A DNA stretch of 49,531 nucleotides from Faecalibacterium sp. UBA1819 (GTDB lineage Bacteria > Bacillota > Clostridia > Oscillospirales > Ruminococcaceae), in contig DCEX01000034.1 in NCBI GenBank assembly GCA_002315015.1, positions 1 to 49,531 on the forward strand. Direction: 5' to 3'. Positions 1 through 49,531 of this stretch are shown here, piece by piece (positions within the stretch are counted from its first letter, which is position 1; each line of letters starts with the position of its first letter). The position numbers and the translations under genes are program-made. Under the pieces are notes generated by a model. The model ran no database searches. It had not been told where the DNA came from and was given only the letters and a program-made list of their open reading frames with translations.

Positions 1-27
1 CAACTTTTGACAAAGAGCCAAAATACA

Positions 28-83
28 AAAAGAAAAACAGCCAACTGCACATAAGATTGTGTCCAGTCGGCTGTTTTTCTTTT
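28..83 (-). terminator. Terminator of the HPr-like gene
   Basis: An inverted repeat pairs AAAAGAAAAACAGCC (28-42) with GGCTGTTTTTCTTTT (69-83) around a 26-base loop. Read on the minus strand the stem ends in a T-run, so it suits the gene ending at 122. The A/T-rich arms make it work on paper in both directions. Confidence 0.7.
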
Positions 84-121
84 TCCAAATCCTGTTCGTG
101 ATTGCTTTTTCAACACTGCTC

Positions 122-340
122 TCAGCTCAAAGCGCGCAAAACGCTTTCCAGCTCGCGCTCGTTCTCGCTCACCAGCATCACAGGCTTGGTATAATCAAGG
201 CTCATCAAGCCCAAAATGCTCTTTGCATCTGCGATGCTGCCGCGCGAATCATGCACGCCAATGTCATCGTGACAGCGTGCCGCAGCGTTCATAATGCTTT
301 TCACTTCGTCAAAGTTGGAAATTTTAACCTGCTTTACCAT
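122..340 (-). CDS. HPr-like protein without the phospho-histidine
   Basis: A 72-residue protein with the HPr fold pattern. The region AKSILGLMSL matches the segment of PTS HPr around regulatory Ser46, and total length is slightly below the usual 85-88. The normal active-site segment GLHARPA with His15 is not seen: the matching part reads FDEVKSIMNAAARCHDDIG. It therefore probably cannot carry phosphate from enzyme I to enzyme II, and may act as a regulator or be specialised like other HPr paralogs. The start is fixed by AAGGAAG seven bases upstream of the ATG at 340. It stands alone between its terminator and a likely promoter near 430-458. Family assignment is fairly secure; the role is unknown. 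Confidence 0.75.
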   Translation of the reverse strand: MVKQVKISNFDEVKSIMNAAARCHDDIGVHDSRGSIADAKSILGLMSLDYTKPVMLVSENERELESVLRALS

Positions 341-730
341 AATGATTTCTTCCTTTCTGTAAGAGTAGGTTACCTTATCCGTCTGACAGTACGAAGGAAC
401 GATTTCGGCTTTCCCCTCCTGTCAATGGTATTATAGCACAAATTTTTCCTTTTGTGTTTGTGAATATGCAATATATACGATTTATTCACGGATTTCTCCC
501 CGTTGAACAAAAGTACATTGTGGCAATTATGTGTTTTGTATATTTTACCAGCCGTTTTTTTCATTTATTGGAATTTATATTCCGTGATACGGAATTTTGT
601 TCATAAAATAGTCTTATTTCGGCAATAAAATGAGGCCGGAGCATTATTTTGCCCAGCCACATTTTTTCGCATAGTTGCGCTACACATCATTTCTCCATAA
701 TATAAAACAAAAACGCACAGTAACACATTG
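341..730. other. Intergenic region between the HPr-like gene and corA
   Basis: This A/T-rich 390-base stretch holds the HPr-like gene's ribosome site (AAGGAAG, 345-351) and a minus-strand TATAAT at 430-435. The -35 one 17-bp spacer away (453-458) is poor. I see no open frame with a ribosome site and no clear T-tailed hairpin for the end of corA. Confidence 0.4.
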
Positions 731-1666
731 TTACAGCCACTTTTTGTGAATCATAAAAAATACAGAAGCCGCTGTACAAATCACAGCTACGCCAATCAAA
801 ATCCAAAACCCACCGGGCGTTTTCTCAAACGGGACCGGCACGTTTGCCCCCCACAAACCAAAGATAATGGTGGGGATGGTCAGCACCACCGTCAAAGAGG
901 CCAGCACCTTCATCACCGTGTTCAAGTTGTTCGACATCACCGAAGAAAAGGTGTTCATCGTCCCGTTCAAAATATCACGGTAAATATTCGCCATTTCAAT
1001 GGCCTGTTTGTTTTCAATGATGACATCTTCCAAAAGGTCGGTATCATCGGGGAAGTTTTTTACAAAGTCCATGCGCAGCAGTTTTTCCAGCACCAGCTCA
1101 TTTCCCTTGAGTGAGGTCGAAAAATAAACCAGCGACTTCTCAAGCCCCAGCATTTGGATAAGTTCTTTATTGCGCATCGATACATGCAGCTCATTTTCCA
1201 CGCGGTTAGAAGCTTTTTCCAGCTCACGCAGATAAAACAAAAAGAGCGTCGCATTGCGATACAGCATTTGCAGCGTCATTCGGTTCTTTTTTCGCGTGGA
1301 AAAATTTTTTACGGGGCTGTCGGTAAATGCGCGGGCAAGCGCGCTTTCCTTTAAGCAAACGGTAATAATATTATCCTGTGTCAAAATAATGCCGAACGGA
1401 ATCGTCGTGTAAACAAACCCGCGCTTAGACTGTTCCTCCACGCACGGGGTATCCACCAAGACCAAAAGATAATCTTCTTCCGCTTCAATACGGCTGCGTT
1501 CTTCTTCGTCGAGCGCCGCGCGAATGGCCGCGGGGTCAAGCTCCAGCTGTGTGCTCACGCGCAAAATTTCTTCTTCCGTCGGTGCGCACAAATCCACCCA
1601 CGCGCCGGGAGTAATTTCCTCTCGCTCACGCAGGCGGCCTTCTTCCGTATTATAAATGGTAATCAT
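731..1666 (-). CDS. corA: CorA-family divalent metal transporter
   Basis: A 311-residue CorA/MIT-family protein for Mg2+ (or Co2+/Ni2+) uptake. The N-terminal two thirds form the soluble alpha/beta and long-helix part. Two C-terminal membrane segments lie at about 245-270 and 285-305. The pore-loop signature, normally GMN after the first segment, reads GLWGANVPVP here, so the Met is replaced by Ala. The start at 1666 is chosen because AGGGAGAAT directly precedes it; a longer frame to 1696 lacks a ribosome site. The gene follows a structured leader at 1683-1800. Family is secure; the transported ion is not shown by sequence. Confidence 0.88.
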   Translation of the reverse strand: MITIYNTEEGRLREREEITPGAWVDLCAPTEEEILRVSTQLELDPAAIRAALDEEERSRIEAEEDYLLVLVDTPCVEEQSKRGFVYTTIPFGIILTQDNIITVCLKESALARAFTDSPVKNFSTRKKNRMTLQMLYRNATLFLFYLRELEKASNRVENELHVSMRNKELIQMLGLEKSLVYFSTSLKGNELVLEKLLRMDFVKNFPDDTDLLEDVIIENKQAIEMANIYRDILNGTMNTFSSVMSNNLNTVMKVLASLTVVLTIPTIIFGLWGANVPVPFEKTPGGFWILIGVAVICTAASVFFMIHKKWL

Positions 1667-1682
1667 ATTCTCCCTGCCTTTT

Positions 1683-1840
1683 GCGCCGTCCGGCACAAGC
1701 AGCAGAAAGCAATTACCCTGCCATGCTGCGGACGGCTGCCTTTATTTTACTTGTACTTCGGCTTCGAGGCTCACCCTCCACAACATTTCCCTCTCTTTCT
1801 CGGTCCCTACTTGCGGCGTTTCTTCATTCATAAAATCCGC
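1683..1840 (-). promoter_or_regulatory. Structured leader upstream of corA
   Basis: Just upstream of the corA ribosome site lies a strong hairpin: GCCGTCCG (1685-1692) pairs with CGGACGGC (1729-1736), with an inner GCAGCA/TGCTGC pairing. Further 5' on the minus strand (about 1770-1825) the RNA contains AAAGAGAGG and, farther on, GAGGGTGAGCCTC, an order that recalls T-box stem I (AGAGAG then GGUGnAA). The conserved T-box antiterminator sequence is not convincingly present, and there is no clear match to the Mg2+ M-box. An RNA regulator of corA is plausible; its class is unresolved. Confidence 0.35.
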
Positions 1841-1880
1841 AATAACTCAATTTTATTTTATCTCCCACCGCGCAATTTTG

Positions 1881-3278
1881 TCAATTACTTTTTCCTTCCA
1901 TTTCGGCCCAAGTTTTCAAACACCCGTGCAGCAAATCGGCGTCATTTCTATCGTGTGTCATCACCAGCATCGGTCTGTCCTTTTGCAGCCGCACGATGCT
2001 TTGTGCCGTTTGTTCTTTTGCCTGTGCGTCCAACCCCTTCAGCGGCTCGTCCATCACAATTGCCTCAGCGCCGTCGGCCAGCATAGCCCGCAAAATCGCC
2101 ACCCTTCTTCTCTGTCCGCCGGACAGCGCTTTCACACGGCGCTGCGCCTGTTCCTGCACCAGCCCCACGCTGTCAAGTTCACGCAAAATTTCTTCACGGC
2201 ATAAACGGCTGACCAGCGCAATATTTTCTACTGCCGAAAGGTCATCCAGCAGCCGATTTTCTTGGAACAGCGCCGATATGTACAGCGTTCCTACCTGCCC
2301 GCGGCTCGGCTGCTTGAGTCCCAGCAAAATGTTGAGGAATGTTGTTTTTCCCTTTCCCGACGGTGCCGTTACACAAATACATTCCCCCGGCTCAATTCCA
2401 GCGCTCACCCCCGACAAAATGCTTTCTCCGTCATAACCGAATACAATGTCTTTTGCCCAAAGTGTTTTCGGCGCACCGGGCGCCGGAACTTTGGCATGGC
2501 CGCATGGCACAACTAAAATTGCTTTTAAGAAAGCACGTGAAATACTGAGCACCAGTTTTTCACACACAAAGCTAAGGGCCACAATCAATACCGTCCATGC
2601 GAACAAATCCGCTGTGGCAAATAACAGCTTCGCATCATACAAGCGTTCGCCAATGCTGTTCGCTGTAATGCCAATCAGCTCGGCGGCAATTCCGCTTTTC
2701 CAGCTCAACCCCACCCCTACTTCACATGCGGCAAAAAAGTGGGGTGCCGCGGCAGGCAAATAAAGATAGCGCAGCGTCTTTGCCTTTGAAAACTGAAAGA
2801 CCCTTGCCATCTCCGGCAGCCCTTGGCCTACCGACTCAATTCCTGAAAGCACATTGGCATACACCAGCGGCAGCACCATTAAAAAGCTGATAAAGACAGA
2901 AAGATTCCCTGCATTTTTCAGCCATAGCAGCGCTAAAATCACAAAGCTTGCCAGCGGAATGCTGCGCACGGTTCGCATGAGCGGCAAAAACAGCGTCTTA
3001 AAAACCGGCACACAAAATGCCAGTGCCGCCAATCCCGTTCCCAGTATCACGCCCCCCGCAAAGCCCAGCAATACACGCGCCGTCGTCTGCGCCGCCGTTA
3101 TCCATGTTTGCGGCATCAGCACCAAGGTAAACAGCGCCTTTGCCACTGCAACAGGCGATACCAAAAGCAAATCCTGACCAACGGCAAAAGCCGCTGTCTG
3201 CCAGACCAAAAGCCAAAAGCAGACGGCGGCCGCCGTTTGAATCCACTGTTTTTTCTTACGCTCCATAATAGAAGTCAT
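1881..3278 (-). CDS. ABC importer permease-ATPase fusion (NitT/TauT/Ssu type)
   Basis: A single chain of about 465 residues carrying both halves of an importer that are normally separate. Residues about 1-255 are an SsuC/TauC-like permease with six hydrophobic segments. Residues about 270-465 are an ATPase: Walker A APSGKGKTT, Q-loop LFQENRLL, signature LSGGQRRRVAILRA, Walker B AIVMDEP and H-loop MTHD. The Walker A starts APSG rather than the usual GPSG. The exact start is uncertain: ATG at 3278 (or GTG 3281) has GGAGGGG 14 or 11 bases upstream, and ATG 3266 is also in frame. It overlaps the end of the binding-protein gene by about 20 bases, so translation is probably coupled. The substrate is unknown. 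Confidence 0.85.
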   Translation of the reverse strand: MTSIMERKKKQWIQTAAAVCFWLLVWQTAAFAVGQDLLLVSPVAVAKALFTLVLMPQTWITAAQTTARVLLGFAGGVILGTGLAALAFCVPVFKTLFLPLMRTVRSIPLASFVILALLWLKNAGNLSVFISFLMVLPLVYANVLSGIESVGQGLPEMARVFQFSKAKTLRYLYLPAAAPHFFAACEVGVGLSWKSGIAAELIGITANSIGERLYDAKLLFATADLFAWTVLIVALSFVCEKLVLSISRAFLKAILVVPCGHAKVPAPGAPKTLWAKDIVFGYDGESILSGVSAGIEPGECICVTAPSGKGKTTFLNILLGLKQPSRGQVGTLYISALFQENRLLDDLSAVENIALVSRLCREEILRELDSVGLVQEQAQRRVKALSGGQRRRVAILRAMLADGAEAIVMDEPLKGLDAQAKEQTAQSIVRLQKDRPMLVMTHDRNDADLLHGCLKTWAEMEGKSN

Positions 3279-4341
3279 CACCGGGCAATTCCCCTCCAAC
3301 AGAGCTTGCATCCGCTTGCATCAATACCTGCAAGTAACCGGATACTTGCTGTTTCATGGCATCTCCTTCCACAAATGTAATATTGCACTGGGGCAGCGCT
3401 TTTTCTGCCACAGCCGCCTTCGGCACAATGCCATAATCTGCAATCAGCTGTGCAGCTTCAGCGGTATTTGCATTCACCCATTCTACACTTGCCTGATAAT
3501 CTGCCAGAAAATCGCTCATCAACTCGGGGTTTTCCTGTGCAAAGTCCTTTTGTACCACCAAAACACCCGTCACCAAGGCAGAGTCCGGGGAAACCTTATT
3601 CCACTCCTCGGTCAAATCCAGCAAAACGTTCAGCGTGTCCATCTGCATTTGTGCTGTGGTCACATAAGGCTGTGGCAGCATCGCCAAAGCACCTTCGCCC
3701 GCGGCGGCCAGCGCACTTACCACTTCGGTAGCCTCACTTTTATATTCAATGGTCACGTCAACTCCCGGCTCCAAGCCGTTTTCGCGCAAGATGTGGTTCA
3801 GCGCATACTCCGGGGTTGTACCCTTGCCCGTTGCATACAAAGTTTTTCCTTTTAAGTCAGCAACGCTTGCCACATCGCTTTCCGTTCCCACAATATACAA
3901 AACACCCAGCGTATTGATGGCAGCCGTCTGAATTTTGCCCTGTGTCTTATTGTAAAGCACACTTGCCAAATTGCACGGAATCATCGCAGCATCCAGCTCT
4001 CCCTGAATCAGCTTCGGTGCAATTTCATCCGCAGTGCCGTACATCTCCACCTGATAATCATGGCTTGCCGTTCCCTCATCCACTTGGTTCATCAAGGAAA
4101 CAATGCCCATCGTCGTCGGGCCTTTTAAGCCTGCCAAACGAATGGTGCCGCCCTCTTGAGTAGTGGAAGTGTCAGAGGCTGTGCTTTGTGCCGCAGTGCT
4201 TTCAGAGTCCGGCGTGCTTGCAGCCGATTGTGCTGTGCTCGCGCTCTGGCTGCTGCTTACTGCCGGGGTACCGGCACATCCGGCCAACATCGTCATGCTC
4301 AACGCCACTGCACTGATAACCGCCATCCAACGTTTTTTCAT
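3256..4341 (-). CDS. Substrate-binding lipoprotein of the fused ABC importer
   Basis: A 361-residue NMT1/SsuA-like periplasmic-binding-type protein, exported and lipid-anchored. The signal peptide ends in a lipobox LAGC with the lipidated Cys at residue 22, followed by a Ser/Thr/Ala-rich linker to about residue 60 and then the binding domain. The start at 4341 has GGAAGGAAG just upstream; a Met seven codons earlier would place the ribosome site inside the gene. It is first in a two-gene operon with the permease-ATPase fusion and is divergent from a Crp/Fnr regulator. The family includes binders of sulfonates, nitrate and thiamine precursors; nothing here fixes the ligand. Confidence 0.87.
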   Translation of the reverse strand: MKKRWMAVISAVALSMTMLAGCAGTPAVSSSQSASTAQSAASTPDSESTAAQSTASDTSTTQEGGTIRLAGLKGPTTMGIVSLMNQVDEGTASHDYQVEMYGTADEIAPKLIQGELDAAMIPCNLASVLYNKTQGKIQTAAINTLGVLYIVGTESDVASVADLKGKTLYATGKGTTPEYALNHILRENGLEPGVDVTIEYKSEATEVVSALAAAGEGALAMLPQPYVTTAQMQMDTLNVLLDLTEEWNKVSPDSALVTGVLVVQKDFAQENPELMSDFLADYQASVEWVNANTAEAAQLIADYGIVPKAAVAEKALPQCNITFVEGDAMKQQVSGYLQVLMQADASSVGGELPGDDFYYGA

Positions 4342-4361
4342 ATTCTTCTTCCTTCCATTCA

Positions 4362-4390
4362 TTGCAATTTCCAGCTTATTATACTATAAT
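4362..4390 (+). promoter_or_regulatory. Promoter of the Crp/Fnr regulator gene
   Basis: TTGCAA (4362-4367), a 17-bp spacer and TATAAT (4385-4390) form a near-consensus sigma-A promoter with predicted start about 4397. The transcript would run through the palindrome at 4405-4422 and into the regulator and GTPase-RNase genes. Confidence 0.7.
4378..4383 (-). promoter_or_regulatory. -10 element of the ABC importer promoter
   Basis: A minus-strand TATAAT sits here, predicting a transcript start near 4371 for the binding-protein gene. The hexamer 17 bp upstream (AGACGT, 4401-4406) is a poor -35, as expected for a promoter that needs an activator. Confidence 0.5.
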
Positions 4391-4404
4391 AAACGCAATC
4401 ACGT

Positions 4405-4422
4405 CTGTTGCTCTCGCAACAG
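4405..4422. promoter_or_regulatory. Palindromic operator, candidate Crp/Fnr site
   Basis: A perfect inverted repeat CTGTTGC-TCTC-GCAACAG. Its centre lies 42.5 bp upstream of the predicted ABC start, close to the -41.5 position of class II Crp/Fnr activation. It also lies about +9 to +26 of the regulator's own predicted start, where binding would repress. The half-site spacing resembles the TTGAT-N4-ATCAA layout of Fnr sites, with a different core. Confidence 0.5.
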
Positions 4423-4439
4423 CAAAGGAGTTTTTTATC

Positions 4440-5135
4440 ATGGCACATGAAGCTTTGCAAAATTGTCCCTTGTTTTCTCAAATCTCTCCTGCCTATATTG
4501 ACCGCATCCTCACCGTTCTTCACGCAACCGAGCAAACCTATCCTACCGACACGGTTCTTGTTCACGCCGGAAGCAGCAGCTCCCGGCTCGGTATTGTTTT
4601 GTCCGGCGATATTGAAGCTTGGCGCACCGGAATGACCGGGAGTGAATTTCTCAGCGCTCATATGACATGCGGCGGCGTTTTTGGCGACCTCATGGCCGCG
4701 TGCGGAACAGAAAGCCCCGTCACCGTGCGCACCGGCAGTATCAGCCGCATTTTGTGGATTTCTTATCCCGCTTTGCCCGCCCTGTTTTCTCACAGCACCG
4801 AGCCCGCCTTTCAGGAGGCCTGCACCATGTTCCTGCGCAACTTAATTTTTGCGATGGCCACAAAATATTTTGCGCTTGACCGTCGGCTTGAAATCTTAAC
4901 GCTCCCGTCTCTGCGCGATAAAATTCTGTACTATTTGTCACACTGTCTTACCCCTGCTTCCAACGGCGGACGCACCATTCCGTTTTCGCAGTCCGTTTGG
5001 GCGGATTATATGCACTGCGACCGAAGCGCCCTATCGCGTGAATTGTCGCGTATGCGTGCTGACGGCGTGATCCGCACCGAAAAGCGCACCATTTGGTTAT
5101 GTACCGATGCACCAAACGAGGGGGAGACGCCATGA
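4440..5135 (+). CDS. Crp/Fnr-family transcription regulator
   Basis: A 231-residue protein with an N-terminal cyclic-nucleotide-binding-type beta barrel (about 15-135), a dimer helix and a C-terminal winged helix (about 160-225, recognition part SVWADYMHCDRSALSREL). Scattered cysteines are present but not in the N-terminal Fnr iron-sulfur pattern, so the signal is unknown. The start at 4440 follows AAAGGAG; an upstream in-frame Met at 4362 lacks a ribosome site. It is divergent from the ABC importer and overlaps the next gene by 4 bp (ATGA), so it probably controls the importer and is co-transcribed with the GTPase-RNase. Confidence 0.88.
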   Translation: MAHEALQNCPLFSQISPAYIDRILTVLHATEQTYPTDTVLVHAGSSSSRLGIVLSGDIEAWRTGMTGSEFLSAHMTCGGVFGDLMAACGTESPVTVRTGSISRILWISYPALPALFSHSTEPAFQEACTMFLRNLIFAMATKYFALDRRLEILTLPSLRDKILYYLSHCLTPASNGGRTIPFSQSVWADYMHCDRSALSRELSRMRADGVIRTEKRTIWLCTDAPNEGETP

Positions 5136-7714
5136 AGCCGCAAATCATCGCCGGCATTTTAGCCCATGTTGACGCCGGCAAAACGACGCTTTCGGAAGCG
5201 CTTTTGTATGAGGCGGGCTGTCTGAGAACGCTTGGCCGCGTTGACGCACAAAGCACCTTTCTTGATACGGATGTGCAGGAAAAAGAGCGCGGCATCACCA
5301 TTTTTTCCAAGCAAGCTGTTTTGCCGCTTGCCGATTTTGACCTTGTTCTCACCGATACGCCGGGTCACGTCGACTTTTCGGGCGAGGCCGAGCGTGTGCT
5401 CGGCATTCTCGATTATGCCATTCTTGTCATCAACGGCACCGACGGCGTGCAAAGCCATACGCGCACGATTTGGCAGCTGCTGAAGCGCTTTGAAATTCCC
5501 ACCTTTTTGTTTATCAATAAAATGGACTTGCCCACCGCTTCCCAAAGCGAAGTGCTTGCCCAGCTGCGCCGTGTCCTCAGCGCCGACTGTGTCGATTTCT
5601 CCTGCTTTGGCACGGATGCTTTTCACGAGGAAATCGCCGTCAAAAGCGAATCGCTCCTCAACCGTTATCTGGAAGGGACGCCGCCCTCTGCTTCCGACCT
5701 GCAATCTCTCATCGACTCCCGTCGGGTATTCCCGTGCTTTTTTGGCTCTGCCCTGCGCCAGCAGGGTGTCTCGTCTTTTTTCTCCCTGTTTCAATCGCTG
5801 GTGCATTTGCGCCATTACCCGAGTGCCTTCGGCGCTCAAATTTATAAAATTACCCGTGACGCCCAAGGCAATCGTCTCACTTGGCTCAAAGTAACGGGCG
5901 GCAGCCTGCGCGTAAAACAAATGCTGGAGGGTTCGTTTTCCCAATCTGCCGAAACATGGCAGGAAAAAGCAGACAGCCTTCGCCTTTATTCCGGCGCACG
6001 CTTTGTTCCCACAGAGGAAGTACCCGCAGGCTGTGTCTGCGCCGTTACCGGCCTTACCCACACTTGGGCGGGTCAGGGGCTTGGCATTCAGCCCGATGCC
6101 CCTGCGCCTGTTTTAGAGCCTGTGCTGTGTTACCGCGTTCTGCCTGCCGACGGTATTGATCTGCACACTACCCTTTCCAAGCTGCGAATGCTGCAAGAGG
6201 AAGAACCCAGTCTGCGTGTCAGCTGGAATGATGCTCGTCAGGAAATTCTGGTTCACCTCATGGGCGAAGTTCAGCTTGAAATTTTAACCCGCCTGTTCTG
6301 TGACCGATTCGGCATTTCCCTCACCTTTGACGAGGGCAGCATTGCCTATAAAGAAACGATTGCCGATACCGTGGAGGGCATCGGCCACTTCGAGCCGCTG
6401 CGCCATTATGCAGAGGTTCGGCTCATCCTTTCCCCCGGCGAGCGCGGCAGCGGCGTGCGCTTTTCCAGCATTTGCCCGGAAGAAGTGCTTGCCCGCAACT
6501 GGCAAAACCTTATTTTCACACACTTGGCAGAAAAAGAGCATCTCGGTGTCCTCACTGGCAGCCCGGTTACGGATATTGTCTTTACGCTTGCCTCGGGCAA
6601 AAGTCATTTAAAGCACACCGAAGGCGGCGATTTTCGCCAAGCGACATATCGCGCCGTGCGGCAGGGGCTCATGCAGGCAAAGAGTATTGTGCTGGAGCCT
6701 TGGTATTCCTTTCGGCTGGAGCTTCCAAGCGAAAACGTCGGACGCGCCATGTCCGACTTGCAGCGCATGGGCGCGTCCTTTTCTTCTCCCGAAATCACCG
6801 GCAGCGAAGCCGTCCTCACCGGCACTGCACCCGTTTCTTCCATGCGCGGTTATCCGCTGGAACTTACGGGCTATACACGCGGCGCGGGACGCATTTTCTT
6901 CATGCCGGACGGCTACCGCCCCTGCCACGATGCCGAAAACGTGATTCAGGAAATCGGTTATGAAGCCGAGCGCGATGTGGAAAACACCGCCGATTCTGTC
7001 TTTTGTTCGCACGGTGCCGGGTACAATGTTCCTTGGCAGGAGGTTCCCGCCCACGCACATACCGAGCCTGTGCTTTCCCCCACGGTCCAAGAAGCCCCGG
7101 AGCAGCCTGTGCGGCGCTCTGTTGAAAAGCATGTTGATTCTCTCGCATTGGATGCCGAACTGGCCAAAATTTTCGAGCGCACCTATGGCACAGGCAAAGC
7201 CCGTGAGGCGTTTCGTCCCACGCCGAAAGCCAGCCTGGAAGCCCTGTGGGAAGGCGATATCCCCGAATATCTGCTCGTCGACGGCTACAACGTCATCTTC
7301 GCATGGGATGACTTGCGGGAAGCCGCCGCTTGCGGGCTGGACGGCGCACGCCAAAAGCTAGCTGATATCCTGTGCAATTACCGCGGCAGCCATTCCTGCG
7401 AGGTCATCTTGGTATTTGACGCTTACCGCGTCAAAGGCAATCCGGGTACCGTTGTTCCATACCACAATATTCATATCGTTTATACCAAAGAGGCCGAAAC
7501 CGCCGATATGTATATCGAAAAAGCCACCTTTCAGCTGGCTCGCAAACGGCGCGTGCGCGTCGTAACGTCAGACGGCATGGAGCAAATGATCATCCTCGGC
7601 CACGGCGCGCTGCGCGTGTCTGCGCAAATGTTCCGCGAAGAAATCGCTGTGTCGGATGCGTCCGTTCGTGAAACCATTGCGCGTTCCAATCACGTCAACA
7701 ATTTGCGCTTTTAA
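5132..7714 (+). CDS. TetM-like ribosomal GTPase fused to a YacP/NYN RNase domain
   Basis: An 860-residue protein. The first ~640 residues are an EF-G/TetM-type ribosome-protection GTPase: P-loop AHVDAGKTT (10-18), switch RGITIF (~53), DTPGH (75-79) and NKMD (128-131), then domains II-V. After a linker, residues about 705-850 form a NYN/YacP domain (LLVDGYNVI at ~712, LVFDAYR at ~760, ETADMYIEK at ~790, VTSDG at ~812) with the acidic residues of PIN-like nucleases. YacP is B. subtilis Rae1, an RNase that cuts mRNA in the ribosomal A site; TetM-type GTPases also bind there. ATG 5132 has a GGGGGAG site and overlaps the regulator gene. A role in ribosome rescue or ribosome-linked mRNA cleavage is inferred. 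Tetracycline resistance is possible but not shown. Confidence 0.85.
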   Translation: MKPQIIAGILAHVDAGKTTLSEALLYEAGCLRTLGRVDAQSTFLDTDVQEKERGITIFSKQAVLPLADFDLVLTDTPGHVDFSGEAERVLGILDYAILVINGTDGVQSHTRTIWQLLKRFEIPTFLFINKMDLPTASQSEVLAQLRRVLSADCVDFSCFGTDAFHEEIAVKSESLLNRYLEGTPPSASDLQSLIDSRRVFPCFFGSALRQQGVSSFFSLFQSLVHLRHYPSAFGAQIYKITRDAQGNRLTWLKVTGGSLRVKQMLEGSFSQSAETWQEKADSLRLYSGARFVPTEEVPAGCVCAVTGLTHTWAGQGLGIQPDAPAPVLEPVLCYRVLPADGIDLHTTLSKLRMLQEEEPSLRVSWNDARQEILVHLMGEVQLEILTRLFCDRFGISLTFDEGSIAYKETIADTVEGIGHFEPLRHYAEVRLILSPGERGSGVRFSSICPEEVLARNWQNLIFTHLAEKEHLGVLTGSPVTDIVFTLASGKSHLKHTEGGDFRQATYRAVRQGLMQAKSIVLEPWYSFRLELPSENVGRAMSDLQRMGASFSSPEITGSEAVLTGTAPVSSMRGYPLELTGYTRGAGRIFFMPDGYRPCHDAENVIQEIGYEAERDVENTADSVFCSHGAGYNVPWQEVPAHAHTEPVLSPTVQEAPEQPVRRSVEKHVDSLALDAELAKIFERTYGTGKAREAFRPTPKASLEALWEGDIPEYLLVDGYNVIFAWDDLREAAACGLDGARQKLADILCNYRGSHSCEVILVFDAYRVKGNPGTVVPYHNIHIVYTKEAETADMYIEKATFQLARKRRVRVVTSDGMEQMIILGHGALRVSAQMFREEIAVSDASVRETIARSNHVNNLRF

Positions 7715-7720
7715 GCCTTT

Positions 7721-8758
7721 TTACCAGCCCATCAGGGCGGCAAGCTGTTTTTGCAGCTCACTTTGCGCTCCAAACAGACTTTGCTGGTAAAATTGCTCTG
7801 CCTGCATTTGCTGCTGTGCCAGCTCTTTTGCAAGCGCCGTCAACTCGCTGGAATAATCGCTGCGGTAGCCCTGCTGACGCAGCAAGCTGTCTGCATTCCA
7901 ATCGGAAATATATTGGTTTTTCTGCTGTTCATACTGTGCCAGCTGTGCCGCCTGCTGCTGCCGATATTGGCTTACCAGCCCAGTGTATGCATCCTCATAC
8001 CCGCGCTTCTCCTGTTCATAGCTTGTGGTGCGTTCTGCCTTTTGCTGGCTCAGCTGCTGCGCCAGTGCGGCCAGCTGTTCGATGCGTTCTGTTTCCAGCG
8101 CATTACGGCTGCTGCCGTATTGGTTATTCATCGCAAGCAAGGTCGATTCGCTTGCACCGCCGCTTTTTCCCATAGCGGAAAGCTGCTGGGCAATGTTCTT
8201 TTGCGCCATCATTTTTTCAATGTACGCTTGCTGCAGCCCGTCTTTTGTCACATCATTCACTTGCTGCTTGCCTGCATCATGGTTTTCCTGAAGCAGAGCA
8301 AGCGCACGCTCATAGTCCTTTTGAGCTGTTGCCAGCTGGTTTTGATAATTTCCCTCTGCCTGTTCATACATGCCGGCGTAATAGGCGTTTGTACCGGCTA
8401 CATTGCGGTCATACGCCGCTTGCTGAGCCGCCACCATCTGGTTATAGGCGTTTTGCTCAAAGGCAAGCTGCTCATTTAAAATCTGCTGCAAGCGCGCCAA
8501 ACCACTGTCATACCAACCTTGAGCCGCGGCCAACTGTTGGTTGCGATATTGCAGCAGCTGCGCAGCCGTACTATTGTAATAGTTTTGATAGGCCGCTTTC
8601 TGCGCCTCCAACTGTGCCTGCTTTTGTGCCGCCCACGACGATGCACTGCTGCTCGTCGTGGGCTTTTTTGTGCTTGTGGAAGGGTTTCGGCCAGTGCTTG
8701 TAGACGGTTTTGACGTCTTTTCTCCTCCGCTCACCGGGTCATCAAATACACGAAACAT
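7721..8758 (-). CDS. Gln/Ala-rich coiled-coil phage protein
   Basis: A 345-residue protein with a Ser/Thr/Pro/Lys-rich N-terminus (about 1-45), then a long Gln-, Ala-, Tyr- and Glu-rich helical part predicted to form coiled coils almost to the end. A Gly/Ser-rich break lies near 195-205 (MGKSGGASES). No enzymatic motif is visible. It is the last gene of the leftward late operon, after holin. A strong AAGGAGG site precedes ATG 8758. It could be an internal virion or ejection protein, or a secreted structural protein; I do not recognise a named family. It converges with the GTPase-RNase gene, with only 6 bp between stops. Confidence 0.75.
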   Translation of the reverse strand: MFRVFDDPVSGGEKTSKPSTSTGRNPSTSTKKPTTSSSASSWAAQKQAQLEAQKAAYQNYYNSTAAQLLQYRNQQLAAAQGWYDSGLARLQQILNEQLAFEQNAYNQMVAAQQAAYDRNVAGTNAYYAGMYEQAEGNYQNQLATAQKDYERALALLQENHDAGKQQVNDVTKDGLQQAYIEKMMAQKNIAQQLSAMGKSGGASESTLLAMNNQYGSSRNALETERIEQLAALAQQLSQQKAERTTSYEQEKRGYEDAYTGLVSQYRQQQAAQLAQYEQQKNQYISDWNADSLLRQQGYRSDYSSELTALAKELAQQQMQAEQFYQQSLFGAQSELQKQLAALMGW

Positions 8759-8773
8759 GTTTTTTCCTCCTTT

Positions 8774-9223
8774 TTATGAAATCGGATTTTCGGTTTCACT
8801 GTCCTTTTTCAGCGCTTCAAATGCATTGCGAATAACCGGAGGGATGGGTACACCCATAATGCCAAGATTTTCAATGATGCTCAACCCATCATTGGCGATA
8901 AAGAATAAAATTACCGCGTTTCTTGCCAAAGCTGTTCCCGTATAGCTATCCACCCGGCAAGCCACCAGCACGCACAAAAGCACTGCCATTTTGCGCAAAA
9001 GCCCCTTAAAACTGGTTTTGCTTTCAAAAGCGCCATCCGCGCTCTTGGGGCTTTTTTTCCACACCAATGCACACAGCACACCGGTCAGATAGTCCACCGC
9101 CATCATCGCCACCAAGGTCTGCAAACCGGTGTCCCAGCCGCCCAGCGCGTTGGCAACCACTGCACCCACAGCGCTTGCCGCTCCTAAAGCGGTGTAATAA
9201 ATTCCTTTTGCTGTCATCATCAT
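8774..9223 (-). CDS. Phage holin
   Basis: About 149 residues with several hydrophobic segments and a charged C-terminus, in the pattern of the Cph1/toxin-secretion holin family (VAMMAVDYLTGVLCALVWKK early, FFIANDGLSIIENLGIMGVPIP later). It makes the membrane lesion that lets the neighbouring amidase reach the wall. Three in-frame ATGs lie at 9223, 9220 and 9217 behind GAGGGGGAAA; the first is listed, but a dual-start arrangement, known in holins, is possible. The gene starts 8 bp after the amidase stop. Confidence 0.85.
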   Translation of the reverse strand: MMMTAKGIYYTALGAASAVGAVVANALGGWDTGLQTLVAMMAVDYLTGVLCALVWKKSPKSADGAFESKTSFKGLLRKMAVLLCVLVACRVDSYTGTALARNAVILFFIANDGLSIIENLGIMGVPIPPVIRNAFEALKKDSETENPIS

Positions 9224-9231
9224 TTTCCCCC

Positions 9232-9987
9232 TCACTTTGCCTTTACAAAGGCTTCTACCCCGCGCACCGCCAGTGTGCTGGCATAATTTTCGGCATTTTC
9301 TTTTTTGGAAAAAGCGCCGCACTGTACGCGATACCATCCATCTTCATACTTCACAAAGCACGGAATCCCCTTGCCGGTCAATACTTGATGATATGCATTG
9401 GCGTTCGCCTTTTTGCTAAAAGCTGCCGTCTGCACCGTCCAAAGTGTTCCGGTTGTATCGACGCTGGCTTCCGGTTTGTCCAGCGCGTCGCGGAATGCCT
9501 GTACCTTTGCTGCAAACACCTCCCACGAATACGGCTTTCCTGCCCTGATTTTGCGCGGGCAGTCCTTGCCGCTCCAATAGTTGTGCTGTTTCACATTGGA
9601 AAGTCCAATGCCCCAGTCCTTCATCAAGCGTGCGGTCAGCTCGGCGGCATTGTCTGTCGCTTTCGTCAGGTCGCTTTCCGGGTTTTCGCAAATTTCAATG
9701 GCAAGGCTTGTCCGGTTGCCGGATTTTGTCCCGCTGCCGTCTCCCGCGTGCCAAGCTACTTCATTATCGGGCAAAAGCCGTACAATGAGGCTGTCGTCCA
9801 CCACATAGTGATACGAAGTCGTCACATTTTTGCCGCCTCCCGTTGTCATGTAAGTGCCGTGGCTCAGTGCGCCCGCGCCTTTATTCTCATTCGCAGTGTT
9901 GTGAATGGTGATAAATTTCGGTGTCATCGCGTAGCCGGGGCGTGCCGCCGTACCGCGGGGAATCATCATTTCTTTGATTTGTGTCAT
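9232..9987 (-). CDS. Phage endolysin: N-acetylmuramoyl-L-alanine amidase with SPOR-like tail
   Basis: A 251-residue lysin. Residues about 15-150 are an Amidase_2 domain with likely zinc ligands H29 (TIHNTA), H135 (KQHNYW) and C143 (KDCPRK), which cleaves the bond between muramic acid and L-alanine. Residues about 178-250 hold two SPOR-like repeats (WTVQTAAFSKKANA and WYRVQCGAFSKKENA) that probably bind peptidoglycan. GGGAGGT precedes ATG 9987. It sits immediately upstream of holin in the leftward operon, the normal lysis cassette pairing. Confidence 0.92.
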   Translation of the reverse strand: MTQIKEMMIPRGTAARPGYAMTPKFITIHNTANENKGAGALSHGTYMTTGGGKNVTTSYHYVVDDSLIVRLLPDNEVAWHAGDGSGTKSGNRTSLAIEICENPESDLTKATDNAAELTARLMKDWGIGLSNVKQHNYWSGKDCPRKIRAGKPYSWEVFAAKVQAFRDALDKPEASVDTTGTLWTVQTAAFSKKANANAYHQVLTGKGIPCFVKYEDGWYRVQCGAFSKKENAENYASTLAVRGVEAFVKAK

Positions 9988-10032
9988 CGTGTACCTCCCA
10001 CTTCAATCATTTTCATTCCTTTGTGTGTCCCG

Positions 10033-11484
10033 TTACTCCATCGGTTCCTTCAGTTTTTCTTTGAGCGCAGCAACATCCTTTTGCAGGGCTTGGATGGCAG
10101 CCGTGTTCAGTGCAATAAATTCCTGATAGCGCAGCGAATAAACGTCCGCGCCGGTTTCCTTGGAAGCGGCGCTTTCCGTTCCGTCCTCGTTCAGCGTTTT
10201 TGCCAGAACAACCTCCTTGTCCTTGCATAAGCCGCCGAACTCCATCGCGGTAATGCCGCACTCGCCCATCGCCTGCTCCACTTCTTGGGCAATAAAGCCG
10301 TAATGCAGACGGTCGTGGTTTTCCGCATCATCAAAGCCGCTTTTCAGCTTATAGCTCACAGGCCGAAGCTTCTCGAAGAATGCCAACTGCTTTTCGCCCA
10401 ACGCTGTAATCTGCTCTTTGCGCGTGGCGTCGGAAGTTTGAATCGTTCCATTCGTCGAATAAATGGACGCCCAGCGTGCTGTGCTGTTGCCGAGTGCATA
10501 AGTACCGCTTGACGATGGATGCAGACACAGCGCATCGCCATAGGTAGGGTCCTGTCCAAAAAAGAGCTTGTAAGAATAATCCGTTCCCCAGCTCAAACGA
10601 ACGCCTTTTGTCTGCGCTTCAATTCCCGCATTTTTGTTGGTGTGACCCATATAAAACGCATAGCTGGATGCTGCATCTGCCGCCTTTGCGCTTGCAGCCT
10701 TTTCCGTTGTTCCCAGCGCTCCAATGTCCGCCGCCGTCGGCTTGTCCGTCAGGTCACGGTAGGAACCCGTCGTGGCCACGGTTTTCAGTTCCGGCTTACC
10801 GGTCAAATCGTCATAACTGCCTGTCCACGCCACGCTTTTGAGGTCGGCAAACCATTTCATCAGCTTTCCCAGCGACACTGCCAGTTTTTCGCCTGTGGTC
10901 AAATTGGCGCGGGTGCTCGCCTGGGTAAATGCAGCCGTCACGTTGCTTGCGTTGCCCGTAGGGGAAAGCGCCCCCACGTCCGAAGCGGTCAGGGTTTTTC
11001 CTGTTACAAATCCGCCGTTGTTAAATAACAGCTGCCCGGCTTCAATTCCCGTCACGCGCGTGGTCGCGTTAATTTCACTCGGGCCGATGTCTCCTTTCGG
11101 GCCTTGCGGGCCGGTGTCACCTTTTTCGCCCTTTTCACCGGGGTCGCCTTTTTCGCCCTTTTGTCCCTGCGGGCCGGGGTCGCCCTGTACGCCTTGCGGG
11201 CCCGCCGGGCCGGTCTCTCCTCGGGGGCCTTGCGGGCCTGCCGGGCCGGTGTCCCCTTTGTCGCCCTTGATGCCTTGCTCGCCCTGCGGCCCCGTTTCCC
11301 CTCTCTCACCTGCCGGGCCGGTCGCCCCGGTGTCGCCTTTCGGGCCCTGCGGGCCGGTATCTCCCTTCTCCCCTTTTTCTCCCTGTGGGCCGGTGGGTCC
11401 CATCGGGCCTTGTACGCCTTGCGGGCCTTGCTCGCCGCGTTCGCCCGCCGGGCCTATCACTCGTCCCAAATTCACTTTGCTCAT
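10033..11484 (-). CDS. Collagen-like tail fibre with S74 intramolecular chaperone
   Basis: A 483-residue fibre. Residues 1-11 ([10 protein letters not shown]) are the anchor shared with the next genes. About 12-137 are Gly-X-Y collagen-like repeats rich in GPQG, GEKG and GPAG. Residues 140-330 are a shaft or receptor part with [12 protein letters not shown] motifs. Residues about 335-483 are a Peptidase_S74 chaperone that trimerises the fibre and cuts itself off: S351-D352 and K356 fit the catalytic Ser/Lys, followed by [14 protein letters not shown] and a final coiled coil. GAGGAG precedes ATG 11484, which overlaps the upstream gene by 4 bp (ATGA). It is the probable host-recognition protein. 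Confidence 0.9.
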
Positions 11485-11864
11485 GCCGTTGTCTCCTCTA
11501 CTGTGTAAATTAAATCGCCGTTTTCGTCAATGGAAAAAGCGGGCGGTTCCTGCTCATCCGGTGTGACAATGTACAAATTGCCGTCATCTTCAATCTGCAT
11601 GGCAAAAAAGCCCAAATCCACCTCGCTCACAACGCCGCTGTCTCCCTTTTCTCCCTTCTCCCCCTTTTCTCCTTTTTCTCCTTGGATTCCCTGCGGGCCT
11701 TGGGGGCCGGTTTCTCCTTTTTCCCCGCGCTCCCCTGCCGGGCCCTGCGGTCCCATCACGCCGGGTACGCCCTGCGGGCCTTGTTCGCCGCGTTCGCCTT
11801 GCGCTCCTTTTTCTCCTGCCGGGCCTTGCGGCCCTATCACGCTGCCCAAGTCCACTTCCCACAT
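11481..11864 (-). CDS. Short collagen-like fibre module
   Basis: A 127-residue protein built like a cut-down version of its neighbours. It has the anchor [13 protein letters not shown], then Gly-X-Y repeats to about residue 83, then a small C-terminal domain [15 protein letters not shown]...GDLIYTV. That C-terminal piece recurs in the gene at 12774 (FALSVGEDGHLYL...GRLIYTI). ATG 11864 follows GGGGGAAGG and lies 2 bp after the previous gene's stop; its own stop overlaps the next start. It probably forms a trimeric accessory fibre or adaptor. A longer in-frame start at 11960 would overlap the previous gene and lacks a ribosome site. Confidence 0.8.
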
Positions 11865-11866
11865 GC

Positions 11867-12499
11867 TTACCTTCCCCCTTCTTCCAGCTGCTTCATACGT
11901 TTTTCTAAGCTTTGAATCCCGCCAACCGCCAGTGCCAGCAGTTCCTCCAGTGCCAGCCACCGGTATGCCCTGCCTTGCATTTCGTCACATCCCAGCACGC
12001 CAAAGTGTTCCGGTTCGTGTCCCAGTTCTCTCATCGCATGCTCGGCCTGTCCGGTCAGAAAGCCATAATGCAGCTTTCCATCTCGTCCCATGCCTTTCAC
12101 AGGCCGAAAACATGCCAGCAGACGCACTTCCTTTTCGTCTAAGCCCTCTGTATCGCATTCTTCAAACAACCCCTCCGGCTGCCGAAGGCTCTGCACATAA
12201 AGCTCCCGCCGCGGATGCACCAGCGTTCCGGCTTCGTCGGCTTTTGTCTCTTGGCACTCTGCCGGCTGTTCCTGTCTATCCAAGCGCGGCGCTGCATCGA
12301 TCTCCACACACTCCGTGCTGACCGCCGCGGGCTGTCCTGTGGGCAGCACAAAATTCAGCACGGCATTGGTCGGTGAGCCGGTGTTGATTACCTGCGGCGT
12401 ATCTCCGGCGGTCACTTTTCCAATGCGAATCGTCGCGGCTTGTCCCGGCGGCCCCTGCTCTCCGGTTACGCGCCCGAGGTCTACTTGTATCACTGCCAT
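11867..12499 (-). CDS. Fibre module with divergent S74-like C-terminus
   Basis: A 210-residue protein. Residues 1-20 are the shared anchor ([17 protein letters not shown]). Residues about 20-60 are a small beta module ([18 protein letters not shown]...[10 protein letters not shown]) common in Firmicute tail fibres. Residues about 110-210 resemble the S74 chaperone of the gene at 10033: [19 protein letters not shown] aligns with [19 protein letters not shown], and the end is coiled coil ([12 protein letters not shown]). The Ser-Asp...Lys active site is not clear, so self-cleavage may be lost. GAGGAGG precedes ATG 12499. It probably acts as an assembly helper or secondary fibre. Confidence 0.78.
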
Positions 12500-12762
12500 G
12501 CTCTTTCCTCCTCGTCCGGGTATTGCACATACAAATGCCCCTCTCTCAGCTCAAAGCGCGGGGACGGCGCTTTGTCGCCTGTGGGGCCTCTCTCTCCCCT
12601 GTCTCCTTTTTCGCCGCGCGGAATTTGAAAATGAAATACCGCCGCGTGTTCATCGCCTGTGTTATATACCTGTGCCGATGCTTCAAACGACACTGTCTGC
12701 ACGCCGCCCACCGCTACCGTCGCGGCAGGCCCCTGCACCGAACCCAAGTCAAACCTTGCCAA
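12490..12762 (-). CDS. Small fibre adaptor, TTG start
   Basis: A 90-residue protein. It has the shared anchor ARFDLGSVQGP, the same beta module as its neighbour (VSFEASAQVYNTGDEHAAVFHFQIPRG), a short run of Gly-X-Y triplets (GEKGDRGERGPTG) and a tail ending EGHLYVQYPDEEE. The only start that fits is TTG at 12762, behind GGGAGG six bases away. It overlaps the next gene by 10 bp. Its order of pieces makes it an intermediate between the 11867 and 11481 genes, which supports duplication and trimming of one ancestor. Confidence 0.72.
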   Translation of the reverse strand: MARFDLGSVQGPAATVAVGGVQTVSFEASAQVYNTGDEHAAVFHFQIPRGEKGDRGERGPTGDKAPSPRFELREGHLYVQYPDEEERAWQ

Positions 12763-12773
12763 TGTCCTCCCTC

Positions 12774-13355
12774 CTATTCTGTAATGGTGTAAATCAACCG
12801 CCCGTTTTCCACCGTCAAGGGCGGCATGGGCTGGTTATCGTTTTGCGTCAGGTATAAATGGCCGTCCTCGCCCACAGAAAGTGCAAACATGCCGGGGTTT
12901 AACGTGGTCACAATGCCGGTGTTTCCCTGCTCCCCTTTTACGCCGTAAATAACGGTGCTGTTGGCTTCTTCGTCGTCCTCCATTTCCACCTCTCCGCGAA
13001 ACGCAAGACGCTCTCGCATCGGCAGAACACGGCCATCCGGGGTCACCATCAAATGGCCTCCCAAACCCGTCACACGCCATTTGTCGTCTTTTTCCACTTC
13101 CAGCTGATTGTGCTCGTTCAAGCGCACTTGCCGTACATCGTCGCTCGTCACGGCGCGGAACACTTCATATTCCGCCAAACAGTCAATCAGCGCATTGTGC
13201 TGAGTCATCACCTCTTTGTCCGTGCGCCCGTCAAACTTTGCCTTCAGCCATTGCGCCTGATTTTGAATCCTGTCGGGCAAATCCTTGATGTTATCTTCAT
13301 AACGCTCCAGCCTGCATTGCTGCAAATCCAGGCTTGTTCTCTCCTTCATGGTCAA
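12774..13355 (-). CDS. Fibre/adaptor protein with helical N-terminus
   Basis: A ~193-residue protein. Residues 1-75 are helical with a pattern frequent in phage tail adaptors (RLERYEDNIKDLPDRIQ...WLKAKFDGRTDKEV). The middle (90-150) is beta-rich and the end (155-193) is the GMFALSVGEDGHLYL...GRLIYTI piece shared with the 11481 gene. One Gly-X-Y triplet run (GVKGEQGNTG) remains. TTG 13355 overlaps the previous stop by 4 bp and has AAGGTGA at good spacing; ATG 13349 is the alternative. It probably links the tail to the fibre set. Confidence 0.72.
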   Translation of the reverse strand: MTMKERTSLDLQQCRLERYEDNIKDLPDRIQNQAQWLKAKFDGRTDKEVMTQHNALIDCLAEYEVFRAVTSDDVRQVRLNEHNQLEVEKDDKWRVTGLGGHLMVTPDGRVLPMRERLAFRGEVEMEDDEEANSTVIYGVKGEQGNTGIVTTLNPGMFALSVGEDGHLYLTQNDNQPMPPLTVENGRLIYTITE

Positions 13356-15292
13356 CGCTTCACCTTGCTTCCCTTTTTGTAGTTGATGTGAATGGCAAAA
13401 ATGCCAAACGGTTCGCGCAGGCGCTCATTTTTCACGCACACTTGAAACAGCTTAATCTTTTTTGCTTTTCTCGGTGAGAATACCACAGTCGGGCGGTTCA
13501 GCATTTGGAAGGTCCACCGGTTAAAATCAATGTCGTTCCAGTCGAAAATGTCAATGTAATATTCTTTTGTGCGGTACTCCCAGCTTTTGTCCGTGGCATA
13601 CCAAATCTCTCCGCCGCTTCTCAAATACGGCTGTCCGACGACCCAAACGCCGGTCACGGTTTTCAAGTTGGCCCACGTTCCCAGGTTCATCAAAGGTGTG
13701 GTCCAGCGGGCTTTTACAGCAATTTCATCTTCTACCCGTGCATCCTCGTCCAGCACCCGGCAGTCGTTGTAATGAAAATCCTTTCCGCCCGGCCAAAATT
13801 CCCGCACAGCACCGTCTTGTGTGCCGAAGCGCAGCTTGTCCCCCTCTTGCCAAAGGCAAACCGCGTCCACATTTTCCCACACAAAACATTCCAGCTGATA
13901 GCTGCTTTGCGGCTCGTTTGCCTCATACACCTTTTGCTCAGTGTCCATCAAATAGACACGCTGGCTTTTCGGCAAACAAAGCAAATAAAATTGCTTCCAC
14001 ATTGCGCTGCAAGCGTCGTTTAGATTTTCCTCCCGCGTCAGTGCGCCGTTGATAAAATAGCTTCGGTTCTGTGCATATTTTTCGCCGGTTGCCTCCGAAT
14101 CCGTCAGGGCAAACACGCCCCGCCTTGTCAAAAACATCGGCTCTCCCATCGCGCTTTGAAAGCTGCGCGGCGCCACAGCATTTTCCGCCTGTACTACGTC
14201 ATAAATCAAAAATTGCGCCTCTCCGCTGCTCGTCAAGGTTCCCTGTCGGATAAATACATTGCGTCCGTTTTCCTCGCCGTCTTTGTGTGCGGCCAGCATT
14301 CCGGCCACAATGCTGTACCCTGCAATGGCACAGCCTTCACTGCCCAATACGCTGTAATCCGTGTCGGCAAAATAGGCGGGGTCTTCAAAGGCGCTCCATC
14401 GGTCAATGTTCGGATACTCGGGGTGCCCCGTCAAAAATACGCGGTCCATCGCCCCGTTTACGCCGTACAGCACCGCACAGCTGCACCCATCAATGCGGTC
14501 GGCATAATCTTCCACTTCATAGGTAATGCGCACGTTGTCCTCGCCTTCCAGCGGGCTTTCTCCGGGCGCGGTGTCAAAATGCACCTTTCCCAATACCGTG
14601 TCCACGCTGAACCCTTCTTTTTTCTCCTGCCAAACGCCTTCCTCGTCTAAAATCTCCACCTTTACCGCGCTGTCGGTCAGTTCATCAAAGCTTAAAAAGT
14701 AGTCGGTATCGTCTTTGGTTCCGGCATAGCTGTCGGTGCGCTTGCCCGTCAAAAGGTTCACCGGCAAATAGCTCGTTGCACCCGTGTCCTTTTTCGGGCC
14801 TTTCGCAATCGTAATGATGGGTACGGTTGCCATTTCTTTCACCGGGCGCACGCTTTCCCCGTCGTAACAAAGATAGGTTTTCCCGTCTAAAATCCAAAGC
14901 TTTTCTTTCAGCTGCACCGCACAGCTGGCGTGGCTTGCCATTCCCTCATACAGCACCTGTGCCGTTTCCCGCGTCTTTCCTTCCTGCTGGTCTTGCTGTG
15001 TTGTTGTCAAATACAGCTTTCCCCCGGCATGAATCAGCCGCTTTTCACTTTGCTGCGGCAGTTTTAAGCCGTATGCCCCATAAATCCGCTCTCCCAGCTC
15101 CAAAATGGTGTGATACCCCATCCGCTTTGCCGGGTATCCGTCCTGATCCGGCATCATGTTGGGCGCGTCAGGGCTGCGCGCTTTGTCTACGCTCACGGGC
15201 GAGGAGGTCAAATCCACCCCCAAAAATCGTTCCAGCACCACCGCATTCGTCTGTATCGTCGGGGCTGCGCCCGGATTGATGTAATGTACCAC
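13352..15292 (-). CDS. Large phage tail protein, possible podovirus nozzle/stabilisation protein
   Basis: A 646-residue beta-rich protein. The N-terminus carries RSPDAPNMMPDQDGYPAKRMGYHTI, a pattern also found in podovirus proteins that close the portal channel and form the tail tube or nozzle (P22 gp10-type). The rest has repeated WD-like beta strands and no catalytic motif. It lies between the connector and the fibre genes, where a nozzle protein is expected. The start is GTG 15292 behind AAAGGAGGG. I infer the role from position, size and the N-terminal pattern; the exact family is not certain. Confidence 0.65.
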   Translation of the reverse strand: MVHYINPGAAPTIQTNAVVLERFLGVDLTSSPVSVDKARSPDAPNMMPDQDGYPAKRMGYHTILELGERIYGAYGLKLPQQSEKRLIHAGGKLYLTTTQQDQQEGKTRETAQVLYEGMASHASCAVQLKEKLWILDGKTYLCYDGESVRPVKEMATVPIITIAKGPKKDTGATSYLPVNLLTGKRTDSYAGTKDDTDYFLSFDELTDSAVKVEILDEEGVWQEKKEGFSVDTVLGKVHFDTAPGESPLEGEDNVRITYEVEDYADRIDGCSCAVLYGVNGAMDRVFLTGHPEYPNIDRWSAFEDPAYFADTDYSVLGSEGCAIAGYSIVAGMLAAHKDGEENGRNVFIRQGTLTSSGEAQFLIYDVVQAENAVAPRSFQSAMGEPMFLTRRGVFALTDSEATGEKYAQNRSYFINGALTREENLNDACSAMWKQFYLLCLPKSQRVYLMDTEQKVYEANEPQSSYQLECFVWENVDAVCLWQEGDKLRFGTQDGAVREFWPGGKDFHYNDCRVLDEDARVEDEIAVKARWTTPLMNLGTWANLKTVTGVWVVGQPYLRSGGEIWYATDKSWEYRTKEYYIDIFDWNDIDFNRWTFQMLNRPTVVFSPRKAKKIKLFQVCVKNERLREPFGIFAIHINYKKGSKVKR

Positions 15293-15304
15293 TTTGCCCT
15301 CCTT

Positions 15305-15682
15305 TCAATACACATCTTCGATTGGCTGCGGTTCTCCCCGCAGGCAGTCCTCCAGTGCGGAAACATAACGCGCCCGAAAATCATTGGCGCGGTAGTCGTT
15401 GTCATCATCGCGCCAAAAATCACTTGCCAAGCCATACGGCAGTGCAATGCGTACCAGCGCTTCATGGTATTCCAGCGGCTCGTCCATGGTGTCCTGTGTC
15501 AAGCACGGCGCTGTCTCCAAAAGCTCCAAGCCCTGCATGGTTCGCCATGCGTTTTCATAGGGCAAGCTTTCCTCTAACAGCAAGTTCAGCCAGTGCGGCA
15601 CAAACGGCTTCCATTCCTCACTGTCTTGCCGCGTCTGCGCCAAATAAGCCGCCGCCGCGTCAAACACTTCATTGCCTGTCAT
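15305..15682 (-). CDS. Phage head-tail connector-like protein
   Basis: A 125-residue acidic, helical protein lying directly after the capsid gene, where a head completion or connector protein is expected. Aromatic residues and short helices dominate (SEEWKPFVPHWLNLLLEESL, YGLASDFWRDDDNDYRANDF). No enzymatic motif is visible. ATG 15682 follows AGGAGGGAT. The name rests mostly on gene order. Confidence 0.6.
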   Translation of the reverse strand: MTGNEVFDAAAAYLAQTRQDSEEWKPFVPHWLNLLLEESLPYENAWRTMQGLELLETAPCLTQDTMDEPLEYHEALVRIALPYGLASDFWRDDDNDYRANDFRARYVSALEDCLRGEPQPIEDVY

Positions 15683-15734
15683 GTTATCCCTCCTATGGGG
15701 CGGCGCAGCCGCGCCGCCCGTTTCGCCATGCCCA

Positions 15735-16796
15735 TTAAGAGGTCAGCTTCTGCTCTGTCACCGGCGAGGGGAACATGCCCGCCTTTTTCTGGTACGCTTT
15801 TACGATGACGTCTTTGCCGCCTGCCGGGCTCTTGCCCACCTGCGCGGTCACACTGTAACGCGGGTCTGTGCCGTCCGTGGTGTAAATGACGGTCGCACCG
15901 CTCTCCTCCCCGCTGATGGCGCCGCCGGCAGCCGCCACGGTCAGCTTGCCCAGCACTTTCACGGTGGAATCTGTGGTCACATCCACATACACGCCGTCCG
16001 CTTTGTGTGCATATACAAACAGATCATAGTAAAAGCGGCCTTCCACCAAACTGCCGGAAATACCCGGCGGGTCAATGTGCGTCTTTGCATCGTGAATTTT
16101 TTCGGGCGCACAGGCTGCGCGCTTATGCACCAAAATAAAGTTCACGCCCTTGGGCAAAAGTTCCTCCGGCACCTCCACCACGGGTGCGCCGAAAATCTCA
16201 CCCACCTGGCCGTTGGCCACCGCTTTGGTGCCAAGCTTGTCCAAATTTTTAAACTGATCGGTGTCCACCAAAGCGTTAAATACCAGCGTGTTCACATACA
16301 GGGTTCTGCCTTTGACGGGAACTTTGCGGTTCAGCAGGTGCGCACGCGCCGCGCTCAAGCGCGCAATGACATTCGTCTTGCTAATGGCCTCCGCGCTGCC
16401 CACAATGCAGCCTGCTTTCTGGCACAGCTGCTCAAAGCAGTACTTGTCGTAGGCGGGAATCACCGCCTCGCTCATCTGAACGCCCAAAAACTTTCCCGCT
16501 TTGTTGATGCACTGGTCCAAGTTGTTGCCCTTGTCAATCACGCCGGAAAAGCTCTTGTCCTGGCTCATGGTCAGTTCCTGTACGGTGTCGCCCACTTCGG
16601 TCGGGGTGCCGTATCGCTCGCCGGAAGCCGTTCGGTCGTAGTCCACCAAAGGCACAGTATTGATGTTGTGAATGCGCACCGTCTTTGCGCCCACAAAGTC
16701 GTTTTCGCGGCTCAATCGGTTTTGCACCAAGCTGCCCAAGGTAAACGCCTGGTCAATTTTTTTGCTGTATTTGCTGTCAAGATGTACGGTCTGCAT
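15735..16796 (-). CDS. Major capsid protein with C-terminal chitobiase-like domain
   Basis: A 353-residue protein. Residues about 1-275 fit a HK97-type major capsid protein: an N-terminal arm, a spine helix (SAARAHLLNR) and the stretch LYVNTLVFNALVD...FGAPVVEVP typical of capsids of this kind. Residues about 280-350 form a separate beta domain with VIYTTDGTDPRYS, the signature of chitobiase C-terminal/FN3-like domains, probably displayed on the capsid surface. ATG 16796 follows AAAGGAGAA. A GC-rich hairpin lies in the 85-bp gap upstream (about 16842-16863) and may protect the capsid message. Confidence 0.85.
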   Translation of the reverse strand: MQTVHLDSKYSKKIDQAFTLGSLVQNRLSRENDFVGAKTVRIHNINTVPLVDYDRTASGERYGTPTEVGDTVQELTMSQDKSFSGVIDKGNNLDQCINKAGKFLGVQMSEAVIPAYDKYCFEQLCQKAGCIVGSAEAISKTNVIARLSAARAHLLNRKVPVKGRTLYVNTLVFNALVDTDQFKNLDKLGTKAVANGQVGEIFGAPVVEVPEELLPKGVNFILVHKRAACAPEKIHDAKTHIDPPGISGSLVEGRFYYDLFVYAHKADGVYVDVTTDSTVKVLGKLTVAAAGGAISGEESGATVIYTTDGTDPRYSVTAQVGKSPAGGKDVIVKAYQKKAGMFPSPVTEQKLTS

Positions 16797-16881
16797 GTTC
16801 TCATTCTCCTTTTTTGTTGTGTTTTTCGCCGTTTTGTTTTTGTGAAGCCGGCCGGCGTTTCACCAAGCTGCACCCTTTTTG

Positions 16882-17247
16882 TCAATACAAAAAGCCCTCG
16901 TCAAACCCCGCCGAAAAGCTGTCGCGTTTTGCGGCATAGGCCGTGCTGCGCACGCTGCCCGGTGCCGCCGAACGATGGCGCATCAGGTCAAGCTCTGCCT
17001 TTAAGCGTCCGTTTTCATACGCGCGGTAGGCATTCAGCGGCGACTCTCCCTGTGCAATGCGGCGCATGACCTCCACAGGCAGTACCCGGCTTTTCTGCAA
17101 ATCCGGCACCTCCCGCAAAAGCTCCAAATAAGGCTCTAACCGCGCTGTCTCCTCCTGCTGTTCCGCCTCGCTCGGCTCCCTTTCGGCGGATCCCTGTTCC
17201 TCCTGTGGTGTTTCGTCCAAAAGGCTGTCCTGTTCTTCCAATTCCAT
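16882..17247 (-). CDS. Probable phage scaffold protein
   Basis: A 121-residue, very acidic protein with a Glu/Gln-rich disordered N-terminus (about 1-38) and a helical C-terminus (LEPYLELLREVPDLQ..., GRLKAELDLMRH). It lies just upstream of the capsid gene. Length is short for a full scaffold but the composition and position match small scaffold proteins. ATG 17247 follows AAAGGAGAG. A longer frame to 17469 overlaps the zinc-ribbon gene and has no ribosome site. Confidence 0.68.
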   Translation of the reverse strand: MELEEQDSLLDETPQEEQGSAEREPSEAEQQEETARLEPYLELLREVPDLQKSRVLPVEVMRRIAQGESPLNAYRAYENGRLKAELDLMRHRSAAPGSVRSTAYAAKRDSFSAGFDEGFLY

Positions 17248-17273
17248 AGCGTTCTCTCCTTTCTTTTTGTCGT

Positions 17274-17477
17274 TTATTTCAACGCGGCTTGCCCGCTTTG
17301 AAAGCTTTTTTCGCACTGATACCCGGTCTCTTTGCGCCGCAGCACCTTTTGGCCAATTTCCTTTCGGTACTGCCCGCAGTTTCGGTTCACGCAGATATAA
17401 TGCAGCGTCACTTGCTCGGCGTCCACCTCTGCTGCCGACACCCGCGCCTGTGCGCGGCACGCTTGGCAAAACTCCAT
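17274..17477 (-). CDS. Small zinc-ribbon phage protein
   Basis: A 67-residue protein with two Cys pairs, C4-x2-C7 and C29-x4-C34 (CVNRNC), plus a further Cys near the end, which suits one zinc site. The basic C-terminus (KVLRRKETGYQCEK) suggests nucleic-acid or protein contact. It sits between portal and scaffold genes, a common place for such ribbons in Firmicute phages. ATG 17477 follows GGGGTGAGG. Function unknown. Confidence 0.7.
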   Translation of the reverse strand: MEFCQACRAQARVSAAEVDAEQVTLHYICVNRNCGQYRKEIGQKVLRRKETGYQCEKSFQSGQAALK

Positions 17478-17481
17478 TTCC

Positions 17482-19101
17482 TCACCCCCTTTGCTGTGCC
17501 GCCGCAGCCACCGCGCTTTTCAGCTTTCCGGCTGCGGACGGATGCTCCATTTGCGTGTCCGCCGCCGCTGTCTGCTGCTTTTTGATGGCTTCAATCAGCT
17601 GAGTCTTGCCCGGAATATAGCCGCGCGGCATATTTTCTAGGTAGGCGACCGCGTCCTGCAAAATACCATTGCTGAACAAATTGTCCAGCGTCTGTACCTG
17701 CATCAGCTCGCTCCAATAGGTCGCCGCACCCACTTCGACATTCAACTGCAAATTCCAGCCGCGCAAGGTGGTAAAATCAAACAGCGCCATCTGAACCGTG
17801 TTCTCTCCGGTGTCCGAGGGCATGGCCGAGGGCAGTTCCAGCTTCACCGGGCGCACCCCGTAGTAGACTCCCATCATGTCCAGCCAAATGCGCACGCTGT
17901 CCTCAACAAAGCTGTAAAAATCCTGTTTTTGCAGTTCCAGCGGCATCGACGTCGCCTGCTGTGTCGCCACAATGGCGGAGGTATTTTCCGGCTTAATATT
18001 GCCCAGCACCGCGTCGGAAGCGCCCATCGTGTCGCGTGTATATGTAATGACGGCTTCAATCATCTCCAGTACCTGAGCCGACATATCCTGCGCCTTAAAG
18101 TTCGCGGCCACGGCAAGATTCGGGTCACCGTTTACGGCGATGGCCTCCCCCACACGGTTTGACCACCCGCGCGGCAGCAGCGAGCGGTTATAAACAATTT
18201 TGGGGAACGCCATGCTTTTAATGTGCTGCATACTCATCGCAAACAGCTTGTTGATAAAAATTTGGTTGGGAATCATGCCTGTAATCGCGGCTTGCCCGTG
18301 AAAGCAGCGCTTCACCTTTTCCCATGCAAAAAATGCCACCGGGTAGCGTTCCAGCCCTGTGTCCGTCGGCGGGGTCACCACGGCATCTTTTGTCACTTCG
18401 CAAAACCAAACGGTCGTGCGTCCGTTTGCGCCGCGTCGTTTCCAATATTTGCGAATTACCGTCACCTTTCCGTGTTCCGGCGGGCCTTCCTCACGGCTCA
18501 ACGGCTCGTCGGGGTAAATCTCCGCCCCTTCGGCAGCCATCTGCCGCACTTCCCGCACCAAACGGCGGAAATTTAAAAGCAGATACGGCTGCTTTTGGAG
18601 GTCATGCATCTGCGGATTGCCAAAATGGATGTCGGTGTTTTCCACAATCTCCGCCTCAATCACGCCGCCCGCATTTTCCCCATTTTGTCCCTCTGTGTTG
18701 AAAAAGTAATGAATGCAGCCGTCGCCGTCCACCGCCGCGTTGCGAATCACCTCTCGTGTTTTCTTTTTGAAGGCCGTCTGCTCCATAATTTCATCAAATT
18801 TTCCTTCCAGCATCTTTGTGATGCAGCGGCGGTTTTCGTCTTCTTCAAAATCGGTCACGCCTACGGCAATGTCGTCCGATACCACGCTGGCAATAAAAAA
18901 CTTCACCACACGCGCTAATACATTCATCACGGGCTTGTCAAGGTCCGGGGCATGTACCCCTCTCCACTGGTTTCCAATATAAAAGTCCTCGTTCTTCTCC
19001 ACGGTTTCATACAGGTCAATGGCCTCGTTAAACGCTCTCGCCTGTTCGTATTCTTCAAACACCGCGCGCGGGTCAAATTCTTCCTGCTCCCAGTCGTTCA
19101 T
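17482..19101 (-). CDS. Phage portal protein
   Basis: A 539-residue portal, the dodecameric channel for DNA at one capsid vertex. The N-terminus (EEYEQARAFNEAIDLYETVEKNEDFYIGNQW) and the later ITGMIPNQIFINKLFAMSMQH...MGASDAVLGNIKPENTSAIVATQQAT segment are typical of P22-like portals. ATG 19101 is preceded by GGGGAGAGG and overlaps the upstream gene by 4 bp. A longer in-frame start at 19275 would overlap that gene entirely. Portal size and neighbours fit a short-tailed phage. Confidence 0.9.
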   Translation of the reverse strand: MNDWEQEEFDPRAVFEEYEQARAFNEAIDLYETVEKNEDFYIGNQWRGVHAPDLDKPVMNVLARVVKFFIASVVSDDIAVGVTDFEEDENRRCITKMLEGKFDEIMEQTAFKKKTREVIRNAAVDGDGCIHYFFNTEGQNGENAGGVIEAEIVENTDIHFGNPQMHDLQKQPYLLLNFRRLVREVRQMAAEGAEIYPDEPLSREEGPPEHGKVTVIRKYWKRRGANGRTTVWFCEVTKDAVVTPPTDTGLERYPVAFFAWEKVKRCFHGQAAITGMIPNQIFINKLFAMSMQHIKSMAFPKIVYNRSLLPRGWSNRVGEAIAVNGDPNLAVAANFKAQDMSAQVLEMIEAVITYTRDTMGASDAVLGNIKPENTSAIVATQQATSMPLELQKQDFYSFVEDSVRIWLDMMGVYYGVRPVKLELPSAMPSDTGENTVQMALFDFTTLRGWNLQLNVEVGAATYWSELMQVQTLDNLFSNGILQDAVAYLENMPRGYIPGKTQLIEAIKKQQTAAADTQMEHPSAAGKLKSAVAAAAQQRG

Positions 19102-19316
19102 CCTCTCTCCCCTTTCTCCTGCGGCTCTCCGCTGTACGCCCAAAAGCGCTCCCATTGACGCGCCACATTCTCTGCGTGTACGTCGTGCGGGGCAGGGCTG
19201 TTTGCCGCTTGCGCAGCCTTTACCAGCTCGGTCAGCTCGCCAATCTCTGCGCGCAGAGCCTCCATCTGCGCCCAAAGCGCACTCCAGTTGGCCTGCTCTT
19301 TTTTCCTTTCAAACAT
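19098..19316 (-). CDS. Small phage protein, coiled coil
   Basis: A 72-residue protein with one amphipathic helix (WSALWAQMEALRAEIGELTELVKAAQAA) likely to form a coiled coil, and a Trp-containing tail. It lies between large terminase and portal and overlaps the portal start by 4 bp, so it is translated with it. ATG 19316 follows GGAGGAA. No named family recognised. Confidence 0.65.
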   Translation of the reverse strand: MFERKKEQANWSALWAQMEALRAEIGELTELVKAAQAANSPAPHDVHAENVARQWERFWAYSGEPQEKGERG

Positions 19317-19328
19317 CGTGCGTTCCTC

Positions 19329-20960
19329 CTATCCGCCAAAGCTCATAAAATCATCCATTTGGCTCGTGTAATCGTCCGCTCTTTCCCAGCCGCGCAGCAC
19401 CGCGCCGCCTTCCACCCAGCTTGTCTGCTGCGGTCGAATGTAATGCGCAATCGCCAGCGCCATCACACAGTCATCATGTTCCCCCTGCATCGCTTCGGGG
19501 CGGCCGCGCTCGTTTTTCACAAATACCAGCATCTCCCGCAGCGTCTGTGCGTCCGAAATCAATTCCGGCTGTTCTCGAACCAAACGCACCAAATCCGCTA
19601 AAATCACCGGCCTTGTCTGCATCGTGGTGCGAAAGCCCCATTTTTTCTGCGGCCTGTGCGTGTAGGTGTCCTCCTGCTCGCGCATAAATTGGCGCGGGTA
19701 TCCCAGCCGCTCCACCGTTTTAATCGGATAGGTGGAAAAATTGGCCTCAATTCCTAACAGTGCCGTGTTGTACCAGTACCCCAGCGCCATCACTTCACAG
19801 GCAAAGGCATCCTCGTCATATTTTCGCCTCAGCACAGCCGCCTGTTTTCCCGTGATGTTGTTCACCACCTGCGCCACAAACCAGTCGCTCCCGTCTCCGG
19901 CGGTGTCCGCGCCAATCACATACGGTACTCCCTCCTCCGGCTCCTCATACACCCAAACGCCGCCGCGCTCGCTCGGTTCAGCGCCGTGAAACGCCAGCCG
20001 CTCCAAGCCTTGTTCCACTGCGCAAGCGTAGTGCAGCCGGGCGCGGTACAGCGGCTTTAACCCGTCATTCAACCGGCCCATAATGGCGTCTTTGTCAAAA
20101 ATACAGCTGCCTGTCGATAAAAACGCTTCCTCCGGGCAAGCCGGATATTCCTGACGAAACAGCTGCAAATCTCCCGCGCAGTTGTTTTCAATGCACCAGC
20201 GCCGCCACGCCAGCTGTTCGTTATCCAGGCTGTACCGCCGTTTCAATTCGCGCTCATAGTCCGAAAGCTCAAATCCTGTGTAAGGTCTGCGGTATTCCTC
20301 CAGCTCCCACCATGCGCAGAACACGGGTACAAACTCACTTTCTCCCGCTGCCGCACGGTCCCACATGCTTTTAAATTCGTCAAAACCGTTGGCTGTGCTC
20401 TCAATGATCACCATGCTCCCCGGCGTGTCCGGCACCGCCTGCATGGCTCCTGCCAGGGTCAGCCGCTTGTCGCCCGGCCAAAAGGCAAATTCCGAAAGAT
20501 GCAGGTTTTGAAAGGTGTCCGAGCGTCCAATGCCGCTTCCTCCGGCGGTCATCACTCGTACCGTGCTGTCCAATCCGCCTTTTCCTTTCGCGGCAAATAC
20601 CAGTTCTTTTGCATTGCCCAGCTTTTGCTCCGGTTTCAGCCCGGCGGGTAATTCGCTGTACATCAGCTTCGCCATGCGGTACAAGTTGGCGCTTGCATCC
20701 TCCGTATGCGCCACAATGCCGCTTTTTACGCCCGTTCCCGTCACTGTTCTTTTAAACATCATCGCCTCCACCAGCGTGGAAAATCCCATCTGCCGTGCCT
20801 TCAGCACAATTGCCCGCAGCGGCTTTCCCTGCTCGTGCTGCTGTTTCAGAGCGCTGTACAGCTTTTTTTGCGGCAGATTCAGCTTCATAGGAATCACTTC
20901 GCCCTGTTTGCTGCGAATCTTGATAAAACGCTCTATGTACGCCTGTGTATTGATTGCCAA
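19329..20960 (-). CDS. Phage terminase large subunit
   Basis: A 543-residue DNA-packaging motor. The ATPase half has a deviant Walker A (VLKARQMGFST, about 52-62) and a Walker B-like LHLSEFAF near 155. The C-terminal RNase-H-fold nuclease has acidic positions GADTAGDGSDW (~345), GIEANF (~395) and EHDDCVMALA (~505). The start is TTG 20960 behind GGGGGTGAG. It follows the small subunit in the leftward operon. No Lys in the classical Walker A position is seen, as in many TerL proteins of this group. Confidence 0.92.
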   Translation of the reverse strand: MAINTQAYIERFIKIRSKQGEVIPMKLNLPQKKLYSALKQQHEQGKPLRAIVLKARQMGFSTLVEAMMFKRTVTGTGVKSGIVAHTEDASANLYRMAKLMYSELPAGLKPEQKLGNAKELVFAAKGKGGLDSTVRVMTAGGSGIGRSDTFQNLHLSEFAFWPGDKRLTLAGAMQAVPDTPGSMVIIESTANGFDEFKSMWDRAAAGESEFVPVFCAWWELEEYRRPYTGFELSDYERELKRRYSLDNEQLAWRRWCIENNCAGDLQLFRQEYPACPEEAFLSTGSCIFDKDAIMGRLNDGLKPLYRARLHYACAVEQGLERLAFHGAEPSERGGVWVYEEPEEGVPYVIGADTAGDGSDWFVAQVVNNITGKQAAVLRRKYDEDAFACEVMALGYWYNTALLGIEANFSTYPIKTVERLGYPRQFMREQEDTYTHRPQKKWGFRTTMQTRPVILADLVRLVREQPELISDAQTLREMLVFVKNERGRPEAMQGEHDDCVMALAIAHYIRPQQTSWVEGGAVLRGWERADDYTSQMDDFMSFGG

Positions 20961-20978
20961 TGTCTCACCCCCGTTTTT

Positions 20979-21491
20979 TCAAAATTCCTCTCCCATCACG
21001 CTTTTCAACAGCGTTTCATAGTTTTGCAATTCACCGTCCGCTCGGGGCATCTCCTCCTTTGCACGCACCGCCATCAGTGTTTTCAAAAAGGTTGCCGCCG
21101 TCGTGTCGCTCAAGTGGTAATAACTTTCCAGCGCCGTTTCCAGCCGCGTTCGCTCGCGTGTTACTTCTTCACTTTCGCCCTTTTCCTTCGGTCCCAAACG
21201 GCGCAGCTGTCCGCGAATCTGCTCCATTTCCCGCTCGGCAGTACACGCCGTTTCCAAGCGCCGAACCAGCAAATCCACATTCATGCGCATTCCCTCCCGC
21301 GCCATTTGCCCCAGTGCTTGCTGGCTGTTTTCCCTCTGCGCTGGTTCACTTTCCTGCTTGTGCCACTTGCGCAAGGTCGAAACCGAAACCCCACACCGTT
21401 CACTCACCTGCGCAAAGCTCATTCCCTCCCTGAGCTTTTTCAAGCAGGCACGCTTTTCTTTTTCCGAATAAGACCTTCCCTTTTTCTTCAC
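20979..21491 (-). CDS. Phage terminase small subunit
   Basis: A 170-residue protein with an N-terminal helix-turn-helix (EGMSFAQVSERCGVSVSTLRKWHK, about 22-45) for DNA recognition, followed by helical oligomerisation regions. Size and position directly before TerL fit TerS. The start is GTG 21491 behind AGGAGAG, overlapping the preceding small frame by 4 bp (GTGA). Confidence 0.82.
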   Translation of the reverse strand: MKKKGRSYSEKEKRACLKKLREGMSFAQVSERCGVSVSTLRKWHKQESEPAQRENSQQALGQMAREGMRMNVDLLVRRLETACTAEREMEQIRGQLRRLGPKEKGESEEVTRERTRLETALESYYHLSDTTAATFLKTLMAVRAKEEMPRADGELQNYETLLKSVMGEEF

Positions 21492-21694
21492 GCTCTTTTC
21501 TCTCCTTCCTCTCTCATTCCCCTCAAAGCCCGCTGATATCGGCGTGTTCCTGGAATTTCATAGCAGATCAGCGGCGCTTGAAATCGCTCGCAGGGCTTGT
21601 CCGTCATCCCCCTGCAAGCAGCTTTGCATATAAGGCATTGCGCACGGCTGCCCAACCCCCATGCGCTCCATTTACCTTCGGTCACGCACAGCAC
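21488..21694 (-). CDS. Possible small Cys-containing phage protein
   Basis: A 68-residue frame with Cys pairs (CLICKAAC) and a basic C-terminus. Support is its fit into the operon: it overlaps the previous stop by 23 bp and ends with a 4-bp GTGA overlap onto the terminase start. The GTG start at 21694 has only a weak G-rich ribosome site. The composition is plausible but I do not recognise a family, and part of this stretch may be non-coding. Confidence 0.4.
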   Translation of the reverse strand: MLCVTEGKWSAWGLGSRAQCLICKAACRGMTDKPCERFQAPLICYEIPGTRRYQRALRGMREEGEKRA

Positions 21695-21875
21695 CCCCGT
21701 CAGCCTTTACCTTTTTCACTTTTACCGAAACCCCCGCCTGCCGCCTTACCCGCAAAAGTTCCGGTCTTGTCATGCGGCAAGTCTCCGCCAACGCCTTCGC
21801 GCTTCTTTCACAAGCCAAAGGAAGCTCATAGGCATCATTCGTCACCAACATCCAAAACAGTTTTCTTTTCGACAT
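21672..21875 (-). CDS. Small conserved-type phage protein
   Basis: A 67-residue protein beginning SKRKLFWMLVTNDAYELPLACERSAKALAE, a pattern seen near terminase genes in clostridial prophages, with a very basic tail. ATG 21875 follows AGAGGAGA. It overlaps the end of the cro-like gene by 41 bp. Function unknown; it may regulate late expression or bind DNA. Confidence 0.62.
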   Translation of the reverse strand: MSKRKLFWMLVTNDAYELPLACERSAKALAETCRMTRPELLRVRRQAGVSVKVKKVKADGGAVRDRR

Positions 21876-22110
21876 TTTCTCCTCTTTTGTCCCATTTTCG
21901 GGATGATTTTGACAAAAAAATTTCACTCTTTTCTGCCTCATCCTGCAATTGTACTATCATACAAATGCGCATCACTTCCCAGGTGTTCCATACGCAAATG
22001 CCGTCCATCTTCTCTGTAAGGCGCTTTTCCGAGAGTTTTAAATACTTTGCCAGCTCGGCTTTTGAAATTCCTTGCTCGTTCATTTTTCGTTCCAGCAAAT
22101 TGGTTTTCAT
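21835..22110 (-). CDS. Cro-like helix-turn-helix protein
   Basis: A 91-residue protein with an XRE-type helix-turn-helix in its first 60 residues (NEQGISKAELAKYLKLSEKRLTEKM). It is the first gene of the leftward phage operon, directly divergent from the CI-like repressor, so it likely plays the Cro role. AAGGGGT precedes ATG 22110. One palindromic operator lies inside its coding region at 21889-21904, and two lie upstream. Confidence 0.72.
   Translation of the reverse strand: MKTNLLERKMNEQGISKAELAKYLKLSEKRLTEKMDGICVWNTWEVMRICMIVQLQDEAEKSEIFLSKSSRKWDKRGENVEKKTVLDVGDE
21889..21904. promoter_or_regulatory. Phage operator copy 1
   Basis: GTCCCATTTTCGGGAT, a near-palindrome of the same kind as the two upstream copies, inside the cro-like gene. 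It may allow looping or a roadblock by the repressor. Confidence 0.5.
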
Positions 22111-22127
22111 CTTACCCCTTCTTTCTC

Positions 22128-22143
22128 ATCCCATTTTTGGGAT
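22128..22143. promoter_or_regulatory. Phage operator copy 2
   Basis: ATCCCATTTTTGGGAT, a perfect palindrome with 6-bp arms and a TTTT centre. It lies just downstream of the -10 of the leftward promoter, over the predicted start region. Confidence 0.7.
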
Positions 22144-22149
22144 GCATAT

Positions 22150-22178
22150 ACCATACCACACTTATTTTCTCTTGTCAA
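22150..22178 (-). promoter_or_regulatory. Leftward (lytic-type) phage promoter
   Basis: On the minus strand TTGACA (22178-22173), a 17-bp spacer and TATGGT (22155-22150). Operator 3 overlaps the -35 and operator 2 follows the -10, so repressor binding would shut it off. It would drive the cro-like gene and probably the late operon. Confidence 0.68.
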
Positions 22179-22192
22179 CCCATTTTTGGGAT
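22177..22192. promoter_or_regulatory. Phage operator copy 3
   Basis: AACCCATTTTTGGGAT, identical to copy 2 in 14 of 16 positions, 49 bp from copy 2 start to start. It overlaps the -35 of the leftward promoter and ends 18 bp before the -35 of the repressor promoter. Confidence 0.68.
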
Positions 22193-22210
22193 ATTTTTTA
22201 AAATTTTTTA

Positions 22211-22239
22211 TTGCATTTGTAGGACGATTCGGGTATACT
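22211..22239 (+). promoter_or_regulatory. Promoter of the CI-like repressor
   Basis: TTGCAT (22211-22216), a 17-bp spacer and TATACT (22234-22239), predicted start about 22246, leading to the repressor ATG at 22320. Confidence 0.65.
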
Positions 22240-22319
22240 TACATTAAAGACACTCGCTCTGCCGTTTCCTTTTTTCGGCGGACATTGTCGCAAGAACAGA
22301 TGACAAGGAGGTCAGTTCT

Positions 22320-22949
22320 ATGAATGAAATTTCCAAACGCCTGCAACAATTTTACGAACAAAGCGGGCTTTCCTATGCCGATTTAGCGCTGCGTACCGGG
22401 GTTCCCAAATCGGCGCTTCAGCGCTATATTTCCGGCACCACCGAAAAAATCCCCATGGATCGGCTGGAAAAGTTGGCCTATGCGCTCGATACCACGCCGC
22501 AGGTGCTCATGGGTTGGCAGCACGATGAAAACAGCGACATTCCGCCGGGGTTTTCTCCTTTGCCGGAAATGCGTCGTGTTCCCTTGGTTGGGCGCATCGC
22601 GTGCGGCAGTCCCATCACAGCCGAACAAAACATTGAAGATTATGTGGAAGTTCCCGTCACACACCACGCCGATTTTGCTCTGCGCTGCGAAGGCGACAGC
22701 ATGATTGACGCCGGTATTGCCGACGGCGACATCGTCTATATTCGCCGCCAGCCGGATATTGAAAACGGCCAAATCGCCGCGGTGCGCATTGGCGACGAAG
22801 CCACACTCAAGCGTGTGTATAAAACGGCAGATGCCATTACGCTCATGCCCGCCAATGCCGCCTACCCGCCCTATATTCTCACCGGTGAGCAAATGCAGGA
22901 GCTTGTCATTGAGGGCAAAGCCGTCGGCTTTACCCATTGGTATGTGTAA
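22320..22949 (+). CDS. CI/LexA-type phage repressor with S24 domain
   Basis: A 209-residue repressor. Residues about 5-65 are an XRE helix-turn-helix (LSYADLALRTGVPKSALQRY). Residues about 85-205 are an S24 (LexA/UmuD) domain with likely cleavage between C95 and G96, nucleophile S127 (GDSM) and general base K164 (ATLKRVY). RecA-stimulated self-cleavage after DNA damage is therefore expected. AAGGAGG precedes ATG 22320. It is divergent from the cro-like gene, and the palindromes at 22128 and 22177 are the probable binding sites. Confidence 0.9.
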   Translation: MNEISKRLQQFYEQSGLSYADLALRTGVPKSALQRYISGTTEKIPMDRLEKLAYALDTTPQVLMGWQHDENSDIPPGFSPLPEMRRVPLVGRIACGSPITAEQNIEDYVEVPVTHHADFALRCEGDSMIDAGIADGDIVYIRRQPDIENGQIAAVRIGDEATLKRVYKTADAITLMPANAAYPPYILTGEQMQELVIEGKAVGFTHWYV

Positions 22950-22997
22950 CCGCTGCTTTTTCTTTTCACTCCATCTAGGAAAGGTTGAATTGTTTTT

Positions 22998-24287
22998 ATG
23001 CTTGTTTCTACTCCGCTTTCGCGGCGCAGCCAGTTTCTTTTGCTCACGTTGATTCCGCTCTATTTTATGGTCGCGGCCTTTTTCTTTCAAACGCCGGGCG
23101 AAATCATCGCGGGCATGGGGCGTATTTTGCAAGAGCCTGATTTTTTAATTACTGATTATTTTGTTGTGGGCGGCATTGGCGCAGCCTTTTTTAATGCAGG
23201 CTTGCTCTCTCTGTTCACTGTCGGGCTCATTTACTTTCTCGGCATGGAAATGGACGGCCACACGATTACTTCCCTATGCCTTATGTTTGGCTTTTCCCTG
23301 TTTGGGAAAAATATTCTCAATATCTGGGCGCTGCTGGCGGGCGTTTGGCTTTATGCCAAATACCACCGCACCCCTTTTTCCCGCTACGTCTACGTCGGCC
23401 TTTACAGCACCAGCCTTTCGCCCATTATTACACAAATCACGCAAATCCCGCAGCTGGCCGTGTTTCCTGTCCCCGTTCGCTTGTTGTTTGCCATCGCCGT
23501 GGGCATTGCCATCGGCTTTGTCATTCCGCCGCTTGCCACGCATGTCCATTACGCACATAAAGGTTATTCGCTCTATAACGTTGGGTTTGCCTGCGGCATT
23601 ATCGCCACCATTGTGGTTTCGCTGTTTCGTTCCTTCAATATCGAAATGGAGCAGCGCCTGATTTGGCACAGCGGAATGCGCATTCAATTTCTCGTTCTTC
23701 TTTCGGCTCTCTTTGTTTGCATGGCGCTTGGCGCCGTCGTCATGGGAGGGCGTGATGTTTTCCGGCAATATCGGCTGCTGCTCAAACTTCCCGGTGTCGG
23801 CGGCACCGATTTTCTGCGCGACAGTACGCGCTGTGCCACTGTTTTCAATATGGCGGCCAACGGCCTGTTCTCGGTTCTGCTTGTGCTTCTCGTCGGCGGT
23901 GAGCTCAATGGGCCGGTCATCGGCAGTATTTTCACCATCATTGGCTTCAGTGCCACCGGTAAGCATGTGCGCAATATTTTCCCCATTATGCTCGGGGTCT
24001 ATCTTGCCAGCCTCATCAAACACTGGAATTTATGCGACCCCTCTCCCATGCTGGCGTTTCTTCTCTCCACTACACTTGCACCCATCGCGGGTGAATTCGG
24101 CATCATTTGCGGTGTCATCGCCGGTTTTTTACATTCCTCCGTGGTTCTCAATACCGGCATTTTATACGGCGGCATGAATTTATACAACAACGGCTTTGCC
24201 GGCGGTCTTATCGCTATTTTTATGATTCCCGTCATCCAGTCCATCCGCTCCCGCAAAGCCCGCGCCAAAGAAAATCTCTCTTTGTAA
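22998..24287 (+). CDS. DUF1576 multi-spanning membrane protein
   Basis: A 429-residue protein with about ten to twelve hydrophobic segments. Two halves look related: DYFVVGGIGAAFFNAGLLSL...GKNILNIW in the first and the LNGPVIGSIFTIIGFSATGKHVRNIFPI stretch in the second, which fits DUF1576. Repeated Gly-rich hairpins suggest a transporter fold. The start ATG 22998 has AGGAAAGG 13 bases upstream, which is loose. It follows the phage repressor by 48 bp and is followed by a strong terminator. The substrate is unknown. Confidence 0.8.
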   Translation: MLVSTPLSRRSQFLLLTLIPLYFMVAAFFFQTPGEIIAGMGRILQEPDFLITDYFVVGGIGAAFFNAGLLSLFTVGLIYFLGMEMDGHTITSLCLMFGFSLFGKNILNIWALLAGVWLYAKYHRTPFSRYVYVGLYSTSLSPIITQITQIPQLAVFPVPVRLLFAIAVGIAIGFVIPPLATHVHYAHKGYSLYNVGFACGIIATIVVSLFRSFNIEMEQRLIWHSGMRIQFLVLLSALFVCMALGAVVMGGRDVFRQYRLLLKLPGVGGTDFLRDSTRCATVFNMAANGLFSVLLVLLVGGELNGPVIGSIFTIIGFSATGKHVRNIFPIMLGVYLASLIKHWNLCDPSPMLAFLLSTTLAPIAGEFGIICGVIAGFLHSSVVLNTGILYGGMNLYNNGFAGGLIAIFMIPVIQSIRSRKARAKENLSL

Positions 24288-24307
24288 CCAAAACTTTTGC
24301 ACACAGA

Positions 24308-24346
24308 AAAAGGACACAGGAAAGCGCGTCTTTCCTGTGTCCTTTT
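24308..24346. terminator. Bidirectional terminator
   Basis: AAAAGGACACAGGAAAG pairs perfectly with CTTTCCTGTGTCCTTTT around a 5-base loop (CGCGT). The T-rich side follows the DUF1576 gene; the A-rich side serves the chemotaxis fragment on the other strand. Confidence 0.88.
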
Positions 24347-24372
24347 CTCTTTTCTTTGCTTCCAAGCGCCGT

Positions 24373-24813
24373 TTACGCAGTCTGCAATTGAAACTTGCTC
24401 ATCAACTTGCGCAGCACATTCGCCTGGCCCGACAGTTCTTCACTTGCTGCCGCCGTCTGCTGTGCCGTTGCGGAATTGGTCTGCACCACGTTGGAAATCC
24501 GGTTCACACCCTCCGTGGTTTGGTGAATCGCTTCATCCTGCATTTTGGAGTTTTCCGCAATATTCTGCGCTCTCTGTGCCACACGGTCCACATGTTCCGC
24601 CACTCGTCCAAACGACTGGGCCGTTTCATTGGCAATGCTTGTTCCATGTTTCACCGCACGCATCGCCTGCTCAATTAAAATGGTCGTGTTTTTGGAAGAC
24701 TCCGCTGTCTTTCCTGCCAAATTGCGCACCTCGTCGGCTGCCACTGCAAGGCCCTTTCCTGCCTGCCCGGCGCGTGCTGCTTCCATGTTTTCATCATTTT
24801 TTGTTTTTTCCAT
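24373..24813 (-). pseudogene. Truncated methyl-accepting chemotaxis protein
   Basis: A 146-codon remnant of the C-terminal signalling domain. It contains [23 protein letters not shown], the conserved hairpin tip of chemotaxis receptors, and the following helix with [30 protein letters not shown]. The sensor, membrane and HAMP parts and the upstream half of the cytoplasmic hairpin are missing. The only start at 24813 has AAAAGG directly against the ATG, which is poor. No other chemotaxis genes are near. It is best read as a broken gene, although a free short signalling protein cannot be excluded. Confidence 0.75.
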
Positions 24814-24989
24814 CCTTTTCTTTTTTATTGTGAAGAAAACATTTGCATTTCCAATTTTTTACCATTCTCCTTTCTTATTGCAACATTCCCCCTATTGTCA
24901 AACAAGTAAAACTTATTATTTTTTCCAATAAATTTCTTTTTATTTACATCCATCACATTTTGCCTTTGCCGCTCTCTTGTCTGTTTTCA

Positions 24990-25040
24990 AAAAACACAAG
25001 CCGCGCTGGCTTCTTTTGCTCCAGCGCGGCTTGTGTTTTT
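24990..25040 (-). terminator. Terminator of the small Cys-rich gene
   Basis: AAAAACACAAGCCGCGCTGG (24990-25009) pairs perfectly over 20 bp with 25021-25040. On the minus strand it ends in TTTTT followed by more T/A bases. It lies 26 bp after the gene at 25066-25257. The 24814-24989 stretch beyond it shows nothing I can name. Confidence 0.85.
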
Positions 25041-25065
25041 GGGTCTATATTCTGTTTTCCATCGT

Positions 25066-25257
25066 TTAGTAGGCACGGCAAACGGTGTTTTCCCGACACC
25101 GCAGCACCGTCTCGCGGCACAGCGCTTCGTGCAATTTCAAATAATTTCGCTTGCGTTCCCGCTGCATTTTCTCACACATGCAGCGCGCACGCCACCTTCC
25201 GCACGTTTTGTGACAGCCTTCCGAATAATGGTTACAATGTTCTTTACAAGGCAGCAT
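25066..25257 (-). CDS. Small Cys-rich, basic protein
   Basis: A 63-residue protein with eight Cys and several His, in the order CKEHCNHYSEGCHKTCGRWR then CMCEK, then two later Cys. The first half resembles small zinc-binding proteins found in clostridial genomes and phages (CxxxC...GCHxTC). The second half is a basic helix. A clear site AAGGAGAGGG lies upstream of ATG 25257 and a perfect 20-bp terminator follows, so it is a free-standing gene. It probably binds zinc; partner and role are unknown. Confidence 0.7.
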   Translation of the reverse strand: MLPCKEHCNHYSEGCHKTCGRWRARCMCEKMQRERKRNYLKLHEALCRETVLRCRENTVCRAY

Positions 25258-25547
25258 CCAAACCCTCTCCTTTTATCTGGTGTTTCCTCGCTATGCTTTA
25301 TTTTAAGCCGTTCTATGTGCGCATTTTGTCACAAATGCACCCACCGTCCAAACACACATTGAAAAAGATTCTTCCAACAAAACCGTTTTGCCTAAAACAA
25401 TCTGCCGCATACTTTTCTACACCGCGTCATTGCCCTTATCTCTATTTTACACGATAAAAGGCAAATTGTCAGCATTTTTATGTAAAAACATCGTAAATTA
25501 AGCCAATTTTTTATCTGTATTGTCTCAATAAATTATCTCTGTGCTTT
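25258..25547. other. Intergenic stretch
   Basis: About 290 A/T-rich bases between the Cys-rich gene and the methyltransferase stop. I see the ribosome site of the Cys-rich gene at its left end and no other gene or convincing structured element. Confidence 0.4.
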
Positions 25548-26774
25548 TTATACTACTTGGAACAGGTAAAATTTTAAATAGGAGGTCTCCGGCACTCCCC
25601 ATAAAATGGGATGGTCGGGCGATTGCTGGCGCGCCTCAATCTGTCTGAGCTGTACGTTGGCGTCCTTCGCAGCAGAAACCAGCATTTTGCAAAATTCTTC
25701 TTCGGTTGCAAAATGGCTGCAGCTGCACGTTGCCAAATACCCGCCGCGGGGCAAAAGCTTCATCGCCCGGTAGTTAATCTCCTTATATCCTCTCAGCGCA
25801 TTGTGCAGCGTCTTGCGCGATTTTGTAAACGCGGGCGGGTCCAAAATAATAAAGTCATACGCCCCCTGCTCCAATGTTGGCAGCAGTTCAAACACGTCGG
25901 CGGCCACGCAGTCCATCCGGTCGGATACGCCGTTCCGCTCGGCGTTCAAGCGTGCCATCTCCACAGCGGTTTCACTTACGTCCACCGCCGTCACATGGGC
26001 AGCGCCTCCCTTAGCCGCATTCAAGGCAAAGCTGCCTGTGTGGGTAAAGCAGTCCAGCACGCGCTTTCCCTGCGCCAACCGTGCCACAGCTGCACGGTTA
26101 TACTTCTGGTCTAAAAAGAATCCTGTCTTTTGTCCGTTTTCCACATCCACCGTGTAGCGCACGCCGTTTTCCTCAATCTCTGCCAATGCACTTTTCGGTG
26201 TGGGCAGCCCATGGGCCGAAAGGTCATACCAGCCCTTATATTGTGCCATTCCCTCCAGCCCGCGAATGGCCACGTCATTTCGCTCATAAATGCCGTCAAT
26301 TCTCTGGCCGTCCTGCTGCAAAACGTCCACCAGCAGGGGGAACAAAAGCTCTTTGCACTGTTCCATTCCCACGCTCAGCACCTGTGCGCTTAAAATGGGG
26401 CCAAAACGATCCACCGTCAAGCCGGGAAACAGGTCAGCCTCGCCAAAAATCACGCGGCAGCATTCCAGCTCGTGGGGCTGCAAAACACTTTTGCGGTACT
26501 CCCATGCATGGGTCAGCCTTCTGCGCCAAAACGCCTCGTCAAAGCGGTCATTGGCATTGCGCGAAAACACACGCACACGAATTTTGCTTTTTTCACTCAC
26601 AAAACCGGTTCCCAAGTAGCGTCCTTTCAGGCTCACCACATCCACCAGCGCACCGTTTTCACACGGCTCCTCACGCAGCACCTCCGTACCATACACCCAC
26701 GGATGACCGCCATTCAGCGCGCGTTCCGCTTTCGCACTCACGGTAAATTTGGGATAAATACGTTCCTGTTTCAT
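25548..26774 (-). CDS. rlmI: RlmI-like 23S rRNA cytosine-5 methyltransferase
   Basis: A 408-residue SAM-dependent methyltransferase. Residues about 1-80 form a PUA domain that binds RNA (GHPWVYGTEV, KGRYLGTGFVSEKSKIRVRV). The Rossmann part from about 215 has VLDCFTHTGSFALNAAKGGA for SAM binding, DFIILDPPAFTKSR for the substrate base, and CSCSH with the likely catalytic Cys. Length and architecture match E. coli RlmI, which makes m5C1962 in 23S rRNA. AAAGGAGA precedes ATG 26774. It is divergent from the CYTH gene. Confidence 0.9.
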   Translation of the reverse strand: MKQERIYPKFTVSAKAERALNGGHPWVYGTEVLREEPCENGALVDVVSLKGRYLGTGFVSEKSKIRVRVFSRNANDRFDEAFWRRRLTHAWEYRKSVLQPHELECCRVIFGEADLFPGLTVDRFGPILSAQVLSVGMEQCKELLFPLLVDVLQQDGQRIDGIYERNDVAIRGLEGMAQYKGWYDLSAHGLPTPKSALAEIEENGVRYTVDVENGQKTGFFLDQKYNRAAVARLAQGKRVLDCFTHTGSFALNAAKGGAAHVTAVDVSETAVEMARLNAERNGVSDRMDCVAADVFELLPTLEQGAYDFIILDPPAFTKSRKTLHNALRGYKEINYRAMKLLPRGGYLATCSCSHFATEEEFCKMLVSAAKDANVQLRQIEARQQSPDHPILWGVPETSYLKFYLFQVV

Positions 26775-26817
26775 GAAAAAATCTCCTTTTGGCGCTTTTT
26801 TTCCGCATCCTCTTGCA

Positions 26818-26847
26818 TTGAGGCTTGTCTATCTTTTATATTATAAA
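26818..26847 (+). promoter_or_regulatory. Promoter of the CYTH gene
   Basis: TTGAGG (26818-26823), 18-bp spacer, TATAAA (26842-26847). The same A/T-rich block also reads TATAAT on the minus strand (26845-26840) and may serve the divergent methyltransferase gene. Confidence 0.5.
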
Positions 26848-26868
26848 GCAGAAACGGAGGATTTGACA

Positions 26869-27582
26869 ATGGAAATTGAACGAAAATGGAAAATGAGCGG
26901 CTTTCCCAACCACCTTCCGCTGCTGGACACGCTGCAAATGCGTCAAAGCTATCTTTCCACCTGTCCCGTTGTGCGCGTGCGTGAAAGCACCAGCGCCACC
27001 AAACACACTTTCATTCTGTGCTTTAAAGGTCACGGAACGCTTGTGCGGGAAGAAATTGAACTGCCGTTAGAGGAAAGCGTCTTTCGCCGTCTGGAAGCGC
27101 TTACCGGCCAGCCGCCCATTACAAAAGAGCTGCGCCTGTATGCGCTGCCCGATGGTCTCACGCTGGAAGTCAGCTGTGTCGATCAGGGCCTTCCCACAGA
27201 GTTTTATTATGCAGAAGTGGAATTTGACAGCGTGGAAGCGGCAAAGGCATTCACACCGCTGCCGGAATACGGCCTTGGCGAAGAAATGACGGAAACAGCA
27301 GGCTTTTCCATGAGCCACTACTGGCAAACCACACGCCCGAACCGCACCCACTGTTTGCATTGCGGCGCCGCTTTAACGCCCGGCTTTCTGCAAAGCAAAA
27401 CCCCTTTGCTGTGGACGCTGCACCCGCAGGTCAATAAGGTGCTTTGCCCGAACACAAGCGATGATTTTATTTTTCCGCATCCCACGCTCGACGACACCAC
27501 GCTGGAAGCCTCACGCTGTCCCGTGTGCGGGCGCATTACACTGCCTTCCCCCTGTCAAACTGCACCCATGCAAAACCAATAA
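26869..27582 (+). CDS. CYTH-domain phosphohydrolase-like protein with C-terminal zinc ribbon
   Basis: A 237-residue protein. Residues 1-150 are a CYTH (triphosphate tunnel) domain beginning EIERKW, the ExExK-type motif, with strand residues KHTFILCFKGHG and REEIELPL facing the tunnel. The family binds inorganic triphosphate, thiamine triphosphate or nucleotides with metal. Residues about 160-235 add two Cys pairs (CLHCG and CPVCG) that suit a zinc ribbon, an addition not usual in bacterial CYTH enzymes. The start at 26869 follows CGGAGG. A longer upstream frame overlaps the divergent gene's start and lacks a site. Activity uncertain. Confidence 0.82.
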   Translation: MEIERKWKMSGFPNHLPLLDTLQMRQSYLSTCPVVRVRESTSATKHTFILCFKGHGTLVREEIELPLEESVFRRLEALTGQPPITKELRLYALPDGLTLEVSCVDQGLPTEFYYAEVEFDSVEAAKAFTPLPEYGLGEEMTETAGFSMSHYWQTTRPNRTHCLHCGAALTPGFLQSKTPLLWTLHPQVNKVLCPNTSDDFIFPHPTLDDTTLEASRCPVCGRITLPSPCQTAPMQNQ

Positions 27583-27605
27583 CCCGCTGTTCTTTTGATA
27601 GCGCA

Positions 27606-27651
27606 AAAACAAAGAAGGACAAGGCCGCGCGGCCTTGCCCTTCTTGTTTTT
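27606..27651. terminator. Bidirectional terminator
   Basis: The arms AAAACAAAGAAGGACAAGGCC and GGCCTTGCCCTTCTTGTTTT pair with small mismatches over about 20 bp. It separates two convergent genes, the CYTH gene and the ABC ATPase gene ending at 27657. Confidence 0.82.
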
Positions 27652-27656
27652 GCCTA

Positions 27657-28403
27657 TTACAGCACCTTGCTCAAAAAATCTTTTAAGCGCGGATGCGTGG
27701 GATTTTCAAAAAATTCCTGCGGTGCCTTTTCTTCGCACACTACACCGCCGTCAATGAATACAACACGGTTGGCCACCTCACGGGCGAAGCCCATTTCGTG
27801 CGTCACCACCACCATGGTCATGCCGTCCTGTGCCAGCTGTTTCATAACATCCAGCACTTCACGCACCATTTCGGGGTCGAGTGCGCTGGTCGGCTCGTCG
27901 AACAGCATCACGTCAGGCTGCATGGCAAGCGCACGCGCAATGGCAACGCGCTGCTGCTGTCCGCCGGAAAGCTGCACCGGATAAGCGCTTCCTCTGTCGC
28001 CCAAGCCGACTCGTGTCAGCAGCTCGTGCGCCAATTTCTCCGCGTCCTCTTTTTTCATGCCCTTCACACGGATGGGCGCAGCCGTCACGTTATCCAATAC
28101 CGTCATGTTGGCAAACAGATTAAACTGTTGGAACACCATGCCGATTTTGCAGCGCATCTTGTCAATATTGGTGCTTTTTGAGGTGATATCCACACCTTCA
28201 AAAATGATGTGTCCGCCGGTGGGAACCTCCAGCAGGTTTAAGCAGCGCAAAAAGGTGGATTTACCCGAGCCGGAAGGCCCGATAACCGCCACAACATCGC
28301 CCTTGCGAATCTGCATGTCAATGCCTTTGAGCACCTCAACATGCTTAAAATGCTTTTCCAAGCCGTTTACTTCAATCAGCAATTCACGATTATCTTGTGA
28401 CAC
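27657..28403 (-). CDS. glnQ: Polar amino-acid ABC transporter ATPase
   Basis: A 248-residue importer ATPase of the GlnQ/HisP group. Walker [10 protein letters not shown] (~38-46), Q-loop VFQQFNLF, signature [15 protein letters not shown], Walker [15 protein letters not shown] and H-loop VTHEMGF are all intact. The start is GTG 28403 behind AAGGAGG; it overlaps the permease gene by 14 bp. It is third in the leftward operon binding protein - permease - ATPase. Confidence 0.92.
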
Positions 28404-29112
28404 TGCGGCTCATCCTCCTTTCAAACCACGCCACCAGCTTCGACAGCGGGAACACAACAACGAAATACATCAGCGCAGCGATGATATACGGCTCAATGAA
28501 GATATAAGCATTCGATGCAACCGCACTTGCCTGGAACATCACGTCCACAATGCCCACCATGCTCAAAACGCTGGTTTCTTTAATAATGGTTACAAACTCG
28601 TTGCAAAGCGCGGGCAAAATATTGCGCACCGCCTGCGGCAAAATCACAAAGCGCATGGCCTTCCAGTGGCTCATGCCAAGGCAGCGAGCCGCCTCCATCT
28701 GTCCGTGCGGCACTGCGCCGATGCCCGAGCGAATCACCTCGCTCAAATAAGCGCCCGAGTTGAGCGCAACAGCCAGCATACCCCACATCATACGGGTTGC
28801 GGTCGGGTCGGGCAGCACCAGCTTTGCGGTGGTAGCCGTGTAGTAAATCACAAATACCTGTACAATCAGCGGGGTGGCACGCAGCACTTCTACATAAGCG
28901 GTGCAAATAAACCGCACCACCGCTTTCAGCACCTTTACCACAGCATGGTCTCGGCTATTGTGCGTCAGCATTCTGCCGGACGCCACCAAAAGCCCCAGCA
29001 CAATACCTAAAACCACAGCCACCAACGCCACCAGCAGGGTGTTTTTCAGGCCTTCCAGATAAAACCCGTTGTAACGCTCCCAAATTTTGAGCATTCTTTC
29101 CAATGAAATCAT
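28390..29112 (-). CDS. Polar amino-acid ABC transporter permease
   Basis: A 240-residue HisM/GlnP-type permease with five or six membrane segments and the EAA loop [29 protein letters not shown] that contacts the ATPase. AAAGGAG precedes ATG 29112. One permease gene implies a homodimer. It lies 285 bp after the binding-protein gene, with hairpins between. Confidence 0.92.
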
Positions 29113-29165
29113 GTTTTACTCCTTTTTTGCAGACAAAAAAGATATCTTATTTCGTCTCATCCTTT

Positions 29166-29230
29166 CCGGCAGCACTTGCCGGACAAACACACACGATTCG
29201 GCGCAGGCTGATTTTCCTGCGCCGAATCGT
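29166..29230 (-). other. Intercistronic stem-loops between binding protein and permease genes
   Basis: A perfect 15-bp stem ACGATTCGGCGCAGG (29193-29207) / 29216-29230 with an 8-base loop, plus CCGGCA-GCACT-TGCCGG at 29166-29182. Neither ends in a clean T-run on the minus strand. Such hairpins often stabilise the binding-protein message and lower read-through, giving excess binding protein. Confidence 0.6.
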
Positions 29231-29397
29231 TTTGCGGCCAGCGTGCGGTTCTTTTTGGTCCCCCTTGCTTCCCGCCTTTTGGCCGCCGCCGTTCCATTCA
29301 AGTTTTATCTCTAACCGACGCCATCCCACCGGCGCCGTTCTTTCCCGTTTGTATTCACGCTTTTCAGCGTCCCCAGATCCTTATTTTGTGCGGTGTC

Positions 29398-30312
29398 TTA
29401 CAGCACACCCATTTCAGAAGCTTTTGCCTGTGCTTCGTCAAACCATGTCTGAATGCTGCCGTCCTCGGTGTATGCTGCAATCTTCTCGTTGACAAAGTCC
29501 AGCAAGTCGGTATTGCCCTTCATCACAGCAATCGCGTTTCCGTTAGCAGCGGGGTCGGTCTCCACGGGCACCTTGCCAATGGCCAAGCCCTCGGTGGTCT
29601 CCATGTACTGCTTTGCGCTCACTTCGTCAATCAGCACAGCCGCGCAAGCGCCTGTTTTCAGCTCTGCAATGCACTGCGGGAATTTCGGCAGCAGCAGCGC
29701 CTCGCTGTCTGCAAACTGCTCGGCCATCAGCGTTTGCTGAATAGCGCCCTTTTGGGTTGCCAGAGTCTGTCCGGCCAGGCTCTCTTTGGTTGCATATTTG
29801 TCAACATTTTCTGCCAAAACCAGCATACATTGGCCGCCGCCATAGTACAGGTCGCTCATGTCAACGCTTTCCTTACGCTCAGGCGTCGGGGACAGGCCCG
29901 CAATTGCCATGTCGGCGTTGCCCGCCTGAACTTCGGTCACGACGCTGTTAAAGTCAATATTCTGAATCTCCAGCTCCACGCCCAGCTCGTCGGCCAGCGC
30001 CTGAGCCAGCTTTGCGTCCAAGCCCACAATGTTGCCGCTCTCGTCTTGGAACTCAAAGGGAGGATAAGTCGCTTCTGTCGTCACAATCAGCTTGCCGCGT
30101 GCCTTGATGGCCTCCACAGTGTGTTCAGCGGGGTCGCCGCCTACAACGCCGGCTGCACTTCCCGAAGCCGCCGCAGATGCGGAAGGGGCAGCGGGTGTAG
30201 AAGCCGCTGTGCTCTCAGCCGCGCCGGAAGCGGTGCTGCTGCTTGCGCCGGAACATGCCGTCAAGCCGATGGCCAGTGTCAAGGCCGTCAAAAATGCCGT
30301 TACCTTTTTCAT
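29398..30312 (-). CDS. Polar amino-acid binding lipoprotein
   Basis: A 304-residue SBP_bac_3-type protein. The signal peptide ends at lipobox LTAC with Cys at residue 20, followed by a Ser/Ala/Thr-rich linker to about 60. The ligand-binding fold has IVTTEATYPPFEFQDESGNIVGLDAKLAQAL at the start and NADMAIAGLSPTPERKESVDMS in the middle, where the Asp and Arg normally grip the amino-acid carboxylate and amino groups. The start at 30312 follows GGAGAG; an in-frame upstream extension to 30408 covers the promoter. Ligand probably a polar or sulfur amino acid, not resolved. Confidence 0.92.
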   Translation of the reverse strand: MKKVTAFLTALTLAIGLTACSGASSSTASGAAESTAASTPAAPSASAAASGSAAGVVGGDPAEHTVEAIKARGKLIVTTEATYPPFEFQDESGNIVGLDAKLAQALADELGVELEIQNIDFNSVVTEVQAGNADMAIAGLSPTPERKESVDMSDLYYGGGQCMLVLAENVDKYATKESLAGQTLATQKGAIQQTLMAEQFADSEALLLPKFPQCIAELKTGACAAVLIDEVSAKQYMETTEGLAIGKVPVETDPAANGNAIAVMKGNTDLLDFVNEKIAAYTEDGSIQTWFDEAQAKASEMGVL

Positions 30313-30379
30313 GTTGTGCTCTCTCCTTTTTTCTTTGTGCCCGCGGTTAAGCGGAGCGTTCACTCTTTTCATTGCCCTC

Positions 30380-30408
30380 ATTATACACGCATATTTATTC
30401 ATCGTCAA
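30380..30408 (-). promoter_or_regulatory. Promoter of the amino-acid importer operon
   Basis: On the minus strand TTGACG (30408-30403), 17-bp spacer, TATAAT (30385-30380). Predicted start about 30373, 60 bp before the ATG. Confidence 0.72.
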
Positions 30409-30867
30409 GCATTTCCGATAAAGTTTTTAATTTTATGCTTTTTTGCCTGTTTTTAGCAATTTCTTTGTTTTTAACTGGGTAAAATGCACAGTATTCTGTT
30501 TTTTGAGGCTCTGGTTAAAATGTATATTTATTATAATTATGAATATTTTTATTGGTTTCCCTTGTCCATTTTTTCCCTTTTTATTTTCTCTTTTGCACAA
30601 AGGCTTTTTCCCCTGCGTCAGCCTTTGGTAAAAATCGCAGAAAAGCGTCTAAAAGCGCCCTGTTTCGCTAAAACAGAATTGCTTTTCCCCTGGTTCGATA
30701 TTATAATATACAATATAAAAGGCAAACTGCCTTTTCAGGCATTGCCATGTACCATCCGTGCCGGACGGGGCCTGTCCTCATGCGCCGTCCTCCACTTTTT
30801 TGCACGATGCGTGCCGGGGTCGCGCCGCCCTGTTTTTTCGAGCGCAATTCAGAAAGGAAGTGTCGAA
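30409..30867 (+). promoter_or_regulatory. Promoter and structured leader of the M60 peptidase gene
   Basis: A gene-free stretch of 459 bases. At 30679-30707 there is TTGCTT, a 17-bp spacer and TATAAT on the plus strand. The leader from about 30714 starts with nested inverted repeats GGCAA..TTGCC enclosing TGCC..GGCA (30721-30746), then GGACGG..CCGTCC (about 30763-30790). It lacks the conserved GACGCAAAGCC of c-di-GMP-I riboswitches. The frame is open back to 30484 but has no ribosome site there. Confidence 0.45.
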
Positions 30868-33800
30868 TTGAAACGTACCCTCGCCATTTTTATCAGCCTA
30901 TGCATGGCCTTCACCGGGCTTTCGCCTGCGGTCGCTTTCGCACAGGAAAGCGGCGGCTTGTCGATTAACATGCCGCCGGCTGATGTCACCGTCACCGAAT
31001 CAGACACCCGTCCTGCGTCGGAAAGTACGTCGGACGGTTTTCTGGACGACAATTTTTTGGATGACGACTTCTTCAACGGCGGCTTTTCCGACACTGCGGA
31101 AAGCACTTCGCAGTCTGGGCCCGAAAGCACATCGGAAAGCGTGCCGGAAAGCAGCTCTCAAAGCAGCTCAGAAAGTGTGCCCGTAAGTGAAAGCACCTCC
31201 CAGAGCACATCGGAAAGCACCCCGAAACCGGAGGCTCAGAGCGTTTCTTCCTCCGAATCTTCTTCGGAAACACAAGAGCCGGAAGAGGAGCCGGAAATCC
31301 CCACGGATGCCGAGCACGGCGCTGTGCGCGTTGTGATTTCGTCGGCCCTTGCGCTGAAAAAGGACACGCTTTTTCAAGTTTATGTAAACGGCCCCACCAA
31401 GTACCACACCACTGTTACCCTGCCGGCTACCGGCGGCAGTGAAATTCCCACCGTAACGGCCTATGCGCCGCAGCTTGTCCCCGGCCATTATACACTGGTG
31501 GTCGTTGCCGACGGCTTTGCCCGTTACACCCAGGAATTCACTGTGGATACGCTTCTGTATGAGGTTCAGCTGTTCACCGGTGTGCTTGGCGGCTACAACT
31601 ACACCAGCGGCAGCAAACACCCCGGCCTTTTGCTGATTGGTGACGTCAACGGCGACGGCGCCGTTGATTCTGCCGACGTGCAGACACAGGTCAATCAGCT
31701 GGAGTCGGGCAGCCAAACAGCCTCCGGCGATTTGAACGGCGACGGCGTAGTAGACTTGGCCGATCTTCAGTATCTTTCCATTGGCTACCAAAACACCTTG
31801 GATACACAAGCTTATCTTTCCACGTTTGTTCCCTCGTCCTCTGCCACAGCCTCCACGGGCAGTGATACGCGCGTATCCTCCGGCAGCATCGAGAGCTTAA
31901 CCAGTGATAAAGCTTCCGAAGGCGTTGTGCTGAAAACCGCCACCGGTTCCAACATTTCCGAAGCAACCCCCATTACGCTGGATTTCAATTTTGAAGCCTC
32001 TGCCAAGATGGAAGGTTTGCTGCTGGATGCTCCCGTTGGCGTCGACAACGCTATCACACAGGCCAGCATCTTTGTGAATTACGAAAAGGAAGACGGTACC
32101 GTTGAGGTCATGGAAATCCCCTACCGCAACGGCGGAATCGACCTGTTTGCCGCGTTCCGCTCCGGCGGCAAAGTAACTGCCCAGCCGGATGGCACGCTCT
32201 CCATCAGCTTCGGCGGCCAAATCGCCGTCAAGAAAGTGACGTTTGTCATTCAGGGCACCCAAAAGCCCACCAATCTTGCCGAAATCTCCAAAGTGGAATT
32301 TCTCAACGATATGGAAAGCCGCATTCCCCAGCCGGAAATGAACATCCCGGAAGGGGTCAGCGCACAGGCGGGCAACAAATCCTTCACCGTCACTTGGAAG
32401 CCCAGCGTCAACGTGACCGGCTATGAAGTATCGGTTTCTGTGAACGGACAGGAGGAAACCTTCCGCACAGCGCTTACCAGCTTGACCGTCACCACCTTCG
32501 GCGGCAAAAAGCTTGTCAACAACACCGAGTACACCGTGCGTGTACAGTCTTTGAACGGCACTTGGAAGAGCGGATACAGCGACCCTGTCACCGTTACCCC
32601 CAAACCCGAAGGCAAGCCTCCTGCACCCGACAATTTAACTTTGACCGGTTTGTTCGGACGCATTGACGCCAAGTGGAAAAACATGGAGGATACGGATACC
32701 TACACCGTATACTACCGTCAAAAAGGCACCGAAACCTATACCCCGATTTCCGGTCTGACCACCAACAGCTGCACCATTCCCGATCTCTTGAGCAATACGG
32801 TGTATGAAGTTTATGTCACCGGCACCAATGATTTCGGCGAAGGCCCGGCCAGCGCCGTGAACGAAGCCTCCACCGCAAACGCTACACCCGCGCAGCTGCC
32901 CGCCTTCCAGCTGATTAACTTCGCTACCGGAACGGGCGCACTGAGCGCACATATCACCTCGGCAGCTCATGCTGCCGGCACGATGGAAAACAGCCCGCTG
33001 GACAGCGGCGACAGCGCTCTTGGTGTGTTTGATAACGATTATGCGTCCTACTATCGTCTGAACGACTGGGATGACGGCGCAACCTACCCCGACAACGGCG
33101 GTATCCGCGTCACACTGGACGATACTTACAACATTGGTATGATTTCTCTGGCACAGCCCGAGGATTCCGGCTACTATGGACGTGTTCGCGTTTATGCCAA
33201 GGACGAGTCCGGCAAAGAGCAGCAGGTTTCCAATGTCACCATTGGTCAGCGAACCGATGAAAACGGACGCAAATATTATCTGATTAAAATTCCCGGCGGT
33301 ATCAGCACTCAGGAACTTCGTGTGTGCGTCGGCCATCCCTACTGGATGCCGTCTGTCACCATTGCAGAAATGCGTCTGCACACTTATGACAGCTTGGAAG
33401 ATGACATCTTCGCCTTGTACGCCGACGATTTGCACATTACCTTGAACGGCAATGTAAACGAAGAAACCATCAACGCACTGCAAACCCGTTTGGATACTCC
33501 CGATGCGGGCGGTGCTTACCACCCCGACCGTGCTCTGCTGCAAAAAGAGCTGGACAATGCACGCGGCTTGCTGTCGCAAACTTCTTTGGGCGGTTCCATT
33601 GTCATCAATAATGCCATGGTTCCCTCTCGCGACAACGGTCTGGGCATTACAGGTCTCAACGCATGGCAGCCGCTGGGTGTCTCGGCAGCCGCCGGCGAAA
33701 TCGTGGTGCTCTATGTCGGCAGCGAAGGCTCTGCCACAGGCGACAGCACTCCGCTGGAGCTGGTTGCTGCCCAGCAGTACGCCGAGCACAACACCGTTTC

Positions 33801-36288
33801 CAAGGTGGTGGGCAGCCTGAAAATTGGCCGCAATGAGCTCACCATTCCCCAGCTGCAAACCATCGCAGCCGAACAAGGCGGCGCACTTTATGTCCAGTAC
33901 GCCTCCAACGCCAAATATGACGCATCCAAACAGTATGTTGTGCGTGTAGACGGCGGCACTGTGTTCCCTGTCTTGAACGTTCGCGGCATGACAGATGAAA
34001 CTCAGCGCAACGAGGCAATTACCGCCTACGTCCAGCAGCTGGAAGCTTATGTTTCCTCCCTGCAAGCATCGCACGAAAGCGAGCACGCCGGTTCTTCTTT
34101 CACATCTGTCAGCAGCCATGAGTATGACGAGAAAACCTGCATTTTGAACACGACAGACATCGTGATGGATCACATGATGTTCTCCGTTCCCGCAAGCCAA
34201 ATCTTGAAGGGTCTCAGCGGCGGCAGCACGCAAAAAGCCCAGCAGCTCGCTTCCAGCATCAATGCGATGGAACAAGCCATGGATCTGTTCTATCAGCACA
34301 AAGGCTTAACCACACTCTCCGGTGCGGGCGATAAAAACGACACGCCTTGGCAGCAGCTGAATATCCGTTATCAGCGTATGTTTGCCGGTGCGTTTATGTA
34401 CGCTGCCGGAAACCACATCGGCATTGAGTGGGGTTCTGTGCCCGGCCTTGCAGCAGGACAGCCCGTCGTGCTGGATGAAGCCGGAAAGTATGTTTCGGGC
34501 GATTTGTTCGGCTGGGGCATTGCACACGAAATCGGCCACGAAATCAACCAAAGCGCTTATGCTGTCGCAGAGGTCACCAACAACTATTTTGCCCAGCTGG
34601 CTACCTATGCAAACGGTGCAACCCGCTTTGGTTACGATGCAGTTTATGACAAAGTAACCAGCGGTACCACCGGACCTTCTTCCGATGTATTTACACAGCT
34701 TGCGCTTTACTGGCAGCTGCATCTGGCGTATGACAAGGACTATGAGTACGTCATGTATGACGATTACCAAACCCTTTTGGACAGCCGTTTCTTCGCGCGT
34801 GTCGACACTTATGCACGCGACACCTCCAAAGCGCCCGGCTCGGTTGCTTTGAAGCTCACGAACGACACCGACCAAAACCTGATGCGTCTGGCCAGTGCCG
34901 CTGCCGAGAAGAATCTCACCGATTTCTTCACCCGCTGGGGTATGACGCCGAATGCCGAAACGAAAACCTATATGGAGCAGTTCCCGGCAGAAGCCCGCAC
35001 ATTGTATTACATCAATGATGCCGCACGCGACTACATTTTTGCACACAGTGCAGAGGAAAGCACGCTCACGGTCAGCGGCAAGGATGTTCTTTCCGATGCC
35101 ACCAGCGCTTCCATTGGCGCGCAGCCGAACCAAGTGGTATTCCAATTTGCTTTGGAAAGCGGTGTAGATGCCTCCACCATCGCAGGCTATGAAATTACGC
35201 GCGTCACCTATGAAAACGGCCAGCCGCAGCGTCAGGTGGTCGGTTACACCACTCAAACCACCTTTACCGATACGGTTTCTTCCATGAACAACCGCACCAT
35301 CGTTTACGAAGTTGCGGCAGTGGATCAGTTCATGAACCGTTCCAACGTCAAAGCCCTGCCCGCCTTGAAGATTGCTCACGACGGCGCATATGGCAAAGAC
35401 AACTGGACGCTGGAGACCAACCTGGTTTCCGAGCAGGATACCACTCCCCCGGCAGACCATGAAGATCCCTGTGCACCGGAAACCGTTTCCGCGATTTATA
35501 CCATCGCAGATAACGATGCTTCCACCACCTACACCGGAACCACCGAAGAAAAAGATGCCGTCATCACCGTGGACTTCCATGAAACACTGGAAGTAACCGC
35601 CATGAAGTATACGGTCAGCGGCGGTGTGGGCAGCGTCAGCTGCACGGTGCAGGTCAGCACCAACGGCACCGACTGGAAAGATATTTATACCGGTACTCTG
35701 CCCGAGGGCGATGAAACCGCGGTTGTCTATTTCCCGAATGAGGACGGCGACTGGGTGAAAACGTATGATGCTTCTCAGCTGCGCCTCACCATTCACAATC
35801 CTGCCGGCGGCACCGTTACGCTGTCCGAGCTGGATATCCTCGGCCCCACAGGCGATAATGTCGAACTGAATGTACAAGGCATTGGCGTACTGAAAAACGA
35901 CTATGTCTATGAGGCTGAAACCGGCGAAAAGATTCCGGCCGGTTCCATTGTACTCACCGGAACTTACAAAGGAAACCCTGCGTATAACGTTGTCATGCCG
36001 TTTGACATGGAAGGAAACGTTGTTTCCGCCAAGGACAGCGAGGGCAACTATCACGCCAGCCAAATCATTTTGGCCGATGTGCCCGAGCATGGCGAACTGG
36101 GTGAAACCTCCGACGGTACTTGGGTATATTGGATTGAGCCGGGCAACGACTTTACAATGCCTGAGCAAATCCGCGTCGAGCTGTATCGCGTCGATTCAGC
36201 CGACACCAACGCAGGTCAGCGTCTTGTCAGCGACACACTGCCTGTCAGCGTTCCTGCCGAATTACCTTCTATCACCCTTGAGCCGTAA
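30868..36288 (+). CDS. Secreted M60-type metallopeptidase with dockerin, FN3 and F5/8-type domains
   Basis: A 1,806-residue secreted protein. Order: signal peptide (1-28); Ser/Glu/Asp-rich linker (30-145); beta domain; type I dockerin (about 255-308) with the two repeats DVNGDGAVDSADV and DLNGDGVVDLADL; a beta sandwich; two FN3 domains (490-672); a discoidin-like domain (685-845); the M60 peptidase core with H1220-E1221, H1224 and E1235 (HEIGHE...AE, the HExxHx(8-24)E zinc motif); an FN3-like region; a second F5/8-type domain (1530-1670); and a C-terminal domain without wall or membrane anchor. M60-like peptidases cleave mucin-type glycoproteins. The start is TTG 30868 behind AAGGAAG, giving an exact signal peptide. 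It is next to a cohesin-like gene. Confidence 0.88.
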   Translation: MKRTLAIFISLCMAFTGLSPAVAFAQESGGLSINMPPADVTVTESDTRPASESTSDGFLDDNFLDDDFFNGGFSDTAESTSQSGPESTSESVPESSSQSSSESVPVSESTSQSTSESTPKPEAQSVSSSESSSETQEPEEEPEIPTDAEHGAVRVVISSALALKKDTLFQVYVNGPTKYHTTVTLPATGGSEIPTVTAYAPQLVPGHYTLVVVADGFARYTQEFTVDTLLYEVQLFTGVLGGYNYTSGSKHPGLLLIGDVNGDGAVDSADVQTQVNQLESGSQTASGDLNGDGVVDLADLQYLSIGYQNTLDTQAYLSTFVPSSSATASTGSDTRVSSGSIESLTSDKASEGVVLKTATGSNISEATPITLDFNFEASAKMEGLLLDAPVGVDNAITQASIFVNYEKEDGTVEVMEIPYRNGGIDLFAAFRSGGKVTAQPDGTLSISFGGQIAVKKVTFVIQGTQKPTNLAEISKVEFLNDMESRIPQPEMNIPEGVSAQAGNKSFTVTWKPSVNVTGYEVSVSVNGQEETFRTALTSLTVTTFGGKKLVNNTEYTVRVQSLNGTWKSGYSDPVTVTPKPEGKPPAPDNLTLTGLFGRIDAKWKNMEDTDTYTVYYRQKGTETYTPISGLTTNSCTIPDLLSNTVYEVYVTGTNDFGEGPASAVNEASTANATPAQLPAFQLINFATGTGALSAHITSAAHAAGTMENSPLDSGDSALGVFDNDYASYYRLNDWDDGATYPDNGGIRVTLDDTYNIGMISLAQPEDSGYYGRVRVYAKDESGKEQQVSNVTIGQRTDENGRKYYLIKIPGGISTQELRVCVGHPYWMPSVTIAEMRLHTYDSLEDDIFALYADDLHITLNGNVNEETINALQTRLDTPDAGGAYHPDRALLQKELDNARGLLSQTSLGGSIVINNAMVPSRDNGLGITGLNAWQPLGVSAAAGEIVVLYVGSEGSATGDSTPLELVAAQQYAEHNTVSKVVGSLKIGRNELTIPQLQTIAAEQGGALYVQYASNAKYDASKQYVVRVDGGTVFPVLNVRGMTDETQRNEAITAYVQQLEAYVSSLQASHESEHAGSSFTSVSSHEYDEKTCILNTTDIVMDHMMFSVPASQILKGLSGGSTQKAQQLASSINAMEQAMDLFYQHKGLTTLSGAGDKNDTPWQQLNIRYQRMFAGAFMYAAGNHIGIEWGSVPGLAAGQPVVLDEAGKYVSGDLFGWGIAHEIGHEINQSAYAVAEVTNNYFAQLATYANGATRFGYDAVYDKVTSGTTGPSSDVFTQLALYWQLHLAYDKDYEYVMYDDYQTLLDSRFFARVDTYARDTSKAPGSVALKLTNDTDQNLMRLASAAAEKNLTDFFTRWGMTPNAETKTYMEQFPAEARTLYYINDAARDYIFAHSAEESTLTVSGKDVLSDATSASIGAQPNQVVFQFALESGVDASTIAGYEITRVTYENGQPQRQVVGYTTQTTFTDTVSSMNNRTIVYEVAAVDQFMNRSNVKALPALKIAHDGAYGKDNWTLETNLVSEQDTTPPADHEDPCAPETVSAIYTIADNDASTTYTGTTEEKDAVITVDFHETLEVTAMKYTVSGGVGSVSCTVQVSTNGTDWKDIYTGTLPEGDETAVVYFPNEDGDWVKTYDASQLRLTIHNPAGGTVTLSELDILGPTGDNVELNVQGIGVLKNDYVYEAETGEKIPAGSIVLTGTYKGNPAYNVVMPFDMEGNVVSAKDSEGNYHASQIILADVPEHGELGETSDGTWVYWIEPGNDFTMPEQIRVELYRVDSADTNAGQRLVSDTLPVSVPAELPSITLEP

Positions 36289-36300
36289 GTAATCTTTTCC

Positions 36301-36343
36301 AAAGCGGTGCTCTGTTCAAGCCAAATGCGCAGAGCGCCGCTTT
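36301..36343 (+). other. Stem-loop between peptidase and cohesin-like genes
   Basis: AAAGCGGTGCTCTG (36301-36314) pairs with CAGAGCGCCGCTTT (36330-36343) with one G-T wobble. No T-run follows, so it may be a weak attenuator or processing site inside a two-gene operon. Confidence 0.55.
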
Positions 36344-36383
36344 GCGAAAATTGTTCTTTACAAAACAACGCAAGGAGAATCCT

Positions 36384-37505
36384 ATGAAAAAAATAATTGC
36401 CGGGCTTGTATGCGGGGCGGTGATGCTTGCGGGTTTCATTCCTGCGGCATTTGCCGTTTCGTCTGCAAGCGTGTCCATGCAGGCCACTTCCGACCAGGCG
36501 GCCACCACCTTAAATCTGTCCGATTCCGCTCAGGAGGTCACCGCTGTCAGCCTCAGCTTTCAAGTAAATGTAACCGCGGGCTCCTCTGAAAAAGCCAGCG
36601 TCTGGTTTGCCTTTGACAGCGGCTTGCCGGCCAATATTCAAGAGTATCGCTATAACGCCCAAACGGGCCGCTTAACGCTCTATTTGTCCGGTAAGAATGC
36701 TTTGTTTCAGCAAGACAGCACTTTGCTCGGCAGCATTAAAGCTTCCACGCAGGATGCAACAGGCTTAACGGTTTCCGTCCAGCCGATTTCCGATTCGCTG
36801 AAATTGGTTAATACCTCCAGCGAAGTAATGAATGCACCCGCCATTGATACCGGCAGCGTTGTACAGCTGGTTGTAGGGGAAGGCGGCGAAAACAACGCCG
36901 CAAAAGTTGACTTTACTGCATTGGCGAACGCCGTTGCCACGGCAGAGGCCAAAAACGCCGCAGAGTATACCACCGACAGCTGGAATGCGCTGCAAGCAGC
37001 GCTGCGCAGCGCAAAAGCCGTGCTGGCTGCGGCTGACTCCACGCAGGAAAGCGTCGATGCCGCCACCAACGCGCTGAACGCCGCAATTCAAGGGCTTGCA
37101 GCAGCCGGCGGAAGTTCGTCGGGCAACTCGTCCGGCGGCACCGGCACTGCGCCGACAACGCCGACCACACCGACGCCAGGCGGAGTCAACACGGTCACAA
37201 CTCCCGCTAACAATCCTGCTGGGGCAGCATCTTCTTCTGCCAATAAAAAGCCGGCCTCTTCCGGTTCTTCCTCCTCGGCTGCATCTTCTTCGGAGTCGAA
37301 GAGCGAAGCGCCTTCCAGCACATCTGCTTCTTCGTCGGCGCCCGCCAGCGAAAGCACGGCACCGGCACAAAGTGGGTCTAATGCAGAGGCGACACAGGCA
37401 CAGCCCACCGGAAATATTGCCAACACGATTATGATTGGCGTGATTATCCTCTTGGTGATTGCCATTATCGGCGTGGGAATTGCTATCGTGCGCAAACGCC
37501 GCTGA
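36384..37505 (+). CDS. Membrane-anchored cohesin-like protein with FIVAR domain
   Basis: A 373-residue surface protein. A signal peptide (1-24) precedes a beta-sandwich (about 28-165) with a cohesin-like pattern: VSMQATSDQAATTLNLSD, then SFQVNVTAGSSEKASVWFAFD and LTLYLSGKNALFQQDSTLLGSIKA. A three-helix FIVAR module follows (175-245: TALANAVATAEAKNAAEYTT...), then a Ser/Thr/Pro/Ala linker, and a C-terminal membrane helix (about 345-369) ending in VRKRR, which keeps the protein on the outside of the cell. AAGGAGA precedes ATG 36384. It lies 95 bp after the dockerin-bearing peptidase, so it is the likely docking partner. The cohesin call is by pattern and context and needs a profile search. Confidence 0.65.
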   Translation: MKKIIAGLVCGAVMLAGFIPAAFAVSSASVSMQATSDQAATTLNLSDSAQEVTAVSLSFQVNVTAGSSEKASVWFAFDSGLPANIQEYRYNAQTGRLTLYLSGKNALFQQDSTLLGSIKASTQDATGLTVSVQPISDSLKLVNTSSEVMNAPAIDTGSVVQLVVGEGGENNAAKVDFTALANAVATAEAKNAAEYTTDSWNALQAALRSAKAVLAAADSTQESVDAATNALNAAIQGLAAAGGSSSGNSSGGTGTAPTTPTTPTPGGVNTVTTPANNPAGAASSSANKKPASSGSSSSAASSSESKSEAPSSTSASSSAPASESTAPAQSGSNAEATQAQPTGNIANTIMIGVIILLVIAIIGVGIAIVRKRR

Positions 37506-37536
37506 GCATTTTCCAAAATCGACTGATAAAAAATTC

Positions 37537-37579
37537 AGGGCATTCCGCAAGCTCTAAAAGCTTGCGGAATGCCCTTTTT
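37537..37579. terminator. Bidirectional terminator
   Basis: AGGGCATTCCGCAAGCT (37537-37553) pairs perfectly with 37559-37575, then TTTT. It ends the cohesin-like gene and touches the end of the convergent XRE gene. Confidence 0.9.
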
Positions 37580-37791
37580 CATTCTTCTTCGTCCGGCACA
37601 TATTCCAAAATATCACCGGGCTGACAATCTAAAATGCGGCAAATCGCGTCCAGCGTTGAAAAGCGGATGGCCCGCACCTTGCCCGTTTTCAAATAAGATA
37701 AGTTTACATTGGAGATACCCACCTGCTTGGCGAGGTCATTCAAACGCATTTTTCGCTCTGCCAACATGCGGTCAAGACGAATTACAATCAT
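37579..37791 (-). CDS. XRE-family regulator (YozG-like)
   Basis: A 70-residue helix-turn-helix protein (RMLAERKMRLNDLAKQVGISNVNLSYLKTGK, then LDAICRILDCQPGDILEY). Its start overlaps the DUF2975 stop by 4 bp (ATGA), so the two are translated together. Small XRE proteins of this kind commonly partner DUF2975 membrane proteins. It may bind the palindrome upstream of the pair at 38475-38500. Confidence 0.9.
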   Translation of the reverse strand: MIVIRLDRMLAERKMRLNDLAKQVGISNVNLSYLKTGKVRAIRFSTLDAICRILDCQPGDILEYVPDEEE

Positions 37792-38414
37792 AATGTGTGG
37801 TCCACCTCGTCCTGCAATCCCACTCCATATCCAATAATATACCCCGCCAGCAGGAAGCCCACTCCAGCAACAAGCGTTTGCATGGAGTTTTGTCCAGTGG
37901 AAATAGCCATTTGACTGTCTGCCATTCGGTTAACCGCAAAGCATACAATGAGCTTGAGAAAAGGCACTGCTAAAGCTATAAAAATTTGAATGGCACCGTA
38001 AAACGATAAATACCGCGCATTTCTGCCAATAAAAATTTCTCCTTTATACACATTGGCGCATACACGGCTTAAAAACCAAACCGCCATCGCCGCCGGAACC
38101 ATTTGAACAGCATAAAGCAGCAAAAGGCCCATTTGTGTAATCCAATCAATTTTCCCCTCGTGGTTTGGGGTAATATGAATCCCATCTTGTGTGCTGATGG
38201 TCATTCCCTCGGCGCCTGCCTCATAACTTTCCTGCGCGTAGATCACACCATCGTATGTTCCAGTGCCCGCATGGAAAGTAAATGCTTGTCGCCCCATGAT
38301 GCTCAGCACCAACCCAAACACATAGAAGGCCAGTGCAATATAACACGCAATTTGAACCAGCCGACAACCGCCTTTTACAAAATGTTCTCGCGTCGTTTGT
38401 GAAATTATTTTCAT
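37788..38414 (-). CDS. DUF2975 membrane protein
   Basis: A 208-residue protein with four hydrophobic segments (about 20-42, 95-118, 140-160, 180-200) and a soluble loop between the first two. The pattern and its XRE partner fit DUF2975. ATG 38414 follows GAGGTG. It likely senses or transmits a signal to the XRE protein; function is not established. Confidence 0.82.
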   Translation of the reverse strand: MKIISQTTREHFVKGGCRLVQIACYIALAFYVFGLVLSIMGRQAFTFHAGTGTYDGVIYAQESYEAGAEGMTISTQDGIHITPNHEGKIDWITQMGLLLLYAVQMVPAAMAVWFLSRVCANVYKGEIFIGRNARYLSFYGAIQIFIALAVPFLKLIVCFAVNRMADSQMAISTGQNSMQTLVAGVGFLLAGYIIGYGVGLQDEVDHTL

Positions 38415-38432
38415 CACAATCACCTCAGCCTG

Positions 38433-38461
38433 ATTATACCATATCCCTTGCCTTGTTTCAA
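38433..38461 (-). promoter_or_regulatory. Promoter of the DUF2975-XRE operon
   Basis: On the minus strand TTGAAA (38461-38456), 17-bp spacer, TATAAT (38438-38433), with an extended TGG before the -10. Confidence 0.68.
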
Positions 38462-38474
38462 TTATTTTTTAATG

Positions 38475-38500
38475 TTTATCATTAAATATTTAATGATAAA
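38475..38500. promoter_or_regulatory. 26-bp perfect palindrome, candidate operator
   Basis: Two 13-bp arms (TTTATCATTAAAT and its exact complement) meet without a gap. It lies 14 bp upstream of the -35 of the DUF2975-XRE promoter. It is too A/T-rich for a terminator and is best read as a regulator binding site. Confidence 0.55.
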
Positions 38501-38525
38501 TTTCATCTTTTTTACGCTGCCAACA

Positions 38526-38562
38526 AAAAAGCATAACACAAGCAAAATGCCTGTGCTATGCC
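38526..38562 (-). terminator. Terminator of the rhodanese gene
   Basis: AGCATAACACAAGC and GCCTGTGCTATGCCT-type arms pair with a few wobbles. The minus strand ends in a run of T (A-run at 38524-38529 on plus). Confidence 0.7.
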
Positions 38563-38583
38563 TTCTCTCGCTTCATCCGCAAT

Positions 38584-38907
38584 TTATCCGCGTTCTACCT
38601 CGCCGCGATAGCTCATCATACCGCCGATGTTTGTCACGTTTTGATACCCCATCTGGTTCAAATAGTGCTTTGCGTGTGCGCTTCTTCCGCCGCTGTGGCA
38701 GTAGACAAAAATGGGAGTTTGACGCTCAGTAATCTGCTTGTCAATGCCGTCCAGCGCATCCAAAGGAATATTAATACTGCCGGGAATGTGTCCCTCGCGG
38801 TATTCTTCGGCGGTACGCACATCTAAAAGGATTGCATTCTCTGTGTCGCGGCATTCTTGCACGCCTTGATTGATATCTGTTTTATGGAATAATTGAAGGA
38901 AATTCAT
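38584..38907 (-). CDS. Rhodanese-domain sulfurtransferase
   Basis: A 107-residue single-domain rhodanese. Conserved parts are LLDVRTAEEYREGHIPGSINIP and the active loop YCHSGGRS with the catalytic Cys that carries persulfide sulfur. ATG 38907 follows AGGGGTG; a GTG three codons earlier is possible. It is monocistronic with its own terminator. The partner pathway is unknown. Confidence 0.9.
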   Translation of the reverse strand: MNFLQLFHKTDINQGVQECRDTENAILLDVRTAEEYREGHIPGSINIPLDALDGIDKQITERQTPIFVYCHSGGRSAHAKHYLNQMGYQNVTNIGGMMSYRGEVERG

Positions 38908-39030
38908 GTTTGTCACCCCTGTTTTTCATACAGCAGCTTTGTACTGTTTTTTGTTATTATACTATTCCAGTATATAACATCCTGTGACATCATCACACAG
39001 CACTTGCTGTATGCGCTTCAAAGGGAAAAC

Positions 39031-40059
39031 TTACAGCAAAATATTTTTAATCAATAAAGAGGTTGTTCCGTCGCTGTTTTTGATAAATTGAATTTCATTT
39101 TCATCGCGGTAAATGCTGACGGGTACTTTAATCTCCACGCCGCCGCTGGAACGCAGCGACTGCTTTTGCAGTTTGCGCACTCCGGTGCTCGGCATCGGCA
39201 TAGGTTCATCCATTTCAATCTCACGCTGTGCCAGCTCTTTTTCAAACGCTTCTTTTGCATGGGGCAAATCTCCATACAGCTTTTCACAAAGCTGTGCCAC
39301 CGGGACAGCAGGCTCTGCTTCTTCCAAGCTCTGCGTCGCTTGGCTTCGATAGCTGCGGTATTCTTCACACACTGCCGCGGCAACCTCCGGTTCTTCTACC
39401 CCCAAACTGCCGTAAAACTGCTGGTTGACCTCTTGTGCCGCCTCACAAATGGCGGCCAGCTTTTCTTTGGGCGACATGCCCGGCCGTGCCCCCACTACGG
39501 AATGTGCCAAGTATGCTTGCTTTCGGCCATCTATTTCATACTTTTTTTCTAAAATGCGCACGGTACTGCCCAGCGGCTGTACCGCAACAAAAAATGCTTC
39601 ATCGGGCTTGGCTGTTCCGGCGGGCAGCATGGTTTCCTGCCGCACAATACGATTGGCCGCCGTGCCTTCCTCATGCATTTCAAAATAGTGTACCCATCCG
39701 GCTTTATAATTCAGCTTCATTGCGGCAAAATATTCCACGCCGTCAATGGTCAGCCAAAGAAACGCCGCATCCCCGGCAGGAATGGCGGGCTGCACTTGCA
39801 TCACATCAAACCATTTTTGAGCCAGCTCTCCCGTTTGCGCCACAAAATCGCGTTCTAAACGGCTCGCATCTGTTTGCCGAAAAAAGGAATCCTCTATCAA
39901 CTCACATCCGCGCGCTTCCTCGCTTTTCCATGCTTTGGCAGCCAAAGAACCCAAGTAGATCAGCGCTTCCTCTTGCTCAATCAATAAATCAGACAGCACC
40001 GGCGCTGTCACTTGTGTATCTAAAATATGCAATACCGCTTTTTGAATGGTAATTTCCAT
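39031..40059 (-). CDS. NdpA/YejK-like nucleoid-associated protein
   Basis: A 342-residue protein that fits the 37-kDa nucleoid-associated protein family: N-terminal KAVLHILDTQ, central FLWLTIDGVEYFAAMKLNYKAGWVHYFE and YLAHSVVGARPGMSPKEKL, and a C-terminal DNA-contact part ending LIKNIL. In E. coli YejK binds DNA and topoisomerases; the Firmicute versions are poorly studied. AAAAGGAGA precedes ATG 40059 and a clear promoter lies upstream. Confidence 0.8.
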   Translation of the reverse strand: MEITIQKAVLHILDTQVTAPVLSDLLIEQEEALIYLGSLAAKAWKSEEARGCELIEDSFFRQTDASRLERDFVAQTGELAQKWFDVMQVQPAIPAGDAAFLWLTIDGVEYFAAMKLNYKAGWVHYFEMHEEGTAANRIVRQETMLPAGTAKPDEAFFVAVQPLGSTVRILEKKYEIDGRKQAYLAHSVVGARPGMSPKEKLAAICEAAQEVNQQFYGSLGVEEPEVAAAVCEEYRSYRSQATQSLEEAEPAVPVAQLCEKLYGDLPHAKEAFEKELAQREIEMDEPMPMPSTGVRKLQKQSLRSSGGVEIKVPVSIYRDENEIQFIKNSDGTTSLLIKNILL

Positions 40060-40114
40060 AACGTTTCTCCTTTTGATGCCTTAGGCATACCTATTTTCCA
40101 TATGCCTGCGTTCT

Positions 40115-40143
40115 ATTATAATCCGTTCGGCAAAAAGCCGCAA
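40115..40143 (-). promoter_or_regulatory. Promoter of the NdpA-like gene
   Basis: On the minus strand TTGCGG (40143-40138), 17-bp spacer, TATAAT (40120-40115). Confidence 0.65.
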
Positions 40144-40155
40144 GCACACATCAAA

Positions 40156-40188
40156 AATGGGCGCTCTCCTTGCGGAAAGCGCCCATTC
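40156..40188. repeat. 33-bp hairpin repeat, copy A
   Basis: AATGGGCGCT and AGCGCCCATT arms around a 12-base loop. The same 33 bases recur at 40332-40364. The two copies flank the interspersed repeat at 40191-40318. Confidence 0.85.
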
Positions 40189-40190
40189 CA

Positions 40191-40318
40191 GTTTGTCGAA
40201 AAAAGCTTCGCTTTTTCACAAACTGAGGCCTTATCTAAAATGGAAAAGAGGGCTAGCCCCCTTTTCCAAGCCTTTTTCCCCTTGCAGCCCAGGTTCTTTC
40301 TGCATCAGGCGGCAGTTT
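40191..40318 (-). repeat. Interspersed ~130-bp repeat, copy 1
   Basis: Read on the minus strand it matches 42715-42844 over its whole length with scattered differences. It contains two strong hairpins: GTTTGTCGAAAAAAGC...GCTTTTTCACAAAC-type and TGGAAAAGAGGGCTAGCCCCCTTTTCCA-type. It sits in a 334-base gap (40060-40393) that holds no gene. Confidence 0.82.
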
Positions 40319-40331
40319 TGGGGCAGTCTCA

Positions 40332-40364
40332 AATGGGCGCTCTCCTTGCGGAAAGCGCCCATTC
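40332..40364 (-). terminator. 33-bp hairpin repeat, copy B; terminator of the HtrA-like gene
   Basis: The same hairpin as 40156-40188. It lies 29 bp after the stop of the HtrA-like gene; on the minus strand the stem ends CATTT, a short T-run. Confidence 0.75.
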
Positions 40365-40393
40365 AGTTGATTCACCTATTGTTGGTTTTCGGT

Positions 40394-41755
40394 TTAGCCT
40401 GCCTGCTGCGTCTGCTCGCTGGAAGGCTGTGCTGCCGCCTGTGCAGCCTGTGCGGATTGCTCCTCCAGCACCACGCTCACCTGCACTACCTTGCCTTGAC
40501 GTGCCACCTGCACCTCAATGGTGTCGCCCACGGCATGGCTGTCCAGCGCACTCGTTACGTCCACGGTATCTGCAACCGCATTGCCGTCAATGCTGATGAA
40601 CAAATCGCCCGCTTGCAGCCCTGCTTTATCTGCACAGGAACCCTCGGTGACATCCACGATATAAACGCCGGGCTGGCTGACGCCGTACTGCATCATCATC
40701 TGCCAATCGCTGACAGCCAGCACTTGGATGCCCAGCGCGGGACGGCCCGTCACATAGCCGTTGTCAATCAAGCTCTGTGCCACTTGCATAGCGGTGTTTA
40801 CCGGGATGGCAAAGCCCAAGCCTTCTGCACCTTCTTCGGCAGATTTCGCGTTTACAATGCCAATCAGCTCGCCTTTCTCATTGAACAGGCCGCCGCCGGA
40901 GTTACCGGGGCTTACCGCGGCATTCGTTTGCAGCAAGTTCATTGTCTGGCCCTTTACCGTGATGTCACGGTTCAGCGCGGAGATGATACCGTTTGTCACG
41001 GTGCCGCCCAGCGTACCCATCGGGTTGCCGACCGCCAGCGTAAACTCACCTACTACCAGCTTATCCGAATCTCCGATGACTGCCGGGGTCAATCCGGTGG
41101 CCTCAATCTTCAAAACGGCAATATCGCTCTTGGTATCCGAGCCAATCAGCTCTGCTTCATACTCCGTCTTATCGGATGTACGCACTTTAATCTGGCTTGC
41201 GCCGGAAATGACGTGCGCATTCGTGATAATGTAGCCATCCTCACTGATAATCACGCCCGAACCCGCACCGTCTTGAATATACTGCGGGAAGAACGGATTC
41301 GTGGAAATCGTTTCGGTGGTTACTTCCACGACACTCGGGCTGACGATGGAAGCAATTTGCGAAATGCTCAGCGATTCCGCCGAAAGGCCGTTGCTCGCTT
41401 GTGTGTTGGTTCCTGTTGAGCCGTCCGTGGCGGTAGCAGCTTCATCCGGCTGTTCGTACACCACGGGGCTGGAAGCGCCGCGTGCCGCAACACCGCCCAA
41501 ATATCCGCCGCCAAAGCCTGCGCCTGCACAAAATACGACCAGCGCCACTGCGGCGCCTACCCGGCGTCCCCAACGACTTTCTTTCTTGGGTGCTTTGGGA
41601 TCCTCGCCCTCCGGCGGCAGGTTCACGCCCGTGGTGTGATACATCGGCTGCGGTTCACGGTAAGCAGGCTGACCTTGGGGTGCGCTTGCATTGGGCGTGT
41701 TGTTCGGCTGACGATTATATAAATTGGAGTAATCAAATTCCCAGTTGTGATTCAT
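40394..41755 (-). CDS. htrA: HtrA-like membrane-anchored serine protease
   Basis: A 453-residue protein. A Pro/Gln/Asn-rich cytoplasmic N-terminus (1-60) precedes one membrane helix (67-90). The trypsin-like domain has H181 (TNAHV), D211 (SDIAVL) and S286 (GNSGGG), followed by one PDZ domain (about 350-430) and a Gln/Ala/Ser-rich tail. It degrades or refolds damaged proteins outside the membrane. AAAGGAGG precedes ATG 41755. Confidence 0.94.
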   Translation of the reverse strand: MNHNWEFDYSNLYNRQPNNTPNASAPQGQPAYREPQPMYHTTGVNLPPEGEDPKAPKKESRWGRRVGAAVALVVFCAGAGFGGGYLGGVAARGASSPVVYEQPDEAATATDGSTGTNTQASNGLSAESLSISQIASIVSPSVVEVTTETISTNPFFPQYIQDGAGSGVIISEDGYIITNAHVISGASQIKVRTSDKTEYEAELIGSDTKSDIAVLKIEATGLTPAVIGDSDKLVVGEFTLAVGNPMGTLGGTVTNGIISALNRDITVKGQTMNLLQTNAAVSPGNSGGGLFNEKGELIGIVNAKSAEEGAEGLGFAIPVNTAMQVAQSLIDNGYVTGRPALGIQVLAVSDWQMMMQYGVSQPGVYIVDVTEGSCADKAGLQAGDLFISIDGNAVADTVDVTSALDSHAVGDTIEVQVARQGKVVQVSVVLEEQSAQAAQAAAQPSSEQTQQAG

Positions 41756-41842
41756 AATGGAAACCTCCTTTTGATTTCATGCTTACAGTATACCCACCGT
41801 TTGTGTCAAATGTATCATGCTCTTGTGTTAAAACTGTGATTT

Positions 41843-42691
41843 TCACACGTTCTGCGGCGGTTTCCTGCGGATGCATACCGCAATTGGAGGCAGGCCGCTG
41901 CGCTGGGAAAAACATTCGGTCTGTACGCAAAATTCCGGCGGCAATCCCTGCACCCATTCCAATACAGCGTCACGCTCCACTGTCCCCTGCAATTTTCCCG
42001 AATAAGCGCATACTGTTAAAATTCCGCCGGGTTTCAGCAGCGAAAGCGCGGTATTCATCGCCGGGATGCTGCATTCCGGCATCGTAAAAAAGTCATGTGC
42101 GCCGCCGGGCAAATAGCCCAGATTAAACACAGCGGCATCCAGCCCCTCCCGCGGCACATACCTCGCCAAATTTGCATGGCTGTCCTGTACCACCTGTGCG
42201 TGCAGCCCTTCGCTGCGCAGACGCTCCTTTGTATTGTGTACGGCTTGCGCCTGAATATCCATAGCAACCACATGTCCCTGTGGCCCAACCAAACGGCAGA
42301 GCAGCACGGTGTCGTGTCCGTTTCCTGCGGTTGCGTCCAAGGCAAAGGTACCGGGAATTAAATACTGCTCCCAAAAATCATGCACCACCGAAAGAGCATT
42401 GCGCTGCTTTTCGGTTTCACGCCGGTAAACCCCTTCCCCCGCCGCGCGAAAGCCAAACTTTTCAAAAAATGCGCCTTCTTCACCTTCCACCTGCGCCGTT
42501 AACGTTTCCTTCAGCGGCACATTCAGCAGCACAAGGGTTCGTTTGAATAAAAAGGTTCCATATCCCTTTCTGCGCCACTTTGGGTCCACCCAGCAAGAAA
42601 CCTTGCCCTCACAAATCGACGCGCGCCCAATGACAGCGCCGCCCTTTTGCAGCAAACAGGTATCGCTGTCTGCTTCCCGCACTACCTGCAA
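41843..42691 (-). CDS. mnmM: GNAT acetyltransferase-MnmM (YtqB) methyltransferase fusion
   Basis: A 282-residue protein in two parts. Residues about 1-90 are a short GNAT acetyltransferase with the acyl-CoA loop WRRKGYG. Residues about 100-280 are a Rossmann methyltransferase of the YtqB family: FALDATAGNGHDTVLLCRLVG for SAM, VFNLGYLPGG as the substrate motif. B. subtilis YtqB is now known as MnmM, which methylates nm5s2U34 of tRNA. The start is TTG 42691 behind GAGGAGG; the frame continues upstream into the interspersed repeat but that part is spurious. The fusion is unusual. Confidence 0.82.
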   Translation of the reverse strand: MQVVREADSDTCLLQKGGAVIGRASICEGKVSCWVDPKWRRKGYGTFLFKRTLVLLNVPLKETLTAQVEGEEGAFFEKFGFRAAGEGVYRRETEKQRNALSVVHDFWEQYLIPGTFALDATAGNGHDTVLLCRLVGPQGHVVAMDIQAQAVHNTKERLRSEGLHAQVVQDSHANLARYVPREGLDAAVFNLGYLPGGAHDFFTMPECSIPAMNTALSLLKPGGILTVCAYSGKLQGTVERDAVLEWVQGLPPEFCVQTECFSQRSGLPPIAVCIRRKPPQNV

Positions 42692-42714
42692 AGCAATCCT
42701 CCTCTTTTTTAAAA

Positions 42715-42844
42715 AAACTGCCGCCTGATTCAAAAAGAAGTCAGGCTGCAAGGGGAAAAAGGCTTGGAAAAGGGGGCTGAGCCCTCTTTTCCATTTGTGA
42801 TAGGGATTCAGTTTGTCAAAAAGCGAAGCTTTTTCGACAAACTG
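42715..42844 (+). repeat. Interspersed ~130-bp repeat, copy 2
   Basis: The same element as 40191-40318 in opposite orientation. Shared blocks include AAAACTGCCGCCTGAT at the left end, GGCTGCAAGGGGAAAAAGG in the middle and GAAGCTTTT..CGACAAACTG at the right end. It lies 23 bp upstream of the GNAT-MnmM start. Confidence 0.82.
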
Positions 42845-42870
42845 AAGCTGCCGCAGTACTGCGGCAGCTT
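42845..42870 (-). terminator. 26-bp GC-rich palindrome, possible terminator
   Basis: AAGCTGCCGCAGT meets its exact complement without a loop. It directly follows repeat copy 2 and lies 43 bp after the GNAT gene's stop. No long T-run follows on the minus strand. Confidence 0.5.
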
Positions 42871-42912
42871 AAAATTATTTTTATTATAAATTTTGCTTGC
42901 AAAGAAAAATCA

Positions 42913-43341
42913 TCAAGCCAGCTCACGGGTAAAACAGTATTGCGAACGCAAGAACCCGCGCTGCTCCAAAAACTCTTGGCTGCGCACATTGACACGCGAG
43001 GAAGTCGCCGTCATCAGCGTACAGCCCATTTTTTTCATCTGCGTCGATAAATTCATCAAAAGCCCGGTGCCGACACCGCGGCCGCGGCATTCCTCACGCA
43101 CAAACAAGCTGTGAATGCACCCCACAAGCGCACAATCGGACAGCGACGCGCGCACTTCTGCATCCGCAAACCCGACCGGAATACCTCCATCATAGCCCAG
43201 TAAAATGCGTCTCGTCGGCTTTTCCAGCGCCTGCATCAAATAGGTTTGAAACAGCTCCCTGTCCAGCTCCTTGCGAACGGATAAGCAGAGCAGCGGATAC
43301 AGCTGATCCGCCTCCTCCATGGTAACATTGCGTACCAGCAT
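42913..43341 (-). CDS. GNAT N-acetyltransferase
   Basis: A 142-residue acetyltransferase with the acyl-CoA motif VREECRGRGVGTGLL and the later strand-helix pair RSQEFLEQRGFLRS. Substrate unknown. The ATG at 43341 follows AGAGGAG ten bases upstream. It lies 56 bp after rnfA and is probably the last gene of the rpe-rnfDEA transcript. Confidence 0.88.
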   Translation of the reverse strand: MLVRNVTMEEADQLYPLLCLSVRKELDRELFQTYLMQALEKPTRRILLGYDGGIPVGFADAEVRASLSDCALVGCIHSLFVREECRGRGVGTGLLMNLSTQMKKMGCTLMTATSSRVNVRSQEFLEQRGFLRSQYCFTRELA

Positions 43342-43397
43342 TGTAAAAAAACTCCTCTCATGCCCCAATGCGGCAAGCAGCTTTGCACTGTTTGCCT

Positions 43398-44006
43398 TTA
43401 AAAAGTTACTGTGTGGCCTGTCAATCCGTAAATCGCCAATGCCAAAATGCCAATATAAAGCAGCGTAACCGGCAGCCCGCGAAACATCTCGGGCACGCGG
43501 CTGTGGTCCAGCTTTCGCTGGCCTTCCGCCACCACCTGAACGGCCAAAACATAGCCCAATCCGCTGCCAATGGCAAATCCCATCGTCTGCTTAAAGTCAA
43601 AGCCCTGTGTTGCCGAAACCATCAGCGTACCCAAAATACAAGTATTAAACGTCGCCATGGGCAGCGCCGCCACGGCATGGCGGGCAATATGCACTTTGCG
43701 GATGGCCACCACCACGCCAAGCACTACAAAAAAAGCCACTGCGGCGCAAAGGGTAAAAATCAGCGGTCGGAAGTAAATTTGATAACTCCATCGATTCATC
43801 ATACCGGTGGCCAAATACCCCAGCGGAGCGCTGATAATCTGCACACAGCACAGCAGAATGCTAAAGGTGAGCGTGTCGGAATGATCCTCCACAATTTTCG
43901 TTAAGCGCGATACGCCAAGCGCACGGGTAAACACCGCGTTTTGTGCAAAAACCGCCATGATCATATACAGAAAAAAGTCAAAAATTGCCTGCATCAATTC
44001 TCTCAT
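43398..44006 (-). CDS. rnfA: RnfA-like membrane protein lacking the first Fe-S cysteine motif
   Basis: A 202-residue protein with six membrane segments, homologous in pattern to RnfA/NqrE. Near residue 26 it reads FTRALGVSRLTK where RnfA normally has FLGICPFLGVS, so the cluster Cys and its Pro are absent. C123 (FNTCILG) matches the second conserved Cys (TTNCAVLG). The C-terminus (VPEMFRGLPVTLLYIGILALAIYGL) is typical. ATG 44006 overlaps the rnfE stop by 4 bp. Last Rnf-type gene of the operon. Confidence 0.82.
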   Translation of the reverse strand: MRELMQAIFDFFLYMIMAVFAQNAVFTRALGVSRLTKIVEDHSDTLTFSILLCCVQIISAPLGYLATGMMNRWSYQIYFRPLIFTLCAAVAFFVVLGVVVAIRKVHIARHAVAALPMATFNTCILGTLMVSATQGFDFKQTMGFAIGSGLGYVLAVQVVAEGQRKLDHSRVPEMFRGLPVTLLYIGILALAIYGLTGHTVTF

Positions 44007-44650
44007 GTCTGTTGCTTCACCCCCAAAGCCATTTGGCGCTTCACAATGGAGGCCGCACTGCGCCACGCAGCAATCAGCAGGCCCAATAGGATAAACCCGC
44101 CCATGGGCAGCACCGCCAGCGGCAGCAGGCTGTACGACATCACAGCATGGCCAAACAGGCATCCTGTACCTAAAAACTCCCGAATGCCCGCAATCAAAAA
44201 CAAAGCTGCAATATAGCCCGCACTGGTAATCAAGCCTTTATTCAAAGCCGTTTTCACCCGTTCGCGCTGGGGGCGCTCATAGCGCTTGAGCACAATGGGG
44301 TCAGCGCACAGCAGCGGCAGGTAAAGCCCCATCAGCCCCAGCTGTGCCGGGGTGTAGAGTTGTCTTAACACGAACAAGGCGCCGATGTAAACCACACACG
44401 CGGAAAGCGCATACGTCAAGCCGCGGAATCGAAACAGCGAAAACCGCGTTAAAAAAGCAGCCAATACGCGCGTGGGAGTTAAAATCAACAGCAGCGCCAC
44501 AGCCAATATCACGGCGTTTTGCAGGCTCACAGCTGCCACCACCAGCGGCGCCAACCCAAGGCCCTGCATCACCACAGGGTTATTTAAAAATACACGGTCT
44601 TTTTTAATGCGGCGCGCCAGATCGGCCGCTTTCAGTTCTTCTTCATTCAC
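44003..44650 (-). CDS. rnfE: RnfE-like membrane protein lacking the Fe-S cysteines
   Basis: A 215-residue RnfE/NqrD-like protein with six membrane segments. The usual LGLCP reads GLGLAPLVV (Ala34), and the usual VVNCIILGR reads CADPIVLKR with Cys three places off, so both cluster ligands are missing or displaced. GIREFLGTGCLFG near residue 170 is the conserved REILGNGTLFG region. The start is GTG 44650 behind AAAGGAGG, overlapping rnfD by 8 bp. The first residues (EEELKAADLARRIKKDRVF) resemble RnfE N-termini. Confidence 0.85.
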   Translation of the reverse strand: MNEEELKAADLARRIKKDRVFLNNPVVMQGLGLAPLVVAAVSLQNAVILAVALLLILTPTRVLAAFLTRFSLFRFRGLTYALSACVVYIGALFVLRQLYTPAQLGLMGLYLPLLCADPIVLKRYERPQRERVKTALNKGLITSAGYIAALFLIAGIREFLGTGCLFGHAVMSYSLLPLAVLPMGGFILLGLLIAAWRSAASIVKRQMALGVKQQT

Positions 44651-45638
44651 CGTGCAGCGCCTCCTTTTTATGAGCTTTCGGCGCAAACCAACGGTCTAAA
44701 CAGCCGGAAAGCGCGTTCACCAGCAAAATGGCAAAACATACGGCAATGTCATAGCTGCCGAAATAGCGGAACGCCATTGTGGTCAATCCCACAGCCACGC
44801 CATATGCGAAATAAGCACGCCGGCTGCGCGGCCTTGTGGACGGGTCATTGATTAAAAACACCGCCGCGTACAGCATTGCACCGGTCAAAAGCTCGTATTT
44901 CACCGATTGATAACGCAAATAAAACTGTTCATACAGCGACGCCGTTTCCATCACATTTCCCACGCGCGGAAAAATCAGCGCAATAAAAAAACAGGTCAGC
45001 AAAAAGCCGGCCGGAATGGCAAGGTCAATCTCACGGCGCATCCACAAATACATCGCACAGGCAATAATCACCAAAATGGCCGTTGTTCCCATCGGCCCTG
45101 CATAATTGCCCAAAAGCAAGTTTGTCATGCGCACGTTTGGCATACCGCCTACACTCAGCGAATGAAACGTGCTGTCCGCCATCGTCGCATTGGCCGTGGA
45201 AAAAATATCAATATCGGTATACGGCACCGGATATTGCAGCATTTGTTCCGGCCAGCTTGCCGCCGCCGTACAATATCCCAACGCGGACAGATGGAAAGGG
45301 TAACTACCCCATCCGCCAAACGCCGCTTTGCCCACCAGCACCAGCACCGCCGTAGACGTTGCTACAATATAGTAAGGCACTGTGGCGGGGAACAGCATGG
45401 TCATCACCAACGCGGCGGGCACACTGGAATTTTCAGTTTGGTCGCGCTGAAAGCCGCGCAGCCAAGCCACCAAATAGTCGCACACGGTTGCCGTCACCAC
45501 GGCGGTAATGCACAGCACCGCCGGACGCGCGCCATACAAATAACACGCCATCACAAGCAGCGGCAGCATCATAAACACCATGTCGCGGTTGGCTTCATGC
45601 GCCGTGGGCATTTTCAAATATACTTTCCCTGTGCTCAT
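44643..45638 (-). CDS. rnfD: RnfD-like membrane protein
   Basis: A 331-residue RnfD/NqrB-like protein with about nine or ten membrane segments. In normal RnfD an FMN is covalently attached to Thr in a SGAT motif by ApbE. Here the matching part reads PNVRMTNLLLGN (T172), so the Thr may be kept but the motif is degenerate. AAFGGWGSYPFHLSALGYC is the conserved RnfD/NqrB segment. ATG 45638 overlaps the rpe stop by 4 bp. RnfB, RnfC and RnfG are not found nearby. Confidence 0.87.
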   Translation of the reverse strand: MSTGKVYLKMPTAHEANRDMVFMMLPLLVMACYLYGARPAVLCITAVVTATVCDYLVAWLRGFQRDQTENSSVPAALVMTMLFPATVPYYIVATSTAVLVLVGKAAFGGWGSYPFHLSALGYCTAAASWPEQMLQYPVPYTDIDIFSTANATMADSTFHSLSVGGMPNVRMTNLLLGNYAGPMGTTAILVIIACAMYLWMRREIDLAIPAGFLLTCFFIALIFPRVGNVMETASLYEQFYLRYQSVKYELLTGAMLYAAVFLINDPSTRPRSRRAYFAYGVAVGLTTMAFRYFGSYDIAVCFAILLVNALSGCLDRWFAPKAHKKEALHGE

Positions 45639-46300
45639 AGGCTGCTTTCTCCATGTTCACAAGCACTGCGAATGGCCAAAATTGCCTCTTTGCGGTTTTT
45701 TTTGCCAAACACGGCGCTGCCCGCCACCAGCACATCGGCACCGGCGCGCGTGCAAAGGGGCGCTGTATTAGCATCCACACCGCCATCCACTTGAATCATC
45801 AGCCCATCACCGGCGCGCTCACGCAGCGCGGCAATTTTATCCATTGCCTGCGGCATGAACTTCTGCCCGCCAAAGCCGGGCTCTACACTCATAATCAGCA
45901 CCATATCCAGCCGGTCAAGATACGGGAACACTTCTTCCACCGGGGTGGCGGGCTTCACCGATACCGCTGCCTTGCAGCCTGCGGCATGGATGGCCTCGAT
46001 GGTTTTTTCCACATCGCTGTCGGCTTCTAAATGAAAGGTAATTAAATCAGCCCCGGCGCGTGCAAACGCCTCGATATACTCCAGCGGACGGCGAATCATC
46101 AAATGAACATCATAAAAAGCGTCCACCGCCTTGGAAAGTCCCGCCAAAACAGGAATTCCCAATGACAAATTGGGCACAAAATCGCCGTCCATTACATCAA
46201 TATGAAGCCAGTCTGCGCCGGCATTTAAAACGTCGCGGCAATCCTGTGCCAAATACGCAAAATCCGCCGAAAGAATCGACGGTGCAATTTTCAAATTCAT
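45635..46300 (-). CDS. rpe: Ribulose-phosphate 3-epimerase
   Basis: A 221-residue TIM-barrel enzyme interconverting ribulose 5-phosphate and xylulose 5-phosphate. Conserved parts are APSILSADF, LHIDVMDGDFVPNLSLG with metal and proton-transfer residues, YDVHLMI, SVEPGFGGQKF and VDGGVDANTAP. AGGAGGC precedes ATG 46300; a longer frame to 46360 is not supported. It is first in a tightly coupled operon with rnfD, rnfE and rnfA. Confidence 0.95.
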   Translation of the reverse strand: MNLKIAPSILSADFAYLAQDCRDVLNAGADWLHIDVMDGDFVPNLSLGIPVLAGLSKAVDAFYDVHLMIRRPLEYIEAFARAGADLITFHLEADSDVEKTIEAIHAAGCKAAVSVKPATPVEEVFPYLDRLDMVLIMSVEPGFGGQKFMPQAMDKIAALRERAGDGLMIQVDGGVDANTAPLCTRAGADVLVAGSAVFGKKNRKEAILAIRSACEHGESSL

Positions 46301-46390
46301 GGTTATGCCTCCTGTAAGCTGTTGCACTCCAACCAAAAGCTTTCCCGTGCTTTTCCTCATGCCATGAGGTTTTTGGCGTTCGGGACTTTC

Positions 46391-46419
46391 AGTATACTAC
46401 AAAAAAGCAAAAAAATCAA
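46391..46419 (-). promoter_or_regulatory. Promoter of the rpe-rnfDEA operon
   Basis: On the minus strand TTGATT (46419-46414), 17-bp spacer, TATACT (46396-46391), start about 46384. Confidence 0.62.
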
Positions 46420-46428
46420 AAGCAGGGC

Positions 46429-46456
46429 ACGGGCGTCACTTTAAAAGGACGCCCGT
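46429..46456 (-). terminator. Terminator at the end of the sensor kinase gene
   Basis: ACGGGCGTC (46429-46437) pairs with GACGCCCGT (46448-46456). The right arm is inside the last codons of the kinase gene. A T-rich stretch follows on the minus strand after about ten bases. Confidence 0.6.
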
Positions 46457-47928
46457 ATTTCCTTGCTGTATTTCTTTTTTTCCGGTTTTTCCCCGGCGGG
46501 GAGCGTGAAAAAGAACGCACAATATTCGTCCTCATCGCTCTCCACCCAAATCTGTCCGCCGGACAGCTGAATGAGAACCTTACAAATGTGCAGCCCCAAG
46601 CCGCTCCCGGTGGTGTTCATGCCGCGGCTCTTGTCCTCTTTATAAAAGCGGTCAAATACATATTCCAGTGCATCCGAGGAAATTCCTTTTCCCGTATTGC
46701 GAATGCATACCGTTACCATGCCCTTCACTTTGGAAGCATCCACCGAAAAGGAAATTTCTCCTTCCGGCGGGGTAAACTTAATGGCGTTATCCAATAGGTT
46801 ATAAATCACCTGATGGACCAAATCCTGGTCGGCGTTGACAATGGTTCGCACCGGGGCAAAGCCTGCCAAACGGATATTTTTTTCTTTCAAACGCTGTTCT
46901 GCGGAAAAAACCGCGCTCGTCAAGCTTTCCCAAATATCGTAAGGCGCAGCATTCGGCTCATACTCACCGGCCTCCAGCTTGGTAATGTCCAGCATATTTT
47001 TCACAAGACGTGTCAAGCGCCCCGCTTCGTTTGATACAATTTCTAAATAGTGGCGGTAATCGTCCTGCGGAATGGTACCATCCAGCATTCCGTCCACAAA
47101 GCCTTTAATGCTTGTCATGGGCGTGCGCAGCTCGTGGGCGATATTACCCATAAAATTGCGCCGAGAGGTATCAATACGCTCTAAACTTTGCGCCATATTG
47201 TTAAACTGGATGGCGACCGCGGCCAATTCGTCATCGCCTTCTACCGGAACGCGCGCCGAAAAATCACCGCCGCCAAACTTACCCGCCGCCTCGGCCAAAC
47301 GGCGCAAAGGTGTGGTAAGACGCGAGGTGAGCACAATGGAAATCACGCTCGAGACCATCAGCATGAGTCCTGCTGAAAGCAAAAAAGTGGAAAACAAGTT
47401 TGCCAAAAATTCTGTCATGGTGTCGGCGTCGGCGGTGGCAAACACATAGCCTGTCAGCTCTCCGTTGATGCGCACCGGCCTTCCGGCAATGTACGAGCGT
47501 CCGGGCAAAAGGCCGTCCAGCGTGCCCATTTGCGTGTAGCGCCCATGGTTATATGCGCCCGCAACGGCCTTTTCCGGCAAATAAGCGTTAATGTAGTGTT
47601 CCTCAATATATTCCACACTGTCCCGCGTGCTTCCCAACACAATTTTGCCGTACACATCGGCCACAAAAATATTGTTGTTCGAGGCGCGTGCCGTCAGCGT
47701 CACTTCGCGGTTAATCAAGTCGTTGGCAATGTCGTAGTCGGGGGTTGTGCCGTAAACCTCCTGTAAAATTTGAATGGTGTTATCCACCGTCAAAAGCAAA
47801 CCCGCATCGCTTTGCGCCCGAAAAAACACCATCGAAAGATACATCTGAATAAAGCCCATCAGCGCGGTACTTGCAATCAGCAAAAGCGCCGTGGCATAAA
47901 AATAACGTGTGGTGATGCTCTTGCGCAC
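46441..47928 (-). CDS. Sensor histidine kinase
   Basis: A 495-residue membrane sensor kinase. Two membrane helices (about 10-35 and 180-200) enclose an extracellular sensor domain (36-178). HAMP covers 200-252, HisKA has H265 in IAHELRTP, and the ATPase part has NLLDNAIKF (N box), GKGISSDALEYVFDRFY (G1/F) and GSGLGLHICK (G2). The start is GTG 47928 behind GGGAGG. It follows the response regulator by 106 bp in the same direction; the signal is unknown. Confidence 0.93.
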   Translation of the reverse strand: MRKSITTRYFYATALLLIASTALMGFIQMYLSMVFFRAQSDAGLLLTVDNTIQILQEVYGTTPDYDIANDLINREVTLTARASNNNIFVADVYGKIVLGSTRDSVEYIEEHYINAYLPEKAVAGAYNHGRYTQMGTLDGLLPGRSYIAGRPVRINGELTGYVFATADADTMTEFLANLFSTFLLSAGLMLMVSSVISIVLTSRLTTPLRRLAEAAGKFGGGDFSARVPVEGDDELAAVAIQFNNMAQSLERIDTSRRNFMGNIAHELRTPMTSIKGFVDGMLDGTIPQDDYRHYLEIVSNEAGRLTRLVKNMLDITKLEAGEYEPNAAPYDIWESLTSAVFSAEQRLKEKNIRLAGFAPVRTIVNADQDLVHQVIYNLLDNAIKFTPPEGEISFSVDASKVKGMVTVCIRNTGKGISSDALEYVFDRFYKEDKSRGMNTTGSGLGLHICKVLIQLSGGQIWVESDEDEYCAFFFTLPAGEKPEKKKYSKEIRASF

Positions 47929-48034
47929 AGCATGGCCTCCCTTTGTTTCTGTATGCCGCCGCTCTAAAAACAGGCTGCCCTTACGTTTCGCAGTACGTTT
48001 TACCAGCTCCGGCCAAAACCGCCTGTTTGTGCGC

Positions 48035-48721
48035 TTAGTCCTTCACCTCAAACTTATAGCCTACGCCCCATACGGTTTTCAGCGACCAGTCGTCCGATGC
48101 GCCTTCCAATTTTTCACGCAGACGCTTCACATGGACGTCAATGGTGCGGGAATCGCCGTAATATTCAAACCCCCAAACCTCGTCCAAAAGCTGATCGCGC
48201 GTAAACACATGGTTGGGATGACTTGCCAAATAATATAAAAGCTCCAGCTCCTTGGGCGGTGCGTCCACCACTTTGCCCTTTACCTTCAATTCATAGCGGG
48301 ACAAATCCACGCTCAGGCAGTCATAGGTAATCTGTCCGCCTGCGGGGGCTTGCTCCGTGGGAGTGCAGCGGCGCAGCACCGCTTTGATGCGCGCAACCAC
48401 CTCTTTGGTGTCGAAGGGCTTTACCATATAGTCGTCTGCGCCCAGCTCCAGGCCCAGCACTTTATCAAAGGTTTCACCTTTTGCAGTCAGCATAATTACC
48501 GGGGTATTTCCTGCCGCGCGTACCTTGCGGCAAACCTCCCAGCCATCCATACGCGGCATCATCACGTCCAAAAGCAGCAAATCGGGCTTTTCCCTCTCAT
48601 ACATTTGAACGGCAGATTCGCCGTCGTTTGCAATGCAAATTTCATATCCTTCCTTTACGAGGTACAAGCGAAGCAGCTCACAAATATTTCTGTCGTCATC
48701 CGCAATCAAAATCTTTGCCAT
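48035..48721 (-). CDS. OmpR/PhoB-type response regulator
   Basis: A 228-residue regulator. The receiver has D52 (LLLLDVMMP) as phosphorylation site with DDD near residue 10 and K102-type Lys in VKPFD. The C-terminal winged helix (about 130-226) has LTPKELELL-like PPKELELLYYLASHP and SRTIDVHVKRLREKL. AAGGAGG precedes ATG 48721. Upstream of the kinase in one transcript; a minus-strand TATAAT at 48805-48800 is a candidate promoter without a good -35. Confidence 0.94.
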   Translation of the reverse strand: MAKILIADDDRNICELLRLYLVKEGYEICIANDGESAVQMYEREKPDLLLLDVMMPRMDGWEVCRKVRAAGNTPVIMLTAKGETFDKVLGLELGADDYMVKPFDTKEVVARIKAVLRRCTPTEQAPAGGQITYDCLSVDLSRYELKVKGKVVDAPPKELELLYYLASHPNHVFTRDQLLDEVWGFEYYGDSRTIDVHVKRLREKLEGASDDWSLKTVWGVGYKFEVKD

Positions 48722-48868
48722 GTCAAAACCTCCTTGCTGAGTGGTGTATCCCGCTCTTTTTCTCATTGATACATTCCGTTGCCACACTTATTCTATTTTA
48801 TTATAGCGAATAAATATGGATAAAAAAAGCCCTTGTTTCTTTTTTTACAAAAAAAACAGGCGGAATGA

Positions 48869-48897
48869 TTGCTTCTTGCCCGGCTTTCCTGTATAAT
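48869..48897 (+). promoter_or_regulatory. Promoter of the candidate small RNA
   Basis: TTGCTT (48869-48874), 17-bp spacer, TATAAT (48892-48897), predicted start G48904. No open reading frame with a ribosome site follows before the terminator. Confidence 0.65.
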
Positions 48898-48903
48898 AAC
48901 TAT

Positions 48904-49030
48904 GGAATGTACCCTTTATTTTGGGGTGTATTTTGCCGGCGGAGCGCTTTGAGGGAACCTATGCGCCCGCCCGGCTGCTCTTACATTTTGTATGCCTGCC
49001 CGGCTTTTCAGCCGTTGGCGGGCTTTTTGT
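48904..49030 (+). ncRNA. Candidate structured small RNA of ~127 nt
   Basis: Bounded by a promoter and a terminator. AATGTA (48906-48911) can pair with TACATT (48982-48987). Inside, GCCGG (48935-48939)/CCGGC (48971-48975), CGG (48940-48942)/CCG (48967-48969) and GCGC (48944-48947)/GCGC (48963-48966) stack into one long hairpin with a 15-base loop TTTGAGGGAACCTAT. The terminator stem GCCTGCC-CGGC...GCCG-GGCGGGC (48994-49023) ends in TTTTT. It does not match the SRP RNA core I know, and it is short for 6S RNA. Family unknown. Confidence 0.55.
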
Positions 49031-49068
49031 TTGGCCTTGAAAACTTTGTCCGGCGCTGTGCAAAAACC

Positions 49069-49097
49069 TTGAGCCTCCACACAAAATCTGCTATAAT
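49069..49097 (+). promoter_or_regulatory. Promoter before the truncated DsrE-like gene
   Basis: TTGAGC (49069-49074), 17-bp spacer, TATAAT (49092-49097). The leader contains a perfect 14-bp hairpin CACAACCCTTTCCC (49111-49124)/49130-49143 and a GGCGG..CCGCC hairpin (49159-49186) before the ribosome site AAGGAGAGAG. Confidence 0.68.
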
Positions 49098-49224
49098 GAA
49101 AAGCGTCTTCCACAACCCTTTCCCACCGCGGGAAAGGGTTGTGCATTGAAATCCCGTAGGCGGTTCGGCGCTGCGCTGATGCCGCCTTTGCCGATAAGCA
49201 AACTTTAAGGAGAGAGTACACCGT

Positions 49225-49251
49225 ATGAAATTAGGTATCGTAATATATTGA
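49225..49251 (+). pseudogene. Truncated start of a DsrE-family gene
   Basis: ATG 49225 is preceded by AAGGAGAGAG and a full promoter, but the frame MKLGIVIY stops after eight codons. MKLGIVIYSND is a common start of small DsrE/TusD-like sulfur proteins in Clostridia, so an inserted element has probably cut the gene here. From about 49250 base composition becomes A/T-rich. Confidence 0.5.
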
Positions 49252-49531
49252 CCGATTTTCATAATTCCATGTATCTTTATAAAAGTCCGTAAACCCGCAT
49301 GGTTGCTGCATTTCTTGAAATCGCAACTTCATAAAGAAGCACATAAAACCATATAGTTTCATGCCATTTGGGTGTAAAAATGGGTGTAAAACAATAGGTA
49401 CAAATCAGAGTCCAACGCACAAATTCAGTTTATATACGCGTTAAGGCTAAGACTATTTATTATTTTAAATTGAATATGGAACCGCTAAGGCGGCGTTTCT
49501 CACTTCCTACCCGGAAGAACAGGAACGCCGC
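49252..49531. other. A/T-rich end of the window, probable edge of an inserted element
   Basis: No gene with a ribosome site is seen. It holds two direct 12-bp-spaced copies of TGGGTGTAAAA (49369-49379 and 49381-49391), and an inverted repeat GCGGCGTT (49490-49497)/AACGCCGC (49524-49531) that reaches the window end, with an inner CTTCC..GGAAG. The repeats could be recombinase arm sites. The element itself lies beyond the window. Confidence 0.45.

What the first reader, a model, noticed from the sequence alone, without database searches (positions are those of the whole stretch)
30868..37505. Dockerin-bearing M60 mucin peptidase beside a membrane-anchored cohesin-like protein
The peptidase carries a two-repeat type I dockerin at residues 255-308, inside the chain rather than at an end, and has no anchor of its own. 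The next gene makes a signal peptide, cohesin-like domain, FIVAR spacer and C-terminal membrane helix. Together they could form a two-part complex that holds a mucin-cutting peptidase on the cell. This would be a cellulosome-like use of cohesin-dockerin for host glycoproteins.
Basis: partly seen in the sequence, partly recalled or inferred. Interest (0 to 1): 0.8.

Follow-up and report, generated by a model that had tools for sequence, protein, structure and literature searches.

The report
Membrane cohesin paired with dockerin peptidase
A gut bacterium makes a predicted mucin-cutting protease that carries a plug-like docking module and, from the next gene, a membrane-anchored protein with the matching kind of socket fold, so the protease is probably held on the cell surface by a one-enzyme version of the system used in cellulosomes.

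Summary

The pair is conserved. The domain occurs in 34 of 396 genomes of the family, always just downstream of an M60 gene. In the order (394 genomes drawn, family members included) it occurs in 14, again always beside M60. In all I found 48 pairs, 21 genera, 5 families. In 45 of 45 pairs whose peptidase N-terminus could be read, the peptidase carries a dockerin; five M60 proteins without the partner have none. The partner's tail varies: membrane helix, S-layer domains, sortase motif, once a second dockerin.

Best explanation: a dedicated one-enzyme, one-anchor cohesin-dockerin pair tethering an O-glycopeptidase to the cell. Binding and substrate are inferred. In this genome it is not a mucinolysome or cellulosome (one dockerin, one cohesin), but a minimal variant with a sequence-cryptic cohesin.

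The parts
30868..36288 (+). Secreted M60 (gluzincin) peptidase with internal dockerin, 1806 aa, TTG start
   Evidence: ORF, start and ribosome site, Pfam, PDB relatives 5kdj, 6xsz
30868..30942 (+). Signal peptide of the peptidase (residues 1-25, ..AVAFA|Q), read by eye
   Evidence: sequence; no signal-peptide program was run
31639..31776 (+). Type I dockerin, residues 258-303, two Ca-binding loops
   Evidence: PF00404 30.8 bits, whole-genome hit 9.4e-9, ligand conservation
32347..32595 (+). Best-scoring of two fn3 domains (residues 494-576)
   Evidence: PF00041
34153..34941 (+). M60 catalytic domain, residues 1096-1358, motif HEIGHEINQSAYAVAE
   Evidence: PF13402 43.2 bits; motif
35503..35736 (+). 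F5/8 type C (CBM32-like) domain, residues 1546-1623
   Evidence: PF00754 28.2 bits, at the cut-off
36295..36350 (+). Intergenic stem-loop between the two genes
   Evidence: RNA fold -36.3 kcal/mol, z -5.0; not listed as terminator-like
36384..37505 (+). Membrane-anchored cohesin-fold protein, 373 aa
   Evidence: ORF and Pfam
36384..36455 (+). Signal peptide of the partner (residues 1-24), read by eye
   Evidence: sequence
36453..36893 (+). Cohesin-fold domain, about residues 25-170
36912..37097 (+). FIVAR domain (residues 177-238)
   Evidence: PF07554 37.1 bits
37434..37502 (+). C-terminal membrane helix and RKRR tail, no LPxTG
   Evidence: hydropathy 3.3 over 19 residues
37537..37575 (.). Strong hairpin, terminator-like on both strands, after the second gene

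Best explanation
The two genes encode a dedicated tether. The M60 O-glycopeptidase is exported without an anchor; the next gene exports a single cohesin-fold domain fixed to the membrane through FIVAR, a Ser-rich stalk and a C-terminal helix. The peptidase's dockerin binds that domain, Ca-dependently as in known cohesin-dockerin pairs, so the enzyme is displayed on the cell and its glycopeptide products are released close to it. Shown: domains, gene order, cohesin fold by prediction, co-conservation of dockerin and cohesin-fold domain, exchange of tail type. Inferred: binding, calcium dependence, mucin-type substrate, benefit to the cell.
Against: No complex was modelled and no binding was measured. 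By sequence the domain is not recognised as a cohesin (profile-profile E 0.0095, probability 4%, positive control 4.6e-14). The structural match is moderate: best Foldseek TM 0.60 at 4.4 A. For the distant relative it is weaker: E 5.6e-4, TM 0.48, and GH20 enzymes stand among its top VIA rows. Mirror-tree gave no dockerin-specific signal: cohesin-dockerin partial r 0.37, but cohesin with the pre-dockerin region 0.47 and with the post-dockerin region 0.29, all five pairings tested reaching the same permutation limit. The M60 proteins without partner belong to distant subfamilies (about 20-24% identity, or no alignment over the catalytic domain), so the association is in part the shared descent of one lineage. 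Two partners (second pair of G596, G712) have no recognised anchor.
Confidence: 0.87

Rival explanations
1. The second protein is a surface adhesin or glycan-binding protein with a cohesin-like beta-sandwich; it holds mucin next to the peptidase but does not bind the dockerin.
For: Adhesin subdomains (UafA, ACE19) appear in the Foldseek list from rank 24; Ig-like beta-sandwiches are common binding folds; a FIVAR domain is present.
Against: The first adhesin rows score below the cohesins (TM 0.34 against 0.45-0.60 for the top 23). In the window's genome the dockerin would be left without a recognisable partner, yet it is kept in 45 of 45 assessable peptidases.
Confidence: 0.07
2. The dockerin serves cohesins of scaffoldins elsewhere, in the same cell or made by neighbouring species; the downstream gene is co-inherited but not its receptor.
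For: Two pair-bearing genomes have 85 and 80 dockerin hits, so they probably carry cellulosome-type systems (G159, G233); in G233 the partner carries its own dockerin.
Against: None of the nine pair-bearing genomes among the 61 relatives has a PF00963 cohesin. The two genes are adjacent in 48 of 48 pairs found.
Confidence: 0.04
3. The two genes form an operon of independent surface proteins without physical contact.
For: No binding data; coevolution test not specific.
Against: A dockerin on one and a cohesin fold on the other, both kept wherever assessable, with changing tails, is unlikely without contact.
Confidence: 0.02

Closest known systems
Limousia mucinolysome (PMC12997984, Gut Microbes 2026; abstract, sections 5, 19, 21 and passages read)
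   Same: Gut Bacillota that attach host-glycan enzymes, some of them peptidases, through dockerins to cohesins, with one anchoring scaffoldin
   Different: That system has 3-6 scaffoldins, up to 12 cohesins and up to 22 dockerin CAZymes per genome, found in its first step by Pfam cohesin and dockerin models; here one enzyme and one cohesin-fold domain that Pfam does not see, usually on a membrane helix or SLH tail. M60 does not occur in the paper's main text
Clostridium perfringens cohesin (X82) / dockerin glycosidase complexes (structures 2jh2, 2o4e, 2vo8, 2w1n)
   Same: Non-cellulosomal cohesin-dockerin pairs on host-glycan enzymes; their cohesins are among the structural matches
   Different: There all five cohesin proteins also have a glycoside hydrolase domain (PMC12997984 section 21), so enzyme joins enzyme; here the cohesin fold sits on a non-catalytic anchored protein and the dockerin on a peptidase. 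The original paper is not held (recalled)
M60 peptidases of the C. perfringens ZmpA/ZmpC and F5/8-type entries (6xsx, 6xsz, 5kdj) and 5kd5
   Same: Catalytic domain and HEXXH motif
   Different: A dockerin is rare there: 2 of 415 M60-like proteins in the table of PMC3267712 (passage read); the word cohesin does not occur in that paper's main text
Cell-surface cohesin proteins of Clostridium thermocellum such as OlpA and OlpC (3ul4, 4dh2)
   Same: Single cohesin on an anchored protein (recalled); OlpC and OlpA cohesins are among the top structural hits
   Different: Those belong to cellulosomes with many dockerin partners (recalled); here there is one dockerin in the genome

Membership tests
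Cohesin | Cohesin fold (beta-sandwich of about 140 residues) | tested here: met
Cohesin | Sequence match to PF00963 (operational, not defining) | tested here: not met
   No hit for the window protein, 0 of 9 relatives, hhalign E 0.0095 at probability 4%
Cohesin | Binds a dockerin | not testable with these tools
   No complex prediction or assay; inferred from genomic pairing
Dockerin type I | Duplicated Ca-binding loop with Asp at positions 1 and 12 | tested here: met
   PF00404 over cut-off; Asp at these positions in 42 of 42 aligned
Dockerin type I | Binds a cohesin | not testable with these tools
   see above
Peptidase M60 (PF13402) | Profile match and HEXXH...E zinc motif | tested here: met
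   43.2 bits against 25.8; HEIGHEINQSAYAVAE
Peptidase M60 (PF13402) | Cleaves O-glycosylated protein | not testable with these tools
   Inferred from solved relatives and from GH101 in the genome
Cellulosome / mucinolysome | Scaffoldin with several cohesins | tested here: not met
   One copy of the domain in the genome, no PF00963
Cellulosome / mucinolysome | Several dockerin-bearing enzymes | tested here: not met
   One dockerin in a 97.6% complete genome
C. perfringens enzyme-enzyme cohesin-dockerin pair | Cohesin carried by a catalytic protein | tested here: not met
   Partner has no catalytic domain in Pfam

The most novel reading that the evidence does not exclude
A previously unnoticed cohesin family, invisible to the sequence profiles tried, forms private one-to-one cohesin-dockerin pairs with M60 glycopeptidases across at least five families of one order of gut-type bacteria. 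The cell anchor is exchanged freely (membrane helix, sortase motif, S-layer domains), and in one dockerin-rich, cellulosome-type genome the same domain gained a dockerin of its own, which would plug the peptidase into a larger complex. Surveys that call cohesin-dockerin systems by Pfam co-occurrence would miss the pairs whose genome has no other cohesin, and the pair may resemble the simplest step from which multi-enzyme complexes grow.
Probability: 0.7. Interest if true: 0.75.

Novelty: new variant of a known kind. Interest (0 to 1): 0.62.

Why it matters
It would give a function to solitary dockerins in genomes with no recognisable cohesin, and it names a cohesin family that the profiles tried here miss. 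It extends cohesin-dockerin assembly from multi-enzyme complexes to surface display of a single host-glycoprotein peptidase, as a small testable pair, and suggests how commensals keep mucin-cutting activity on their own surface. The natural pairs (48 found, two of them in one genome) could also serve as protein-tethering tools.

Tried and rejected
Profile-profile comparison of 44 partner domains with ten PF00963 cohesins from related genomes: E 0.0095, probability 4%; control regions of the peptidase 0.22 and 0.62; positive control (cohesins split in two) 4.6e-14. Not significant, so fold is the only direct evidence for cohesin. A first run used two wrong-strand cohesin sequences and was discarded; one of the ten (L059) was sliced off its domain and left in.

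Mirror-tree for cohesin-dockerin coevolution (42 pairs; G233 and G712 left out by choice, G237, G288, G300 and G479 because no partner had been extracted): partial r 0.37 against 0.29 and 0.47 for control regions, all with the same permutation value. Inconclusive; not used as support.

Considered that the dockerin had been lost in G035 (no PF00404 hit at E<=0.01): a profile built from the relatives finds it at 56 bits. That profile was trained on the same set, so its count of 45 of 45 is a description, not an independent test; Pfam's own model finds the dockerin in 7 of the 8 peptidases with a readable N-terminus that I scanned (window, G003, G004, G021, G028, G036, and G048 just under its cut-off; not G035). 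Pairs not assessable: G233 (peptidase frame starts at the contig end), G288 and G479 (N-terminal half not found in the stretch fetched). In G004 the dockerin lies in the upstream piece of a broken frame, in G005 on another contig, which I take to be the same gene. G712 shows only part of it (23 bits). Tails not assessed: G237, G300 and G409 (partner reaches the contig end), G479 and G529 (frame appears to run out inside the tail); G288 was not counted but has a membrane-like tail by eye.

M60 without partner: G148, G216 and G274 by profile. For G059 the partner's absence rests on the protein search, which matched FIVAR parts, and on the ORFs around its two M60 genes.

VIA rows for the distant relative include GH20 enzymes and other beta-sandwiches; families not listed there are not excluded.

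A phage search with the peptidase gave no match. Papers: searches (listings and abstract starts seen) showed no description of an M60-dockerin peptidase paired with an anchored cohesin; subscription papers are mostly not held.

Full report
What is there. The window is a contig of a 2.25 Mb genome (97.6% complete, 36 contigs). A congener, G003, has a contig equal in length to a record titled Candidatus Ruthenibacterium merdavium (Oscillospiraceae), which is how I place the genus. At 30868-36288 lies a 1806-residue exported protein with a TTG start behind an AAAGGAAG site. Pfam gives Dockerin_1 at 258-303, two fn3 domains, Peptidase_M60 at 1096-1358 and an F5/8C domain. The zinc motif HEIGHEINQSAYAVAE is present. 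Solved relatives are M60 peptidases such as 5kdj and 6xsz. It has no C-terminal membrane helix or LPxTG end and no SLH hit. After 95 bases, 36384-37505 encodes a 373-residue protein: signal peptide, beta-domain, FIVAR (177-238), Ser-rich linker, membrane helix and RKRR tail.

Is the pairing more than chance? PF13402 is found in 37 of 396 family genomes. The profile of the partner domain, which does not see context, is found in 34 of the 396, and all 34 are M60 genomes, with the domain on the same contig and strand 1.3-2.2 kb beyond the M60 domain. Seven of the 34 supplied rows of the profile; the other 27 did not. In the order, 14 of 394 genomes match (two are family members already counted); the 12 outside the family all have M60, beside the domain in each, and G596 has two complete pairs. 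With G005 this makes 48 pairs in 21 genera and five families. A dockerin is present in 45 of 45 peptidases whose N-terminus can be read, by a profile built from 34 of them; three could not be assessed (G233, G288, G479). The five M60 proteins without a partner (G148, G216, G274, two of G059) have no dockerin. They are distant subfamilies (20-24% identity, or no alignment over the catalytic domain), and G274 lies on a 3.2 kb contig. So part of the association is the shared history of one M60 lineage, but the pair has been kept while the cohesin-fold domain diverged to 12-16% identity.

How many dockerins and cohesins per genome? The window's genome has one and no PF00963 cohesin. The peptidases' dockerins keep their calcium ligands: Asp at positions 1 and 12 of both loops in 42 of 42 aligned.

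The tail points to the function. Of 48 partners, 32 end in a membrane helix, one of them, G159, behind an LPQTG motif; seven carry S-layer homology domains; one, G233, has a C-terminal dockerin instead (28.5 bits) in a genome with 80 dockerin hits. The other eight reach contig ends (G237, G300, G409), were not counted (G288, membrane-like tail by eye), appear to run out of frame (G479, G529) or have no recognised anchor (second pair of G596, G712). One kind of domain on an exchangeable anchor is what a tether looks like. Two other large FIVAR proteins of the window's genome, one of them a GH101 endo-alpha-N-acetylgalactosaminidase, carry FIVAR repeats and a hydrophobic tail in their own chain, so the cohesin-fold protein seems to supply by contact what those have by fusion.

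Mechanism. Most likely the peptidase is secreted, docks on the membrane-held cohesin in a Ca-dependent manner and cuts O-glycosylated host protein at the cell surface. Docking, calcium dependence and substrate are inferred. The coevolution test did not single out the dockerin and no complex could be modelled here.

Known and new. Cohesin-dockerin assembly on host-glycan enzymes is known from C. perfringens and from the Limousia mucinolysome (PMC12997984; abstract, sections 5, 19, 21 and passages read). That survey began with Pfam cohesin and dockerin models in the same genome; the present cohesin-fold domain would not be found that way. PMC3267712 lists Dockerin_1 in 2 of 415 M60-like proteins and does not mention cohesin in its main text (passages). 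Searches listed no paper on this pair. It is therefore, as far as these searches go, a new and minimal variant of a known kind.

Noticed in passing
36295-36350 and L071:12391-12449: Strong stem-loops between the peptidase and cohesin-fold genes in the window and in G003 (z -5.0 and -6.6); they might set the ratio of the two products. Gaps measured in the other pairs are 92 bases or less, or overlaps.
   Followed up: partly
37537-37575: Very stable hairpin with T runs on both strands after the second gene, probably a terminator shared with the convergent DUF2975 gene.
   Followed up: no
L105:4218-4877 (G233): Partner with the cohesin-fold domain plus a C-terminal dockerin in a genome with 80 dockerin hits: looks like an adaptor that would carry the peptidase into a larger complex.
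   Followed up: partly
L132 and L133 (G596): One genome with two complete M60-dockerin / cohesin-fold pairs; the second partner has no recognised anchor.
   Followed up: partly
L072:136-6063 (G000:C26): GH101 endo-alpha-N-acetylgalactosaminidase with three FIVAR repeats and a hydrophobic tail behind a QTGD motif, fitting a mucin-using lifestyle.
   Followed up: partly
L073:3551-7522 minus strand (G000:C36): Beta-helix protein with three FIVAR repeats and a similar tail, possibly a lacto-N-biosidase (identity not tested).
   Followed up: no
27657-30408: Divergent amino-acid ABC transporter (solute-binding family 3, permease, ATPase) directly upstream; at least ATPase and permease also lie beside the pair in G003.
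   Followed up: no
L064:4630-9914 (G004), L126 (G479), L113 (G288): Peptidase genes broken in frame or without a recognisable N-terminal half; either assembly faults or decay.
   Followed up: partly
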